Assembly: GCA_963169655.1 (NCBI GenBank)
Contig: CAUJCM010000001.1
Location: forward strand, 274,312-338,311
DNA from: Patescibacteria group bacterium
GTDB taxonomy: Bacteria; Patescibacteriota; Gracilibacteria; UBA1369
Length of the DNA: 64,000 nt
Direction of reading: 5' to 3'
Shown: one piece after another, positions 1 to 64,000 of the stretch
Layout of the letters: every line of letters begins with the position of its first letter
Numbering within the stretch: the first letter of the stretch is position 1
Translations under genes and position numbers: made by a program
The notes under the pieces: generated by a model
What the model saw: only the letters and a program-made list of their open reading frames with translations
Databases searched by the model: none
What the model was told of the DNA's origin: nothing

Positions 1-369
1 GGAAATGAAAGAGGGTAGATTTTCTGGATTCTGGTTTTCAATATTATTTGTAATTTGAGTTTGATTAGTGGAAGTATTAGCAGTAGTTCCAGAAGTTGAT
101 GATCCACCAAAAAGTGGGTCAGTTTGTAAAAGATTGGCTAAAATTGTAGTATTTTGAGTGTATTGTTGTTTGACAGCTGATCCAGCACTTACAGTATCAC
201 TATAAATTTCACTGGGACTTTGTGATGCAACTTCATTCAAAGCTTGGGCTTCTGTCTGTTTTTCAGGCCCTTTAATAGATTCAGAAGTTTTTGGAGCTTT
301 GTCTAAAGATTGGAAAATGACTTTGTTGTCTTGAAATAAATTCTGAATGTGATTTTTGTTTTTAAACAT
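1..369 (-). CDS. hypothetical protein, C-terminus truncated by window edge
   Basis: Open minus-strand frame from ATG (complement of 367-369), MFKNKNHIQNLFQDNKVIFQSL..., open to the window edge; Ser/Thr/Gln/Asn-rich. Confidence 0.55.
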   Translation of the reverse strand, partial: MFKNKNHIQNLFQDNKVIFQSLDKAPKTSESIKGPEKQTEAQALNEVASQSPSEIYSDTVSAGSAVKQQYTQNTTILANLLQTDPLFGGSSTSGTTANTSTNQTQITNNIENQNPENLPSFIS

Positions 370-381
370 TTTGGAAATAAT

Positions 382-774
382 TTAGATTTGTAATACTTCT
401 CTTTCAATTTCTAATAATTTTTGTTTTTCTTTTAGTGCATAAATACTTTCTAAGCTTTTAATACCACTAATAAAATTTTTCTTTAATTCTTTTTCATATT
501 GATCAAGTACTTTTTTCAAATCAAGTTTTAATTGTAGTTTGATTTTATTTTCTTGATCTTTGACTGATGGATCATTTTGATTTAATTGGCTTATTTTGAG
601 TTCAGCTTGGTCTTTCAGCCTTGTACATTCTTTGTTAAAAGCATCACTAATAGTTTCAATATATATTAATTGTTTTTTGGCTTCATCATTGTACTGTTCT
701 TTTATTTGATCCATGTGTTTTTTTGTTATTGTTTTATTATACATTAAAAAATGGCTTTTGTATAATATAAGCAT
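382..774 (-). CDS. hypothetical coiled-coil protein
   Basis: 130-aa ORF rich in K/E/Q; good gene spacing; no family recognised. Confidence 0.5.
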   Translation of the reverse strand: MLILYKSHFLMYNKTITKKHMDQIKEQYNDEAKKQLIYIETISDAFNKECTRLKDQAELKISQLNQNDPSVKDQENKIKLQLKLDLKKVLDQYEKELKKNFISGIKSLESIYALKEKQKLLEIEREVLQI

Positions 775-798
775 TTGTTAATTTGATTAATTAGAAAG

Positions 799-1365
799 TT
801 AAATATTTTTAAGGAAATAAGTAACTTGTTCTTCTATTGTATTTAGATTTGTTGGAGAGTTTTTCATTACTTTATAAACTTCACTTCTTTGATAACCAAG
901 ACTCATTAATGCTTCAATTAATTCATTGAATGCTTGATTTGTTTGATTACTTAAATCTTGAAGATTGTCTGGACTGACTTTTCCTTTCAAATCAAGAATA
1001 ATTCTTTCTGCAGTTTTTTTCCCAATACCAGGAATTTTACTAAGGATTGAAGTATTTTCTTGAATTATTGCATTTTTAATCAAGTCTATGTCATTATTCA
1101 TAATTTCAAGTCCTGTTTTTGGCCCAATCCCATTCACATTTATTAACTGTCTGAAAAAATCTAATTTAGATTTTGATTCAAATCCAAAAAGACTAATATC
1201 ATCCTCTCTAACTTTTGTATGGATATACAAGCTTACCTTATCTTTAATTTCTAATTTGTCTTTAATATTATCATTAATATAGATTTCATAACCTATATCT
1301 CCACAAAGTAAAATAATGGTATTTTGATTTTTTGATAATATTTGTCCCTGTAAATATCCAATCAT
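799..1365 (-). CDS. ruvA: Holliday junction branch migration protein RuvA
   Basis: MIGYLQGQIL N-terminus and helix-hairpin-helix GIGPKTGLEI / IPGIGKKTAERIILDLK. Confidence 0.95.
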   Translation of the reverse strand: MIGYLQGQILSKNQNTIILLCGDIGYEIYINDNIKDKLEIKDKVSLYIHTKVREDDISLFGFESKSKLDFFRQLINVNGIGPKTGLEIMNNDIDLIKNAIIQENTSILSKIPGIGKKTAERIILDLKGKVSPDNLQDLSNQTNQAFNELIEALMSLGYQRSEVYKVMKNSPTNLNTIEEQVTYFLKNI

Positions 1366-1371
1366 AATAAT

Positions 1372-2897
<1,526 letters not shown>

Positions 2898-2985
2898 GTC
2901 TTTAAAATTTTGTAATGTCCTTTAAAAAGTAAGCGAATATTAATGTGAGTTTAAGATTTTGGCAAGTGTTTATTTAATTTTAGGG

Positions 2986-5514
2986 CTATTTGGACGCTTC
3001 CTCATTTTTTATTATAGTATTTTCATTAATTACTGTAGTTGATGCAACTATATCATTACCATTTAATCTCATTAAATAAACTCCTTGTGTTGTTCTACCT
3101 TGTGTTGGAATAGATTTCATAGGAAGTCGAATTACTTGTCCGGATTTAGAGATAATAATTAAATCACTATCTTCATTTTCTTTAGTTAAGATTTTGGCCC
3201 CAACTATTTTACCAGTTTTGTTGGTAATATTTGCTGTTTTTACTCCTGACCCTCCTCTTGTTTGAAGGCGATATTCTTTGATTGGTGAAGATTTTCCAAG
3301 TCCATTTTCCATAATTACTAAAAGATCAGAATGTTCTGGATCTTTGATTACATCCATATCTACAACTTCATCTCCTGCTTTTACTTTGATACCTCTTACT
3401 CCCATAGATGATCTTCCAGTTGCACTAACATTTTCTTCAATAAACCTGATTGATTTACCATCTTTAGTGACAATAATAACTTCATTACTTTTATTTACTT
3501 GTCTAATCCAATGAAGCATATCATCTTCCCTTAATTTAATGGCGATTAAGCCTGATTTTCTGACATTGGCAAAATCTTCAATCTTAGTTTTTTTAATGGT
3601 TCCTTTGGTAGTACACATTATTAAATGACTACCTGTCATTTTTTCACCAGTTGGAAGTATTGCTGTGACGATTTCATTTTCTATTAATTGAAGACAATTA
3701 ACTACAGGAGTGCCTTTAGCTGTTCTTGAGGCTTGAGGTAATTCATAAGCTGGTAATTTGAATACTCTTCCTAAATTGGTGAAAAATAGTAAATCGTCGT
3801 GATTATTACATTGCACTAAAATGCTAATTTCGTCTTCTTCTTTAGTTGTAGCTCCAATAATACCTTTTCCTCCTCTTCTTTGTGATTGGAAAGTATTTGA
3901 AGGTATTCTTTTAATATAATTTTCTCGTGACATCATTATGATCATTGCTTCATTTGGAATGGTGTCTTTACTTGAAAATTTGCCTATAGCGTTTGGATTG
4001 ACTGTTGTTTTTCTTTCATCACCGTAAGTGTTATTAATTTCTTTAATTTCAGCTTTTACTATATTTATAATTTTTTCTTCACTAGCTAAAATTCCTTCTA
4101 GTTCAGCAATTAAGGCTAATTTTTCTGCTAATTCATCTTCTATTTTTTTCCTCTCTAGACCAGCTAAAGTTTGAAGTCTCATTTCTAAAATAGCTTTAGC
4201 CTGTAAATCAGATAATTTAAATTTATCTATTAAAGCTACTTGTGCTTCTTCTTTGGTTGGAGATTTTTTAATTGTGGCAATAATTTCGTCAATATGATCG
4301 AGAGCTATTTTTAAACCTTCAAGTATATGAGCTCTTGCTTTTGCTATTTTTAAGTCATATTCAGTTCTTCTTCGTACAACAGTTATTCTGTGAGTGATGA
4401 AGTATTCTAAAATTTGTTTTAAATCTAAAAGTTTTGGTTGTAGTCCATCAACTAATGCAATCATATTAAAATTAAATGTGCTTTGCATTGGAGTTAATTT
4501 GTACAGTTGATTTAAAATTTTCTTTGGATAAGCATCTTTTTTAAGTTCGATGACAATTCTAATATCTTTTTTTGACTCATCTCGTAAATCACTTATTCCA
4601 ACTACTTTTTTATCTCTTACTAAGTCTGCTATTTTTGTTATTAAATCAGCTTTATTAACTTGGTAAGGAATTTCTGTAATTAATATTTGAAATTTACCGT
4701 TTTTCATTTCTTCAATACTTGCTTTAGCTCTCATTTTGACACCTCCACGTCCAGTTGTGTAAGCATTAAGAATTGCTTGACTATCATAAATTGTACCGCC
4801 AGTTGGAAAGTCAGGTCCTTTTACAAATGATACTAACTCTTCAATAGTAGCTTCTGGATGATCAATTAAATGTAATAAGCCATTAGATAATTCAGTCAAA
4901 TTATGAGGTGGGATTGAAGTAGCCATACCAACTGCAATTCCAGATGTTCCATTTAAAAGTAAATTTGGAACTTTGGCTGGTAATACTTTTGGTTCTTGGG
5001 TAGATGCATCGTAATTGTCTCCCCATTCAATAGTTTCTTTATCAATATCAGCTAACATTTCATCTGATATTTTTTCCATTTTTGCTTCTGTATAACGCAT
5101 AGAAGCAGGTGAATCTCCGTCAATTGATCCAAAATTTCCCTGACCTCTAACTAAAACATAACGCATAGCAAAATCTTGAGCCATACGTACCATAGCCATG
5201 TATACTGGTGCATCTCCGTGAGGATGATATTTACCAAGCACATCTCCTACTACTTTAGCTGATTTCCTGAAAGAGGCTGTAGATCTGAGTCCAGCTTCGT
5301 GCATAGCGTATAAAATACGACGATGTACAGGTTTAAGTCCATCACGAACATCTGGTAAAGCTCTTTGGACTATAACACTCATAGCATAGTCTATATAAGA
5401 ACTTTCCATTTCAGTGGTAATGTTGCGTAATGTATAATCTTGAAACAAAGTATTATTATTTTGTTCTTGTTCCGGATTTAAGTTTTCGTCTTGATTTGTG
5501 CTATTTTCTGCCAT
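2986..5514 (-). CDS. gyrA: DNA gyrase subunit A
   Basis: [53 protein letters not shown]-terminal GyrA-box-like QRRGGKG. Confidence 0.97.
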
Positions 5515-5637
5515 TTTTAATAGTGTGAAATTTATTTCGCAGGTAGTCTATCATAAAAGTATTGTTCGACCAATTGAAAAAAATTGATATTTTTGGTAAA
5601 ATGTAATGATTAATTATTGAAAAAATAGAGACTAAAT

Positions 5638-8457
5638 ATGGCAGATCAAACTACTAGTGATCAAAATACATTACAAAATATAGGAGATTTGAAAGTAAAT
5701 AATCAAACTAACACAGTTACTAATTCTCAAAATTTAGTAGGAAGTGTTGATATTTCTGCTTCTGATAATCAAGAAAATCAGACTCCTTTATGGTTACAAA
5801 AAGTACAAAAAGAAAGCCAATTAAAAGCTGAACAGTCAAATCAAAATGAGGTGAATAATGTAGGAATGTCTTCGGATATTGCAGTTAGTGATAATGTTAA
5901 CAACAAAACAAATGATAGTGTTTTGAATACTTTAAATAGTTTAAAAGCTCATGAGGAGAATGTTAAATTTGATGATGATGGTGTTACTAGGCTTGATAAT
6001 GTGATTTCTAGTCCTGAAAAAGAAAAATTTTTAGAGGAAGAAAAATCTTTAGAAGGTTTGGATTTTGAAGGTTTAGATGAAGAAAAGGACAGTAAAAAGT
6101 TGCCTGAAAATAAAGTGAAAGATACTACCGTGTTTGAAAATACTATGTTGGAAAGTAATGATGAATTAGGACATTCAGCAAGTGATGATGTTGGTGGTCA
6201 ACAAATGCAAATTGATACTGCGGTTTCAACAAAGGGTAATGTAGTTAATCAGCAAGTGAAGAGTGATGAGGAAGCTCCAGAATGGTTAAAAAAATTAAGT
6301 GATAAAACAAATCAAGAATCTCCGAAAGGAGTGGAGCAAGATGTAAAAAATGATGACAAAATTTTATCTAAGGATGTTGATAAAGATATGAAAAATATTT
6401 CCAAGGTAGAAACGGCGGTTTTGGTAGATGGGAAGAAAAAAGAATTAAAAAAAGAAGCACAAGATAATCTTGAGAAGAAAAAAAATTTATTACAAACTTT
6501 ATCCGATAAATTTTGGGGGGTTACAAAAGTAGCGCAGAAAGAAATTGAGAAAGGTAAAACAGCTGGAGTTGAGGAAGCTAATATTACTTTAGAGAATTTT
6601 GAGGAAATTAAAGCAGCGAAACAATTTGCTGAGAAAACTGAAACTACTAAGACAAAAGAAAAAATTGCTTTTGAGGAAAGACAACAGTTAATTGAATCTG
6701 AAAAAATCTTTCAAGAAGGAATGGCAACAGTAAGGGATTTAATTGCACCTTCATCTATGGAAGTGGCTTATGATCATTTGAGAGTAGAAGGAATGTTTAG
6801 TCGTACTTTTATTACTTATGCCTATCCAAGATACCTTGACACTAATTGGATGTCGCCAATTGTTAATTTAGATGCAACATTAGACATTGCACAATTTATT
6901 TACCCAATAGATTCTGCAAAAATTATGAAAATTTTATCTAAAAAAGTTACTCAGATGTCAGCAGCTATGAAAATGAATGCTGAAAAGGGATTAATTCGTG
7001 ATCCTGCATTAGAAACTGCTTACACTGATGCTGAACAATTAAGAACAGAAATTCAAAGAGGACAAGAGAAATTTTTTCAGTTTGCAATGTATATTACAGT
7101 TTATGCTGATGAATTAGATAAAATCGATAGAGTGTCAAAACAACTTGAATCTCTTTTAGGTTCGAAATTGATTTTAACTAAGAGAGCTGATCTTAGGATG
7201 GAACATGGATTTAACTCAACTTCTCCATTAGGTTTAGATGAGTTAGAAATATTTAGAAATATGAATACTGGTCCACTTTCAACCTCTTTTCCTTTTAGCT
7301 CTTCGGATTTAACTACTAATGAAGGAATTTTGTATGGACTTAATAGACATAATGATTCTTTAGTTATTTTTGATAGATTTTCGTTGCCTAATGCTAACTC
7401 TGTTTGTTTTGCTATTTCTGGTGCTGGAAAATCTTATGCTGTAAAATTAGAGATTTTGAGGTATTTAATGCTAGGTGTAGATGTAATAGTAATTGATCCT
7501 GAAAATGAATATGAAGAATTGGCAAGAACAGTTGGAGGTTCATATTTAAGAGTTTCTTTAACTTCTGAAAGAAGAATTAATCCGTTTGATTTGCCTGCAC
7601 CATTAAAAGATGAAGAATTACAACCAGGTGATTTACTTAGATCTAATATTATTACATTACATGGTTTGTTAAAATTAATGCTTGGGGGGCTTAGTCCTGC
7701 TGAAGAAGGAATTATTGATAAAGCCCTAAACGATGTGTATGCTTTGAAGGGAATAACTATGGATATGATTGATCCTTCTAACTTACCAGTGCCAACAATG
7801 GAGGATTTACATGCACTTTTAATTAATATGGAAGGTGCAACTAATATTGCTCAAAGATTAGAGAAATTTACTTCTGGTACTTATTCAGGGATTTTTAATA
7901 AGCCGACTAATGTAGATATGAAAAGTGGTTTAATGGTTTTTTCAATTAGAGATCTTGAAGATGCTTTAAGGCCAATAGCTATGTATATTATTTTAAATTA
8001 TATATGGAATCGAATTAGATCTTCTTTGAAAAAGAGATTGATGATTGTGGATGAGGCTTGGACTATGATGCAACATGAGGATTCTGCAAAATTTTTATTT
8101 GGATTAGTGAAAAGAGCAAGAAAATATTATTTAGGAATTACAACAATTACACAGGATGTGGAAGATTTTATGAAATCTACTTATGGAAAACCAATTGTGA
8201 CTAATTCTTCTATGCAACTTTTGTTAAAACAATCTCCAGCTGCAATAGATACTTTACAAAAATTATTTAATTTAACTGAAGGTGAAAAATATATGTTACT
8301 TAATTCTGGAGTGGGTCAAGGTTTATTTTTTGCAGGTCAAAAACATGTTGCTATGCAAATTATTGCCTCATATACAGAAGACAAAATAGTAACTACTAAT
8401 CCTGAAGATATTTTGAGATCACTAGGTAAGGGTGATGAAACAATATATGAGTCGTAG
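5638..8457 (+). CDS. VirB4/TraC-type type IV secretion ATPase with long disordered N-terminal extension
   Basis: Walker A GAGKSYAVK, DVIVIDPENEYEEL, LMIVDEAWTMMQ; first ~300 aa low complexity. Confidence 0.88.
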   Translation: MADQTTSDQNTLQNIGDLKVNNQTNTVTNSQNLVGSVDISASDNQENQTPLWLQKVQKESQLKAEQSNQNEVNNVGMSSDIAVSDNVNNKTNDSVLNTLNSLKAHEENVKFDDDGVTRLDNVISSPEKEKFLEEEKSLEGLDFEGLDEEKDSKKLPENKVKDTTVFENTMLESNDELGHSASDDVGGQQMQIDTAVSTKGNVVNQQVKSDEEAPEWLKKLSDKTNQESPKGVEQDVKNDDKILSKDVDKDMKNISKVETAVLVDGKKKELKKEAQDNLEKKKNLLQTLSDKFWGVTKVAQKEIEKGKTAGVEEANITLENFEEIKAAKQFAEKTETTKTKEKIAFEERQQLIESEKIFQEGMATVRDLIAPSSMEVAYDHLRVEGMFSRTFITYAYPRYLDTNWMSPIVNLDATLDIAQFIYPIDSAKIMKILSKKVTQMSAAMKMNAEKGLIRDPALETAYTDAEQLRTEIQRGQEKFFQFAMYITVYADELDKIDRVSKQLESLLGSKLILTKRADLRMEHGFNSTSPLGLDELEIFRNMNTGPLSTSFPFSSSDLTTNEGILYGLNRHNDSLVIFDRFSLPNANSVCFAISGAGKSYAVKLEILRYLMLGVDVIVIDPENEYEELARTVGGSYLRVSLTSERRINPFDLPAPLKDEELQPGDLLRSNIITLHGLLKLMLGGLSPAEEGIIDKALNDVYALKGITMDMIDPSNLPVPTMEDLHALLINMEGATNIAQRLEKFTSGTYSGIFNKPTNVDMKSGLMVFSIRDLEDALRPIAMYIILNYIWNRIRSSLKKRLMIVDEAWTMMQHEDSAKFLFGLVKRARKYYLGITTITQDVEDFMKSTYGKPIVTNSSMQLLLKQSPAAIDTLQKLFNLTEGEKYMLLNSGVGQGLFFAGQKHVAMQIIASYTEDKIVTTNPEDILRSLGKGDETIYES

Positions 8458-8521
8458 TTTATATAAGTAAGTAAAACTCTATAAACTATATAAAGTGATT
8501 GAACTATATATAAATCCTAAA

Positions 8522-10291
8522 TTATTTACTTTTTAAATAATTTAAAGCTTCTTCAAGTTGAGGATCTTGATTATTTTGTTTTTGATAATCAGTAATGTTG
8601 ATTGTTTTGTTTGGTGTGATTCCAACTTTATTGATGTCTTTTTGATTTGGAGTGAGCCAGTGAGCTATTGTTAATTTTAGACTTGAATTGTCAATATATT
8701 CAGTTATTTCTTGTACGCTTCCTTTCCCAAAAGAGGTTGTACCAATGATATAACCAATATTTTTATCTTGCAAAGCACCTGCAAATATTTCTGATGCTGA
8801 TGCACTTTCTCTATTCATTAAAATAACTATTTTCCACTGATTTAATTCTCCTGGACCATTTGATATATATGATTGATTGCTATTATTATCTTTGACAAAG
8901 AAAATAATTTCTCCTTTAGGTAAGAAATGATTTAAAATTTCTTGCGTACTTAATAGGTATCCACCTGGGTTATTCCTTAGATCAATAATTAATTTTTGTG
9001 ATTTTGATTCTTTTAATTGATTTAAAATATTTTCAAATTCTACACTGCTATTTTCTGTAAATTGGCTAATACGTATGTAGTTAATATTATTATCTAGTTT
9101 TTTATATTGTATAGATTCTAGGTCAATTTTTTCTCTGGTGATTTTATAATCTATTAATGTGCCATTTCTTTTAATTTGTATATTTAGAATGGTTCCAGCT
9201 TTACCTTTAATTAAGTTAAATACTTGCTCAATATTTAAATTTTGAACATCTGTATTAGCTATTTTTATTATTTGATCACTAACTAATAGACCAGATTTAT
9301 GAGCAGGTGAGTTTTGGATAACTGCTTCAATAACAAATTGGTTATTGATATTATTTACAATTATTCCAACTCCTTCATAATTTTCGGGTATATAAACATA
9401 ACTTGTGCCATTGCTTTCTGGTGAATGAAACGCGGAATAGTTGTCATTTAAAGAGTTTACCATGCCATTTATAGCACTATATATTAATTGATCTTTATTT
9501 AATTGATTGGAATTAATAAAGGTATTGTTTATCCTGTACCAAGCATCTTGAAGCATTGGAAATTTGGACTGTGATGTTAAATCAGAATGAGAAATAGGAG
9601 AATTATTTGGTATGTTTACTACATTATTAATGATAATTGTTCCCTTTGTGGATACTGTTTTAACTTTATAAATTAGTTCTGCTGCATCTTTTCTTGTTAA
9701 GGTTCTGGCTGGATAAAAATGATTTTGGTCATTATCTAAATATATTTGATATTTTTTAATAGCTGCATATACATTAACTAGTGGATGATTAAGCCGAATA
9801 TCTTCAAATAAGTCATTTTCAGTGAGTTTTTGTGGGGGAGTAGATAGTCCAAAGATATTAAGTGTTAGTAATAAACCTTCTTGGCGGTTTAATATTTGAT
9901 CTGGATTTAATAAGTCATTTAATTGATTTTGTAAAACTCGACTTTCTAATGCTTTTTTAACATAAGGAGCAAACCAACTGTCTTCTGGAACATCACTATA
10001 CCCTGTGAAATAATTTAATTTTGATTCTACTTGAAATCCACTATATGTAAGCGCTGCCTTTAAAAAAGCGACTTTGTTAATAGGAGCATTTGGATTGAAA
10101 TTCCCATTTTGATCAAGACTGAAAGCCTTATTTTGGATTAAATCTTGATAAATTAAAAAATTAGGGTCTGAATTGGGTATATCATTAATTAAAATACTAC
10201 TTTGTGCATAGACAGTATTTGCTGTTGTGAAAATGAGTATCAGTAAGCTAATAAAGTAGCTTGTTTTATAATTTGTTTTTATTTTTAACAT
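8522..10291 (-). CDS. S41 family C-terminal processing peptidase with N-terminal SLH repeats and PDZ domain
   Basis: SLH-like repeats, PDZ, catalytic SASASEIFAGALQD and GTTSFGKGSVQ. Confidence 0.9.
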   Translation of the reverse strand: MLKIKTNYKTSYFISLLILIFTTANTVYAQSSILINDIPNSDPNFLIYQDLIQNKAFSLDQNGNFNPNAPINKVAFLKAALTYSGFQVESKLNYFTGYSDVPEDSWFAPYVKKALESRVLQNQLNDLLNPDQILNRQEGLLLTLNIFGLSTPPQKLTENDLFEDIRLNHPLVNVYAAIKKYQIYLDNDQNHFYPARTLTRKDAAELIYKVKTVSTKGTIIINNVVNIPNNSPISHSDLTSQSKFPMLQDAWYRINNTFINSNQLNKDQLIYSAINGMVNSLNDNYSAFHSPESNGTSYVYIPENYEGVGIIVNNINNQFVIEAVIQNSPAHKSGLLVSDQIIKIANTDVQNLNIEQVFNLIKGKAGTILNIQIKRNGTLIDYKITREKIDLESIQYKKLDNNINYIRISQFTENSSVEFENILNQLKESKSQKLIIDLRNNPGGYLLSTQEILNHFLPKGEIIFFVKDNNSNQSYISNGPGELNQWKIVILMNRESASASEIFAGALQDKNIGYIIGTTSFGKGSVQEITEYIDNSSLKLTIAHWLTPNQKDINKVGITPNKTINITDYQKQNNQDPQLEEALNYLKSK

Positions 10292-10426
10292 ATAAAATTA
10301 AAATTTTTTAAAATTTTACACTATTTTGATTTTTAATAAAGATAATGCGATTTTACTTGATAATCAAAATTGACGTTTTTGCTGATAAATAGTATAATAA
10401 TAAGATTAATTAATCAAAGTAGATAA

Positions 10427-12430
10427 GTGAAAAGTTACATTTCGAAAATATTCAAAAAGTTAATAATAATTCTTGTTGCGGGTGGTTTATTCTTTGTTTC
10501 TTTTTTATATGAAGGGAATGTATTAAGTACTATCGCTTCCCAACAAGGACATCAGTTTGCTGTTGGTAAAATAAGCTCTCAAGTTGAAGTGAATAGAAAT
10601 GGAAAGGGATTATTGTTTGGTAGCAATGCTGATTTAGAGATGGGAGATGTTATTTATTCTGGTAATAACGAAGATATTTCACTACTTTTTGCTCAAGATG
10701 GTGAATTAAGATTGGATAAAAATTCAAGGTTAGAAATTACTTATATAGATTTTGAAAACCAAAAATATATTTTTAAATTGTTAAGTGGAAGGATTTGGTT
10801 GCAAAATGTATATAGTAGTGCGAATGTAAATATTTTGTTTGATGGTGGTATAGTTATACCTGGCCAAAGTGTAGTTTTAGTATCACTTAACGGTGAAAAC
10901 ACTCAAGTTTATGCAAATAAAGGAGGTGTGATTTTAGGTTTTGTTGAGAATATTAATGCTATTACAGAAAATATAGATGAAAATAATTCAGTAATAATTA
11001 ACAAACTTTTCTTACCATTTGGTACTGAAGCTACGGTTTATGCAAATAAAATTAAGGAAAATAAAGATACTATTCAAAAATTATTATTTTCTAAATTAAT
11101 TAAGGAATTTAATTATGCTACTTTTGATAAGAAAAATTTAAGTAGTGATTTTTGGCTTAATAACAATATTTCTAAAGATGCAAGACTTACTGAAAATATC
11201 AGAAATAAAAGGCTACAAAATATTCGTACTAGAGGTTTGAAGTATTTATCTTTAGACACAAATAATTACAAAATTGATCAAGATCTTAGAGGAATATTTA
11301 ATAATTTGACTGTTTTTAAAGATAGAGTAGCTAAGAGGGATTTAGTTTCTTTATATGATTTGCTTTATGATGCAGAATATTTATTTGATTATGGAAGAAA
11401 AGATGAAGGACAAAAAAGACTAAATAAATTTGTTGAATTAGCTGATCAATTATTTGAAAAGTATGGAGATGAATTAAAAAAAAGTTATGTTGATCGTATC
11501 CATAGAGAATATGAATTTTTATCTTTTGTAAATCCTGTTGATTCATTATTTGACTTAAAAAAAGTTTTAGAAAATATTTATTTAGATTTGATTAAAGGTA
11601 GTGATTTGGAGTTATCTGTTAAATTTGAATTTTTAACAAATCAAATTGGAGTAATTGGTTATTATGCAGAGAATAATGATTTTAAAAATTTGAAAACTGC
11701 ATTTGATACTTATATGGAGAATTTTAAAATCTTGAGTGAGAGTTATCAAAAAGAGATTACAAATAATATTGCCTTGGTCCAAAGACAAAATCAGGCTTTG
11801 GATAACCTGTTTAACCAGTATGCTAGTTTATATAGACAAAATTATTTCACAAATAAATTATTTATTGAAAATAAATACTTATCTTTACTTCCAGCCAATC
11901 AAGATAAAATTGAAGAAATTCAAAATATAATTGTGCAAAGAATAAATTTTTTAAATAGATTGGAAATTTTTTATTTGAATGGTGACGTGCCACTTATGGA
12001 CGCTCAGAATATTTTAGCTTTAGAATTTTCAGAAATTGAAAAAATTAGACAATTAGGAAATTCAAAAGTTGCAGTATCGCAAATATTTCAAGAAAGAATG
12101 GATTATTTTGGAGTTTTTGGACAATTTATTAATTCTAGTGATATTTCTAGTATTAAACAGGTTAATTTGAAAACTCAATATGAAAACTTTAAAAACAATT
12201 TTAAGTCTGGTGTAGTTGCTGGTAAAAATATGGAAATAGATAGTGAAAATACTTTAAATCCTAATATTGATGTATTGGGTAATAATGTTGATGAAACAAT
12301 TAAAAATACTAATTTACCTTTAGAAGATTTAGATCAAGCAAAGGAAAATATTGAAGATGTAAAGATAGTTGATCAAGAAGATGCGAATATTGTAAAACCA
12401 AAAGTTCCAAGAGTTAAACCTCAAAGTTAG
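10427..12430 (+). CDS. membrane-anchored FecR-domain-like protein
   Basis: GTG start; N-terminal TM; GDVIYSG...LRLDKNSRLEI...LLSGRIW FecR-type pattern. Confidence 0.65.
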   Translation: MKSYISKIFKKLIIILVAGGLFFVSFLYEGNVLSTIASQQGHQFAVGKISSQVEVNRNGKGLLFGSNADLEMGDVIYSGNNEDISLLFAQDGELRLDKNSRLEITYIDFENQKYIFKLLSGRIWLQNVYSSANVNILFDGGIVIPGQSVVLVSLNGENTQVYANKGGVILGFVENINAITENIDENNSVIINKLFLPFGTEATVYANKIKENKDTIQKLLFSKLIKEFNYATFDKKNLSSDFWLNNNISKDARLTENIRNKRLQNIRTRGLKYLSLDTNNYKIDQDLRGIFNNLTVFKDRVAKRDLVSLYDLLYDAEYLFDYGRKDEGQKRLNKFVELADQLFEKYGDELKKSYVDRIHREYEFLSFVNPVDSLFDLKKVLENIYLDLIKGSDLELSVKFEFLTNQIGVIGYYAENNDFKNLKTAFDTYMENFKILSESYQKEITNNIALVQRQNQALDNLFNQYASLYRQNYFTNKLFIENKYLSLLPANQDKIEEIQNIIVQRINFLNRLEIFYLNGDVPLMDAQNILALEFSEIEKIRQLGNSKVAVSQIFQERMDYFGVFGQFINSSDISSIKQVNLKTQYENFKNNFKSGVVAGKNMEIDSENTLNPNIDVLGNNVDETIKNTNLPLEDLDQAKENIEDVKIVDQEDANIVKPKVPRVKPQS

Positions 12431-12489
12431 TTTTAAGGTTTAATTGTATTTTTCAAATTTTTTGTATAAAATGACGCAGGTTTTAATAA

Positions 12490-14430
<1,941 letters not shown>

Positions 14431-14456
14431 ATAATTATTTTTCAAGTTAGAAAATT

Positions 14457-15170
14457 ATGCACAAAAAAATTTTTGTATTTGTAATAGTATTAATTACCTT
14501 GGCTGTTACAAATTTAGCTGGGGCTTTAAGTATAAAACTTTCAAATTATCCAGATTTGAATGCTAAAACTTCATATATTGACGCTATTGAATGGGCTATA
14601 AATAACAAAGTGGCAACAGGCTATGAGAATGGAAATTGGGGACCAGACAACTGTGTTTTGAGATCAGAATTAGTAAAAATGGTGCTCGAAACTAAAGGGA
14701 AAGCTCCGGTTGAAGGTGAAAGATTTACTACTCCTTTTCCTGATGTGAAGACTAGTGATTGGTATTATGCCTACGCAAATAAAGCAAAAAACTTAGGTAT
14801 AATTTCTGGTTATGAAGATGGATTTTTTAGAGGTTGGTTATGTGTAAATAGGGCTGAAGCTATGAAAATTGCTACCAATGCAATGTTTGATAATCCTGAT
14901 TTAACTCAATATAGATATACTCAAGAAATTTATTATGATGATAAAGATGTTGTAGATATGGATGTAAGAGCATGGTATGCTCCTTTTGCAAGATTTTTAT
15001 TTAAAGATAGATTAGTAGGTACTGATCATACTGTGTCTCAAGGCTATGATGAAAGTGTTCATCCTCGTGTATTGAAAATTAATTTTTTTCCAGAAGGTGA
15101 TATGAGTCGAAAAGAGGTTGCAAGGATGTTACATTCAATTGATCAAAAATTAAGATTAAATTCAAAATAA
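14457..15170 (+). CDS. SLH-domain surface protein
   Basis: Signal peptide followed by SLH repeats (YIDAIEWAINNKVATGYENGNWGPDN...). Confidence 0.85.
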   Translation: MHKKIFVFVIVLITLAVTNLAGALSIKLSNYPDLNAKTSYIDAIEWAINNKVATGYENGNWGPDNCVLRSELVKMVLETKGKAPVEGERFTTPFPDVKTSDWYYAYANKAKNLGIISGYEDGFFRGWLCVNRAEAMKIATNAMFDNPDLTQYRYTQEIYYDDKDVVDMDVRAWYAPFARFLFKDRLVGTDHTVSQGYDESVHPRVLKINFFPEGDMSRKEVARMLHSIDQKLRLNSK

Positions 15171-15267
15171 TTTGACTTTTTTTCATTTATTAATGCATAC
15201 TTTGCGGGCATCAGGTCGAAAACAAGATGTTATTAAAAATTAACTATTTGAAAGGAGGTAAAATAAT

Positions 15268-15474
15268 ATGGCGATTAGTGTAAAAAGGAATCCAAAAGAA
15301 TCAGTTGAAAGGCTTATTGCTAGATTTAATAAGAAAGTTCAATCTAGTCGTATTTTACCTGAATTAAAAGGCAGAAGATATTTTCAAAAACCTTTAAAGA
15401 AGAGACAAATTAGAGCTGCTGCAATTATGAGAAGTCATTATCGAACTTTGAGAGAGAAAATGAAATTTTATTAG
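15268..15474 (+). CDS. rpsU: 30S ribosomal protein S21
   Basis: SVERLIARFNKKVQSSRILPELKGRRYFQKP; AAAGGAGGT ribosome-binding site upstream. Confidence 0.92.
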   Translation: MAISVKRNPKESVERLIARFNKKVQSSRILPELKGRRYFQKPLKKRQIRAAAIMRSHYRTLREKMKFY

Positions 15475-15482
15475 AGATTATT

Positions 15483-15518
15483 AAAGTGCTTTATGAATTT
15501 CATAGAGCACTTTTTTTG
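15483..15518 (+). terminator. intrinsic terminator of rpsU
   Basis: AAAGTGCTTTATGA/TCATAGAGCACTTT stem followed by T run. Confidence 0.85.
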
Positions 15519-15529
15519 TGCCTTTTTTT

Positions 15530-16369
15530 ATGAATATTACTATTGAAGAAAATTTAGATTTTGCAAAGCAAAAAGGTTTAAATAACATTGATAGTTGGGC
15601 TTTGATGAAATTTGTGACCGGAATGGAAGATTCTAAATTATTTTTAAGTAATGATCGTGAGCTTACATTAGAGCAAAGAGATTTTTTTATAGAAAATGTA
15701 GAAAATTTATTAAATGGCAAACCTTTAGCTTATATAACAGGTAAAAAAGAATTTTATAATTTAGAATTTTTTGTAAATAATAATGTTTTAATTCCAAGGC
15801 CTGAATCAGAATTAATTGTAGATATGGTTTTAGAGTTTGTGAAGAAAAATGGTTTGAAAGATGTAATTATTGCTGATATTGGTACAGGTTCTGGCTGTAT
15901 TTTATTAGCAATTATTAAGAATTTAAAAGAGTCAAATGGTATTGGGATTGATATTTCTAAGAAAGCTCTTGAAGTAGCTAATAGTAATGCGGAAAATTTA
16001 GGGATTGGAAAGCAAATTACTTTGTTAAATTGTGATTTATTGGATAGTTTTAATGACAAAGTAGATATTATTGTGGCTAATTTACCTTATATTGGTAAAG
16101 TCAGATTTAATTTTGTTGCTGGGAATGTTTTGAATAATGAACCTGAAATTGCTTTATTTGGTGGTGATGATGGTTTAGACTTGTATAGAAAATTATTTCA
16201 ACAAATAAATCAAAAAACTTGGAAACCTAAAATTATGTTTGGAGAATTTGGTTTTGGACAGGAAGAATTAATGTTAGACTTGCTTAGACAATATTTTAAA
16301 GAATATCATTTTGAAATTATTAATGATTTAGCAGGTATTCCAAGAATTTTTATAGTTAAATTTAATTAA
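15530..16369 (+). CDS. prmC: peptide chain release factor N5-glutamine methyltransferase
   Basis: [18 protein letters not shown] motif and VANLPYIG (NLPY variant of NPPY); ATG at 15530 preferred over 15518. Confidence 0.9.
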
Positions 16370-16374
16370 AAATT

Positions 16375-17451
16375 ATGATTGCAGATAAATTACAGAATTT
16401 AGAAGATGAGTATGTTAAAATAGAAAATTCTATGGCTGATCCAAATATTATTTCTAATCAAAGTGAATATTTGAGGTTATCGAGGAGATATAAAGAATTA
16501 GAAGTTATTGTTAATTTATATAGAGAATTTAAAAAATTTGAGATTCAATATAAAGATGCTGAAGAAATTTTAAATACTGAGAATGATGAAGAAATGAGAG
16601 ATTTTGCAAAAGAACAATTAAAAATTGCAAGAGATCAATTAGAGAGAATAGAAGAAGCTCTAAAAGTTGAATTATTACCGAAAGATCCCAATGACTTTAA
16701 AAATGCTATTGTGGAAATTAGAGCTGGGGCTGGAGGTGAAGAGGCTTCTTTATTTGGTGCAGAACTTGCTAGAGCTTATATGAGATATATGGAGCATCAT
16801 CAATATAAAATAGAAATGATTAGTCAAAGTGATGCAACTGCTGGAGGAATTAAAGAAATGATTTTTAAAATTGTTGGTGGAGAAATGCCTTACGGAATTA
16901 TCAAATATGAGTCTGGGGTACATCGAGTTCAAAGAGTTCCAATTACTGAAAATAAAGGGAGGGTTCATACTTCTACAATTACTGTCGCGGTTCTTCCAGA
17001 AGCAGAAGAAGTTGATGTTGTTATTAAAGATAATGATTTGAAAATTGATGTGTATCGATCAAGTGGTCCAGGAGGACAAAGTGTTAATACTACGGATTCA
17101 GCAGTTAGAATTACTCATTTGCCATCTGGTTTAGTGGTGTCAATGCAAGATGAAAAGTCACAATTAAAAAATAAAGCTAGAGCTTTAGAAATTTTGAGAA
17201 CTCGTCTATATGCTTTAGAACAAGAAAAAAGACAAAAGGAGCTTGGTGAGCAAAGACTTGCCCAAATTGGAAGTGGTGATAGGTCTGAAAAAATTCGAAC
17301 TTATAATTTTCCTCAAGATCGTGTGACAGATCATCGTATCAATAAAAGTTGGTCAAATTTACCTGGAATAATGGAAGGTGATTTACAAGATATTTTTGAA
17401 TCTTTAAGAATGGAAGATCAGGCGCAGAGGTTGGCAGAGGCAGCTGGATAG
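16375..17451 (+). CDS. prfA: peptide chain release factor 1
   Basis: [24 protein letters not shown] (GGQ motif). Confidence 0.96.
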
Positions 17452-17474
17452 TGATAATTTGTGGGGTGAAATTT

Positions 17475-17846
17475 TTAAAATAATCGGAAATTTTTGATTC
17501 CATCAGTTATTGTATTTGTTAAATCTCCCATTTTACCAACAGCAGACTGAATAGAATCTCTCATTGAAGAGTAATTTTCTTGTAAAGAAACTACTGATTG
17601 ATTAATTGAATCTAAATAATTTTTGAATGATAAATATCCCAAAATAATTAATAAGATGGAAATCATATATGGAATAAGTTGAATGAAGATTTGAATATTT
17701 CTTTTCCTTATTTCTTCTTTATGTTTTTGAGCTGTAATTTCTAATAGTTTATGTAAATTGTGGTTTTGCTCTTTTAGTAAACTGATGATTAACTTTAAAC
17801 TTTTTGTTTTTTCAGAAGTTTTAGACTCAGAATTTATTTTTTCCAT
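17475..17846 (-). CDS. hypothetical single-TM coiled-coil protein
   Basis: 123-aa ORF with one TM segment. Confidence 0.5.
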   Translation of the reverse strand: MEKINSESKTSEKTKSLKLIISLLKEQNHNLHKLLEITAQKHKEEIRKRNIQIFIQLIPYMISILLIILGYLSFKNYLDSINQSVVSLQENYSSMRDSIQSAVGKMGDLTNTITDGIKNFRLF

Positions 17847-17902
17847 CTTGTACTTTTAATTATTTTTACATTAGTATAATGGAGAATTTTTAAAAATCGA
17901 AA

Positions 17903-18682
17903 ATGAAATTAATTGATACTCACTCTCATATTCATTTTTCAAAAGATTTTCCTGATTTTGAAGAGGTTTTGATAAGAGCGAAAGAGGCAGGAGTTTATAA
18001 ACAAGTTTTGGTTGGTTGTGATGTCGAAGACTCATTTGAAGCTTTTAAGGTTGCAAAAAATTTTGATGATTTGTTTTGGACTTTTGGTATACATCCACAT
18101 TCAAGTGATCAAGGAAATGAAAAAATTTATGAGATGCTTAGTGAGATTTTGGCTGATAAAAATGAAGATTTTGAAAAATTACCAGTTGCTATTGGTGAAA
18201 TTGGTTTAGATTATTTTAGAAATTTACAAAGTAAAGAAACACAGATTGAGGCTTTTATTAAACAATTAAATATTGCCAAAGAATTTGATTTGCCAGTGAT
18301 TTTACATATTCGAGATGCTTTTGAAGATACTTTTAAGATTTTAGAAAAAGAGAAAAATAGTAAAGTACTTTTACATTGTTTTAGTGGAGGTATTAAGGAA
18401 GCTGATTGGGCATGGAATAGGGGATTTATGGTTTCTTTTTCAGGTATAGTTACTTATAAAAAAAATCTAGAATTACAAGAATGTGCCAAGATTGCTCCTA
18501 AAGATTTATTTGTTGTGGAAACTGACTGTCCATATTTAGCCCCACAAAAATTTAGAGGGCAAAGAAATGAACCAGCTTTTGTGGCTGAAATTGCAAAACT
18601 TATTGCTGAACTTAGAAATATTTCTGCAGAGGAATTAGCTATATTGACTACTTCAAATGCTGAGAGGTATTTTAAAATTTAA
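17903..18682 (+). CDS. tatD: TatD family metal-dependent DNase
   Basis: IDTHSHIHF, GIHPH, AIGEIGLDYFRN, VETDCPYLAP. Confidence 0.94.
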   Translation: MKLIDTHSHIHFSKDFPDFEEVLIRAKEAGVYKQVLVGCDVEDSFEAFKVAKNFDDLFWTFGIHPHSSDQGNEKIYEMLSEILADKNEDFEKLPVAIGEIGLDYFRNLQSKETQIEAFIKQLNIAKEFDLPVILHIRDAFEDTFKILEKEKNSKVLLHCFSGGIKEADWAWNRGFMVSFSGIVTYKKNLELQECAKIAPKDLFVVETDCPYLAPQKFRGQRNEPAFVAEIAKLIAELRNISAEELAILTTSNAERYFKI

Positions 18683-20049
18683 GTGAAAAGTAATTTAGCT
18701 ACTTTTTCTATATCTTCTAATTCAATAATTTTTATTGCTTTATTAGCTTTTAAAGGTTTATCGCTTTTAGCTGTGATGATTGTTGTGAAACCTAATTTTT
18801 CTGCTTCTTTGATTCTTTTATTGATATGACTAGCTGGTCTTAATTCACCTGATAAACCAATTTCTCCTAAGAATACTGTTTTTTCTGGTAAGGGTATTTT
18901 TTTGAAGGAAGAAATGATGGCTGCAGCAATAGACAAATCGACTGCTGTTTCTTGTAATTTAAATCCTCCAATAATATTTACAAAAATATCTTGAGAATTT
19001 AAATTGATTTTTAAAAACTTTTGTAAAACTGCGGATAGAAGCTGCAATCTATTGATATCAAAGCCACTCGCTGTCCTTTTTGGATAACCGAAAACTGTAT
19101 GATTTGTTAAAGCTTGTACTTCTAAAATTAATGGGTGGCTCCCCTCAAGAGTTACAGTAATTGCAGATCCAATAGCATCTTTTTTACGACCTTGTAAAAA
19201 TATTTCTGATGGATTTTTAATTTCTTCTAAGCCACTTTCAACCATTTCCATAATTGTAATTTCATTGGTAGATCCAAAACGATTTTTTAAACCTCGGATA
19301 ATTCTTAGATGTTGATGTCTTTCCCCCTCGATAAATAAAACAGTATCAACTAAATGTTCTAAAACTTTGGGACCTGCCAAATCTCCATCTTTATTGACAT
19401 GACCAATAATTAAACAGCTGATATTTTGGCCTTTGCAAATTTCCATTAATCTTTCAGTACAATATCTAATTTGGCTTATGCTTCCTGGCAAAGCACTCAA
19501 TTCAAGAGAATATAGAACTTGAATAGAATCAATTACTAAAAATTTTGGATTTAAAGTATTGATTTGGCTCAAGATATTTTCCAAACAAGTTTCTGATAAA
19601 AGTGAAATATTTTCTGATTGAATTTTAAGTCTTTTGGCTCTTTCGGCAATTTGTAAAGTGGATTCTTCTCCTGAAATATATAAAACTGCTAAATTTTCTT
19701 TAGCGATATCTGCAGAAATTTCTAAAGTTAAGGTAGATTTTCCAATTCCTGGTTCACCACTTAAAAGAATCATACTGCCAACTTTTAAACCTCCTCCGAG
19801 AACTGTATTTAATCCTGGATATTTTAAATTGATTCTTTGATTATTAACTTGGAAATTGTGATTAAGTGAGATAGCAGTATTGGGGCTTGTATGCGGAAAT
19901 TTAGATTGGCTAATACTATTTTTTTTATTAGGAATAATTTGTTGTTCTTCTTGAAAAGTATTCCACTCATTGCAGTCTGGACATTTCCCAATCCATTTTG
20001 GGCTTTGATAACCACAATTATTGCAAAGATAAATGACTTTAGTTTTCAT
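18679..20049 (-). CDS. radA: DNA repair protein RadA
   Basis: N-terminal zinc motif CNNCGYQSPKWIGKCPDC, Walker A GEPGIGKSTL, KNRFG motif, Lon-like C-terminus. Confidence 0.96.
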   Translation of the reverse strand: MKTKVIYLCNNCGYQSPKWIGKCPDCNEWNTFQEEQQIIPNKKNSISQSKFPHTSPNTAISLNHNFQVNNQRINLKYPGLNTVLGGGLKVGSMILLSGEPGIGKSTLTLEISADIAKENLAVLYISGEESTLQIAERAKRLKIQSENISLLSETCLENILSQINTLNPKFLVIDSIQVLYSLELSALPGSISQIRYCTERLMEICKGQNISCLIIGHVNKDGDLAGPKVLEHLVDTVLFIEGERHQHLRIIRGLKNRFGSTNEITIMEMVESGLEEIKNPSEIFLQGRKKDAIGSAITVTLEGSHPLILEVQALTNHTVFGYPKRTASGFDINRLQLLSAVLQKFLKINLNSQDIFVNIIGGFKLQETAVDLSIAAAIISSFKKIPLPEKTVFLGEIGLSGELRPASHINKRIKEAEKLGFTTIITAKSDKPLKANKAIKIIELEDIEKVAKLLFT

Positions 20050-20052
20050 AAA

Positions 20053-21183
20053 TTATTTTTTTAAGACTTGATTATAAACCTTTGTGGTTTCAATGGCCAT
20101 TTTATTTGCAGAAAAATTTTGCCAATATTTTTGATTATAATTAATCATTTTTTCTCTTAAATTTTTATTGGTGATAAGTAATTCTATGGCTTGGGCTAGA
20201 GATTGAGGATCTTTTATTGGAGTTAAAATTCCATTATTTTTACTTTGTATTATTTCTGGTATACCGCCAATTTTGCTTGCTATTATCGGTAAATTGTTTT
20301 GCATAGCTTCTAAAATAACTAATCCAAATGCCTCTTTGATACTTGGTAAAATAAATATGTCTGCTGCTTGCATCAATTTATTAATATCATCTCTTTGCCC
20401 AAGCAAAATTATTTTATCAGTGAGATTTAAACTGAAGATTAATTTTTCTAAATCTTTTTTTTCTGGCCCATCACCTGCAATGATTAATTTAATTTGAGGA
20501 TATTTATTTATGATTTTTTTTATAGCTTGAATTAAATATTTATACCCTTTTCTTGAATGTAAAGTTCCTGCTGAAAAAATGATAATTGATTTTGTATTTG
20601 CTTGAAAGATTTCCTTTCTTATTTGATTTCTTTCTTGAGTAGTAATTTTGTTTTTATTTTCCTCAATTCCATTATGAATAGTGATAATTTTGGAGCTGAT
20701 TTTTGAATATAAAGATGCCATTAACTTTTGATTTGCTTTAGATACTGTAATTATTTTTTGAGGAATTTTTAAAGTTAATTTTTTGTAAATATTTTTGAAA
20801 AAGTTTAATTTAAATGGGTCATGCTCGGTAATTATCAATGGAATTTGATATTTTTTTGCTATTAGAAATGCATATTTAGAAGCCATAGGATTCCAAATTT
20901 GCGCATGTATGAGATCGGGATTTTCTTTTTGAATAATTTTTTTTAACTCAAAATAATTTTGAATACTATTTTTTGATTTAATATTGGTAATTATTAAATT
21001 AATTTTTTCTTGGTGAATCTTTTGATACCAAGTTTCTAGGGAAGGGGATTTACGAGTGACGATTATAGGTGTGAATTTTTGTTTATTTAAATGTTTAACA
21101 AGCAAATAGAGTTGATGTTCAGCTCCTCCATAAAGTGGAGTATCTGTATAAAATAAAATTTTATATTTTTTGGTATTATTCAA
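20053..21183 (-). CDS. GT4 family glycosyltransferase
   Basis: YGGAEHQLYLL, IIIFSAGTLHSRKGYKYLI, FILPSIKEAFGLVILEAMQ. Confidence 0.9.
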   Translation of the reverse strand: MNNTKKYKILFYTDTPLYGGAEHQLYLLVKHLNKQKFTPIIVTRKSPSLETWYQKIHQEKINLIITNIKSKNSIQNYFELKKIIQKENPDLIHAQIWNPMASKYAFLIAKKYQIPLIITEHDPFKLNFFKNIYKKLTLKIPQKIITVSKANQKLMASLYSKISSKIITIHNGIEENKNKITTQERNQIRKEIFQANTKSIIIFSAGTLHSRKGYKYLIQAIKKIINKYPQIKLIIAGDGPEKKDLEKLIFSLNLTDKIILLGQRDDINKLMQAADIFILPSIKEAFGLVILEAMQNNLPIIASKIGGIPEIIQSKNNGILTPIKDPQSLAQAIELLITNKNLREKMINYNQKYWQNFSANKMAIETTKVYNQVLKK

Positions 21184-21299
21184 GTTTGAACATAAAAATT
21201 TTACTGAATTTTACCTGTGAAAATCTCTGAAAGCAAAATTCTTAAAAAATATAATTGAATTTAAATCGATAGCGTGTTAACTTTTCCACGCAAATATTT

Positions 21300-21375
21300 G
21301 GGTTAGTAGCTCAGTTGGTAGAGCGGCTCCCTCTTAAGGAGATGGTCCCCGGTTCGAGCCCGGGCTGACCCACCA
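21300..21375 (+). tRNA. tRNA-Lys(CTT)
   Basis: 76-nt cloverleaf with encoded CCA, loop CTCTTAA. Confidence 0.93.
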
Positions 21376-21392
21376 AGATTTGATCTTTATTT

Positions 21393-22217
21393 ATGCCAGA
21401 ATTACCTGAAGTTGAGACAGTGATTAGAGAAATTAAGCCTTTTTTAATAGGTAAAAAATTTTGGAAATTAGAAGTTTTTAATAAAAATACTTTTTTACCA
21501 TCTATAAAAGATTTTGAAATTTATTTGCCTGGTAAAAAGATTTTAGATGTTTATAGAAGAGGTAAATATATTATTTTTGAATTATCAGAAGATTTTGTAA
21601 TGGTGGTGCATTTGCGAATGACAGGTGCTTTATTAATTAGTCAAATTCAAAGAAATAAAAAGCATTTTTGTGCAGAATTTATTTTTAGTGATGCTAAAAA
21701 ACTTTATTTTAGAGATATTAGAAAATTTGGGAGGATTTATTTGTATAAAAAAGATCAATTTTTAAAGGAAACTGGTATTAATAAATTAGGGATTGATCCA
21801 ATTGTTGATGACTTTACCTTAAAAAATTTTGTGGATAATTTTTCTATGAAAAGAGGAGTTTTAAAGAAAAATTTATTAGATCAAAGTATTATTGCTGGAA
21901 TTGGAAATATTTATGCTGATGAAATTGCTTTTAAATCTAAACTTCATCCATTGTCAGAAGTAGGGAAACTTAATAATAAGGATTTAAAAAATATTTTTTC
22001 TTCAGTTAAAGAGGTTTTAGAATTGGCTATTGAAAATAATGGAAGTAGTATTGAAAATTTTGTGGATGCAAAAGGTCAAAGTGGACATAATCAAAATTAT
22101 TTACAGGTTTATGGTCGTAAAGGTGAGAAATGTTTGAGATGTGATTTTATTTTAGAAAAGATAAAAGTTATGGGAAGAGGGACTTATTTTTGCCCTAATT
22201 GTCAGGAATTAAAGTAA
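21393..22217 (+). CDS. mutM: formamidopyrimidine-DNA glycosylase
   Basis: MPELPEVETV N-terminus; C-terminal zinc finger CLRCDFILEKIKVMGRGTYFCPNCQ. Confidence 0.96.
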   Translation: MPELPEVETVIREIKPFLIGKKFWKLEVFNKNTFLPSIKDFEIYLPGKKILDVYRRGKYIIFELSEDFVMVVHLRMTGALLISQIQRNKKHFCAEFIFSDAKKLYFRDIRKFGRIYLYKKDQFLKETGINKLGIDPIVDDFTLKNFVDNFSMKRGVLKKNLLDQSIIAGIGNIYADEIAFKSKLHPLSEVGKLNNKDLKNIFSSVKEVLELAIENNGSSIENFVDAKGQSGHNQNYLQVYGRKGEKCLRCDFILEKIKVMGRGTYFCPNCQELK

Positions 22218-22227
22218 GTTGAATTTT

Positions 22228-22252
22228 AAAAAGACCTTTCAAAGGTCTTTTT
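22228..22252. terminator. bidirectional intrinsic terminator
   Basis: AAAAAGACCTTTCAAAGGTCTTTTT. Confidence 0.9.
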
Positions 22253-22253
22253 A

Positions 22254-22340
22254 TGGTGCTGAGAGAGGGAATCGAACCCTCACATCATTGCTGATACGGG
22301 ATTTTAAGTCCCGCGCGTCTACCAATTCCGCCATCCCAGC
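22254..22340 (-). tRNA. tRNA-Leu(TAA)
   Basis: Class II cloverleaf on minus strand, loop CTTAAAA, encoded CCA. Confidence 0.93.
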
Positions 22341-22402
22341 GAACTACGCAGAAATTTTTTACTATAAAATTTCGAATAAGTAAAACTGATTTTTAAATTT
22401 TC

Positions 22403-23008
22403 TTAATTTATACTAAATGATTGAATAATTTTTTTAAGTTGTTCTACATTATATGAGCTTTCTTCAGGTGAATATGAAGCTAAAATTATATATCCATTTT
22501 TATCTTTTACTCCAAAACTTTGAGCAAATTTATTGATTGGATCTGTGGCATTTAGTCTTGCATTAAATTCAATATAGTAAGTTTCTTCTTGTTTTCCTCC
22601 AATATTAATATTTACTAATTCTCTTTTAGTTTCAGTATAGTCAAGTAAGCCGGTTTGTTGTCTATTTAATATCGCTTTAGCATAATCTAATGAGCTTTGG
22701 TTTTCTTGTAATGGATTTCTCACTATATTTACATTTGCAGTAAATGTTTCATTTTTAATATTATTTCTAACTACAACTTGAGTCTCTTGTGGAATTTCAC
22801 TTGTAAAGTCTTTTGGTTCAATTAAATCCCATTTTTCTGGAAAATTAAAACTGAATTGATTGTTTATATATTTTAAAGTTTGTTGATAAGTATTATCTTC
22901 TTGTTTAGGTCCAGAGCCTCCACTATCACTAGTTGACAAACAACCTGACAATAATAATGAACTAATGAAAACTAAAGAAAAAAATTTTATTTTGTGATTT
23001 TTAGTCAT
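22403..23008 (-). CDS. predicted lipoprotein
   Basis: Lipobox LLLSGC after signal sequence; FSFNFPEKWDLIEP. Confidence 0.7.
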   Translation of the reverse strand: MTKNHKIKFFSLVFISSLLLSGCLSTSDSGGSGPKQEDNTYQQTLKYINNQFSFNFPEKWDLIEPKDFTSEIPQETQVVVRNNIKNETFTANVNIVRNPLQENQSSLDYAKAILNRQQTGLLDYTETKRELVNINIGGKQEETYYIEFNARLNATDPINKFAQSFGVKDKNGYIILASYSPEESSYNVEQLKKIIQSFSIN

Positions 23009-23018
23009 TATAATTTAA

Positions 23019-23624
23019 TTAATTAATTACTTTATCTACTAAACCATATTTTAATGCCTGTTCAGCTGACATAAAGTTATCTCTATCCGTGTCTTTTTCA
23101 ATAGTTTTGATGTTTTGTCCTGTATGTTTAGCTAAAATTTTATTTAAGGTTTCTCTAGTCTTTGTAATATGATTAGCGTGAAGAATTATATCTGATGCTT
23201 GTCCTTCGGTTCCTCCAAGTGGTTGATGGATCATGACTTCTCCATGTGGTAAACAATATCTTTTTCCCTTGGCTCCTCCAGCGAGCAACACTGCTCCCAT
23301 TGAAGCACAAATTCCCATGCATACTGTTGATACATCTGGTTTAATATGTTGCATAGTATCATAAATAGCTAGCCCTGCTGTTACCATTCCACCAGGGGAT
23401 TGAATATACATAGTAATATCTTTTTTAGGATCTTCTGATTGTAAGAATAGTAATTGAGCAATAATAGTATTAGCCACATCATCGTTAATTGCAGACCCGA
23501 GAATAATGATTCTATCTTTTAATAGTCTTGAGTAAATATCATAAGCTCTTTCACCGAGGTGAGTTTTTTCTATAACTGTTGGAACTAATATTGAGCCATT
23601 TTGAATGTTTTTATTTTGATTCAT
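23019..23624 (-). CDS. clpP: ATP-dependent Clp protease proteolytic subunit
   Basis: [14 protein letters not shown] (catalytic Ser), MIHQPLGG (His). Confidence 0.95.
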
Positions 23625-23709
23625 AGAAAATTTAAAAGTTATTTTGATGCTATGATTATAGCATTATCTTGGGTTTAATAAAAATAATAAAAAAAGTCGA
23701 AGAATTTTC

Positions 23710-23738
23710 TTGACTAATCTAAAAGCTTTATATATTAT
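23710..23738 (+). promoter_or_regulatory. 16S rRNA promoter
   Basis: TTGACT-17 bp-TATTAT. Confidence 0.75.
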
Positions 23739-23935
23739 GCCGTCGCTTTCTACTTTGGAGGTGTATTTATTACTACATTTAAAGCACTTCAGAAAAAGGA
23801 AAAAGCATTTGGAACTTTAACATTTAGAATGTAGTAGAGATTGAGTTGGAATTTTGTGAGACTATATTTATATAGTTATCACTACAAACTTTGAAATTAT
23901 TATAAATTTTCTTACGAGAAAATTTATCAAACTTT

Positions 23936-25567
<1,632 letters not shown>

Positions 25568-25669
25568 CTAGGAGTCTTGGCAAAATTTAGCAATAAATTT
25601 TAGCAAGGTCGACATTATGTATATAATGCCAACTCTTTTAAATCTCTACTACATTCTGAATGTTATTAA

Positions 25670-25699
25670 AAATAACCACTATTTGTGGTTATTTTTTTT
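25670..25699 (+). terminator. intrinsic terminator downstream of 16S
   Basis: AAATAACCAC-TATTT-GTGGTTATTT plus T tract. Confidence 0.88.
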
Positions 25700-25710
25700 G
25701 TAAAATTAGT

Positions 25711-25738
25711 TTGCATTTTTGTTAGCAATATTTATAAT
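25711..25738 (+). promoter_or_regulatory. promoter for tRNA-Ala(TGC)
   Basis: TTGCAT-16 bp-TATAAT, 20 nt upstream of the tRNA. Confidence 0.65.
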
Positions 25739-25757
25739 AGGCAGGCTTATTGAAAAT

Positions 25758-25833
25758 GGGCTCTTAGCTCAGTTGGTAGAGCGCCTCGTTTGCACCGAGG
25801 AGGTCAGGAGTTCGAATCTCCTAGAGTCCACCA
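25758..25833 (+). tRNA. tRNA-Ala(TGC)
   Basis: 76-nt cloverleaf with encoded CCA. Confidence 0.95.
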
Positions 25834-25954
25834 TTAAATTCATAGTATTCATTTTACTACGTCGACTGTGAATTTTCTTCTCTCGCAATACTCATTTGTA
25901 TTGCTCGGTCAGAAAATTCTTGACTCCTTGTAAAATAAGCACTTTGAATTTAAT
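25833..25954 (+). repeat. tRNA-trailing palindromic element, copy E1
   Basis: ATTAAATTCA...TGAATTTAAT ends, inner hairpin GCAATAC/GTATTGC, conserved TTGCTCGGTCAGAAAATT. Confidence 0.85.
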
Positions 25955-26060
25955 GAGAGCATTAATTTGATCATTAAAATCGCATTTATGTATTGGACTT
26001 AATTATAGAGTATTTTTATCAACAATTTGATGGAAGTATCTTGTGATTAATCTTGTTTTA

Positions 26061-26137
26061 GGGCGATTAGCTCAGTTGGTTAGAGCGCGTCACTGATAAT
26101 GACGAGGTCCGAGGTTCAAATCCCCGATCGCCCACCA
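26061..26137 (+). tRNA. tRNA-Ile(GAT)
   Basis: 77-nt cloverleaf with encoded CCA. Confidence 0.95.
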
Positions 26138-26149
26138 TTAATTTTCTAT

Positions 26150-27082
26150 ATGAATAATATAAATGATTGGAAAGATATTAATCTTTTAGAATTGGACAAA
26201 GTAAAAATAAATGCTTCTTTAGCTAAGGAATCTTTTGATATTTATAGTGATACTTTATCTGTAAATAAACAAAATTATAAAATGTTAAGCTCTTCTGAAT
26301 TTTTAGTGCCTATTTATTTTAATTGGTTAAAAATTATAGATTCTTCTTCTTTGATGTTAAGCAATAGTATTTCGTTATCTAGACAGAAAATCGTTAGGAA
26401 GGCTTTAAATCAGGCAAAGAATAAAGGATATTTTGTAAGAGTTACTAATCCTATTAATAAGGATGATTTTAATAGGTTTAAGCAATTTTATGAAAATTTT
26501 GGACAAGAACATCATTATGAACTTCTTTTGAATGATAGATTTTTTGAGAATCGAAATAAAAGCAAAATGGCTTTATTAGAAATTTATAATAGTGATAATG
26601 AGTATTTTGGTGGTAAGTTAATTTTTATAAAAGATACCACAATTTCTGGTAGTTTTCGTGCTTTAGCAAGAACTAAAGATATTAAAGAAGGGTTTGATCT
26701 TTTATGTGAAAATGCTGTTTATGATTTTGCAGTACAAAGAGGATACAGGAAGCTTACAAGAGGGCAGGATTTTAATTTAAAGGGTGTTCAAAATCGTAGC
26801 ATTGGTTTACTTTGGAACAAACTGAAGTGGGGATATAAACCTTGTTTAAAAAGAAAAACACCTCGAGTTTATGTAGATTTTAAATTTTTAAATAATGTAA
26901 ATTTTGAGACGGTAGCATTTATTTCTATTGAAAATGAAAAAGATCTAAATGTAAAAAATCAAAAGTTAAATTTAAATTTTATATGTAAAAACGGAATTAT
27001 CACTGAGCAAGTAAGAGAGGTGATTGATAAAACTTATTTAACTGTTAAGGTTTTTGACCACGAATTTAAGCGATTAAATTAA
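26150..27082 (+). CDS. FemAB/GNAT-like acyltransferase (peptidyltransferase-type fold)
   Basis: FYENFGQEHHYELLLNDRFFE..., YFGGKLIFI, LLCENAVYDFAVQRGYRKLTRG; ATG at 26150 chosen because the longer ORF start lies in tRNA-Ile. Confidence 0.6.
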   Translation: MNNINDWKDINLLELDKVKINASLAKESFDIYSDTLSVNKQNYKMLSSSEFLVPIYFNWLKIIDSSSLMLSNSISLSRQKIVRKALNQAKNKGYFVRVTNPINKDDFNRFKQFYENFGQEHHYELLLNDRFFENRNKSKMALLEIYNSDNEYFGGKLIFIKDTTISGSFRALARTKDIKEGFDLLCENAVYDFAVQRGYRKLTRGQDFNLKGVQNRSIGLLWNKLKWGYKPCLKRKTPRVYVDFKFLNNVNFETVAFISIENEKDLNVKNQKLNLNFICKNGIITEQVREVIDKTYLTVKVFDHEFKRLN

Positions 27083-28192
27083 CTCTTTAGTTATTCTATC
27101 TAATATTAAAAAGCCTTGTTCAGTTGGTTTTAAGTGAGTAGTTGTGTATTTTAGTTCTTTGGGAATATATTTATGAGCATTCTTCAATAAAATTTGTAAG
27201 TGCTTTCCTCCATAAAGTTTTTTATATTTGTTTAAATTAATACCAATGCTCTGCCTTAATGATAACATAATAAAATCCATTCTTTTAATATCTTTGTCTA
27301 ATTTGTATTTATCTTCTATTAGAATTGGATTTTCTAGATATTTTTCAAAATTTCTAATATTTTCACTAACTTCATTATTTATAAAAGAGTGTCCCCCTAG
27401 CCCTAATCCAAGATACTCTTCTTGATTCCAATATCTGATATTGTGCTTACATTCAAATCCTTTTTTGGCATAATTGCTAACTTCATAGTGTAAAAACTTT
27501 TCTTTTTTTAGTTTTTTGATTAAAAACTTATACATCTCTATTTGCTCCTCTTCTTTTGGGCTATCTTTAATGAAAGTATCAATTCTTTTTGTATCATAAG
27601 ATAAAAAATAGGCAGACAAATGTTTAGGATTAAAGGACAATATAATATCTATATGCTCTTTAAATTCTTCTAAAGTTTGATATGGAAGTCCCATAATTAA
27701 ATCACATCCATAGTTTATAAAGTTACTATCTTTTAATTCTTTTAATACTTGTAAAGTTACGATTTCATTATGTGGCCTGGCTACTTTCCAAAGCGTTTTT
27801 CGATTTAAACTTTGTACCCCTAAAGAAATTCTATTAATTCCAATTTTTTTAAAATATTGAATTTTTTCTGTATTAAGGCTTTCTGGATTACATTCAATTG
27901 ATATTTCAACATTACCATCAATATTGAAATTTATTTTAAGAATATCTATTATTTGTTTTATTAACTTTTTGTCTATTAAACTTGGTGTTCCACCTCCAAA
28001 ATAAATGGTATCAACTTGGTAATCTTGAAATTTTTTACTTTTTAATAGAATTTCCTTTTTTAACGCTTCTATATATACATCTATATAAGTACTTTTATTT
28101 GCGAAAGTTAAAAAATTACAATATACACAAATAGTTTTGCAAAAAGGAATGTGTATATATAGCCCTAAAGTTTTCATTTTATTGTTAATCAA
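27074..28192 (-). CDS. hemW: HemW-like radical SAM protein
   Basis: GLYIHIPFCKTICVYCNF (CxxxCxxC), YFGGGTPSL, GVQSLN; internal ATG (MKTLG...) likely the true start. Confidence 0.88.
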   Translation of the reverse strand: MINNKMKTLGLYIHIPFCKTICVYCNFLTFANKSTYIDVYIEALKKEILLKSKKFQDYQVDTIYFGGGTPSLIDKKLIKQIIDILKINFNIDGNVEISIECNPESLNTEKIQYFKKIGINRISLGVQSLNRKTLWKVARPHNEIVTLQVLKELKDSNFINYGCDLIMGLPYQTLEEFKEHIDIILSFNPKHLSAYFLSYDTKRIDTFIKDSPKEEEQIEMYKFLIKKLKKEKFLHYEVSNYAKKGFECKHNIRYWNQEEYLGLGLGGHSFINNEVSENIRNFEKYLENPILIEDKYKLDKDIKRMDFIMLSLRQSIGINLNKYKKLYGGKHLQILLKNAHKYIPKELKYTTTHLKPTEQGFLILDRITKELI

Positions 28193-28242
28193 CTAGTTTT
28201 TTTAGTTAATTTTGACTATAATATATATAGTATAAAACAAAT

Positions 28243-28482
28243 ATGAAATTGTTAATTTTTCTTTTAGGTTTTCCAATAGCTCTATTAATGATGATTTATA
28301 GGGAGAGAATTGTTAATTTTACTGGTAAAATGACATGGGCTGAACAGTATTTGGGTAGCGGTGGTACATATAATTTAGTTATTATTGTGGCTGTTGTAGT
28401 TTGGCTAGGTTGTATGATGTATGCCCTAGGTAGCTTTGACCAAATTTTTGGTTTGTTCGCTTTTTTATTTGGAAAATCTTAG
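28243..28482 (+). CDS. small membrane protein
   Basis: 79 aa, two TM segments. Confidence 0.6.
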   Translation: MKLLIFLLGFPIALLMMIYRERIVNFTGKMTWAEQYLGSGGTYNLVIIVAVVVWLGCMMYALGSFDQIFGLFAFLFGKS

Positions 28483-28549
28483 TTATTTAGGGTAGAAACT
28501 TGTTGTTCTTGCGGTTTTTGTATGTAATAAAAAAAGTATAAGTTTTTTC

Positions 28550-28577
28550 TTGACATCGTCATAACAATACATATAAT
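28550..28577 (+). promoter_or_regulatory. 23S-5S rRNA promoter
   Basis: Perfect consensus TTGACA-16 bp-TATAAT. Confidence 0.85.
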
Positions 28578-28756
28578 AGGGTGGCTTTCATCGGGAAGAC
28601 AGATTTACTTGTACTGATGGTGGTATTACTGGTGGAAGAGAACATTGAAAATTGGTGTAGTAAAAATAATAATGTAATTAAAACTGAATATATACAAAAA
28701 GTCATTATATTCAGCTAGTAATCTTTATTGATTGCTAGTTAAAGATAATGCAAATC

Positions 28757-31766
<3,010 letters not shown>

Positions 31767-31847
31767 TGATTTGCACTTTATCTAGCAATTAATGAAGATT
31801 ACAATTATTTTTACTACTATCAATTGACAATGCTTTATTAAAAGGCA

Positions 31848-31971
31848 CTGTCTTGGTGATTATAGAGAAAGGGGTACACCTGTTCCCATCCCGAACACAG
31901 AAGTTAAGCCTTTCTTCGCTGATGTTACTTGAACATTAGATTCAGGGAAAGTAGGACGTCGCCAAGACAGT
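31848..31971 (+). rRNA. rrf: 5S ribosomal RNA
   Basis: CCTGTTCCCATCCCGAACACAGAAGTTAAG; terminal stem CACTGTCTTGG/CCAAGACAGTG; ends approximate. Confidence 0.92.
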
Positions 31972-31976
31972 GCTTT

Positions 31977-32774
31977 TTATTTTTGTTGAGCTTGATTGAC
32001 TATTTCTTGAGTTTTAGATTCATCTATATCTGTTCCTATATCTTCTGTTAGTATTTTTTGATCATCTTTTATATCACTTTGATCCCATTCATCTCCTTTT
32101 TGATATCTAGAAGCTATTGGGTTGTTTATTTCATACATTAATTGTATTAACTCTTTGGTTGTTAATTCTTCACTTTTTAATCCACAGTTTTCTAGGCCAA
32201 TTTTAACTCCGTTTAATCTTTGAGTTAGTTTTTTTCTTAATTCTTCAAATTCTTTTCTTCTTCTTTTAATTTCTCCATATGAATCTTTGGAATTAATGAA
32301 GCTGAACATTTTTTCTAGGAATGTAAGATTTTTTGACCTGTATGGATCTTGAGACACTATTACATAAAATTCTTTTGACATAATATCTGCATATTCAACG
32401 AGTTTTTGTATATATTCAACATATTCTACTGTTTGTTTTTGTAATAAATAGTTTGTTTGTTTTGCCCCAATTTCTCTTAAATTATCTAAATAATTGTCTA
32501 TGTCCAACTTCTTGGATCTGATAACTATTTGTAATGGGTCTTCTAATGTGTTTAAAAATCCTTGATATGAGTAGATGATTGCATTTTGTTCATCTTCTGA
32601 TTTTAGATTGAAATTAATACTGGAGACTTTCAAAATGGCTCTTAGCCCTCCATTTTTTAGTATTAATGTATTTTCTCTTATTTCTGAGATTCTTAAGTAT
32701 GTTTGAGTACTTAGAGTTGGTCCTTGTTTTAATTTTGAATCCTTGACACTAGGATTTGTCTTTTGTTCTGCCAT
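31977..32774 (-). CDS. TraC-like/VirB4 N-terminal domain protein (no ATPase domain)
   Basis: STQTYLRISEIRENTLILKNGGLRAILKVSSINFNLKSEDEQNAIIYSYQGFLNTL pattern seen at the N-terminus of TraC/VirB4-type proteins. Confidence 0.75.
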   Translation of the reverse strand: MAEQKTNPSVKDSKLKQGPTLSTQTYLRISEIRENTLILKNGGLRAILKVSSINFNLKSEDEQNAIIYSYQGFLNTLEDPLQIVIRSKKLDIDNYLDNLREIGAKQTNYLLQKQTVEYVEYIQKLVEYADIMSKEFYVIVSQDPYRSKNLTFLEKMFSFINSKDSYGEIKRRRKEFEELRKKLTQRLNGVKIGLENCGLKSEELTTKELIQLMYEINNPIASRYQKGDEWDQSDIKDDQKILTEDIGTDIDESKTQEIVNQAQQK

Positions 32775-33200
32775 TTATTTTTGGTCTAATATTTTTGTTA
32801 ATTCTTCTAATGATTTTTTCTTTTTTTCTTGATCTACTTCAATTGCTTTTTGAATATTCTTTTTTTTCTTTGATGGGGTTTGTATATAGATTAATCTTGA
32901 TGGATCTCCAGTTCCTTTTAACCAGTACCTTTTTTTAGGAAGTATTAAAGACTCTATTAAATATAGAATATATCTTTCAAAAACTAAATCTAATGGCTTG
33001 ATAAAGGCAAATGTTAAAGTCATCAAAACTATAAGTACAATTGGAATGATATATGTAATAACTTCATATTCACGGGCCAATAGCGTGAATATTGCATAAC
33101 ATAAACTAAAACCTACACCACAAATAATCAATTGTCTTAAGGTTAAAGGGCCAACAATTCTATCTTCTCTTTGTACATCTTGAGGTACTTTGTATTGCAT
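32775..33200 (-). CDS. PrgI family membrane protein
   Basis: VPQDVQREDRIVGPLTLRQLIICGVGFSLCYAIF, two TM segments, adjacent to the TraC-like gene. Confidence 0.8.
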   Translation of the reverse strand: MQYKVPQDVQREDRIVGPLTLRQLIICGVGFSLCYAIFTLLAREYEVITYIIPIVLIVLMTLTFAFIKPLDLVFERYILYLIESLILPKKRYWLKGTGDPSRLIYIQTPSKKKKNIQKAIEVDQEKKKKSLEELTKILDQK

Positions 33201-33275
33201 TTATTTTTGTTAAATCACTCTATTATAACAAAAAAATGATAATTTTGAAAGATTGTAGAATTGGCTGAAAGTAAA

Positions 33276-33307
33276 AAAAACCTAATAAGAATACTTACTA
33301 GGTTTTT
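33276..33307 (-). terminator. intrinsic terminator
   Basis: AAAAACCTA/TAGGTTTTT stem with flanking homopolymer tract. Confidence 0.7.
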
Positions 33308-33325
33308 GAGAGCTTTTTAAGATGT

Positions 33326-33526
33326 TTAATCATTATCCTTTATTTGATTTCCTTGTTCAAAGAAGTTTAAAATCTGTTCTTTTGTCAATTTTACACCACG
33401 TGTTAATTGCTCTATTTCTGCATTGTTTAGTTCAGGATACATTACAGCTAAAATAGTGGCTTGATCTATTGATTCAAGACTTTCAGGGCAATTTTGTAAT
33501 TGCTCTCTTAATTCTTTTTTATTCAT
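33326..33526 (-). CDS. hypothetical small protein
   Basis: 66-aa ORF with own terminator. Confidence 0.6.
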   Translation of the reverse strand: MNKKELREQLQNCPESLESIDQATILAVMYPELNNAEIEQLTRGVKLTKEQILNFFEQGNQIKDND

Positions 33527-33695
33527 AGTATTTTATTTATGAAATCTATTATTTATTTATATAATATTTTACAATTGTTGTCAAGTTTAATTATAAAATT
33601 TATTTAAACGATTTTTTGATAAATTTAAATTTAATTTTATTTTCAATTGTTTTTTGATAGCTTTTTGTTAGTATTTGGTGGATAAAATTTTCGCT

Positions 33696-35519
33696 ATGTC
33701 TACAGATAAAATAAGAAATTTTTGTATTGTTGCTCATATTGATCATGGGAAGTCTACTTTGGCTGATAGATTACTTGAGATTACTGGAACGATTGCAAAA
33801 AGAGATATGAAAAATAAGCAAATGCTGGATATGATGGATTTGGAACAAGAAAGGGGAATTACCATTAAACTTACTCCTGTAAGAATGGAATATGAATATA
33901 AAGGTGAAAAGTATATTTTAAATTTGATAGATACTCCAGGACATGTGGATTTTACTTATGAAGTTTCAAGGAGCTTAGCGGCGTGTGAGGGTGCAATTTT
34001 AGTAGTTGATGCTACTCAAGGTATTGAGGCTCAGACTCTCGCGAATTGTTATATGGCTTTAGAACATGATTTAAAGATTATTCCTGTATTAAATAAAATT
34101 GATTTACCTTCTGCTGATGTCGAAAAATATGCTAATGAAATTGAAAATACTTTAGCTATATCTAAAGAAGAGATAATACCTATTTCTGCAAAAGAAGGAA
34201 CTAATGTTGAGAAAATTTTAGAGGCTGTTATTGAAAGATTTGACCCACCAAAAAATGCTGATGCAAATGATGAGACTAAAGCGCTTATTTTTGATTCGGT
34301 TTATGATTCATATAAAGGTGTAGTGGCTTACGTTCGAGTATTTTCTGGTGATTTAAAGAAAGGAGATAAAGTAGTTTATTTACATAGTAAAAATGAACTT
34401 GAAGTAGTTGAAGTTGGTTATTTTAAACCGAAATACGTTGTTGCCGATAAATTGGAAACTGGAGAAGTTGGATATATTGTAACTGGTTTTAAAGATGTTT
34501 CTCATGCTAGAGTGGGGGATACAATTTGGAAACCTGGAAAAGAGAAGATAGAAAGTTTTAAAGCACAGCCACTTGAAGGTTATAAAGAGGTAAAACCTTT
34601 TGTTTTTGCTTCTATTTATTGTGTTAATGGAGAAGATTATCCGCTTCTTCGAGACGCTTTATTGAAATTACAACTAAGTGATTCTGCCTTAACTTTTGAG
34701 CCAGAGCAATCTTCTGCCTTGGGTTTTGGGTTTAGGACTGGATTTTTAGGATTACTTCATATGGAGATTGTCCAAGAAAGATTAGAAAGAGAATATAATT
34801 TAGATTTAGTTGTTACGGCTCCTTCTGTGTCTTATATAGTGAAACAGAAAAGTAAAGAAGGTGTAGAGAGTGAAATTGTAGTTTTGAGTCCATCTGATTT
34901 ACCAGATCCTGCTATTATAGAATCTATTAGTGAGCCTTGGGTAAAAGTAGAACTGTTATTTCCTAAGGAATATATTGGGGGGATTATGTCTTTAGTCCAA
35001 GAAAAGAGGGGAACACAAAAAAATTATAATTATATTGATGAAAATAGAATTATTTTGATGGCAGAAATTCCATTGGCGTCCATAGTTATTGATTTTTTTG
35101 ACTTATTAAAAAGCATAACTTCTGGCTATGGGTCAATGAATTATGAATTTTTAGAATATAGAGTAGGTGATTTAGTTAAATTAGATATGAAAATTGCAGG
35201 AGAAGTTGTAGATGCATTGGCGGTAATAGCTTATAGACCTGATGCACATCATATAGGTATGGCTATAGCTAAAAAATTAAAAGATTTAATTCCTAAAGCA
35301 CAGTTTGAAATTGCCATTCAGGCTGCAATTGGAGGAAAAATTGTGGCTAGAGAAACAATTTCAGCATTGAGAAAAGATGTTACTGCAAAATTATATGGTG
35401 GTGATAGAACTAGAAAAGATAAATTATTAAAAAAACAAAAAGAAGGTAAAAAAAGGATGAAAATGATTGGTAAAGTACAACTTCCTCAAGAAGCTTTTTT
35501 AGCTGTCTTAAAGAAATAA
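33696..35519 (+). CDS. lepA: elongation factor 4
   Basis: IRNFCIVAHIDHGKSTLADRLLE, DTPGHVDF, C-terminal KKQKEGKKRMKMIGKVQLPQEAF; start at second Met preferred. Confidence 0.96.
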   Translation: MSTDKIRNFCIVAHIDHGKSTLADRLLEITGTIAKRDMKNKQMLDMMDLEQERGITIKLTPVRMEYEYKGEKYILNLIDTPGHVDFTYEVSRSLAACEGAILVVDATQGIEAQTLANCYMALEHDLKIIPVLNKIDLPSADVEKYANEIENTLAISKEEIIPISAKEGTNVEKILEAVIERFDPPKNADANDETKALIFDSVYDSYKGVVAYVRVFSGDLKKGDKVVYLHSKNELEVVEVGYFKPKYVVADKLETGEVGYIVTGFKDVSHARVGDTIWKPGKEKIESFKAQPLEGYKEVKPFVFASIYCVNGEDYPLLRDALLKLQLSDSALTFEPEQSSALGFGFRTGFLGLLHMEIVQERLEREYNLDLVVTAPSVSYIVKQKSKEGVESEIVVLSPSDLPDPAIIESISEPWVKVELLFPKEYIGGIMSLVQEKRGTQKNYNYIDENRIILMAEIPLASIVIDFFDLLKSITSGYGSMNYEFLEYRVGDLVKLDMKIAGEVVDALAVIAYRPDAHHIGMAIAKKLKDLIPKAQFEIAIQAAIGGKIVARETISALRKDVTAKLYGGDRTRKDKLLKKQKEGKKRMKMIGKVQLPQEAFLAVLKK

Positions 35520-35577
35520 TTTGTAGTTTAAAAAGGGCGTATTTTTTGTTATAATATAAGGATTTAAGTGATTAATC

Positions 35578-37122
35578 TTGAAATTTTTTAATGAAAAATT
35601 AGGCTCATTTTTACTGGTATTAATTATTATTTTATCAGGAAGTGGTTTATTTTTTGAAGATCAAGTAAGTGGCTTGGTCAGCTTATTTAGTTATGATAAA
35701 GATCAAATAGATTATTCAGGAAAAATATTAAATATAACTTATTTATTTTCACCAAAGTCATTGAATCCTTATACAGAAGATCCTGCAATTCTTTCTCGAT
35801 TAAATGATGTTTATGAAGGGTTAGTATTTTTGGATGAAAATTTTAGTATAAGACCACAATTAGCAGTGTCTTATGGTTTGATTAATGGTATAGAATGGGA
35901 AATGACTTTAAGGAAAGGTGTTAAATTTCACAATGGCAAGGAACTTGATTTAGAAGATGTTATTTATAGTTTGGATTTAGCTAAAAAGACTAATACTGGG
36001 TTTGCAGTAGATTTTTTTGATACGGTTTCTTCTTATGAAAAAGTTGATGATACAACGATCAAATTTATTACTCATGCTCCTGATCCATTATTTTTGAATA
36101 AATTATCTAAAATAAAAATTTTACCTGCTAATTTTGAAGATTTTGATCATCCAATTGGAACTGGCCCTTATCAAATTACTGATTCAACTGACTTTAATAA
36201 TATTATATATACTAGAAATGAAAATTATTGGGGTAACTTACCATATTTTGGACGAGTACAAATAAAATCAATAACAGGGAAAAATGATAGAGTTGATAGT
36301 TTGATTAATGGTGAAACTGACTTTTTAGTTGATGTTCCACCTGATGCAGTAAATGAACTTCAAGATCGGCAATTTAAAGTAGATTTTATTCCTAGTTTAG
36401 AGGTTGGTTTTGTAATGTTTAACTTAAATGATAGAAATTTTGCTAAAAAAGAAGTGCGTAAGGCAATTGCTAATGCTTTAAATAAAGAGAGTTTTTTGGA
36501 TTTAGCTATGGGATATGCGAAGCCAATTAATCAATTTATACCAAATGGAGTTTTTGGTTATAACCCAGATATTATTGGATTTGATTATGATTCAAGTCTT
36601 GCTGAGAAAGAATTATCCAAAATTATTTCTAGTTTTGAAAAGTTAAAGGTTAGTTTTTATTATCCTGAAAATTTGAAATTATTAGGTCAATATTTTAAAG
36701 ATCAATTAATTATTGTTGGGATTGATTTAAATTTAAATTCATTAACAGATAATGGTTTGCAAGAAGGTATTATGTCTGGAAAATTATCTTTTTATTATAT
36801 GGGATGGAGAAATGATAGTGGGGATGCTTTACCATTTTTAAAATCTATAATTCATTCTAAAACTAAGGATGCTTATGGAATTTATAATGGAGGTAATTAT
36901 AAGAATACAAAAGTTGATCAGTTAATTGAGAAAAGTGAGACTAATTTAAATTTGAAAGAAAGATTAGAAGATATGCAAGAAGCTATGAGAATAGTTGTAG
37001 ATGAAGATATTATTGGGGTTCCTCTTTTTGAAACTCAATCAATTTTTGCTTATAGGAATAATTTATTATTTAATCCTCGTTTAGATTCTTTAGTATATCC
37101 ATCACAAATACAACAAAAATAA
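35578..37122 (+). CDS. ABC transporter peptide-type substrate-binding protein (SBP_bac_5)
   Basis: LNPYTEDPAILSRLNDVYEGLVFLDENF, WEMTLRKGVKFHNGKELDLEDVIYS. Confidence 0.88.
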   Translation: MKFFNEKLGSFLLVLIIILSGSGLFFEDQVSGLVSLFSYDKDQIDYSGKILNITYLFSPKSLNPYTEDPAILSRLNDVYEGLVFLDENFSIRPQLAVSYGLINGIEWEMTLRKGVKFHNGKELDLEDVIYSLDLAKKTNTGFAVDFFDTVSSYEKVDDTTIKFITHAPDPLFLNKLSKIKILPANFEDFDHPIGTGPYQITDSTDFNNIIYTRNENYWGNLPYFGRVQIKSITGKNDRVDSLINGETDFLVDVPPDAVNELQDRQFKVDFIPSLEVGFVMFNLNDRNFAKKEVRKAIANALNKESFLDLAMGYAKPINQFIPNGVFGYNPDIIGFDYDSSLAEKELSKIISSFEKLKVSFYYPENLKLLGQYFKDQLIIVGIDLNLNSLTDNGLQEGIMSGKLSFYYMGWRNDSGDALPFLKSIIHSKTKDAYGIYNGGNYKNTKVDQLIEKSETNLNLKERLEDMQEAMRIVVDEDIIGVPLFETQSIFAYRNNLLFNPRLDSLVYPSQIQQK

Positions 37123-37124
37123 TT

Positions 37125-38720
37125 ATGCTAAAATCATTAAAATCAAAATTAATACTTGGAATATCAATATTTATTATTGTACTTCTTACAATAGTTGCTT
37201 TTATTCAGGTTCATGAAAAAGAGAAAGAATTAATTAATGATATTTTTACTAGATCTAGAAGTTTTGCAGAACTTACCTCAGATAGGATAGTAGAAGATTA
37301 TAAGTTATATTTGATACCGAATAGTTTTATTTATTTTAATAGAGATGTTCAGGATATTTTATCTAAGAATGAAGATATAGATTGGATTCAAATTGTTAGT
37401 TTTGATGGTGAAATATTTTATGATTCGAAAGAAGATATTGGGCAAAAGTATGAAGGAGAAACAAGGCTTATTAAAGATCCAAACTTAATTGAACAAATTA
37501 AGTCTAAGAATTTTTCAGTAAAAGCTAGTGATTCTAATCAAATTGTATTTTATAAAAAAGAAATGTTAGCTGATGGAAGTAATATTTTTAATGCTGTTGA
37601 TAAAAATGAAAATGCTATCTCTAATTTAAAAGTGGATCAGAAAATCGATTATATGGTTCAGCCTACTGATAATGAATATATTGTAGTGTATGGTATTAAG
37701 TATGATTCATTAATTGAAAGAGTTAGAGCAACTCAATATAGAATTATGTTACTTGCTGTTTTTGGAGTGGCATTAGGAATTTCATTAGCAATTATTTTTG
37801 GATCTACTATTACTAAACCATTGGCAGTTTTAAAAAAAGGTGCTGAAGTGTTAGCTACTGGTGATTTAACATATAGGGTAAAAGTTAATACAAAAGATGA
37901 AATTAGACAGCTGGCTGATACTTTTAATAAGATGGCTGAAGATTTGCAAGAAAGTACAAAAGCAATGATTTATAAAGAAAGAGTTGGAAAGGAATTGGAA
38001 TTGGCGCGACAAATTCAAGATGCTTTGATTCCTAAAAATATTCCTCAAGTTGATGGGCTTGATATTGCTGCTGGACTTATTCCTGCTGAAGAGATTGGAG
38101 GTGATTGTTATGATTTCTTAAGGCCAAATAAAAATGAGTTATTATTTTATCTTGGAGATGTGACTGGGCATGGAGTTCCTTCTGGAATTGTTGTAACTAT
38201 TGCTAATGCTTTGTTTTATTCTTATGCAGATCGAGAGATGAAATTGGATGAGTTGATTGTAGAAGTTAATGAAGTTATTAAAGAAAAAACTTTACCAAAT
38301 ATGTTTATTACTTTGGTGTTGATGAATTGGAAGATTAAGGAGAAAAAGTTTTCTTATGTTTCTGCAGGACATGAAAAGATTGTATACTATAGTGCTAAAA
38401 AAGATGAAGTTTCTTTACTTCCTTCTGGTGGTTTAGCTCTTGGAATGGTAAAAGATATTAGTAAGTTATTGAAGGTGTATGAGATGAGTTTAGATAAAGG
38501 AGATGTATTAATTATTTATTCAGATGGTATTCCAGAGGCTTGGAATACAAATAAAGAAATGTATGGAATGGAAAGGTTGCAAGAAAAAGTAAAAAGATAT
38601 GCAAAATTTTCAACAGCTTTGGCTATAAAAAACTCAGTTATGTCTGATGTTTATATGTTTAGACAAGGTTTTAAACAGATGGATGATATTACTTGTGTTG
38701 TGGTAAAGAGGAAGGAGTAG
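37125..38720 (+). CDS. membrane HAMP-domain PP2C (RsbU/SpoIIE-type) phosphatase
   Basis: TM-sensor-TM, HAMP, EEIGGDCYDFL, LGDVTGHGVPSGIV, DDITCVVVKR. Confidence 0.92.
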   Translation: MLKSLKSKLILGISIFIIVLLTIVAFIQVHEKEKELINDIFTRSRSFAELTSDRIVEDYKLYLIPNSFIYFNRDVQDILSKNEDIDWIQIVSFDGEIFYDSKEDIGQKYEGETRLIKDPNLIEQIKSKNFSVKASDSNQIVFYKKEMLADGSNIFNAVDKNENAISNLKVDQKIDYMVQPTDNEYIVVYGIKYDSLIERVRATQYRIMLLAVFGVALGISLAIIFGSTITKPLAVLKKGAEVLATGDLTYRVKVNTKDEIRQLADTFNKMAEDLQESTKAMIYKERVGKELELARQIQDALIPKNIPQVDGLDIAAGLIPAEEIGGDCYDFLRPNKNELLFYLGDVTGHGVPSGIVVTIANALFYSYADREMKLDELIVEVNEVIKEKTLPNMFITLVLMNWKIKEKKFSYVSAGHEKIVYYSAKKDEVSLLPSGGLALGMVKDISKLLKVYEMSLDKGDVLIIYSDGIPEAWNTNKEMYGMERLQEKVKRYAKFSTALAIKNSVMSDVYMFRQGFKQMDDITCVVVKRKE

Positions 38721-38802
38721 GGGGAGAAGTTTTTGGAGTATGAATTTGATAGAATTTTATTTGGGATCTTTATTTTATCAAATTCTCATATATTTTGAAA
38801 AT

Positions 38803-38889
38803 TGGTGCGCGGGAGAGGACTTGAACCTCCATGCCCTTGCGGGCGCTACCACCTCAAGGTAGTGCGTCTGCCAGTTTCGCCACCCGCGC
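38803..38889 (-). tRNA. tRNA-Leu(GAG)
   Basis: Class II cloverleaf on minus strand, loop TTGAGGT, encoded CCA. Confidence 0.93.
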
Positions 38890-39025
38890 TTAAAGTTTTG
38901 AAGCTTGATAAATATAGTATATTTCGTGAGATTTTCAAATTTATTTTTGATTTGGTATTTTTTATTGAAAATTATCTTGAGTTTGTGATGTGCTCGTGTT
39001 AGATTTTTGTCACCTTTGAAATTTA

Positions 39026-39101
39026 GGGCGCTTAGCTCAGTTGGTAGAGCATCTCGTTTACACCGAGAGGGTCAGGAGTTCGAGTCTCTTAGCGCCCACC
39101 A
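39026..39101 (+). tRNA. tRNA-Val(TAC)
   Basis: 76-nt cloverleaf with encoded CCA, anticodon TAC. Confidence 0.95.
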
Positions 39102-39222
39102 TTCAATTCAGAATACTTATCTTATTGCGTCAACTGCGAATTTTCTTTTTTCGCAATATTTTCACATATTGCTCGGTCAGAAAATTTTGGTCTCCTTGTA
39201 ATATAAGTACTATGAATTGAAT
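39101..39222 (+). repeat. tRNA-trailing palindromic element, copy E2
   Basis: ATTCAATTCA...TGAATTGAAT; nearly identical to 41187-41308. Confidence 0.9.
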
Positions 39223-39235
39223 GTGCTTTATACCA

Positions 39236-39354
39236 ATTAAATTCATTTACTTTATAATTTTCATTGACTGTAGATTCTTCTCTCGCAATATTTGCACATA
39301 TTGCTCGGTCAGAAAATTATTGTTTCCTTATAAAATAAGCACTATGAATTGAAT
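39236..39354 (+). repeat. palindromic element, copy E3 (tandem to E2)
   Basis: Shares TTCTTCTCTCGCAATATTTGCACATATTGCTCGGTCAGAAAATT core. Confidence 0.85.
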
Positions 39355-39367
39355 GTGCTTTATACTA

Positions 39368-39460
39368 ATTAAATTCATTTACTTTATAATTTTCATTGAC
39401 TGTAGATTCTTCTCTCACAATATTTGCACGTATTGCTCGGTCAGAAAATTATTAAAATAG
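39368..39460 (+). repeat. palindromic element, copy E4 (3' end missing)
   Basis: Near-identical to E3 up to TCAGAAAATTATT, then diverges. Confidence 0.82.
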
Positions 39461-39516
39461 AAAATGTTTCTATAATATCATATATTAAATAATATTGTTG
39501 GAGAAAATAGATCTAA

Positions 39517-40959
39517 ATGAAATGGCTTGACTTGACGAGAAAGGTTATGTTTCATATTCAATGTTTATTGATTATAAAAATTTATTTTATGAGAAAAATT
39601 TTTGAATTAATCAAAATAATAAAAGTACCGTTAATTATACTATTGCTGTTGGGTTTAGTTTACTTTGGCTTAATTCTAAATGAGAGGAAGATAACTAAAA
39701 ATAATTTTTTAAAGAAATATGATGTTTTAACAGTTGTTGGAGATAGTTTTGCTTCCTATAGTGAAGTACAGTTAAATGGTAAGATTGTTGAAGAAAATAT
39801 TGAAGGGTGGACAAATGTTTTACCAGTTCTTAATTCTCTAGATTATATTACATTAACGAGTAGTTATTCAAAGGGACATGAAATAAAGTGCGGAGATACT
39901 ACAATCCCTAAAAGAATTGGATTATTAAATATTGGAGAAAATGAGTGGTGCATAAAACATAATAATAAGGAAATTATTTCTGTTTATTATCCTCTTTACT
40001 ATGATAATAATAATATAGTTTATGAAACTTGTTTAAAAAGTAGTTATTATGAAAGTTTATATGGAGGAACGGGTTACAATACTTGTGCTGAAATGGGGCT
40101 ATTCTTTAATGGTGAGCAAATTGCGACTACAAAGGAGCAAATTGTTACAAATGATATAACGGGTGAGACGAGTTTTGATCGAGCTTCTTCATTTAGTTAT
40201 CTACCTTCGAAAAAGTTAGGATCTTCTATAATTTACTCTACATCTGATGATACTTTTTCTTATGACATAGAAACTAAAATGACTTATCGTTTAAGTGATG
40301 AGAAACAGTCAAAAATAGAAGATGCTTTTATGGATAAAAATGGAAAATTGATATTTGTAAGGGATCAGAATGATTTTTTTGAAGATGAGAGTTTTGGGAT
40401 TATCGAATATGAAGGTAGAAATTATACGAATGTTTATTCGGCTGATTATATCGATGAAAATTTCTATATTTTGAGAATTGTCCGAGATAAAAAGAAGGAT
40501 GATTCTAATTATGGAAATGTTAATACCTTTGAACTCCTTAAGAATGGGGTAAAAATAGAAACTTTTGAAATAAATGGTTCTTCACTATTTGGGTATTCTA
40601 GTTTTGCTGTGCGTCCATTCCCATTGTGCGATATACATACGATTGTTTGTGTATATGAAGATAGCCATTATGCTTATACAAATATGTTTGATAGATTGAA
40701 TCCGTACTTTAAAGAAATGATTATTGATGGCATAAGATACAAAGATCATATTCCTAATATGATCGGTTGGTCAAAACCTATTTTTGAAAATGGAAAGCTT
40801 AAATATATTGTTTACACTGATAATAATCTTGATGAAGGACTTTATCTTGTTGATTTTGATAAGGATTGGAGCTATGAATCTATTCTTTCTCAAAATGGAT
40901 CAACTATAAAATTACTCGATGGAAAACAAAAATCATTACTTAATGTGATAGTAAAGTAA
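39517..40959 (+). CDS. hypothetical membrane-anchored extracellular protein
   Basis: 480-aa ORF, N-terminal TM, six internal Cys-containing segments, repeated aromatic/acidic beta-type segments; a later Met may be the start. Confidence 0.65.
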   Translation: MKWLDLTRKVMFHIQCLLIIKIYFMRKIFELIKIIKVPLIILLLLGLVYFGLILNERKITKNNFLKKYDVLTVVGDSFASYSEVQLNGKIVEENIEGWTNVLPVLNSLDYITLTSSYSKGHEIKCGDTTIPKRIGLLNIGENEWCIKHNNKEIISVYYPLYYDNNNIVYETCLKSSYYESLYGGTGYNTCAEMGLFFNGEQIATTKEQIVTNDITGETSFDRASSFSYLPSKKLGSSIIYSTSDDTFSYDIETKMTYRLSDEKQSKIEDAFMDKNGKLIFVRDQNDFFEDESFGIIEYEGRNYTNVYSADYIDENFYILRIVRDKKKDDSNYGNVNTFELLKNGVKIETFEINGSSLFGYSSFAVRPFPLCDIHTIVCVYEDSHYAYTNMFDRLNPYFKEMIIDGIRYKDHIPNMIGWSKPIFENGKLKYIVYTDNNLDEGLYLVDFDKDWSYESILSQNGSTIKLLDGKQKSLLNVIVK

Positions 40960-41111
40960 TCTAATCAATCTAAATTGAATGTGCTTTTTTGTAATACAAA
41001 GTTGTTATACGTGATATTTTTGTGAATCTAATTGTCAGCTATATCGTCACTCAATCTCTAGACTTAAACCAAGTTTTATTTATAATAAGCTGGCTTTTTT
41101 GATGATTTTAT

Positions 41112-41187
41112 GGGCCCATAGCTCAGTTGGTAGAGCGTTCCCATGGCATGGGAGAGGTCAGGAGTTCGAGCCTCCTTGGGTCCACCA
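41112..41187 (+). tRNA. tRNA-Ala(GGC)
   Basis: 76-nt cloverleaf with encoded CCA, loop ATGGCAT. Confidence 0.94.
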
Positions 41188-41308
41188 TTCAATTCAGAAT
41201 ACTTATCTTATTGCGTCAACTGCGAATTTTCTTTTTTCGCAATATTTTCACATATTGCTCGGTCAGAAAATTTTGGTCTCCTTGTAATATAAGTACTCTA
41301 AATTGAAT
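41187..41308 (+). repeat. tRNA-trailing palindromic element, copy E5
   Basis: Differs from E2 at only a few bases near the 3' end. Confidence 0.9.
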
Positions 41309-41552
41309 GAGTTTTGTACCATTTAATCTATTGTATTTTTTAATTAGATTAACTGTGTTTGTTGTAAAAGAATATTTTAAATTAAACACCAGTGGTGCAT
41401 ATCAAGGTGCTAATTATTTCGAATACAAAGGAAAGAAGTTAAAAGATTTGCCGGATATTTTTTAGAAAAATGATTTTCTACACTTTCGTAAATTATCTTT
41501 TGTGTTGCAATTAAAAGTGTTATATTACGCCTGAAATTAGTAATCTTTAATT

Positions 41553-42611
41553 ATGAATGAACAAATATTAAGCTCAGCAGAAATTGCGAGGAGAGAGAGA
41601 ATTGCTAGAAAAGCTAAAAAAAGAGCTCAAATGGAAGCTTTAAAAGTAGATCCTAATGCTGAAAGAATACCTTATAAGGTTTTATTGTATTATAAATATG
41701 TACCAATTGCAGATCCAAAAGCTTGGTCCAATAATCATTTAAAATGGTGCAAGGAAAATAATGTAAAAGGACGAATTCTAGTTTCAAATTTAGGGATTAA
41801 TGGTACTTGTGCTGGCCCTGCAGAATTAATGGAGAAATATAAAGAGCATTTATGGGCTGATCCACTTTTTAAAGATATGGTTTTTAAAGAAAGTGATGGA
41901 GATCAATTTACTTTTACGAAGCTTTATGTGCGAGTTAAAGATGAATTAGTGACATTGAGAGTAGAAGGTATTACGGTTGAAAATGGAGGGCAACATATTC
42001 CTCCAGAAGAATTTGATAGAATGATTGAAAATGATCCAGATGTTGTTTTAGTAGATATGCGTAATAAATATGAATGGGATATTGGACGTTTTGAAAATGC
42101 TATTCCTTTGGAAATGAAATCATTTAGAGAATTACCAGAAGCAGTAGATAAAATTGAACATTTAAAAGGGAAAAAAATATTGGCTTATTGTACTGGAGGA
42201 GTTAGATGTGAGACTGGTACTGCATACTTAAAAGCTCGCGGATTTAAAGATGTTTATCAGCTTGAAGGTGGTATACACACCTATGGTCTTAAATCTCCAG
42301 ATAAACATTGGGAAGGTAAAATGTTTGTTTTTGATCGAAGAGTTTCTATGCCAATTAACAAAGAGAAAGATCAAATTATTTCTGTTTGTAAACATTGTGA
42401 TACAAAGACAGATATTTATGTGAATTGCTCGAATAAAAAATGTAATCAATTATTTATTTGTTGTGAAAATTGTGGTGAAAAGATGAAGTATACTTGTGGC
42501 CAAGTATGCTATGAAGTTCAAAGTAATTTGGAAGTTGAAGATTTATCTCCTCTTCTTCAAAAACAATATCAATCGCAGAGAATTAATAGTGGCTTATCAG
42601 TTAATATGTAA
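41553..42611 (+). CDS. trhO: rhodanese-domain tRNA uridine hydroxylase family protein (TrhO-like)
   Basis: GINGTCAGP, VDMRNKYEWDIGRFENAI, AYCTGGVRCETGTAYLKARGF, C-terminal Cys clusters. Confidence 0.85.
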   Translation: MNEQILSSAEIARRERIARKAKKRAQMEALKVDPNAERIPYKVLLYYKYVPIADPKAWSNNHLKWCKENNVKGRILVSNLGINGTCAGPAELMEKYKEHLWADPLFKDMVFKESDGDQFTFTKLYVRVKDELVTLRVEGITVENGGQHIPPEEFDRMIENDPDVVLVDMRNKYEWDIGRFENAIPLEMKSFRELPEAVDKIEHLKGKKILAYCTGGVRCETGTAYLKARGFKDVYQLEGGIHTYGLKSPDKHWEGKMFVFDRRVSMPINKEKDQIISVCKHCDTKTDIYVNCSNKKCNQLFICCENCGEKMKYTCGQVCYEVQSNLEVEDLSPLLQKQYQSQRINSGLSVNM

Positions 42612-42621
42612 TTTTTAAAAT

Positions 42622-43311
42622 ATGATTTTATCAGATAAAGATATAATAGAATTAATTAAAAGTGGAGAGATTGAAGTGTCTTCTGAAGATGGTAAAGACC
42701 CTACTATAAATGCTCATTGTGCTTCTTTAGATTTTAGGCTTGGAAGGTATTTTAAGGTTTATGATCATGCAAAACATGCATGTCTTGACCCAACTAAGCC
42801 TGAGACACTGCAAAGTGCAACTAAGATGATTACAATAGATGAGCCTAATACTCCTTTTATTGTTCAACCTGGCGAATTTGTTTTAGGTGTAACAATGGAG
42901 AAAATTAAATTACCTGATTATATTGTTGCAAGATGTGAAGGTAGAAGTTCTATTGGAAGACTTGGAATAATTATTCACTCAACTGCTGGCTTTGTAGATC
43001 CAGGTTTTGAAGGAACAATTACTCTTGAAATTACGAATATTAATCGATTGCCAGTTGCTTTATACCCTGGAATGAGAATTGGTCAATTTGCTTTTGAGAG
43101 GATGACTTCGCCTGCAATTACTCCATATTATAAAAAGAGAACTTCTAAATACTTGAATCAATCTTTTGCTGAAGAAAGTAGGATATATTTAGATCCGGAA
43201 TTTCAAAAAGAGAATTTAGCTAATTTGAATAATTATAGGTCCAATACTCATCAAGGTTTGAATTTACAAGCTCAAAAGATTGAACAAATTAATTTAAAAC
43301 AAGAAAATTAA
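42622..43311 (+). CDS. dcd: dCTP deaminase
   Basis: MILSDKDIIELI, FVLGVTMEKIKLPDYIVARCEGRSSIGRLGI, DPGFEGTITLEI. Confidence 0.92.
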   Translation: MILSDKDIIELIKSGEIEVSSEDGKDPTINAHCASLDFRLGRYFKVYDHAKHACLDPTKPETLQSATKMITIDEPNTPFIVQPGEFVLGVTMEKIKLPDYIVARCEGRSSIGRLGIIIHSTAGFVDPGFEGTITLEITNINRLPVALYPGMRIGQFAFERMTSPAITPYYKKRTSKYLNQSFAEESRIYLDPEFQKENLANLNNYRSNTHQGLNLQAQKIEQINLKQEN

Positions 43312-43397
43312 TTGTATAAAATATTTATTCAAACTTGGTAGAAAATAGCTTGTAATAGATTTAAAATAAATAAAATAATTATTAATAAATAAAATCA

Positions 43398-46300
43398 ATG
43401 GCATTTAAAGAAGTTAAAAATAATCAAGATTTAGCAAAACAAGAATTAGATATTTTAGACTTTTGGAATAAAAATAATACTTTTAAAAAATCTTTAGAAA
43501 ATAGAGAAGGGGCTGAAAAAAAAGTATTTTTTGATGGGCCTCCTTTTGCTAATGGACTTCCTCACTATGGTCATTTGATGATAAGTGCTTTGAAGGATGC
43601 GGTTGCAAGATATTGGACTATGAGAGGTTATTATGTTCCTCGTGTTGCAGGATGGGATACTCATGGACTTCCTGTTGAATATGAAATTGAAAAAGAAATG
43701 GGCTTGAGTGGTAAAAAGGATATTGAAAAAGTGGGTATTAGTGAATTTAATCAGCAATGTAAAGCTAGTGTTTTTCGTTATACTAAGGAATGGCAAGAAG
43801 TAATGGATAGACTTGGTAGGTGGGTTGATTTTCAAAATGGCTATGCGACTTTGAACAATGATTACATGGAGTCGATTTGGTCTGTTTTTAAACAGATTTG
43901 GGATAAAGATTTGGTTTCTGAAGGGTTTAAAGCTATGCAAATATGTCCAAGATGTGAAACGCCATTGTCTAATTTTGAAGTAAGCCAAGGTTATAAGGAT
44001 GTTACTGATTTATCTGTGACAGTTAAATTTGAGTTAATTAATGAGAAAGATACTTTTTTACTAGCTTGGACTACAACTCCTTGGAGTTTAGCTAGTACAA
44101 TGGGTCTCGCAGTAAATAAAGATATTACTTATATTAAAGTTAAAGTTGGTTTTGAATATTTTATTGTGGCTAAGAATAGATTGGAGGCTGTTTTTGCTGG
44201 TACTGATTTGGCTTATGAAATTGTAGATGAGTTTAAAGGAGATAGGATTGTAGGACTAGCTTATAAACATGTATTTGATTATTATAATGATTATCCTATA
44301 GTTAAAAATTCTCCAAATGCTTTTCACACTGTGGCAACAGATTATGTTACTGATGAAGATGGTACTGGAATTGTAACCATTAATGGAGCTTTTGGTGAAG
44401 ATGATATGAATGCATCAAAAGCTAATAATATTCCAATTATTTTAAATGTTGGTACGGATGGAAGATATACTGAAGAAGTAAAAGATTTTGCTGGTAAGTT
44501 TGTAAAAGGACAAGAACAAAATATTGCTAAATTGTTAGAAGAAAGAGGACTTTTATTTAAAAAAGAAAATTATCGACATTCTTATCCTCATTGTTGGAGA
44601 TGTGATACACCTCTTTTAAATTATGCAACAAAGTCTTGGTTTATCAATGTTCCTGCAATTAGAGAGAAATTATTAGCTAATAATCAAAAGATTAATTGGC
44701 AACCAAAGCATATTCAAGGTGGTCGTTTTGGAAAATGGCTAGAAGGTGCGAGGGAATGGAGTGTTTCGAGAAATAGATTTTGGGGATGTCCTATGCCTAT
44801 TTGGAAAAATGAAAATGGAGATTTTATTTGTGTGGGGTCTATTGAAGAGTTAAGTTCTTTAACTGGAGGAAAACTACCTATTAATGAAAATGGGGATTTA
44901 GATTTGCATAAGCCTTATATTGATGGGATTACTTTTGTTCATCCTGACCACTTAGATAGTACAGATGATAAGTACTTAATGCGCCCAATTGGAGATGTTT
45001 TTGATTGTTGGTTTGAAAGTGGATCAATGCCTTATGCTCAACTTCATTACCCTTTTGAAAATAAAGAAGAATTTGAAAAGAATTTTCCTGCTGATTTTAT
45101 AATCGAAGCAATTGATCAAACTCGTGGCTGGTTTTACACTTTACATGTTTTATCTACTATTCTTTTTGACACACCTGCATTTCAAAATGCAATTTGTACA
45201 GGACATATCAATGCAGCAGATGGGGAGAAACTTTCTAAAAGGAAAAAAAATTATCCAGATCCGGTTAAGTTATTTGCAAATAAAGGAGTTGATGCTGTGA
45301 GATTTTATCTTTATCAATCACCAGTTGTAATTGGTGAAGGAGTAAGATTTTCTGAGCAACATGTCGATGAATTTTTAAAGAAATTTAATTTAACAATTTG
45401 GAATACATATAGTTTTTTCATTACTTATGCAAATATTGATGGCTGGGATAGAAATAAAATTGTAGAAAATTTTAAACCTCAAAATTCATTAGATCAGTGG
45501 ATATTGTCTGAGATTAATTCATTGATTTTAGAAGTTGATAAACAAATGGAAGATTATAATTTGATGAAGGCTACCAGACCAATGGTTGATTTTGTAGATA
45601 ATTTGTCAAATTGGTATATAAGAAGATCTCGAAGACGCTTTTGGAAATCAGAAAACGATAATGATAAAAATGAGGCATATCAAACTTTATATACTGTACT
45701 TGTAACTTTTGCTAGGTTGATTGCTCCGTTTATGCCATTTTTAGCTGAAGAAATTTATCAAAACTTAACTGGAAAAGAGTCTGTTCATTTAGAAGATTGG
45801 CCAAAGGCTGATATGAAAGTAATTAATCAAAAATTAAATCAACAAAACTTTTTAGTAAGGTCTGTTGTGGCTTTAGGACATCAAATTCGCGGTAAACATA
45901 AAATTAAGGTAAGACAGCCTTTAAGTATGGTTGAAGTAGCTTTGCCTGCAAATGTGGATATAGATATGATAAAAGATCAGTTTGAGGTTATTAAAGAAGA
46001 ATTGAATGTTAAAGAAATCAAATTAATTGATTTGGAAAGTGTTGGAGATTTGGTCAAAAAAGCTCTTAAACCAGATGCGAAAATGTTAGGCCCTAAGTTT
46101 GGGGCTTTGATTCAAGACATTATTAAAGAAGCAAAAGCTGGTAATTTTGAAGAGGATGGAGAAGATATTTTGATTACAAATATTAAAGATAAGAATGGCG
46201 ATGTCGTAAGACTTTTTCCTGGAGAGTTTGTAATAGAAACTCAATCAGGAGGTGGAAATCAAGATATTGATGCGGTGAGTGATAGAGGAGTGACAGTGAT

Positions 46301-46589
46301 TTTGTATATTGGAATTACTCAAGATTTACTTGAAGAGGGGTATGCTCGTGAAGTTGTAAGAATAATTCAAGATTTAAGAAAAGAAGCTGATTATCATGTA
46401 AGTGATAGAATAATTATCTCTATTGACGCTCAAAAGGAATTGGAAGATGCTTTTACTAAATTTAGTGATTATATTAAAAGAGAAACTTTAGCTGATGAAT
46501 TGATATTAAGGGGAGATATTAAATGGGATAAAGAAATTAGTGTAGAAATTGATAATAGAGAGGTGAAAGTGGCTGTACAAAATATGTAA
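43398..46589 (+). CDS. ileS: isoleucyl-tRNA synthetase (eukaryotic-like/type 2)
   Basis: FDGPPFANGLPHYGHLMISALKD, GWDTHGLPVEYEIEKE, KLSKRKKNYPDP. Confidence 0.95.
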   Translation: MAFKEVKNNQDLAKQELDILDFWNKNNTFKKSLENREGAEKKVFFDGPPFANGLPHYGHLMISALKDAVARYWTMRGYYVPRVAGWDTHGLPVEYEIEKEMGLSGKKDIEKVGISEFNQQCKASVFRYTKEWQEVMDRLGRWVDFQNGYATLNNDYMESIWSVFKQIWDKDLVSEGFKAMQICPRCETPLSNFEVSQGYKDVTDLSVTVKFELINEKDTFLLAWTTTPWSLASTMGLAVNKDITYIKVKVGFEYFIVAKNRLEAVFAGTDLAYEIVDEFKGDRIVGLAYKHVFDYYNDYPIVKNSPNAFHTVATDYVTDEDGTGIVTINGAFGEDDMNASKANNIPIILNVGTDGRYTEEVKDFAGKFVKGQEQNIAKLLEERGLLFKKENYRHSYPHCWRCDTPLLNYATKSWFINVPAIREKLLANNQKINWQPKHIQGGRFGKWLEGAREWSVSRNRFWGCPMPIWKNENGDFICVGSIEELSSLTGGKLPINENGDLDLHKPYIDGITFVHPDHLDSTDDKYLMRPIGDVFDCWFESGSMPYAQLHYPFENKEEFEKNFPADFIIEAIDQTRGWFYTLHVLSTILFDTPAFQNAICTGHINAADGEKLSKRKKNYPDPVKLFANKGVDAVRFYLYQSPVVIGEGVRFSEQHVDEFLKKFNLTIWNTYSFFITYANIDGWDRNKIVENFKPQNSLDQWILSEINSLILEVDKQMEDYNLMKATRPMVDFVDNLSNWYIRRSRRRFWKSENDNDKNEAYQTLYTVLVTFARLIAPFMPFLAEEIYQNLTGKESVHLEDWPKADMKVINQKLNQQNFLVRSVVALGHQIRGKHKIKVRQPLSMVEVALPANVDIDMIKDQFEVIKEELNVKEIKLIDLESVGDLVKKALKPDAKMLGPKFGALIQDIIKEAKAGNFEEDGEDILITNIKDKNGDVVRLFPGEFVIETQSGGGNQDIDAVSDRGVTVILYIGITQDLLEEGYAREVVRIIQDLRKEADYHVSDRIIISIDAQKELEDAFTKFSDYIKRETLADELILRGDIKWDKEISVEIDNREVKVAVQNM

Positions 46590-46668
46590 AAAACAAGTCT
46601 AAAATTGACTAGCTTAGCTTAAAGTGATATAAGGCTAGCGATTAATTTTTCGAATTAAATAAAATCAT

Positions 46669-46887
46669 ATGTTAACATTTTTAAAAATATTTCAATTGGT
46701 AGTGTCAGTTTTATTAGTTATTTCTATTTTATTGCAAAATAAAGCTACTGGATTTTCTAGTGGTATGTCATCAACTAATGCTTTTCAATCAACAAAAAGA
46801 GGTGCTGAAAAAGTAATTTTTAATGCTTCAATAGTGTTTGCAGTGCTTTTTGTTCTAAGTTCACTCGCATTTGTTTTTGTGGCTTAA
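46669..46887 (+). CDS. secG: preprotein translocase subunit SecG
   Basis: LVISILLQNKATGFSSGMSSTNAFQSTKRGAEKVIF. Confidence 0.88.
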   Translation: MLTFLKIFQLVVSVLLVISILLQNKATGFSSGMSSTNAFQSTKRGAEKVIFNASIVFAVLFVLSSLAFVFVA

Positions 46888-46902
46888 TAATTTATAGCCG
46901 AT

Positions 46903-48597
46903 ATGAAAAAAATTTTGGCAAAAGTATATGAGGTGTTGAGGGCATATACATTGGAAGAAAAAGTATTAAGTTTAATATGCTTTGTTATTTTGCTGTTTTT
47001 TGGAGTTAGAGGAATTAACAGTGTTATTGACCCCAATAGTACTTATTTTCAAAAAGGTGTATATACTGAGGGACTCATTTCCTCTAAATCACTGTTATTA
47101 AATCCTTTATATATGGATTTTTCACAAGCTAATAGAGATATTGGCTCTTTAGTGTTTTCGGGGCTTTTGAAATATGATCCGAAAGTTAAAAGTTTTGTGG
47201 ATGATTTAGCATCTTTAAAAATTAGCGAAGATCAAAAGGAATATCTTTTAACTTTAAAAGATGGTTTAAAATGGCAAGATGGAGAGCTTTTAACAGTTGA
47301 TGATGTTTTATTTACTTTTAATATTATTCAAAACCCAGATTTTCAAAATTTACTTATAAAAACAGATTTTGATAAAGTTAAAATAGAAAAAGTTGATGGA
47401 AAAACTGTTAAATTTATCTTAGAGAAACCTAATTCATTTTTTGTTACTAATTTGAATATCGGAATTTTACCTAAGCATTTGCTTGAAAATATTGCTGTAA
47501 AGGATCTTTTGGTTGATTCATTTAATTTAAAGCCAGTAGGGAGTGGTCCTTATAAAGTTGTTGATTTAATAACTATGGGAAGTGACGGTAGGCAAAAAGT
47601 GGTTTTAAGTAGAAATGATTTATATTATGGGGTTAAACCAACTATTCAACAAATAAGATTTAATATTTATCCAGATGAAATTAATTTGTTAAAAGATAAA
47701 GATTCTTTGGATGTAATTTCAAAGATTTCTGGAGATTTAAATCAATTGGTATTTGATAAGAGATTTACAACAAATAGCTATACTTTACCACAATATACTG
47801 CTGTTTTCTTTAATACTAATTCAGAAAAATTAAAAGAATTAAAGTTGAGAATTGCTTTAGTAAAATTGATTGATAAAGATGAATTAATTAAAGGTTTACA
47901 TAATAAATTAAGAGTTGATACTCCTTTAATGGAACTTAATCAGGAGGAATGGATGTATAAATCTGATTTAAATGAAGCAAATGGATCTTTATTTGATGCT
48001 GGATATAAATTTAAAAAAGATGAAAAGGGAAATGTTTTAGAAGGAGAAACTTATAGGAAAGATAAAGATGGTAATGAACTTAAATTAATAATGATAGCTA
48101 AAGTGTATGATAATAATTTAGAACAGAAAGAAGAGCAGGAGAAAACAGTAAATTTTTTGGTAGAATCATGGAAAAAGGGTGGAGTCGATGTGAAAGTTAA
48201 TTATCTTGATGATGCGGCTTTTGCTGAAGCAATTAATGTAAAAAATTATGATATGGTTTTGGCGGGTCAAAGTATGGGGTATAATTTGGATACTTTTCCA
48301 TTTTGGCATTCGAGTCAAGCTAAGGAAGGTGGTTTAAATTTATCTAATTACAAAAGTTTTGCCGCTGATGCACAAATTGAGAAAATTAGATTAACATTTG
48401 ATTTAGAAGATAAAGAAAATAGGCAAAAAAAATTAGCTGATGTTATTGCAAAAGAAGTTCCAGCATTATTTTTATATAGACCAAGCTATAATTTCTTAAC
48501 TGATGGAAAAGTAAAAAATATTGATTTAAATGGACTAGATTTTATTAGTGATCGCTTTAAAAATGTGGCTAGTTGGTGTATAGGAGATGAGTGTTAA
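46903..48597 (+). CDS. ABC transporter peptide-type substrate-binding protein (SBP_bac_5)
   Basis: [46 protein letters not shown]. Confidence 0.88.
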
Positions 48598-48617
48598 TAT
48601 TATTTAAATTTTTAATT

Positions 48618-49067
48618 ATGAAAGTAATATTTTTAGAAAATGTTAAAGGTTTAGGAAGAAAGGGAGAAGTTAAAAATGTAGCAGATGGTTATTTTATGAA
48701 TTTTTTATCGCCAAGGAAATTAGCAAAGGTTGCTACTACTGAATTAATTAAACAAGTTGAAAAGAAACTTGAAAAAGAAGTTATTGAGAAAGACAGGTTG
48801 AAAGAACAAGCAAGAATGGTCAAAGAGAAGTTAGAGAGTTTTGTATTAGAATTAAAAGGAAAGGCAAATGGGCAAAGTTTATATGCTTCAATTGGCACTG
48901 ATGATATTATTAAGGCTTTAGTTGATAAGATTAAAATAAGATTGGATAAGGGGAATTTCGTTGGTAATGTCCATTTAAAGGAATTAGGTGATTATACTGT
49001 TGAAATTAAGTTGTCTGAAGGAGTAAAGGCAAATTTAAAAGTAAATATTAAAGCAAACCCTGTATAA
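48618..49067 (+). CDS. rplI: 50S ribosomal protein L9
   Basis: [39 protein letters not shown] at 48618 preferred. Confidence 0.93.
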
Positions 49068-49072
49068 ATTTA

Positions 49073-49507
49073 ATGGAAAATCAAAAGATTTTAGCAGTTG
49101 ATTATGGCTCTTCAAAGATTGGTTTAGCTGTTTCTGATAGAGATAGGACTATGGCTTTTGGAAGGGGTGTTTTAAGACCAAAAAGTAGAGATGAAGCATT
49201 TTTATCTATTAAACAACTAATTTTAGATGACAATATTGGTAAAATAGTTTTTGGTTTACCTTTATCTAGTGATGGTAATGATACAAAACAGAGTTTAAAT
49301 ATTAGAGATTTTGCAAATCAATTAACTCAATTCTTAAGTAATAATGGAGTAGAGATTTTATTAGATTTTATTGATGAATCATTTTCTACTTTTGAAGCAG
49401 GGAATATTTTGAGAGATTTACAAGTTGGCTATAAAAAGAAAAAAGAGACTGAAGATGAGTTGTCAGCTATCATTTTACTTAATCGTTATATAGACTTTAA
49501 GTCTTAA
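49073..49507 (+). CDS. ruvX: Holliday junction resolvase-like RuvX/YqgF
   Basis: ILAVDYGSSKIGLAVSD, FGLPLSSDG, IDESFST. Confidence 0.92.
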   Translation: MENQKILAVDYGSSKIGLAVSDRDRTMAFGRGVLRPKSRDEAFLSIKQLILDDNIGKIVFGLPLSSDGNDTKQSLNIRDFANQLTQFLSNNGVEILLDFIDESFSTFEAGNILRDLQVGYKKKKETEDELSAIILLNRYIDFKS

Positions 49508-49541
49508 ATAAGGTAAAATATATTATATTATAAGTAATTGG

Positions 49542-52226
49542 ATGAATTGGATTTTAATTATCAATTGGGCATTAATTTTTATACTTGTAATTTATGTTTT
49601 GGCTATTTTCTTAGAAGTGTTAGCTAGTTTTTTGCAGAAAAAAGCTTTAAATACACAGAAATATGTAGTTTTGTTGATTAGGGTTCCAAAAGATAATGAA
49701 ACCGGACCTTTAGTTGCTGAACAAATTTTTTCTACAATTCATAGTGTGGTAAATGACTTATCTTTATGGGATAGATTAAAAGGTTTAAGTCCAGAGAAAG
49801 TGTCTTTTGAGATTGCCAATGTAGGTAGGAGTATCCGGTTTTATGCATATTTTCCAGCTAAGTTTAGAAATTTAGTTGAAGGACAAATTTATGCTCAATA
49901 TCCATTTGTAGAAATTGATGAAGTTAAAGATTATACTTTGGCTGAGAATATTGAAATTTCACAGCAACCACAAAATATAAGTGAAGGGAGAGATAAGGGG
50001 CTTGTTAAATACAAAGCTACTTCTGAATTAAAGTTTAAGTCTGTAGATACTTTTAAAGATGCTGTTGGGGCTGAAATAACTTTAACTCATAAAGATTTTT
50101 ATCCTATTAAACAGTATAATCAATTTGAGGATAAATCTACTGGCATGAATGTAGATCCTTTATCAGGGATTACTGCTACTTTAGCTAAATTTTCAGATCC
50201 TGATGAGCAGGCTTGGATACAATTAGTGATCAGTCCAATTTCAGAAAAGAAGGGAGCTTTTTTACAAAATGCTTTTGAAGTTATTTCAAATATTAAATTG
50301 AGTTTTTTACAAGATTCTTATTATAAATTTTTTGTTAAGGGTAGTAGTTTACGGAATAAAATTTTATATCCTTTTTATTTTTTATTTACTCCTGATCGGT
50401 TTTCAATCAAGAGAGATGGTGTGGAAGAAAAAGATTTAGCTAGGGTTTCAGCTAGTGATAAATTAGGAGGGCTTTTGTTTAATACTAATATTAGAATTGT
50501 TTATGTGCCAAAGGCTAATCATCATGATGCTTCAATGGTTAAATTAAAAGAAATTGCTGGATCTTTTAAACAATTTAATTTACCTAGATCAAATGGTTTT
50601 TTGCTGAGTAAGATTTATAAAAACAATGAGATTGTAGAAAAATATAGATCAAGAGTTTTAGAAAATCCTTTTATTTTGAATGTTAAAGAATTGGCTACTA
50701 TTTTTCATTTACCAAATTTAACCGTTCAAACTCCAAATATTTTTTGGGTTAGGTCAAAGAAAATTGAACCTCCAAATGATTTGCCAAAGACTACCAATGA
50801 AATTGATTCTCCTGTAACTGCAATTGGTAAAACTAATTTTAGGGGAATGTCACAAGAATTTGGTATCAGGACTTTAGATAGAAGGAGACATATGTATATT
50901 ATTGGTAAGACTGGTATGGGAAAATCTGTGTTACTTGAAAATATGATCTTTTCTGATATTCAAGCTGGTAAAGGTGTTGCTGTGATAGATCCTCATGGAG
51001 ATTTAGCTGAATCTGTTTTAAATTTTGTACCTTCAAGGAGAACTAATGATGTTATTGTATTTGATCCATCAGATCGAGAATGGCCAATTGCTTTTAATAT
51101 GTTGAGTAATATTGATCCTTCTTTAAATACGATTGTGGCATCAGGATTAGTTGGTGTGTTTAAGAAAATTTATGCAAATAGTTGGGGTCCAAGATTAGAG
51201 CATATTTTAAGAAATACGATTTTATCTCTTTTAGAGTACCCAAATACGACATTATTGGGTATTCCAAGAATTTTACAAGATTCTGATTTTAGAAAAAAAG
51301 TTATTAAAAAGATACAAGATCCATTAGTGAAAAGTTTTTGGATTAATGAATTTGAAAAAATGGATCCAAGACAAAAAATTGAAGCTATATCTCCAATTTT
51401 AAATAAAGTTGGACAATTTCTTTCTAGTCCAATTGTCAGAAATATATTGGGACAAGTTAATTCAAAGGTTGATTTAAGATGGGCAATGGATAATAAGAAG
51501 ATTGTTATTATTAATTTGTCTAAGGGGAAAATAGGGGAGGATAATTCTTCTCTTTTAGGGGCAATGCTTATTACTAAATTCCAAATTGATGCGATGAGTA
51601 GAGCAAATATAGCAGAGAAAGAAAGAACTGATTTTTACTTGTATGTTGATGAGTTTCAGAATTTTGCTACTGATTCTTTTGCTACTATTTTGTCAGAGGC
51701 TCGTAAATATAAATTAAATTTAAGTATGGCAAATCAGTATATAGCTCAAATGCCAGAAGAAGTGAGAGATGCTGTTTTTGGTAATGTGGGTAGCATTTTG
51801 TCTTTCCAAGTTGGTTTTGATGATGCTGAATATTTGTCTCAACAATTTGGAGAAGAAGTTTTGCCAAATGATTTAGTAAATTTAAGTAAGTATACTTGTT
51901 ATATGAGGCTTTTAATTGATGGTATGCCTTCTAAAACTTTTTCACTAGCGACTTTGCCACCACCAAATTATCAAAGCACTTCTGAACAGAAAGAGAAGGT
52001 GATTCGTTTAGCGAGAGAAAGATATTGTTCCCCAAGACTTGTTGTTGAGGATAAAATTATGAGATGGAGCAGAGGAGCAGATATTGATGCAGATGCAAAT
52101 TCAGCATTACCTGAGCCTGAAAAGGATCAGGAAAAGCCTAAAAAACTAAAGATAGATAAAAATGCTTTATTGTTAGAAAGTAAGAAGAAGTTAGATCATG
52201 GTCCAAGTGACAATACAAGGAAATAA
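49542..52226 (+). CDS. VirD4/TraD-like type IV secretion coupling ATPase
   Basis: MYIIGKTGMGKSVLLENMI, KGVAVIDPHGDLAESVL, FYLYVDEFQNFATDSFATILSEARKY. Confidence 0.88.
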   Translation: MNWILIINWALIFILVIYVLAIFLEVLASFLQKKALNTQKYVVLLIRVPKDNETGPLVAEQIFSTIHSVVNDLSLWDRLKGLSPEKVSFEIANVGRSIRFYAYFPAKFRNLVEGQIYAQYPFVEIDEVKDYTLAENIEISQQPQNISEGRDKGLVKYKATSELKFKSVDTFKDAVGAEITLTHKDFYPIKQYNQFEDKSTGMNVDPLSGITATLAKFSDPDEQAWIQLVISPISEKKGAFLQNAFEVISNIKLSFLQDSYYKFFVKGSSLRNKILYPFYFLFTPDRFSIKRDGVEEKDLARVSASDKLGGLLFNTNIRIVYVPKANHHDASMVKLKEIAGSFKQFNLPRSNGFLLSKIYKNNEIVEKYRSRVLENPFILNVKELATIFHLPNLTVQTPNIFWVRSKKIEPPNDLPKTTNEIDSPVTAIGKTNFRGMSQEFGIRTLDRRRHMYIIGKTGMGKSVLLENMIFSDIQAGKGVAVIDPHGDLAESVLNFVPSRRTNDVIVFDPSDREWPIAFNMLSNIDPSLNTIVASGLVGVFKKIYANSWGPRLEHILRNTILSLLEYPNTTLLGIPRILQDSDFRKKVIKKIQDPLVKSFWINEFEKMDPRQKIEAISPILNKVGQFLSSPIVRNILGQVNSKVDLRWAMDNKKIVIINLSKGKIGEDNSSLLGAMLITKFQIDAMSRANIAEKERTDFYLYVDEFQNFATDSFATILSEARKYKLNLSMANQYIAQMPEEVRDAVFGNVGSILSFQVGFDDAEYLSQQFGEEVLPNDLVNLSKYTCYMRLLIDGMPSKTFSLATLPPPNYQSTSEQKEKVIRLARERYCSPRLVVEDKIMRWSRGADIDADANSALPEPEKDQEKPKKLKIDKNALLLESKKKLDHGPSDNTRK

Positions 52227-53423
52227 TTATTTTTTAACTAATACTTCTATACCAGGAATTTTTCCATTTTTCTCTAAAAATTCTAACATCGCGCCACCAC
52301 CTGTTGATATATGAGTAAAACCTTTTGGACTTATTTTACATAATTTGAGTGCTTCAAGAGTATCTCCACCCCCAATTAAGGTGGTGGCGCCACTTTTAGT
52401 TGCTTTCTTCATTGCAAGAAGTATTTTTTTTGTTCCATTTCTGAAAGGTTTAAATTCAGTTACTCCAACTGGACCATTAAAAATTATTGTTTTTGATTTT
52501 TTAATAATTTGGCAAAATTCTTTTGTTGATTTTGTTCCAATATCATAAATTGAATAATTATTTGGTATATTTTTAGTATTGGTATTTTTTGTAAGTGTAA
52601 AATCAGATAATTTTTTTGCTATGACGAAGTCTTCAGGTAAATAAATATTTTTTCGATTTTGATGAATTAAACTTATTATTTTTTCAGCTACTTTAATTTT
52701 ATTTTTTTGGTAAAAAGAATTTGCTAATTGATATTTTTTGCTAGCTAAAAATGTGTTTGCAAGTCCACCTCCAATTAAAAAGTTATTAGTTCTTTTGACA
52801 AAACTTTCAATTAAATTGATTTTCGTGTCTATTTTTGAACCTCCGATAATAAATGTGACTGGCTCTTTTATTTTTCCAATAAATTTATTTAATTGATCAA
52901 ATTCTTTTTGTAATAGTAGTCCTGCATAACTGGGTAAATATTTTACAACTCCATAAACTGAACTATGTTTTCTGTGTGAACTTGCAAAGGCATCATTGAC
53001 GAAAATATCTGCAGTTGAAGCTAATTTTTTTGAAAGTGTAATATTATTTTTTTCTTCTCCATTATTAAATCTGATATTTTCTAATAAATAAATTTCACCA
53101 CTTTTAATATTTTGAAGTCGATTGATTGTGTTTTGGTTTAATTCTGAATTGAGAAATATTACTTTTTTCTTGAGTAATTTTTGTAGTTTTTTTGCAATTG
53201 GTTTTAAGCTTAATTGTTTATCATTTTTATTTTTTGGGCGCCCTAAGTGACTTGTGATAATTAATGAATTTTGATTGTTTAATAGGTATTTTATTGTTGG
53301 TAAACTTTCTTTAATTTTAGTATCGTCAGTAATTTTATTATTTTTTAATGGCACATTAAAATCTACTCGAAGTAGTATTTTTTTCTGTTTAATATTTTTA
53401 TTTAATATCGAATTTAATTTCAT
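52227..53423 (-). CDS. pgk: phosphoglycerate kinase
   Basis: LLRVDFNVPL, TSHLGRPKN, VNDAFASSHRKHSS, GPVGVTEF, STGGGAMLEFLE. Confidence 0.96.
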   Translation of the reverse strand: MKLNSILNKNIKQKKILLRVDFNVPLKNNKITDDTKIKESLPTIKYLLNNQNSLIITSHLGRPKNKNDKQLSLKPIAKKLQKLLKKKVIFLNSELNQNTINRLQNIKSGEIYLLENIRFNNGEEKNNITLSKKLASTADIFVNDAFASSHRKHSSVYGVVKYLPSYAGLLLQKEFDQLNKFIGKIKEPVTFIIGGSKIDTKINLIESFVKRTNNFLIGGGLANTFLASKKYQLANSFYQKNKIKVAEKIISLIHQNRKNIYLPEDFVIAKKLSDFTLTKNTNTKNIPNNYSIYDIGTKSTKEFCQIIKKSKTIIFNGPVGVTEFKPFRNGTKKILLAMKKATKSGATTLIGGGDTLEALKLCKISPKGFTHISTGGGAMLEFLEKNGKIPGIEVLVKK

Positions 53424-53553
53424 TGTGATATTGGTAATTTTAAAATAATTATCAACTTTTAAATAATTAAAGCAAATTTTTTAATAATATTTAATGTTTA
53501 GAAAATTTATCTGTTCTAATTTGAGAATGTTTTATAATTTAATTATTAAGCTT

Positions 53554-53934
53554 ATGAAAAGTTTGAATAAAGTAATGTTAATTGGAAATTTAACAAAAGA
53601 TCCAGAGCTTATTGAATTTGGTACAGGAATTAAACTTGCTAAATTTACCTTAGCTACAAATAGAAATTGGCTAAATAAAGATGGAGAAAAAAATACTTTA
53701 ACTGATTTTCACCAAATAGTTGCTTGGAGAAAATTGGCTGAAATTTGTGCGAGTCATTTGAAAAAAGGTGCTGCTGTTTTAATAGAAGGCAAAATTTTTA
53801 ATAATAAATATGAAGATAAAGCTGGTAAAATGAAATATTCTACAGAGGTTCATGCTGATGAAATTAATTTTATTACCTATAAAAATAATAAAGATATGGA
53901 TGAAGTAAATTTAGTCACAGTTGATGAGGAATAA
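53554..53934 (+). CDS. ssb: single-stranded DNA-binding protein
   Basis: SLNKVMLIGNLTKDPEL, FHQIVAWRKLAEICASHLKKGAAVLIEGKI. Confidence 0.93.
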   Translation: MKSLNKVMLIGNLTKDPELIEFGTGIKLAKFTLATNRNWLNKDGEKNTLTDFHQIVAWRKLAEICASHLKKGAAVLIEGKIFNNKYEDKAGKMKYSTEVHADEINFITYKNNKDMDEVNLVTVDEE

Positions 53935-53968
53935 AATGAAGTATTGATATTTTCTAAAAGCTAAAATT

Positions 53969-54011
53969 CATGTACTATTAACTTAAATAAAATTAGTAGT
54001 ACATGTTTTTT
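53969..54011 (+). terminator. terminator-like hairpin overlapping the next start codon
   Basis: CATGTACTA/TAGTACATG followed by TTTTTT. Confidence 0.65.
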
Positions 54012-54935
54012 AGTGTAATTATTCCTACATACAATCGGTCTGATATTTTAAATAAGACTTTAGATTCTCTTTTCAATCAGTCAGTAGATTTGAGGGATTA
54101 TGAAGTGATAGTTGTCAATGATGGAAGTACAGATGATACGGCCAAAGTAGCTAGTAAATTTTCTAAAAAATATAAAAATTTCCATTATTTTAAACAAAAA
54201 AATCAAGGTCAGGGAGTAGCTAGAAATACTGGCTTAAAAAAAGCTAAGGGAGAAGTTATTGTTTTAATTGGTGATGATATTGTTCCTACTTATGATTTTT
54301 TATATGAACATCAAAAATATCATTATTTGTATACTGAAGAAAATGCTGGGGTTTTAGGATTTACAGCTTGGCATCCAGAACTTAAATTAAATAATTTTAT
54401 GAGATGGATGGTCGATGGTTCTTCTATTTTTGGGAAATTTGGAGGGCATCAATTTGCTTATGAAAAATTAAAAAATGGAAAATTGGCTGATTTTAATTTT
54501 TTTTATACTTCAAATATTTCTTTGAAAAGATCTTTGTTTCAGAAATTTACTTTTGACCCTAAATTTGCTGGTTATGGTTGGGAAGATATTGAACTGGGGT
54601 ACAGATTATTTAAAGAGGCAGATTTTAAATTGTACTATAACTCATGGGCAGTTGGCTATCATCATCACTATATGGATGAAAATTCTTTTCCAAGAAGGAT
54701 GATGGCTATAGGGAGTTCTGCTTGGTTAATACATCAAAAATATCCAGAATTGAAAAAGGTTCCTGGTTTTTTGAAAAAAGCTATTTTTCAAATTATTTCT
54801 TTTGAACCTTTTATTTGGCTATTGTGGTTAATTAAAAAGTTATCTAAAAATAGAATTTATAATTTATATTATTATATTTTATCTAAAAAATATTTTTTAA
54901 AAGGAGTAAATTTTGCGAAAAAGAAGAAAAACTAG
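54003..54935 (+). CDS. GT2 family glycosyltransferase
   Basis: MFFSVIIPTYNRSDILNKTLDSLFNQ, VVNDGSTDDTA, GYGWEDIELGYR. Confidence 0.92.
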   Translation: MFFSVIIPTYNRSDILNKTLDSLFNQSVDLRDYEVIVVNDGSTDDTAKVASKFSKKYKNFHYFKQKNQGQGVARNTGLKKAKGEVIVLIGDDIVPTYDFLYEHQKYHYLYTEENAGVLGFTAWHPELKLNNFMRWMVDGSSIFGKFGGHQFAYEKLKNGKLADFNFFYTSNISLKRSLFQKFTFDPKFAGYGWEDIELGYRLFKEADFKLYYNSWAVGYHHHYMDENSFPRRMMAIGSSAWLIHQKYPELKKVPGFLKKAIFQIISFEPFIWLLWLIKKLSKNRIYNLYYYILSKKYFLKGVNFAKKKKN

Positions 54936-54984
54936 TTTTTAGATATATTGTCTATTAAAATGAAAACAACTTTATAAAGTTATT

Positions 54985-56430
54985 ATGAAAATCAGAAATA
55001 AAAGTTTAGTTTTATTATTATTAATTATTTTTTCGACTAGTTTCTTAAGTGGCTGTTTTAAAAAGAAGCCAGTTGAAAAGATTGAGAAAGCTACTAATGC
55101 TACTTTGGTCTATTATAAGCTGTTTGATAATGAAGATATAATGGCTCCTTTTATTCAGCAATATAAAACACTTCATCCGAATATTACTATTAAATACAGA
55201 AAATTTGATGATGAAAATGATTATTATCGAACTATTTTGAATGAATTAGCTGAAGGTGAAGGACCAGATATTTTTTCAGTACCTAATTATTGGTTAAAAA
55301 ATAATTCAAAAAAAATTGTTCCTGCAAATCCACAAGCTTTTGGACCTAAACAATTTAATGATATTTTTGTGAATGTAGCTTCACAGGATGCTATTTTTGT
55401 AGATCCGCAGGATGGAATTGAAAAAGTTTTTGGTGTACCAATGGGAGTTGATACTTTAGCTGTATATTATAATCAAGAGTTGTATGAAGATAGGATTCCA
55501 GCTCAAGGTAAACCTGCTGCTACTTGGAATGGATTTAAAGATGATGTTTATAAATTAACGAAAGCTGATAATAGCTTTGAGCGTTTTGAAGTTGCTGGTA
55601 CTGCAATGGGTAGATTTGATAATATCGCAAGATCAATGGATATTTTATATAGCTTAATGCTTCAATATAAAGTAGATTTTTATAATGCAGATTTAACTCA
55701 AGCTCAATTTGCAAAGCAAAATGCTATTACAGAGAGTGGAACTTCAATTAATCCAGCAACTGAAGCTTTAAATTTATATACTAGTTTTGGTTTGGCTTCT
55801 CAAAAAAATTACTCATGGAATGAATATATGGTTGAAAGTGATTCAGTGGTTAAAGAAATGGAGCCTTTTGCTAGAGGAAAAGTTGCAACTATTTTTGGAT
55901 ATCCTTACTTGTATGAACAAATTAAGGCTGAGATTATACAATTAAAAGCTCAAGGAGTTGCTACAATTAATCCTAATGCAATTAAAGTGGCTATGATCCC
56001 TCAAGTTAATGATCCAAATACTTCTACTGAAAAAAGGGATGCTTTTGCAAATTATTTTGTGGAAACTGTAGGGAGAAATACTGAACATCCTAATGAAGCT
56101 TGGGACTTTTTGTTATTTATTACTTCAAAAGAAAATTTAGCTTATTATAATCAAAAGACTCATCATACTACTTCAAGAAGAGATTTGATTGAAGAGCAAC
56201 AAGCAGATCCAATTTATGGAGTGTTTGCTCAACAAGTAGGCTTTGCTGAAAGTTTAGTTATTTATGATTGGAATTTATATAAAAATATTTTTGGAGAGGC
56301 GATTAATTTAGTGTTACAAACAAAAGAGGTGCCGAAGACAGCTATTCAAAAGTCTGAAAAAGCAATTAATGAAATTTTGCCGACAGAGGGGATTTTACCT
56401 AAACCACCAATTATAAATACTACAAAATAA
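54985..56430 (+). CDS. ABC transporter sugar-type extracellular solute-binding lipoprotein
   Basis: Lipobox FLSGC, ILNELAEGEGPDIFSVPNYWL, GVPMGVDTLAVYYN. Confidence 0.88.
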   Translation: MKIRNKSLVLLLLIIFSTSFLSGCFKKKPVEKIEKATNATLVYYKLFDNEDIMAPFIQQYKTLHPNITIKYRKFDDENDYYRTILNELAEGEGPDIFSVPNYWLKNNSKKIVPANPQAFGPKQFNDIFVNVASQDAIFVDPQDGIEKVFGVPMGVDTLAVYYNQELYEDRIPAQGKPAATWNGFKDDVYKLTKADNSFERFEVAGTAMGRFDNIARSMDILYSLMLQYKVDFYNADLTQAQFAKQNAITESGTSINPATEALNLYTSFGLASQKNYSWNEYMVESDSVVKEMEPFARGKVATIFGYPYLYEQIKAEIIQLKAQGVATINPNAIKVAMIPQVNDPNTSTEKRDAFANYFVETVGRNTEHPNEAWDFLLFITSKENLAYYNQKTHHTTSRRDLIEEQQADPIYGVFAQQVGFAESLVIYDWNLYKNIFGEAINLVLQTKEVPKTAIQKSEKAINEILPTEGILPKPPIINTTK

Positions 56431-56440
56431 AATTTATAAA

Positions 56441-57766
56441 TTGCAGAATTTTTTAGAAAAATGTAGAGTTTTGAGCTTTGAATTGTTTTTAATAACAATA
56501 CCTTTTCAAGTTCAAACATTGATTTATAAAGCACATTTTTTAACAGGACAATTTAATTATTTTACTAGTTTTTTCTTTAATATTAGTGAGTTTTTTTTAT
56601 TAATTACTTTTTTAATTTATGGTCTGGAAAAATTATTATTTGTATATGATACCAAACCTTTTTTAGAAAATTTTAATAAATATGATTATTATTTTGTTTT
56701 TAGTTTACTTGGCTTATTTGCCTGGATATTATTATCAATTTTTTGGTCAAAAGAGCCAAAATTAGCTTTATTTTTTGCTTTTAGATTTTTGGAATTACTA
56801 ATTTTGATTTATTTAATATTAAATGAAGTTATTCCTCGAAATAAAATAATTAAATATTTTGCTATTGGTGCTGGTATTCAAGTTTTTATAGGATTTATAC
56901 AATATTTAAAGCAGGGGAGTTTAGGGTTAATATTTTTGGGAGAAAGTCAATTTGGGGGAGATACTTTAAATATTGCAAAGATTGATTTAGGTGGGGAAAA
57001 AATAGTTAGATCTTATGGTACTTTTTCTCATTCAAATATTTTTGGTGGATATCTTTTGATTGCTTTGACTTTATTATTACAAAATATTTCTAAAAAAAAT
57101 TTTAGTAAATTAATTTTATTAGGCCTTTTATTTTTGTTTGGTATTTTACTTTCCTTTTCAAGATCTGCATGGCTAGCAACTTTTTCAATATTTTTTATGA
57201 TACTGACGATTAATCCAATTAAAATTAACTGGAAATATTTTTTGTTAATTTTAATGATAGGTATTTTTTCTTTAGTAGTTTTGAATTTAGATAAAATTAT
57301 TATATCTAGAATATTAGATTTTTCTTTGCAATCGATAGATCAAAGGTTAATTTATTCTGACATTGCTAGCAAAATGATTTATTCACATTCATTTTTTGGA
57401 GTGGGATATGGTCAATTTGTTTTAAATATGCCTGATTATTATGGAAATGTGTTAAGTCCTTGGTTGTATCAACCTGTGCATAATTATTGGTTAATGCTAT
57501 TTTCTGAATTAGGAGTTATTGGTTTATTATTTTGGGGTTTTATTGCATTAAGTATTTTTAATTTGATTGACTATGCAATGAGAAGAATAATTAAATCTGA
57601 TAGATTTTATTGGAAAATGTATATTTCTATTTTATTGGGTTTATTGGTTTTATCTTTATTTGATCACTATTTATATACAACCTGGCCTGGACAAGTATTG
57701 GTGACTTTAGTTTTGGGTTTAATTTGGATGGATTTTCAAAAGAGAAAAGAAGAGTTAAATAAATAA
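56441..57766 (+). CDS. O-antigen ligase-like polytopic membrane protein
   Basis: TTG start; multiple TM; RSYGTFSHSNIFGGYL, SFSRSAWLA, VGYGQF, PVHNYWLMLFSELGVIGL. Confidence 0.85.
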   Translation: MQNFLEKCRVLSFELFLITIPFQVQTLIYKAHFLTGQFNYFTSFFFNISEFFLLITFLIYGLEKLLFVYDTKPFLENFNKYDYYFVFSLLGLFAWILLSIFWSKEPKLALFFAFRFLELLILIYLILNEVIPRNKIIKYFAIGAGIQVFIGFIQYLKQGSLGLIFLGESQFGGDTLNIAKIDLGGEKIVRSYGTFSHSNIFGGYLLIALTLLLQNISKKNFSKLILLGLLFLFGILLSFSRSAWLATFSIFFMILTINPIKINWKYFLLILMIGIFSLVVLNLDKIIISRILDFSLQSIDQRLIYSDIASKMIYSHSFFGVGYGQFVLNMPDYYGNVLSPWLYQPVHNYWLMLFSELGVIGLLFWGFIALSIFNLIDYAMRRIIKSDRFYWKMYISILLGLLVLSLFDHYLYTTWPGQVLVTLVLGLIWMDFQKRKEELNK

Positions 57767-58684
57767 ATTTTTATTTCCACTGAGGAAATTTTCAGTTTTT
57801 TGTTTATTTTTACCTTCTAATTGTAATTCTAAAATTTCTAATGCGCCTTCTTTACAACCTAAAAACAATTGGTTTTTATCAATTTGAAATTTTACAGATA
57901 GAATGCTTTTTCCTGATTTTTTAATATTTAATAATTTTAAGTTTTTTTCTTTAACTTTGATAAAAATACCAGGCCAAGAGTAATAAGCTCTGTATTTATT
58001 AAAGATTTGTGAAGCTGTTTCTAGCGATGGATTAATAAATCCATCTAATTTTTCTATTTTTTGACAATAGGTTGCTTCACTTTCAATTTGTGCTTTTTTA
58101 GGAATTTTATTTTGTGCAATATTCATTAAAATATTAGGTAATTTTTCAGAGCCTAATTTGCTTAACTTTTGTCTTAAGGTAATATTATTGTCTTCTGGGT
58201 CAATTTCTTGTTCAAGAATTTGATAAATATCTCCTGCATCCATTTTTTTGACCATTTCCATAATTGAAAGTCCTGTTTTGAGATCGCCATTAAGTAAAGA
58301 TTGTTCGATTGGGGAGGCTCCACGGTACTTAGGGAGGATTGATCCGTGTACATTAATTGCACTGATTTTTGGTATATCTAAAACTTCTTGGCTTAAAATT
58401 TGACCATATGCTATTACTACTAAAAAATCTGGATTTTGTGATTTAAGCCAATTGATTAGTTTAATATCTTTATTGAGTTTTTCTGGTTGATAAACTGGGA
58501 TTTGTAATTTTTGAGCTAATTCTTTAATGGGAGGTGATTTTAGCTCTTTTTTACGGCCAAAAGGCTTATCTTCTTGAGTTATTACTGCAAGTACTTGGAA
58601 ATCAGAATTTTGATTAAGTTTCTCAAGAAATTGGCAGGCAAAATCTGGTGTTCCAAGAAAAACTATATTTATCTTATTTGACAT
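57755..58684 (-). CDS. fmt: methionyl-tRNA formyltransferase
   Basis: INIVFLGTPDFACQFLE, NVHGSILPKYRGASPIEQSLLNGD; Met near 58684 preferred over 58753. Confidence 0.94.
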   Translation of the reverse strand: MSNKINIVFLGTPDFACQFLEKLNQNSDFQVLAVITQEDKPFGRKKELKSPPIKELAQKLQIPVYQPEKLNKDIKLINWLKSQNPDFLVVIAYGQILSQEVLDIPKISAINVHGSILPKYRGASPIEQSLLNGDLKTGLSIMEMVKKMDAGDIYQILEQEIDPEDNNITLRQKLSKLGSEKLPNILMNIAQNKIPKKAQIESEATYCQKIEKLDGFINPSLETASQIFNKYRAYYSWPGIFIKVKEKNLKLLNIKKSGKSILSVKFQIDKNQLFLGCKEGALEILELQLEGKNKQKTENFLSGNKNLFI

Positions 58685-58758
58685 ATTATAACTTGCTTTT
58701 AAGATTAATTCATAATACAATTTAACACTAAAATTTAATAAAAAAGAAGTCACAAATT

Positions 58759-59820
58759 ATGCAGGAATTATTTATTAAAGCAGGACAGAAATTTAATGAA
58801 GCAAATAAAATTTTATGTATATCTCATAAAAGGCCTGATGGAGATACTTTAGGGGCTTCGATGGCTTTATATCATACTTTTAAAGCTATGGGGAAGGAAG
58901 TAGATTTAGCTTGTATTGATGATATTTCTGAGAGGTACTTTTTCTTGGAGGGGGTTAAAAAATTTGTGAAAGAGTTTAATTATCTTGATTATGATTTAAT
59001 TTGTGTTTCTGATGCTGGAGCTTCTTATATGACAAAATTTCATGAAATTTATCCTGATTTATTTAGTGGAGCAGTTCCAGTTATCAATTTAGATCATCAT
59101 GCTTCAAATGATAATTTTGGTACAATTAATATTGTGGATGTAAATAGTGCTTCAACAACAGTATTAATTTATAAATTATTTACTTTTTTGAATATTCCAA
59201 TTTCACCAGTAGTTGCAACGGCTTTACTTTGTGGAATTTATAATGATACTGGTAGTTTGATGCATGGAAATACTACTTTGGAGGTATTTGAAATTACTGG
59301 AAAATTAGTAGAACTAGGTGGAAAAGTTAATATTGTTGCTAAAAATTTATTTAAAAGTACTCCTGTAAAACAGTTAAAAGTGTGGGGTAAAGTTTTAGAA
59401 AGGCTTACTTTAAGTGATAATGGAGTAGTTGCTTCTGTAATCACTCAAACAGATTTAGATGAATTGGAAGCGAAAAGTGATGATACTTCGGGTGTTGTTG
59501 ATTTTATGAATGCTGTGCCTGGTTCAAAATTTACTGTACTATTGAATGAAGATGAAAAAGGTAATGTTAAAGGTTCTTTTAGGACAAGGAGAGATGATGT
59601 TGATTTAGCATTTTTAGCTGGTAAATTTGGAGGAGGAGGGCATAAAAAAGCTGCTGGTTTTACTATGCCAGGTAGAATACATCAGGAAATTAAGTGGAAA
59701 GTAAGTCCTGTTGGTGTGGAAGATAATGAAATTAAGCAAAATACTATTAAGCCTCAAAGTAATCCTGTGGAATTATTAAGCAATATTTTACAGATTCCAG
59801 AAGCTAATTTTGAAGGCTAA
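58759..59820 (+). CDS. DHH/DHHA1 family phosphoesterase (NrnA-like)
   Basis: SHKRPDGDTLGASMALYH, NLDHHASND, FGGGGHKKAAGF. Confidence 0.92.
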   Translation: MQELFIKAGQKFNEANKILCISHKRPDGDTLGASMALYHTFKAMGKEVDLACIDDISERYFFLEGVKKFVKEFNYLDYDLICVSDAGASYMTKFHEIYPDLFSGAVPVINLDHHASNDNFGTINIVDVNSASTTVLIYKLFTFLNIPISPVVATALLCGIYNDTGSLMHGNTTLEVFEITGKLVELGGKVNIVAKNLFKSTPVKQLKVWGKVLERLTLSDNGVVASVITQTDLDELEAKSDDTSGVVDFMNAVPGSKFTVLLNEDEKGNVKGSFRTRRDDVDLAFLAGKFGGGGHKKAAGFTMPGRIHQEIKWKVSPVGVEDNEIKQNTIKPQSNPVELLSNILQIPEANFEG

Positions 59821-59868
59821 ATTGATTTATTTGAATTTTTGCCTATAATTTGCAACATCTAATATTGT

Positions 59869-60834
59869 TTGTTGTTTATGTTTATTAGAAAAATATTAGG
59901 ATTTATATTGGTTTTAGCTTTTGTGCTTCTGACTATTCCCAATTTTATTTTATATGGAGTGTCCAGAACATATTTAAATGAAGAATTTTATCAAAGAGAT
60001 GAGATTGTTAGTAAGTCTTATGATTTTGTTATCAATAAAACTGTAAATATTTTGAGAAAAAATAGCTCTATGTTTTCTGGGTATTTTAGTGAAGATATTT
60101 TAAGAAATGAGGTAAAAAATGTGTATACTAAAGAAATTTTTTCTGAAACTTTATTTAATTTTGTTGATCAATTAATAGCTATTAAAAATGGTAAGAGTAA
60201 TACTATTAAGATTGATTTAAATTCATTGAAACAAAATTTATTAACTGTTGCTAACATTTTAACATATCGAATATATCAAGAATTACCTACTTGTTCTGAT
60301 TCTGGATTAAGTGATGTATTGTCTAGCATTGAACCTCCTCAATGTATTATTGCTAATATTCCTTATGATAGAATGATAAGGCCAATATCAGAAAATTTTA
60401 ATGCGACGGTTTATAATAATATTCCTGATGAATTAAGTGGATTAGAGGGATTAATTCCTGTGGGCTTTTTAGTGAAAATTGATTTTTATAAAAATTTATT
60501 ATTTATCTTTTTGATTGTAATTATTGCTTTAATTGCTTTAACAGTTTCTGATAAATTAACAATTATTGTCAGTTTTATTAGTCAAGGATTTTTATTTGGT
60601 GGAATTTTAGGAGTAATTTTTTCTACTTTGATGTTTAGCCAATTAGGTTTTGTTATTAATGCACAAATTGGTGATGAAATTACAATGAAGCTTTTTGAAT
60701 TTTTAATTGGATTTTTACAAGATGAAATACAGAGAATGTCTATATTATTTATTTTAGTTGGCATGATCCTGTGGTTGATTAAGTTTATTTTGAATAGAAC
60801 AATTGAAAATAAGGTGGTAATGAAGCTAGATTGA
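59869..60834 (+). CDS. hypothetical multi-TM membrane protein
   Basis: 321-aa ORF with N-terminal TM and C-terminal TM cluster; the only TGA stop in the window. Confidence 0.65.
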   Translation: MLFMFIRKILGFILVLAFVLLTIPNFILYGVSRTYLNEEFYQRDEIVSKSYDFVINKTVNILRKNSSMFSGYFSEDILRNEVKNVYTKEIFSETLFNFVDQLIAIKNGKSNTIKIDLNSLKQNLLTVANILTYRIYQELPTCSDSGLSDVLSSIEPPQCIIANIPYDRMIRPISENFNATVYNNIPDELSGLEGLIPVGFLVKIDFYKNLLFIFLIVIIALIALTVSDKLTIIVSFISQGFLFGGILGVIFSTLMFSQLGFVINAQIGDEITMKLFEFLIGFLQDEIQRMSILFILVGMILWLIKFILNRTIENKVVMKLD

Positions 60835-61412
60835 TGAAAAGAGCTATTCAATTAAAAAAGTTAGAAGATGAGATAAGAAAATGTTCGAATTGTGATTTGT
60901 GTATGGCTTGTACAAATCCAGTACCTGGTTATGGAAATTATTTTGCTAAAGTAGTTTTTATTGGTGAAGCTCCGGGTAAGGAAGAAGATTTACAAGGATT
61001 ACCTTTTGTGGGTGCTTCTGGTAAATTTTTAGATAAATTGTTGGAGTCGATAAACTTAGATAGGGAAGATATTTATATCACAAATTTAGTAAAATGTAGA
61101 CCTCCAAATAACAGAGATCCAAATCAAAATGAGATTGATCAATGCTTTAAATTTTTGAAGAGGCAAATAGATTTAATTTGTCCGATGCTGATTGTGACTT
61201 TAGGGAGATTTTCGATGAACGCTTTCTTACCTGAAATTAAGATTTCTCAGGCTCATGGACAAGTTTTTAAAGTAGAAGGTTTATTTGAAAAAACTGAGTT
61301 CATTATGCCAATGTATCATCCAGCTTCGGCTTTATATAATCCTAAATTGAGGTCTGTTTTAACAGAAGATTTTGTGAAACTTGGAGAATTATTAATAAAA
61401 TTGAAGAAATAG
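60831..61412 (+). CDS. type 4/5 family Fe-S uracil-DNA glycosylase
   Basis: CSNCDLC, VFIGEAPGKEEDLQGLPFVGASGKFLD, YHPASAL. Confidence 0.93.
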   Translation: MMKRAIQLKKLEDEIRKCSNCDLCMACTNPVPGYGNYFAKVVFIGEAPGKEEDLQGLPFVGASGKFLDKLLESINLDREDIYITNLVKCRPPNNRDPNQNEIDQCFKFLKRQIDLICPMLIVTLGRFSMNAFLPEIKISQAHGQVFKVEGLFEKTEFIMPMYHPASALYNPKLRSVLTEDFVKLGELLIKLKK

Positions 61413-61448
61413 ATTGTTTGTAGTACTTTGTTAAAGTAATAAAAAAAA

Positions 61449-61820
61449 ATGACTCATAATAAATATATTTTAATTTTGACTGTAGCTGCATTGATTGGTT
61501 GGCTTGCTTTTTATTTAGTCATTAATAAATTAGATCCTTTTGCTTCGACTGGACTTGCTTTAGCGATGTTTTTTATTAGTTTATTTTTTGCATTGACCTC
61601 GACTTTTACAATTATTGGTTATTATTTTAGAGTTTGGTTTAATAAAAATGAGATTTATTATGATCATATTAATGTCTCAATGCGACAGGGAATTTTACTA
61701 ACTTTAATTACTTTGGGATGTCTTCTTTTTCAATTATTAAGCGTTTTGACATGGTGGTCTGGTTTACTTTTGATATTGTCAATTAGTATGATTGAGTTTT
61801 ATTTAGTTGCTAAGGATTAA
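61449..61820 (+). CDS. hypothetical membrane protein
   Basis: 123 aa, three to four TM segments. Confidence 0.65.
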   Translation: MTHNKYILILTVAALIGWLAFYLVINKLDPFASTGLALAMFFISLFFALTSTFTIIGYYFRVWFNKNEIYYDHINVSMRQGILLTLITLGCLLFQLLSVLTWWSGLLLILSISMIEFYLVAKD

Positions 61821-61834
61821 GTTTATAAAACGGC

Positions 61835-61868
61835 AGAAGCCCCATTACAATTAAGTAATGGGGCTTCT
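61835..61868. terminator. 14-bp perfect hairpin, probable bidirectional terminator
   Basis: AGAAGCCCCATTAC-AATTAA-GTAATGGGGCTTCT; weak T tract on the minus side (GTTTTAT). Confidence 0.65.
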
Positions 61869-61871
61869 TAT

Positions 61872-62866
61872 ACTGTACTTCTAGGTGTATTTCCCACAGG
61901 TAATGTGAGAAAGGCACGACGTTGAAGTACAGTTTTATTTTTTTGCTCGATGCGGATTTCGCGGAGCGAAGGGCTCAACGCGTTATGATCGCGGAGCAGA
62001 GGCATGGTTTTACTTCCTTAATGCCAGGGAAGAGCTTCTATTTTTAATCTCTGAAGCTTAAGAGATCGACCCTTAGAATGTTGTGATAACAAACTAAGGA
62101 GTCTCACTCAGTTCTTATTACTCCCCCGAGTGTAAAGGGAGGTCCTATTTATTTAAAGTCCCTGGACATTTGGACTTGCCACCAAGGTAGTATACCTGGT
62201 GGACTTTTCCCTTTTTGATTAATGTCCCTAGGGTGGGGACATGCTTTGGAAGGTCTCTTAGTAGATAACGATCCAAAGCTTCCGCCTAGGTTTGCACCTA
62301 GGGGAGTAGAAGTTGCCCCTATTGATTAATGTCCCTGGGGCGAGGGCCGAGCTTTGGAGAGGCCTATTAACTCCAAAGCGTCACACTCAGTTTTATTACT
62401 CCCCTGAGCGTAGAAGGGAGGTCCTACTTTTTCGAAAGTCCCCGGACCGTGGGACGTCAAGTCTTAGAATGTACTTTAATACAAACTTTGACTCTCACTC
62501 AGTTTTATTACTCCCCTGAGTGTAGAAGGGAGGAGTGCCTCAATTATTTTATATCCCAGAGGCTTAGGATATTAAACCTTGGAAAGTTTTAAAGACAGTC
62601 CAAGGCTACCACTCGAGTTTTTGTGAACTCGAGTGAGTAGATTTGCTCTTATTGATTTTTGTCCCTAGAGCGAGGGACATGCTTTGGAATGTCTCTTAGT
62701 AGATAACGATCCAAAGCTTCCGCCTAGGTTTGCAACCTAGGGGAGAAAAAGTTGCCCCTATTGATTTTTGTCCCTGGGGCGAGGGACCGAGCTATAGAAA
62801 GTTTTTTGAAAACAATCTAATGCGTCTCACTTAGTTATTTTACTCCCCTGAGTGTGAAAGGGAGGC
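61872..62866. ncRNA. candidate large structured RNA: tandem pseudoknot/hairpin array (strand undetermined)
   Basis: Four copies of CACTCAG-N8-CTCCC-CTGAGTG-N5-GGGAG pseudoknot, three second-type pseudoknots, two ~124-nt duplicated hairpin units, raised GC relative to host, no credible ORF. Confidence 0.6.
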
Positions 62867-62872
62867 CGGCAC

Positions 62873-63538
62873 TTACTCGTACGGTCGCACTTGTGGTGCG
62901 ACCGGTGGTGCTTGCGTCCCAGCTGGAGCGGGGATTTGGCAAGCCCCACACGGTGGTGGGGGGGGCGGTGCCGGCGGCTTGGGACGAGGAGGCACCGGTT
63001 TCGGTGACTCCTTTCGGCAGCAACCGTCATTGATGACGGTTACTGCCACCGACTGCGTCCCCGCTGGAGTCGCAGTCGGTGCTGACTCCGTCGGCCCCGA
63101 CGGAGTCGGCGGGGACGGTGGAGGTGCCGCCGAGACACTCCACCAATGCCCGAGGCCCAGGGCCCCGAGTATCGCCAACGCCACCGCCGCCGCGGCCAGT
63201 AGCCAGGCGGGAACCCCACTTTCGTGGGTGGTCACCACCGGGTTGGTGGCCGGCGTCGCAGCCGGTGCTGGTGCTTGTGGAGGTGCACCGGGCCTGTATC
63301 GCCCAGCTCCGCCGCGGCGACCGCCGCGGGAGCCGCGGCCATCACTACCTCCCCCCTGCCCTTTTTGAGGGTGAGGATAGTAGTGATTGTGAACGGTCGG
63401 GGTCGGAGACCCCTGTGCCGCTTGCCTTGCGGCAGCGGCGGCCCGCTGCTGCTGCAGGGCCATCGCCCACGCAGCAGCAGCGGATGTTCCCCCTTTGTTG
63501 GGGGAGGAATTGGTTTTATTACTGTTTTTTCTTGACAT
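62873..63538 (-). CDS. GC-rich Pro/Ala/Gly-rich single-TM protein of unknown function
   Basis: ATG at complement 63536-63538 with GGAGG 7 nt upstream; TM GVPAWLLAAAAVALAILGALGLGHWW; C-terminal CC and CxxC. Confidence 0.55.
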   Translation of the reverse strand: MSRKNSNKTNSSPNKGGTSAAAAWAMALQQQRAAAAARQAAQGSPTPTVHNHYYPHPQKGQGGGSDGRGSRGGRRGGAGRYRPGAPPQAPAPAATPATNPVVTTHESGVPAWLLAAAAVALAILGALGLGHWWSVSAAPPPSPPTPSGPTESAPTATPAGTQSVAVTVINDGCCRKESPKPVPPRPKPPAPPPPPPCGACQIPAPAGTQAPPVAPQVRPYE

Positions 63539-63642
63539 GACTGTACCTCCTCCCTTGGCGGGAGCCTGGGGGAGACTCCCCAGAAAAGAGTAAAAGTAAA
63601 TCCGAGACCATCCCAAACTTACTTTTACCAAAACTTGTTCAT

Positions 63643-63770
63643 AACAGAGAGAAATTTACCAATAAAAAACGTTGTTTAGTCATTGTTGTAGTAATGGAGT
63701 GATTTATCCTTGATATCGCTACGAATAAATTTTGTAATTGAGGAAATTATTAGTAAATTTTCTCTCTGTT
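63643..63770 (-). repeat. long inverted repeat in leader of the GC-rich gene
   Basis: AACAGAGAGAAATTTACCAATAA (63643-63665) versus TTATTAGTAAATTTTCTCTCTGTT (63747-63770). Confidence 0.85.
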
Positions 63771-63832
63771 TCTATTTGCTTTTTGTCAATGATCTCGCTT
63801 TTTTAAAATAAATGAAATTATTTTAAGGTGTA

Positions 63833-63861
63833 AATTTAACGACTTTATATATATTTGTCAA
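63833..63861 (-). promoter_or_regulatory. promoter for the GC-rich gene transcript
   Basis: Minus strand TTGACA-17 bp-TAAATT. Confidence 0.6.
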
Positions 63862-63903
63862 GTATTTTTTTAAAGTGGCTTTTTTTGCCAGGTAATTCTA
63901 ATT

Positions 63904-63926
63904 TTATTAGTAGATTTCTCTCTGTT
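63904..63926 (-). repeat. third copy of the 23-24-bp motif, upstream of the promoter
   Basis: TTATTAGTAGATTTCTCTCTGTT, direct repeat of 63747-63770. Confidence 0.8.
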
Positions 63927-64000
63927 ACTTTTACTATTTTTCAAAGGACTTAGAAGAAGTATTTCTATTTAAGATGTGATTTTATCATATTATTATTTTC

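Follow-up and report, generated by a model that had tools for sequence, protein, structure and literature searches.

A tandem array of H-type pseudoknots behind an exported-protein gene in a Patescibacteria genome, a possible mRNA 3' untranslated region

Does a tandem run of pseudoknots in a Patescibacteria group bacterium (host genome 1.0 Mb) constitute a large RNA of its own, or does it belong to the message of a neighboring gene? We addressed this question in a 64,000-nt stretch of DNA, hereafter the window, in which a sequence-only reading had described four copies of an interleaved module, CACTCAG-N8-CTCCC-CTGAGTG-N5-GGGAG, as a candidate stand-alone structured RNA on the plus strand. All four modules are present where that reading placed them, although only copy 3 (62,496-62,532) reproduces the quoted module without deviation; in copy 1 the loops are 9 and 4 nt long and one arm reads CCGAGTG, and the variant arms are CTGAGCG in copy 2 and CACTTAG in copy 4. 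Four was also an undercount, since seven further pseudoknots lie between these modules. The array spans 62,065-62,865 and contains ~11 H-type pseudoknots of three kinds (four of type A, four of type B, and three of type C) alternating with hairpins, with one or two hairpins separating the pseudoknots at most places. Read on the minus strand, the order of the pseudoknots is A4, B4, B3, C3, A3, C2, A2, B2, B1, C1, A1. The elements are listed in this orientation, with the basis of each in brackets.

62,828-62,864, minus strand: pseudoknot A4 (sequence and scanner)
62,785-62,826, minus strand: hairpin with UU/UU internal loop (sequence)
62,754-62,787, minus strand: pseudoknot B4, arms GCCCC/GGGGC (sequence and scanner)
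62,720-62,743, minus strand: hairpin CCTAGG, copy 2 (sequence)
62,681-62,717, minus strand: hairpin GCTTTGGA/TCCAAAGC, copy 2 (repeat of copy 1)
62,645-62,679, minus strand: pseudoknot B3, arms GCTCT/AGAGC (sequence and scanner)
62,609-62,637, minus strand: hairpin CTCGAGTT/AACTCGAG (sequence)
62,577-62,605, minus strand: hairpin CCTTGGA/TCCAAGG with CU/UU internal loop (sequence)
62,537-62,572, minus strand: pseudoknot C3 (sequence and scanner)
62,496-62,532, minus strand: pseudoknot A3 (sequence and scanner)
62,456-62,492, minus strand: hairpin GTCAAAG/CTTGAC (sequence)
62,420-62,455, minus strand: pseudoknot C2 (sequence and scanner)
62,384-62,420, minus strand: pseudoknot A2 (sequence and scanner)
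62,351-62,379, minus strand: hairpin GCTTTGGAG/CTCCAAAGC (sequence)
62,315-62,348, minus strand: pseudoknot B2, one mismatch (sequence and scanner)
62,282-62,304, minus strand: hairpin CCTAGG, copy 1 (sequence)
62,243-62,279, minus strand: hairpin GCTTTGGA/TCCAAAGC, copy 1 (sequence)
62,209-62,241, minus strand: pseudoknot B1 (scanner)
62,179-62,202, minus strand: hairpin CCACCAGG/CCTTGGTGG (sequence)
62,142-62,177, minus strand: pseudoknot C1 (sequence and scanner)
62,105-62,141, minus strand: pseudoknot A1 (sequence and scanner)
62,068-62,103, minus strand: hairpin CCTTAG/CTAAGG with UU/UU internal loop (sequence)
61,872-62,059, minus strand: another structured stretch, lying between the array and the terminator (fold z -6.1 on the minus strand, -3.6 on the plus strand)

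Interleaved stem pairs can be recognized by sequence in 11 of 11 modules, with a mismatch or a shorter stem in B1, B2, C1, and A4. On the minus strand, type B pseudoknots read GTCCC-tc-GCCCC-a-GGGAC-(A-rich 10-11 nt)-GGGGC, combining GCYCY/RGRGC arms with GTCCC/GGGAC arms, and the three type C copies are built like them. Type A loops and arms are near-identical in the four copies, the type B loops have AATCAATA or AATCAAAA in common, and the two copies of the GCTTTGGA/TCCAAAGC hairpin are identical at 60 of 61 nt. In several of the hairpins there is a 2x2 internal loop, which on the minus strand consists of pyrimidines (UU/UU, CU/UU, or UC/CU). The repeated CTCCCC/GGGGAG motifs permit rival pairings between modules. 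The stretch at 61,872-62,059 has TCGCGGAG repeats.

This amount of structure is far beyond chance. A scanner limited to ordinary H-type geometry, which was written after the array had been seen, returned 15 non-overlapping pseudoknot candidates in 811 nt of the minus strand, while 200 dinucleotide shuffles run through the same scanner gave a mean of 1.7 and a maximum of 5; the plus strand yielded 11 candidates. Nested folding gave z = -9.5 on the minus strand and z = -7.0 on the plus strand; both strands fold well, and the scores favor the minus strand. The G+C counts reported for 62,341-62,400 (29/60) and for 63,781-63,840 (12/60) are likewise correct, in a window averaging 30.8%.

Covariation was assessed between the seven paralogous B and C copies within this one genome. 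Two-sided, pairing-preserving changes (for example, GCCCC/GGGGC versus GCTCT/AGAGC) occur at 3 of 5 stem-1 positions and 4 of 5 stem-2 positions, or 7 of 10 in total. When the 3' arms were dealt among the copies (5,040 permutations per stem), the observed pairing was reached in only 4 cases for stem 2 and in 120 for stem 1, in a test whose pairing is somewhat favored because the arms were registered by eye. Type A stems exhibited one-sided variation only. By this comparison of paralogues, the B and C stems appear to have been maintained by compensatory change. Taken together, the fold z scores, the shuffles, and the paralogue covariation uphold the claim of a tandem, strongly structured pseudoknot array.

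The array matches no Rfam family, in line with the sequence-only reading, which had recognized no known family: an Rfam scan of the window gave no match, a relaxed threshold gave low-scoring matches only and no riboswitch, and none of the covariance models for GOLLD, ROOL, OLE, and HEARO scored above its gathering threshold in the window. Homologues were not found by blastn in 99 relatives and phages, and a covariance model of one pseudoknot stem plus hairpin, run on 89 genomes of the order, matched none of the 88 others. Exact patterns had no true match in 84,980 species genomes or in viral contigs, although diverged arrays could be missed because these collection scans used exact patterns; the out-of-window matches that were inspected were chance occurrences inside ordinary sequence. 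As for kinship with the 3' ends of RNA viruses, viral contigs and phages gave no match at the DNA level. Literature searches on pseudoknots in tandem, or on structured RNAs of these bacteria, turned up nothing relevant. The array is therefore so far unique and known from one genome.

Loop lengths bear on which strand carries the array. In an H-type pseudoknot, 1-2 nt can suffice for the first loop, which bridges the deep groove, whereas a longer last loop is needed to pass along the shallow groove of stem 1. Minus-strand L1 loops measure 1-5 nt and L3 loops 8-13 nt, the latter consisting mostly of A and U; on the plus strand L3 would be 1-5 nt over a stem of 5-7 bp, a poorer fit or none. Since the loop lengths are sterically ordinary on the minus strand only, they favor that strand. 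A tally of G-U pairs was neutral, with equal totals on both strands: A1 and A2 favor minus, and A4 favors plus, where alone it keeps a G-U pair. Considering the loop lengths together with the promoter, the terminator, and the synteny described below, the array likely belongs to the minus strand.

On this strand, the array lies within the following unit.

63,833-63,861, minus strand: promoter TTGACA-17-TAAATT, the best promoter-like site in 61,700-64,000 (10/12)
63,778-63,794, minus strand: possible boxA remnant GATCATTGACAAAAAGC (sequence; not significant in the window)
63,643-63,770, minus strand: leader hairpin of inverted repeats, arm Y' at 63,756-63,770 (AACAGAGAGAAAATT) and arm X' at 63,643-63,656 (AATTTCTCTCTGTT)
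63,546-63,554, minus strand: Shine-Dalgarno site GGGAGGAGG (sequence)
62,873-63,538, minus strand: GC-rich ORF of 221 aa with one predicted transmembrane helix (AWLLAAAAVALAILGALGL) and a Pro-rich C-terminus whose last residues are RPYE
61,835-61,868, minus strand: terminator hairpin of 14 bp, then GCCGTTTTAT

The promoter has the same position and form in nine syntenic relatives, and counterparts of the leader hairpin fold there as well. The boxA match in the window is weak and not significant; a closer match, AGTCCTTTGAAAAATAG, lies upstream of the promoter at 63,934-63,950, and a second copy of Y' is found at 63,912-63,926. The leader segment with boxA and Y' seems to be duplicated, its two copies (63,912-63,950 and 63,756-63,794) lying on either side of the promoter. 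No trailer arm (Z') complementary to X' was found in the window, where the array occupies its expected place.

The ORF ends 8 nt before pseudoknot A4 and differs from its surroundings in composition (GC 0.67, GC3 0.62, hydropathy 2.33, in a window of ~31% G+C). Its protein has weak, low-complexity matches only and no Pfam family. Against synonymous-codon shuffles, the fold of the ORF had a z of -9.6, compared with -2.3 to +1.3 for 12 control genes, so the ORF RNA is folded far beyond the protein's need. Near-perfect hairpins lie back to back in the ORF region 62,873-63,545, at 63,016-63,047, 63,047-63,081, and 63,081-63,110; coding sequence and RNA folding thus appear to be jointly constrained. 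The whole unit folds at -0.46 kcal/mol/nt, while the genome's own 16S rRNA folds at -0.32.

The gene has positional counterparts. Of the 89 genomes of the order, 77 have a conserved neighboring gene of 123 aa (61,449-61,820 in the window). Behind it, nine relatives from two families (L027, L028, L030, L031, and L032; L040, L043, L044, and L045) carry on the minus strand a GC-rich gene whose product is a lipoprotein or a membrane protein with a single span; in L029 the contig end cuts the locus inside the GC-rich island. The counterpart proteins have almost no sequence in common between genomes and match no Pfam family above the curated cut-off. Where the flank was examined (L031; L040 and L043-L045, by translated sequence), a signal peptidase gene (lepB) lies upstream on the same strand. 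The counterpart genes have a GC3 of 0.57-0.92, versus 0.11-0.23 in control genes of the window, and are hypervariable at one conserved site downstream of lepB.

In these relatives, the unit runs from a TTGACA promoter through a boxA-like motif, a hairpin (Y', X'), and the gene to a Z' arm, complementary to X', beside the terminator. The boxA motif TGTTCTTTGAAA, judged by the consensus of E. coli and B. subtilis rRNA leaders, is exact in L031, L043, and L044, with a combined P of 4e-10 over all loci. A covarying leader-trailer helix is present in eight or nine of the nine relatives: the X'-Z' helix is perfect or has G-U changes only over 15-16 bp in L027, L028, L030, and L031, and over 8-13 bp in L032, L040, L043, L044, and L045. 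These helices differ between genomes and mostly fit best within their own genome, with L043 and L044 sharing theirs. RNAduplex energies for this pairing were confounded by length, and ungapped-helix scores were used instead. Synonymous shuffling gave z scores of -6.7 for L030 and -5.2 for L028, while the coding regions of L027, L031, and L032 are weakly structured. In the minus-strand 3'UTR of L028 (~200 nt), the stop codon is followed by a long hairpin, perfectly paired and GC-rich (GGGGGAGCGGCGCCTC/GAGGCGCCGCTCCCCC); heavy folding of the 3'UTR is thus seen in at least one of the relatives too.

The plan of boxA plus leader-trailer helix is also found at the rRNA genes of these genomes, and by this analogy the relatives' unit resembles an rRNA precursor in layout. 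In the window, the 16S and 23S rRNA genes are ~3.2 kb apart (23,937-31,967), each with a promoter-like sequence and a leader-trailer stem; the 16S gene measures 1,631 nt versus 1,533 nt for its model, and this excess suggests an insertion.

With the best promoter, a Shine-Dalgarno site, an ORF stopping just before the first pseudoknot, and a terminator all on the minus strand, the array is most likely an mRNA 3'UTR. Both the strand and the stand-alone setting given by the sequence-only reading are probably incorrect. Minus is favored by the loop lengths and the synteny as well as by promoter and terminator, and on that strand the array would be the 3'UTR of an exported-protein gene with counterparts in nine relatives. 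We tentatively propose, with a probability of roughly 0.45, that the array is the folded 3'UTR of this mRNA and that its duplicated modules protect the 3' side. Judging from the rRNA-precursor-like unit of the relatives, the mRNA would be processed, long-lived, and expressed at a very high level. From the computed structures, likely strand, gene context, and conservation of the unit, we infer transcription, processing, stability, and protection as follows. Transcription would start near 63,826, pass through the hairpin leader, the gene for a membrane-anchored exported protein, and the ~11 pseudoknots with their hairpins, and stop at 61,835. The array would have arisen by duplication of pseudoknot-hairpin modules and would stall 3'-to-5' exonucleases, shielding the 3' side of the message and standing in for the closing helix, whose trailer arm is absent in the window species. 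The message would then be long-lived and highly expressed, and would encode an abundant surface protein. More doubtful is the wider proposal that the lineage uses rRNA-style transcription and processing for one exceptionally stable, densely folded mRNA of a fast-changing surface protein, and that in one species an array of duplicated pseudoknots has replaced the closing helix, forming a novel type of armor for the 3' end of an mRNA.

The main structural rival to a protective 3'UTR is a separately released non-coding RNA, either cut from the mRNA or transcribed apart from it, with the ORF as a mere neighbor. A structure density at least equal to that of rRNA and the rRNA-like layout in relatives fit such an RNA, but we consider it unlikely because no strong separate promoter lies between the ORF and the array (a 9/12 site occurs inside the array only), the ORF stop is so close to the first pseudoknot, and relatives keep the unit and the gene without the array. 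The main functional rival, which we judge equally unlikely, holds that the pseudoknots are repeated elements that bind a protein or a ligand, with a regulatory instead of a protective effect on the mRNA. Near-identical type A loops and arms and shared type B loop motifs would be expected of a recognition motif, and H-type pseudoknots with an A-rich L3 are common in ligand-binding RNAs. However, recent duplication also explains the identity of the copies, regulators normally lie upstream of the start codon, and no Rfam family matched even at the relaxed threshold.

The remaining explanations fare worse. It is improbable that the locus is a DNA-level feature, namely a mobile or recombining cassette of GC-rich gene and inverted repeats with the array as a by-product or recombination site. 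The genes at this site do share almost no sequence, the arms on either side form inverted repeats, and both G000 and G001 have a contig end close by, but site and orientation are the same in ten of ten loci, arms that vary from genome to genome still match each other in any one of them, and the window shows no transposase- or integrase-sized ORF between the conserved neighbors. A large non-coding RNA on the plus strand is more improbable still: that strand folds well and alone retains the A4 G-U pair, but its short L3 would need to cross the stems on the shallow-groove side, and promoter and terminator point the other way. An assembly or binning artefact, as a contig end ~1.1 kb away and a GC jump from 0.3 to 0.65 might suggest, is barely credible, given that nine other genomes have GC-rich islands at this site and that array and ORF are continuous with the conserved 123-aa gene.

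If the protective 3'UTR is real, it would offer a natural test case for RNA structure setting mRNA lifetime, and it would flag one surface protein that little-known bacteria express with special effort. The array also brings many related pseudoknots together in one molecule, which is useful for folding studies.

We know of no bacterial mRNA with a string of eleven pseudoknots, and found no described family in which a surface-protein message has a boxA and a leader-trailer helix as well as a coding region folded to an exceptional degree. GOLLD, ROOL, OLE, and HEARO are alike in kilobase scale and dense folding, but the array RNA appears to be the tail of an mRNA. tmRNA is also a bacterial RNA with several H-type pseudoknots; the sequence-only reading rightly excluded it, since the array has no tRNA-like domain, no recognized tag frame, and no Rfam match. 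BoxA on mRNAs is known elsewhere, for example on suhB, where it serves repression (PMC5725501). As in the relatives' units, the suhB boxA lies upstream of a protein gene outside rRNA operons. To our knowledge, suhB has neither a leader-trailer helix nor 3' pseudoknots. The upstream pseudoknot domain of tobamoviruses comprises three pseudoknots. Like the array, this domain consists of H-type pseudoknots that follow one another in a message's 3'UTR (PMC4683447), but it belongs to plant RNA viruses, has far fewer pseudoknots, and sits beside a tRNA-like end, whereas the array has ~11 pseudoknots with interspersed hairpins on a bacterial chromosome, and no tRNA-like end was found there. The rRNA precursor, in which boxA is followed by a leader-trailer helix (PMC10250234), shares with the relatives' unit a strong promoter, a boxA-like motif, and that helix. 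It differs in that the unit encloses an exported-protein gene instead of rRNA, that the helix has to compete with an additional local hairpin for the leader strand, and that in the window the array stands where the trailer arm would be expected.
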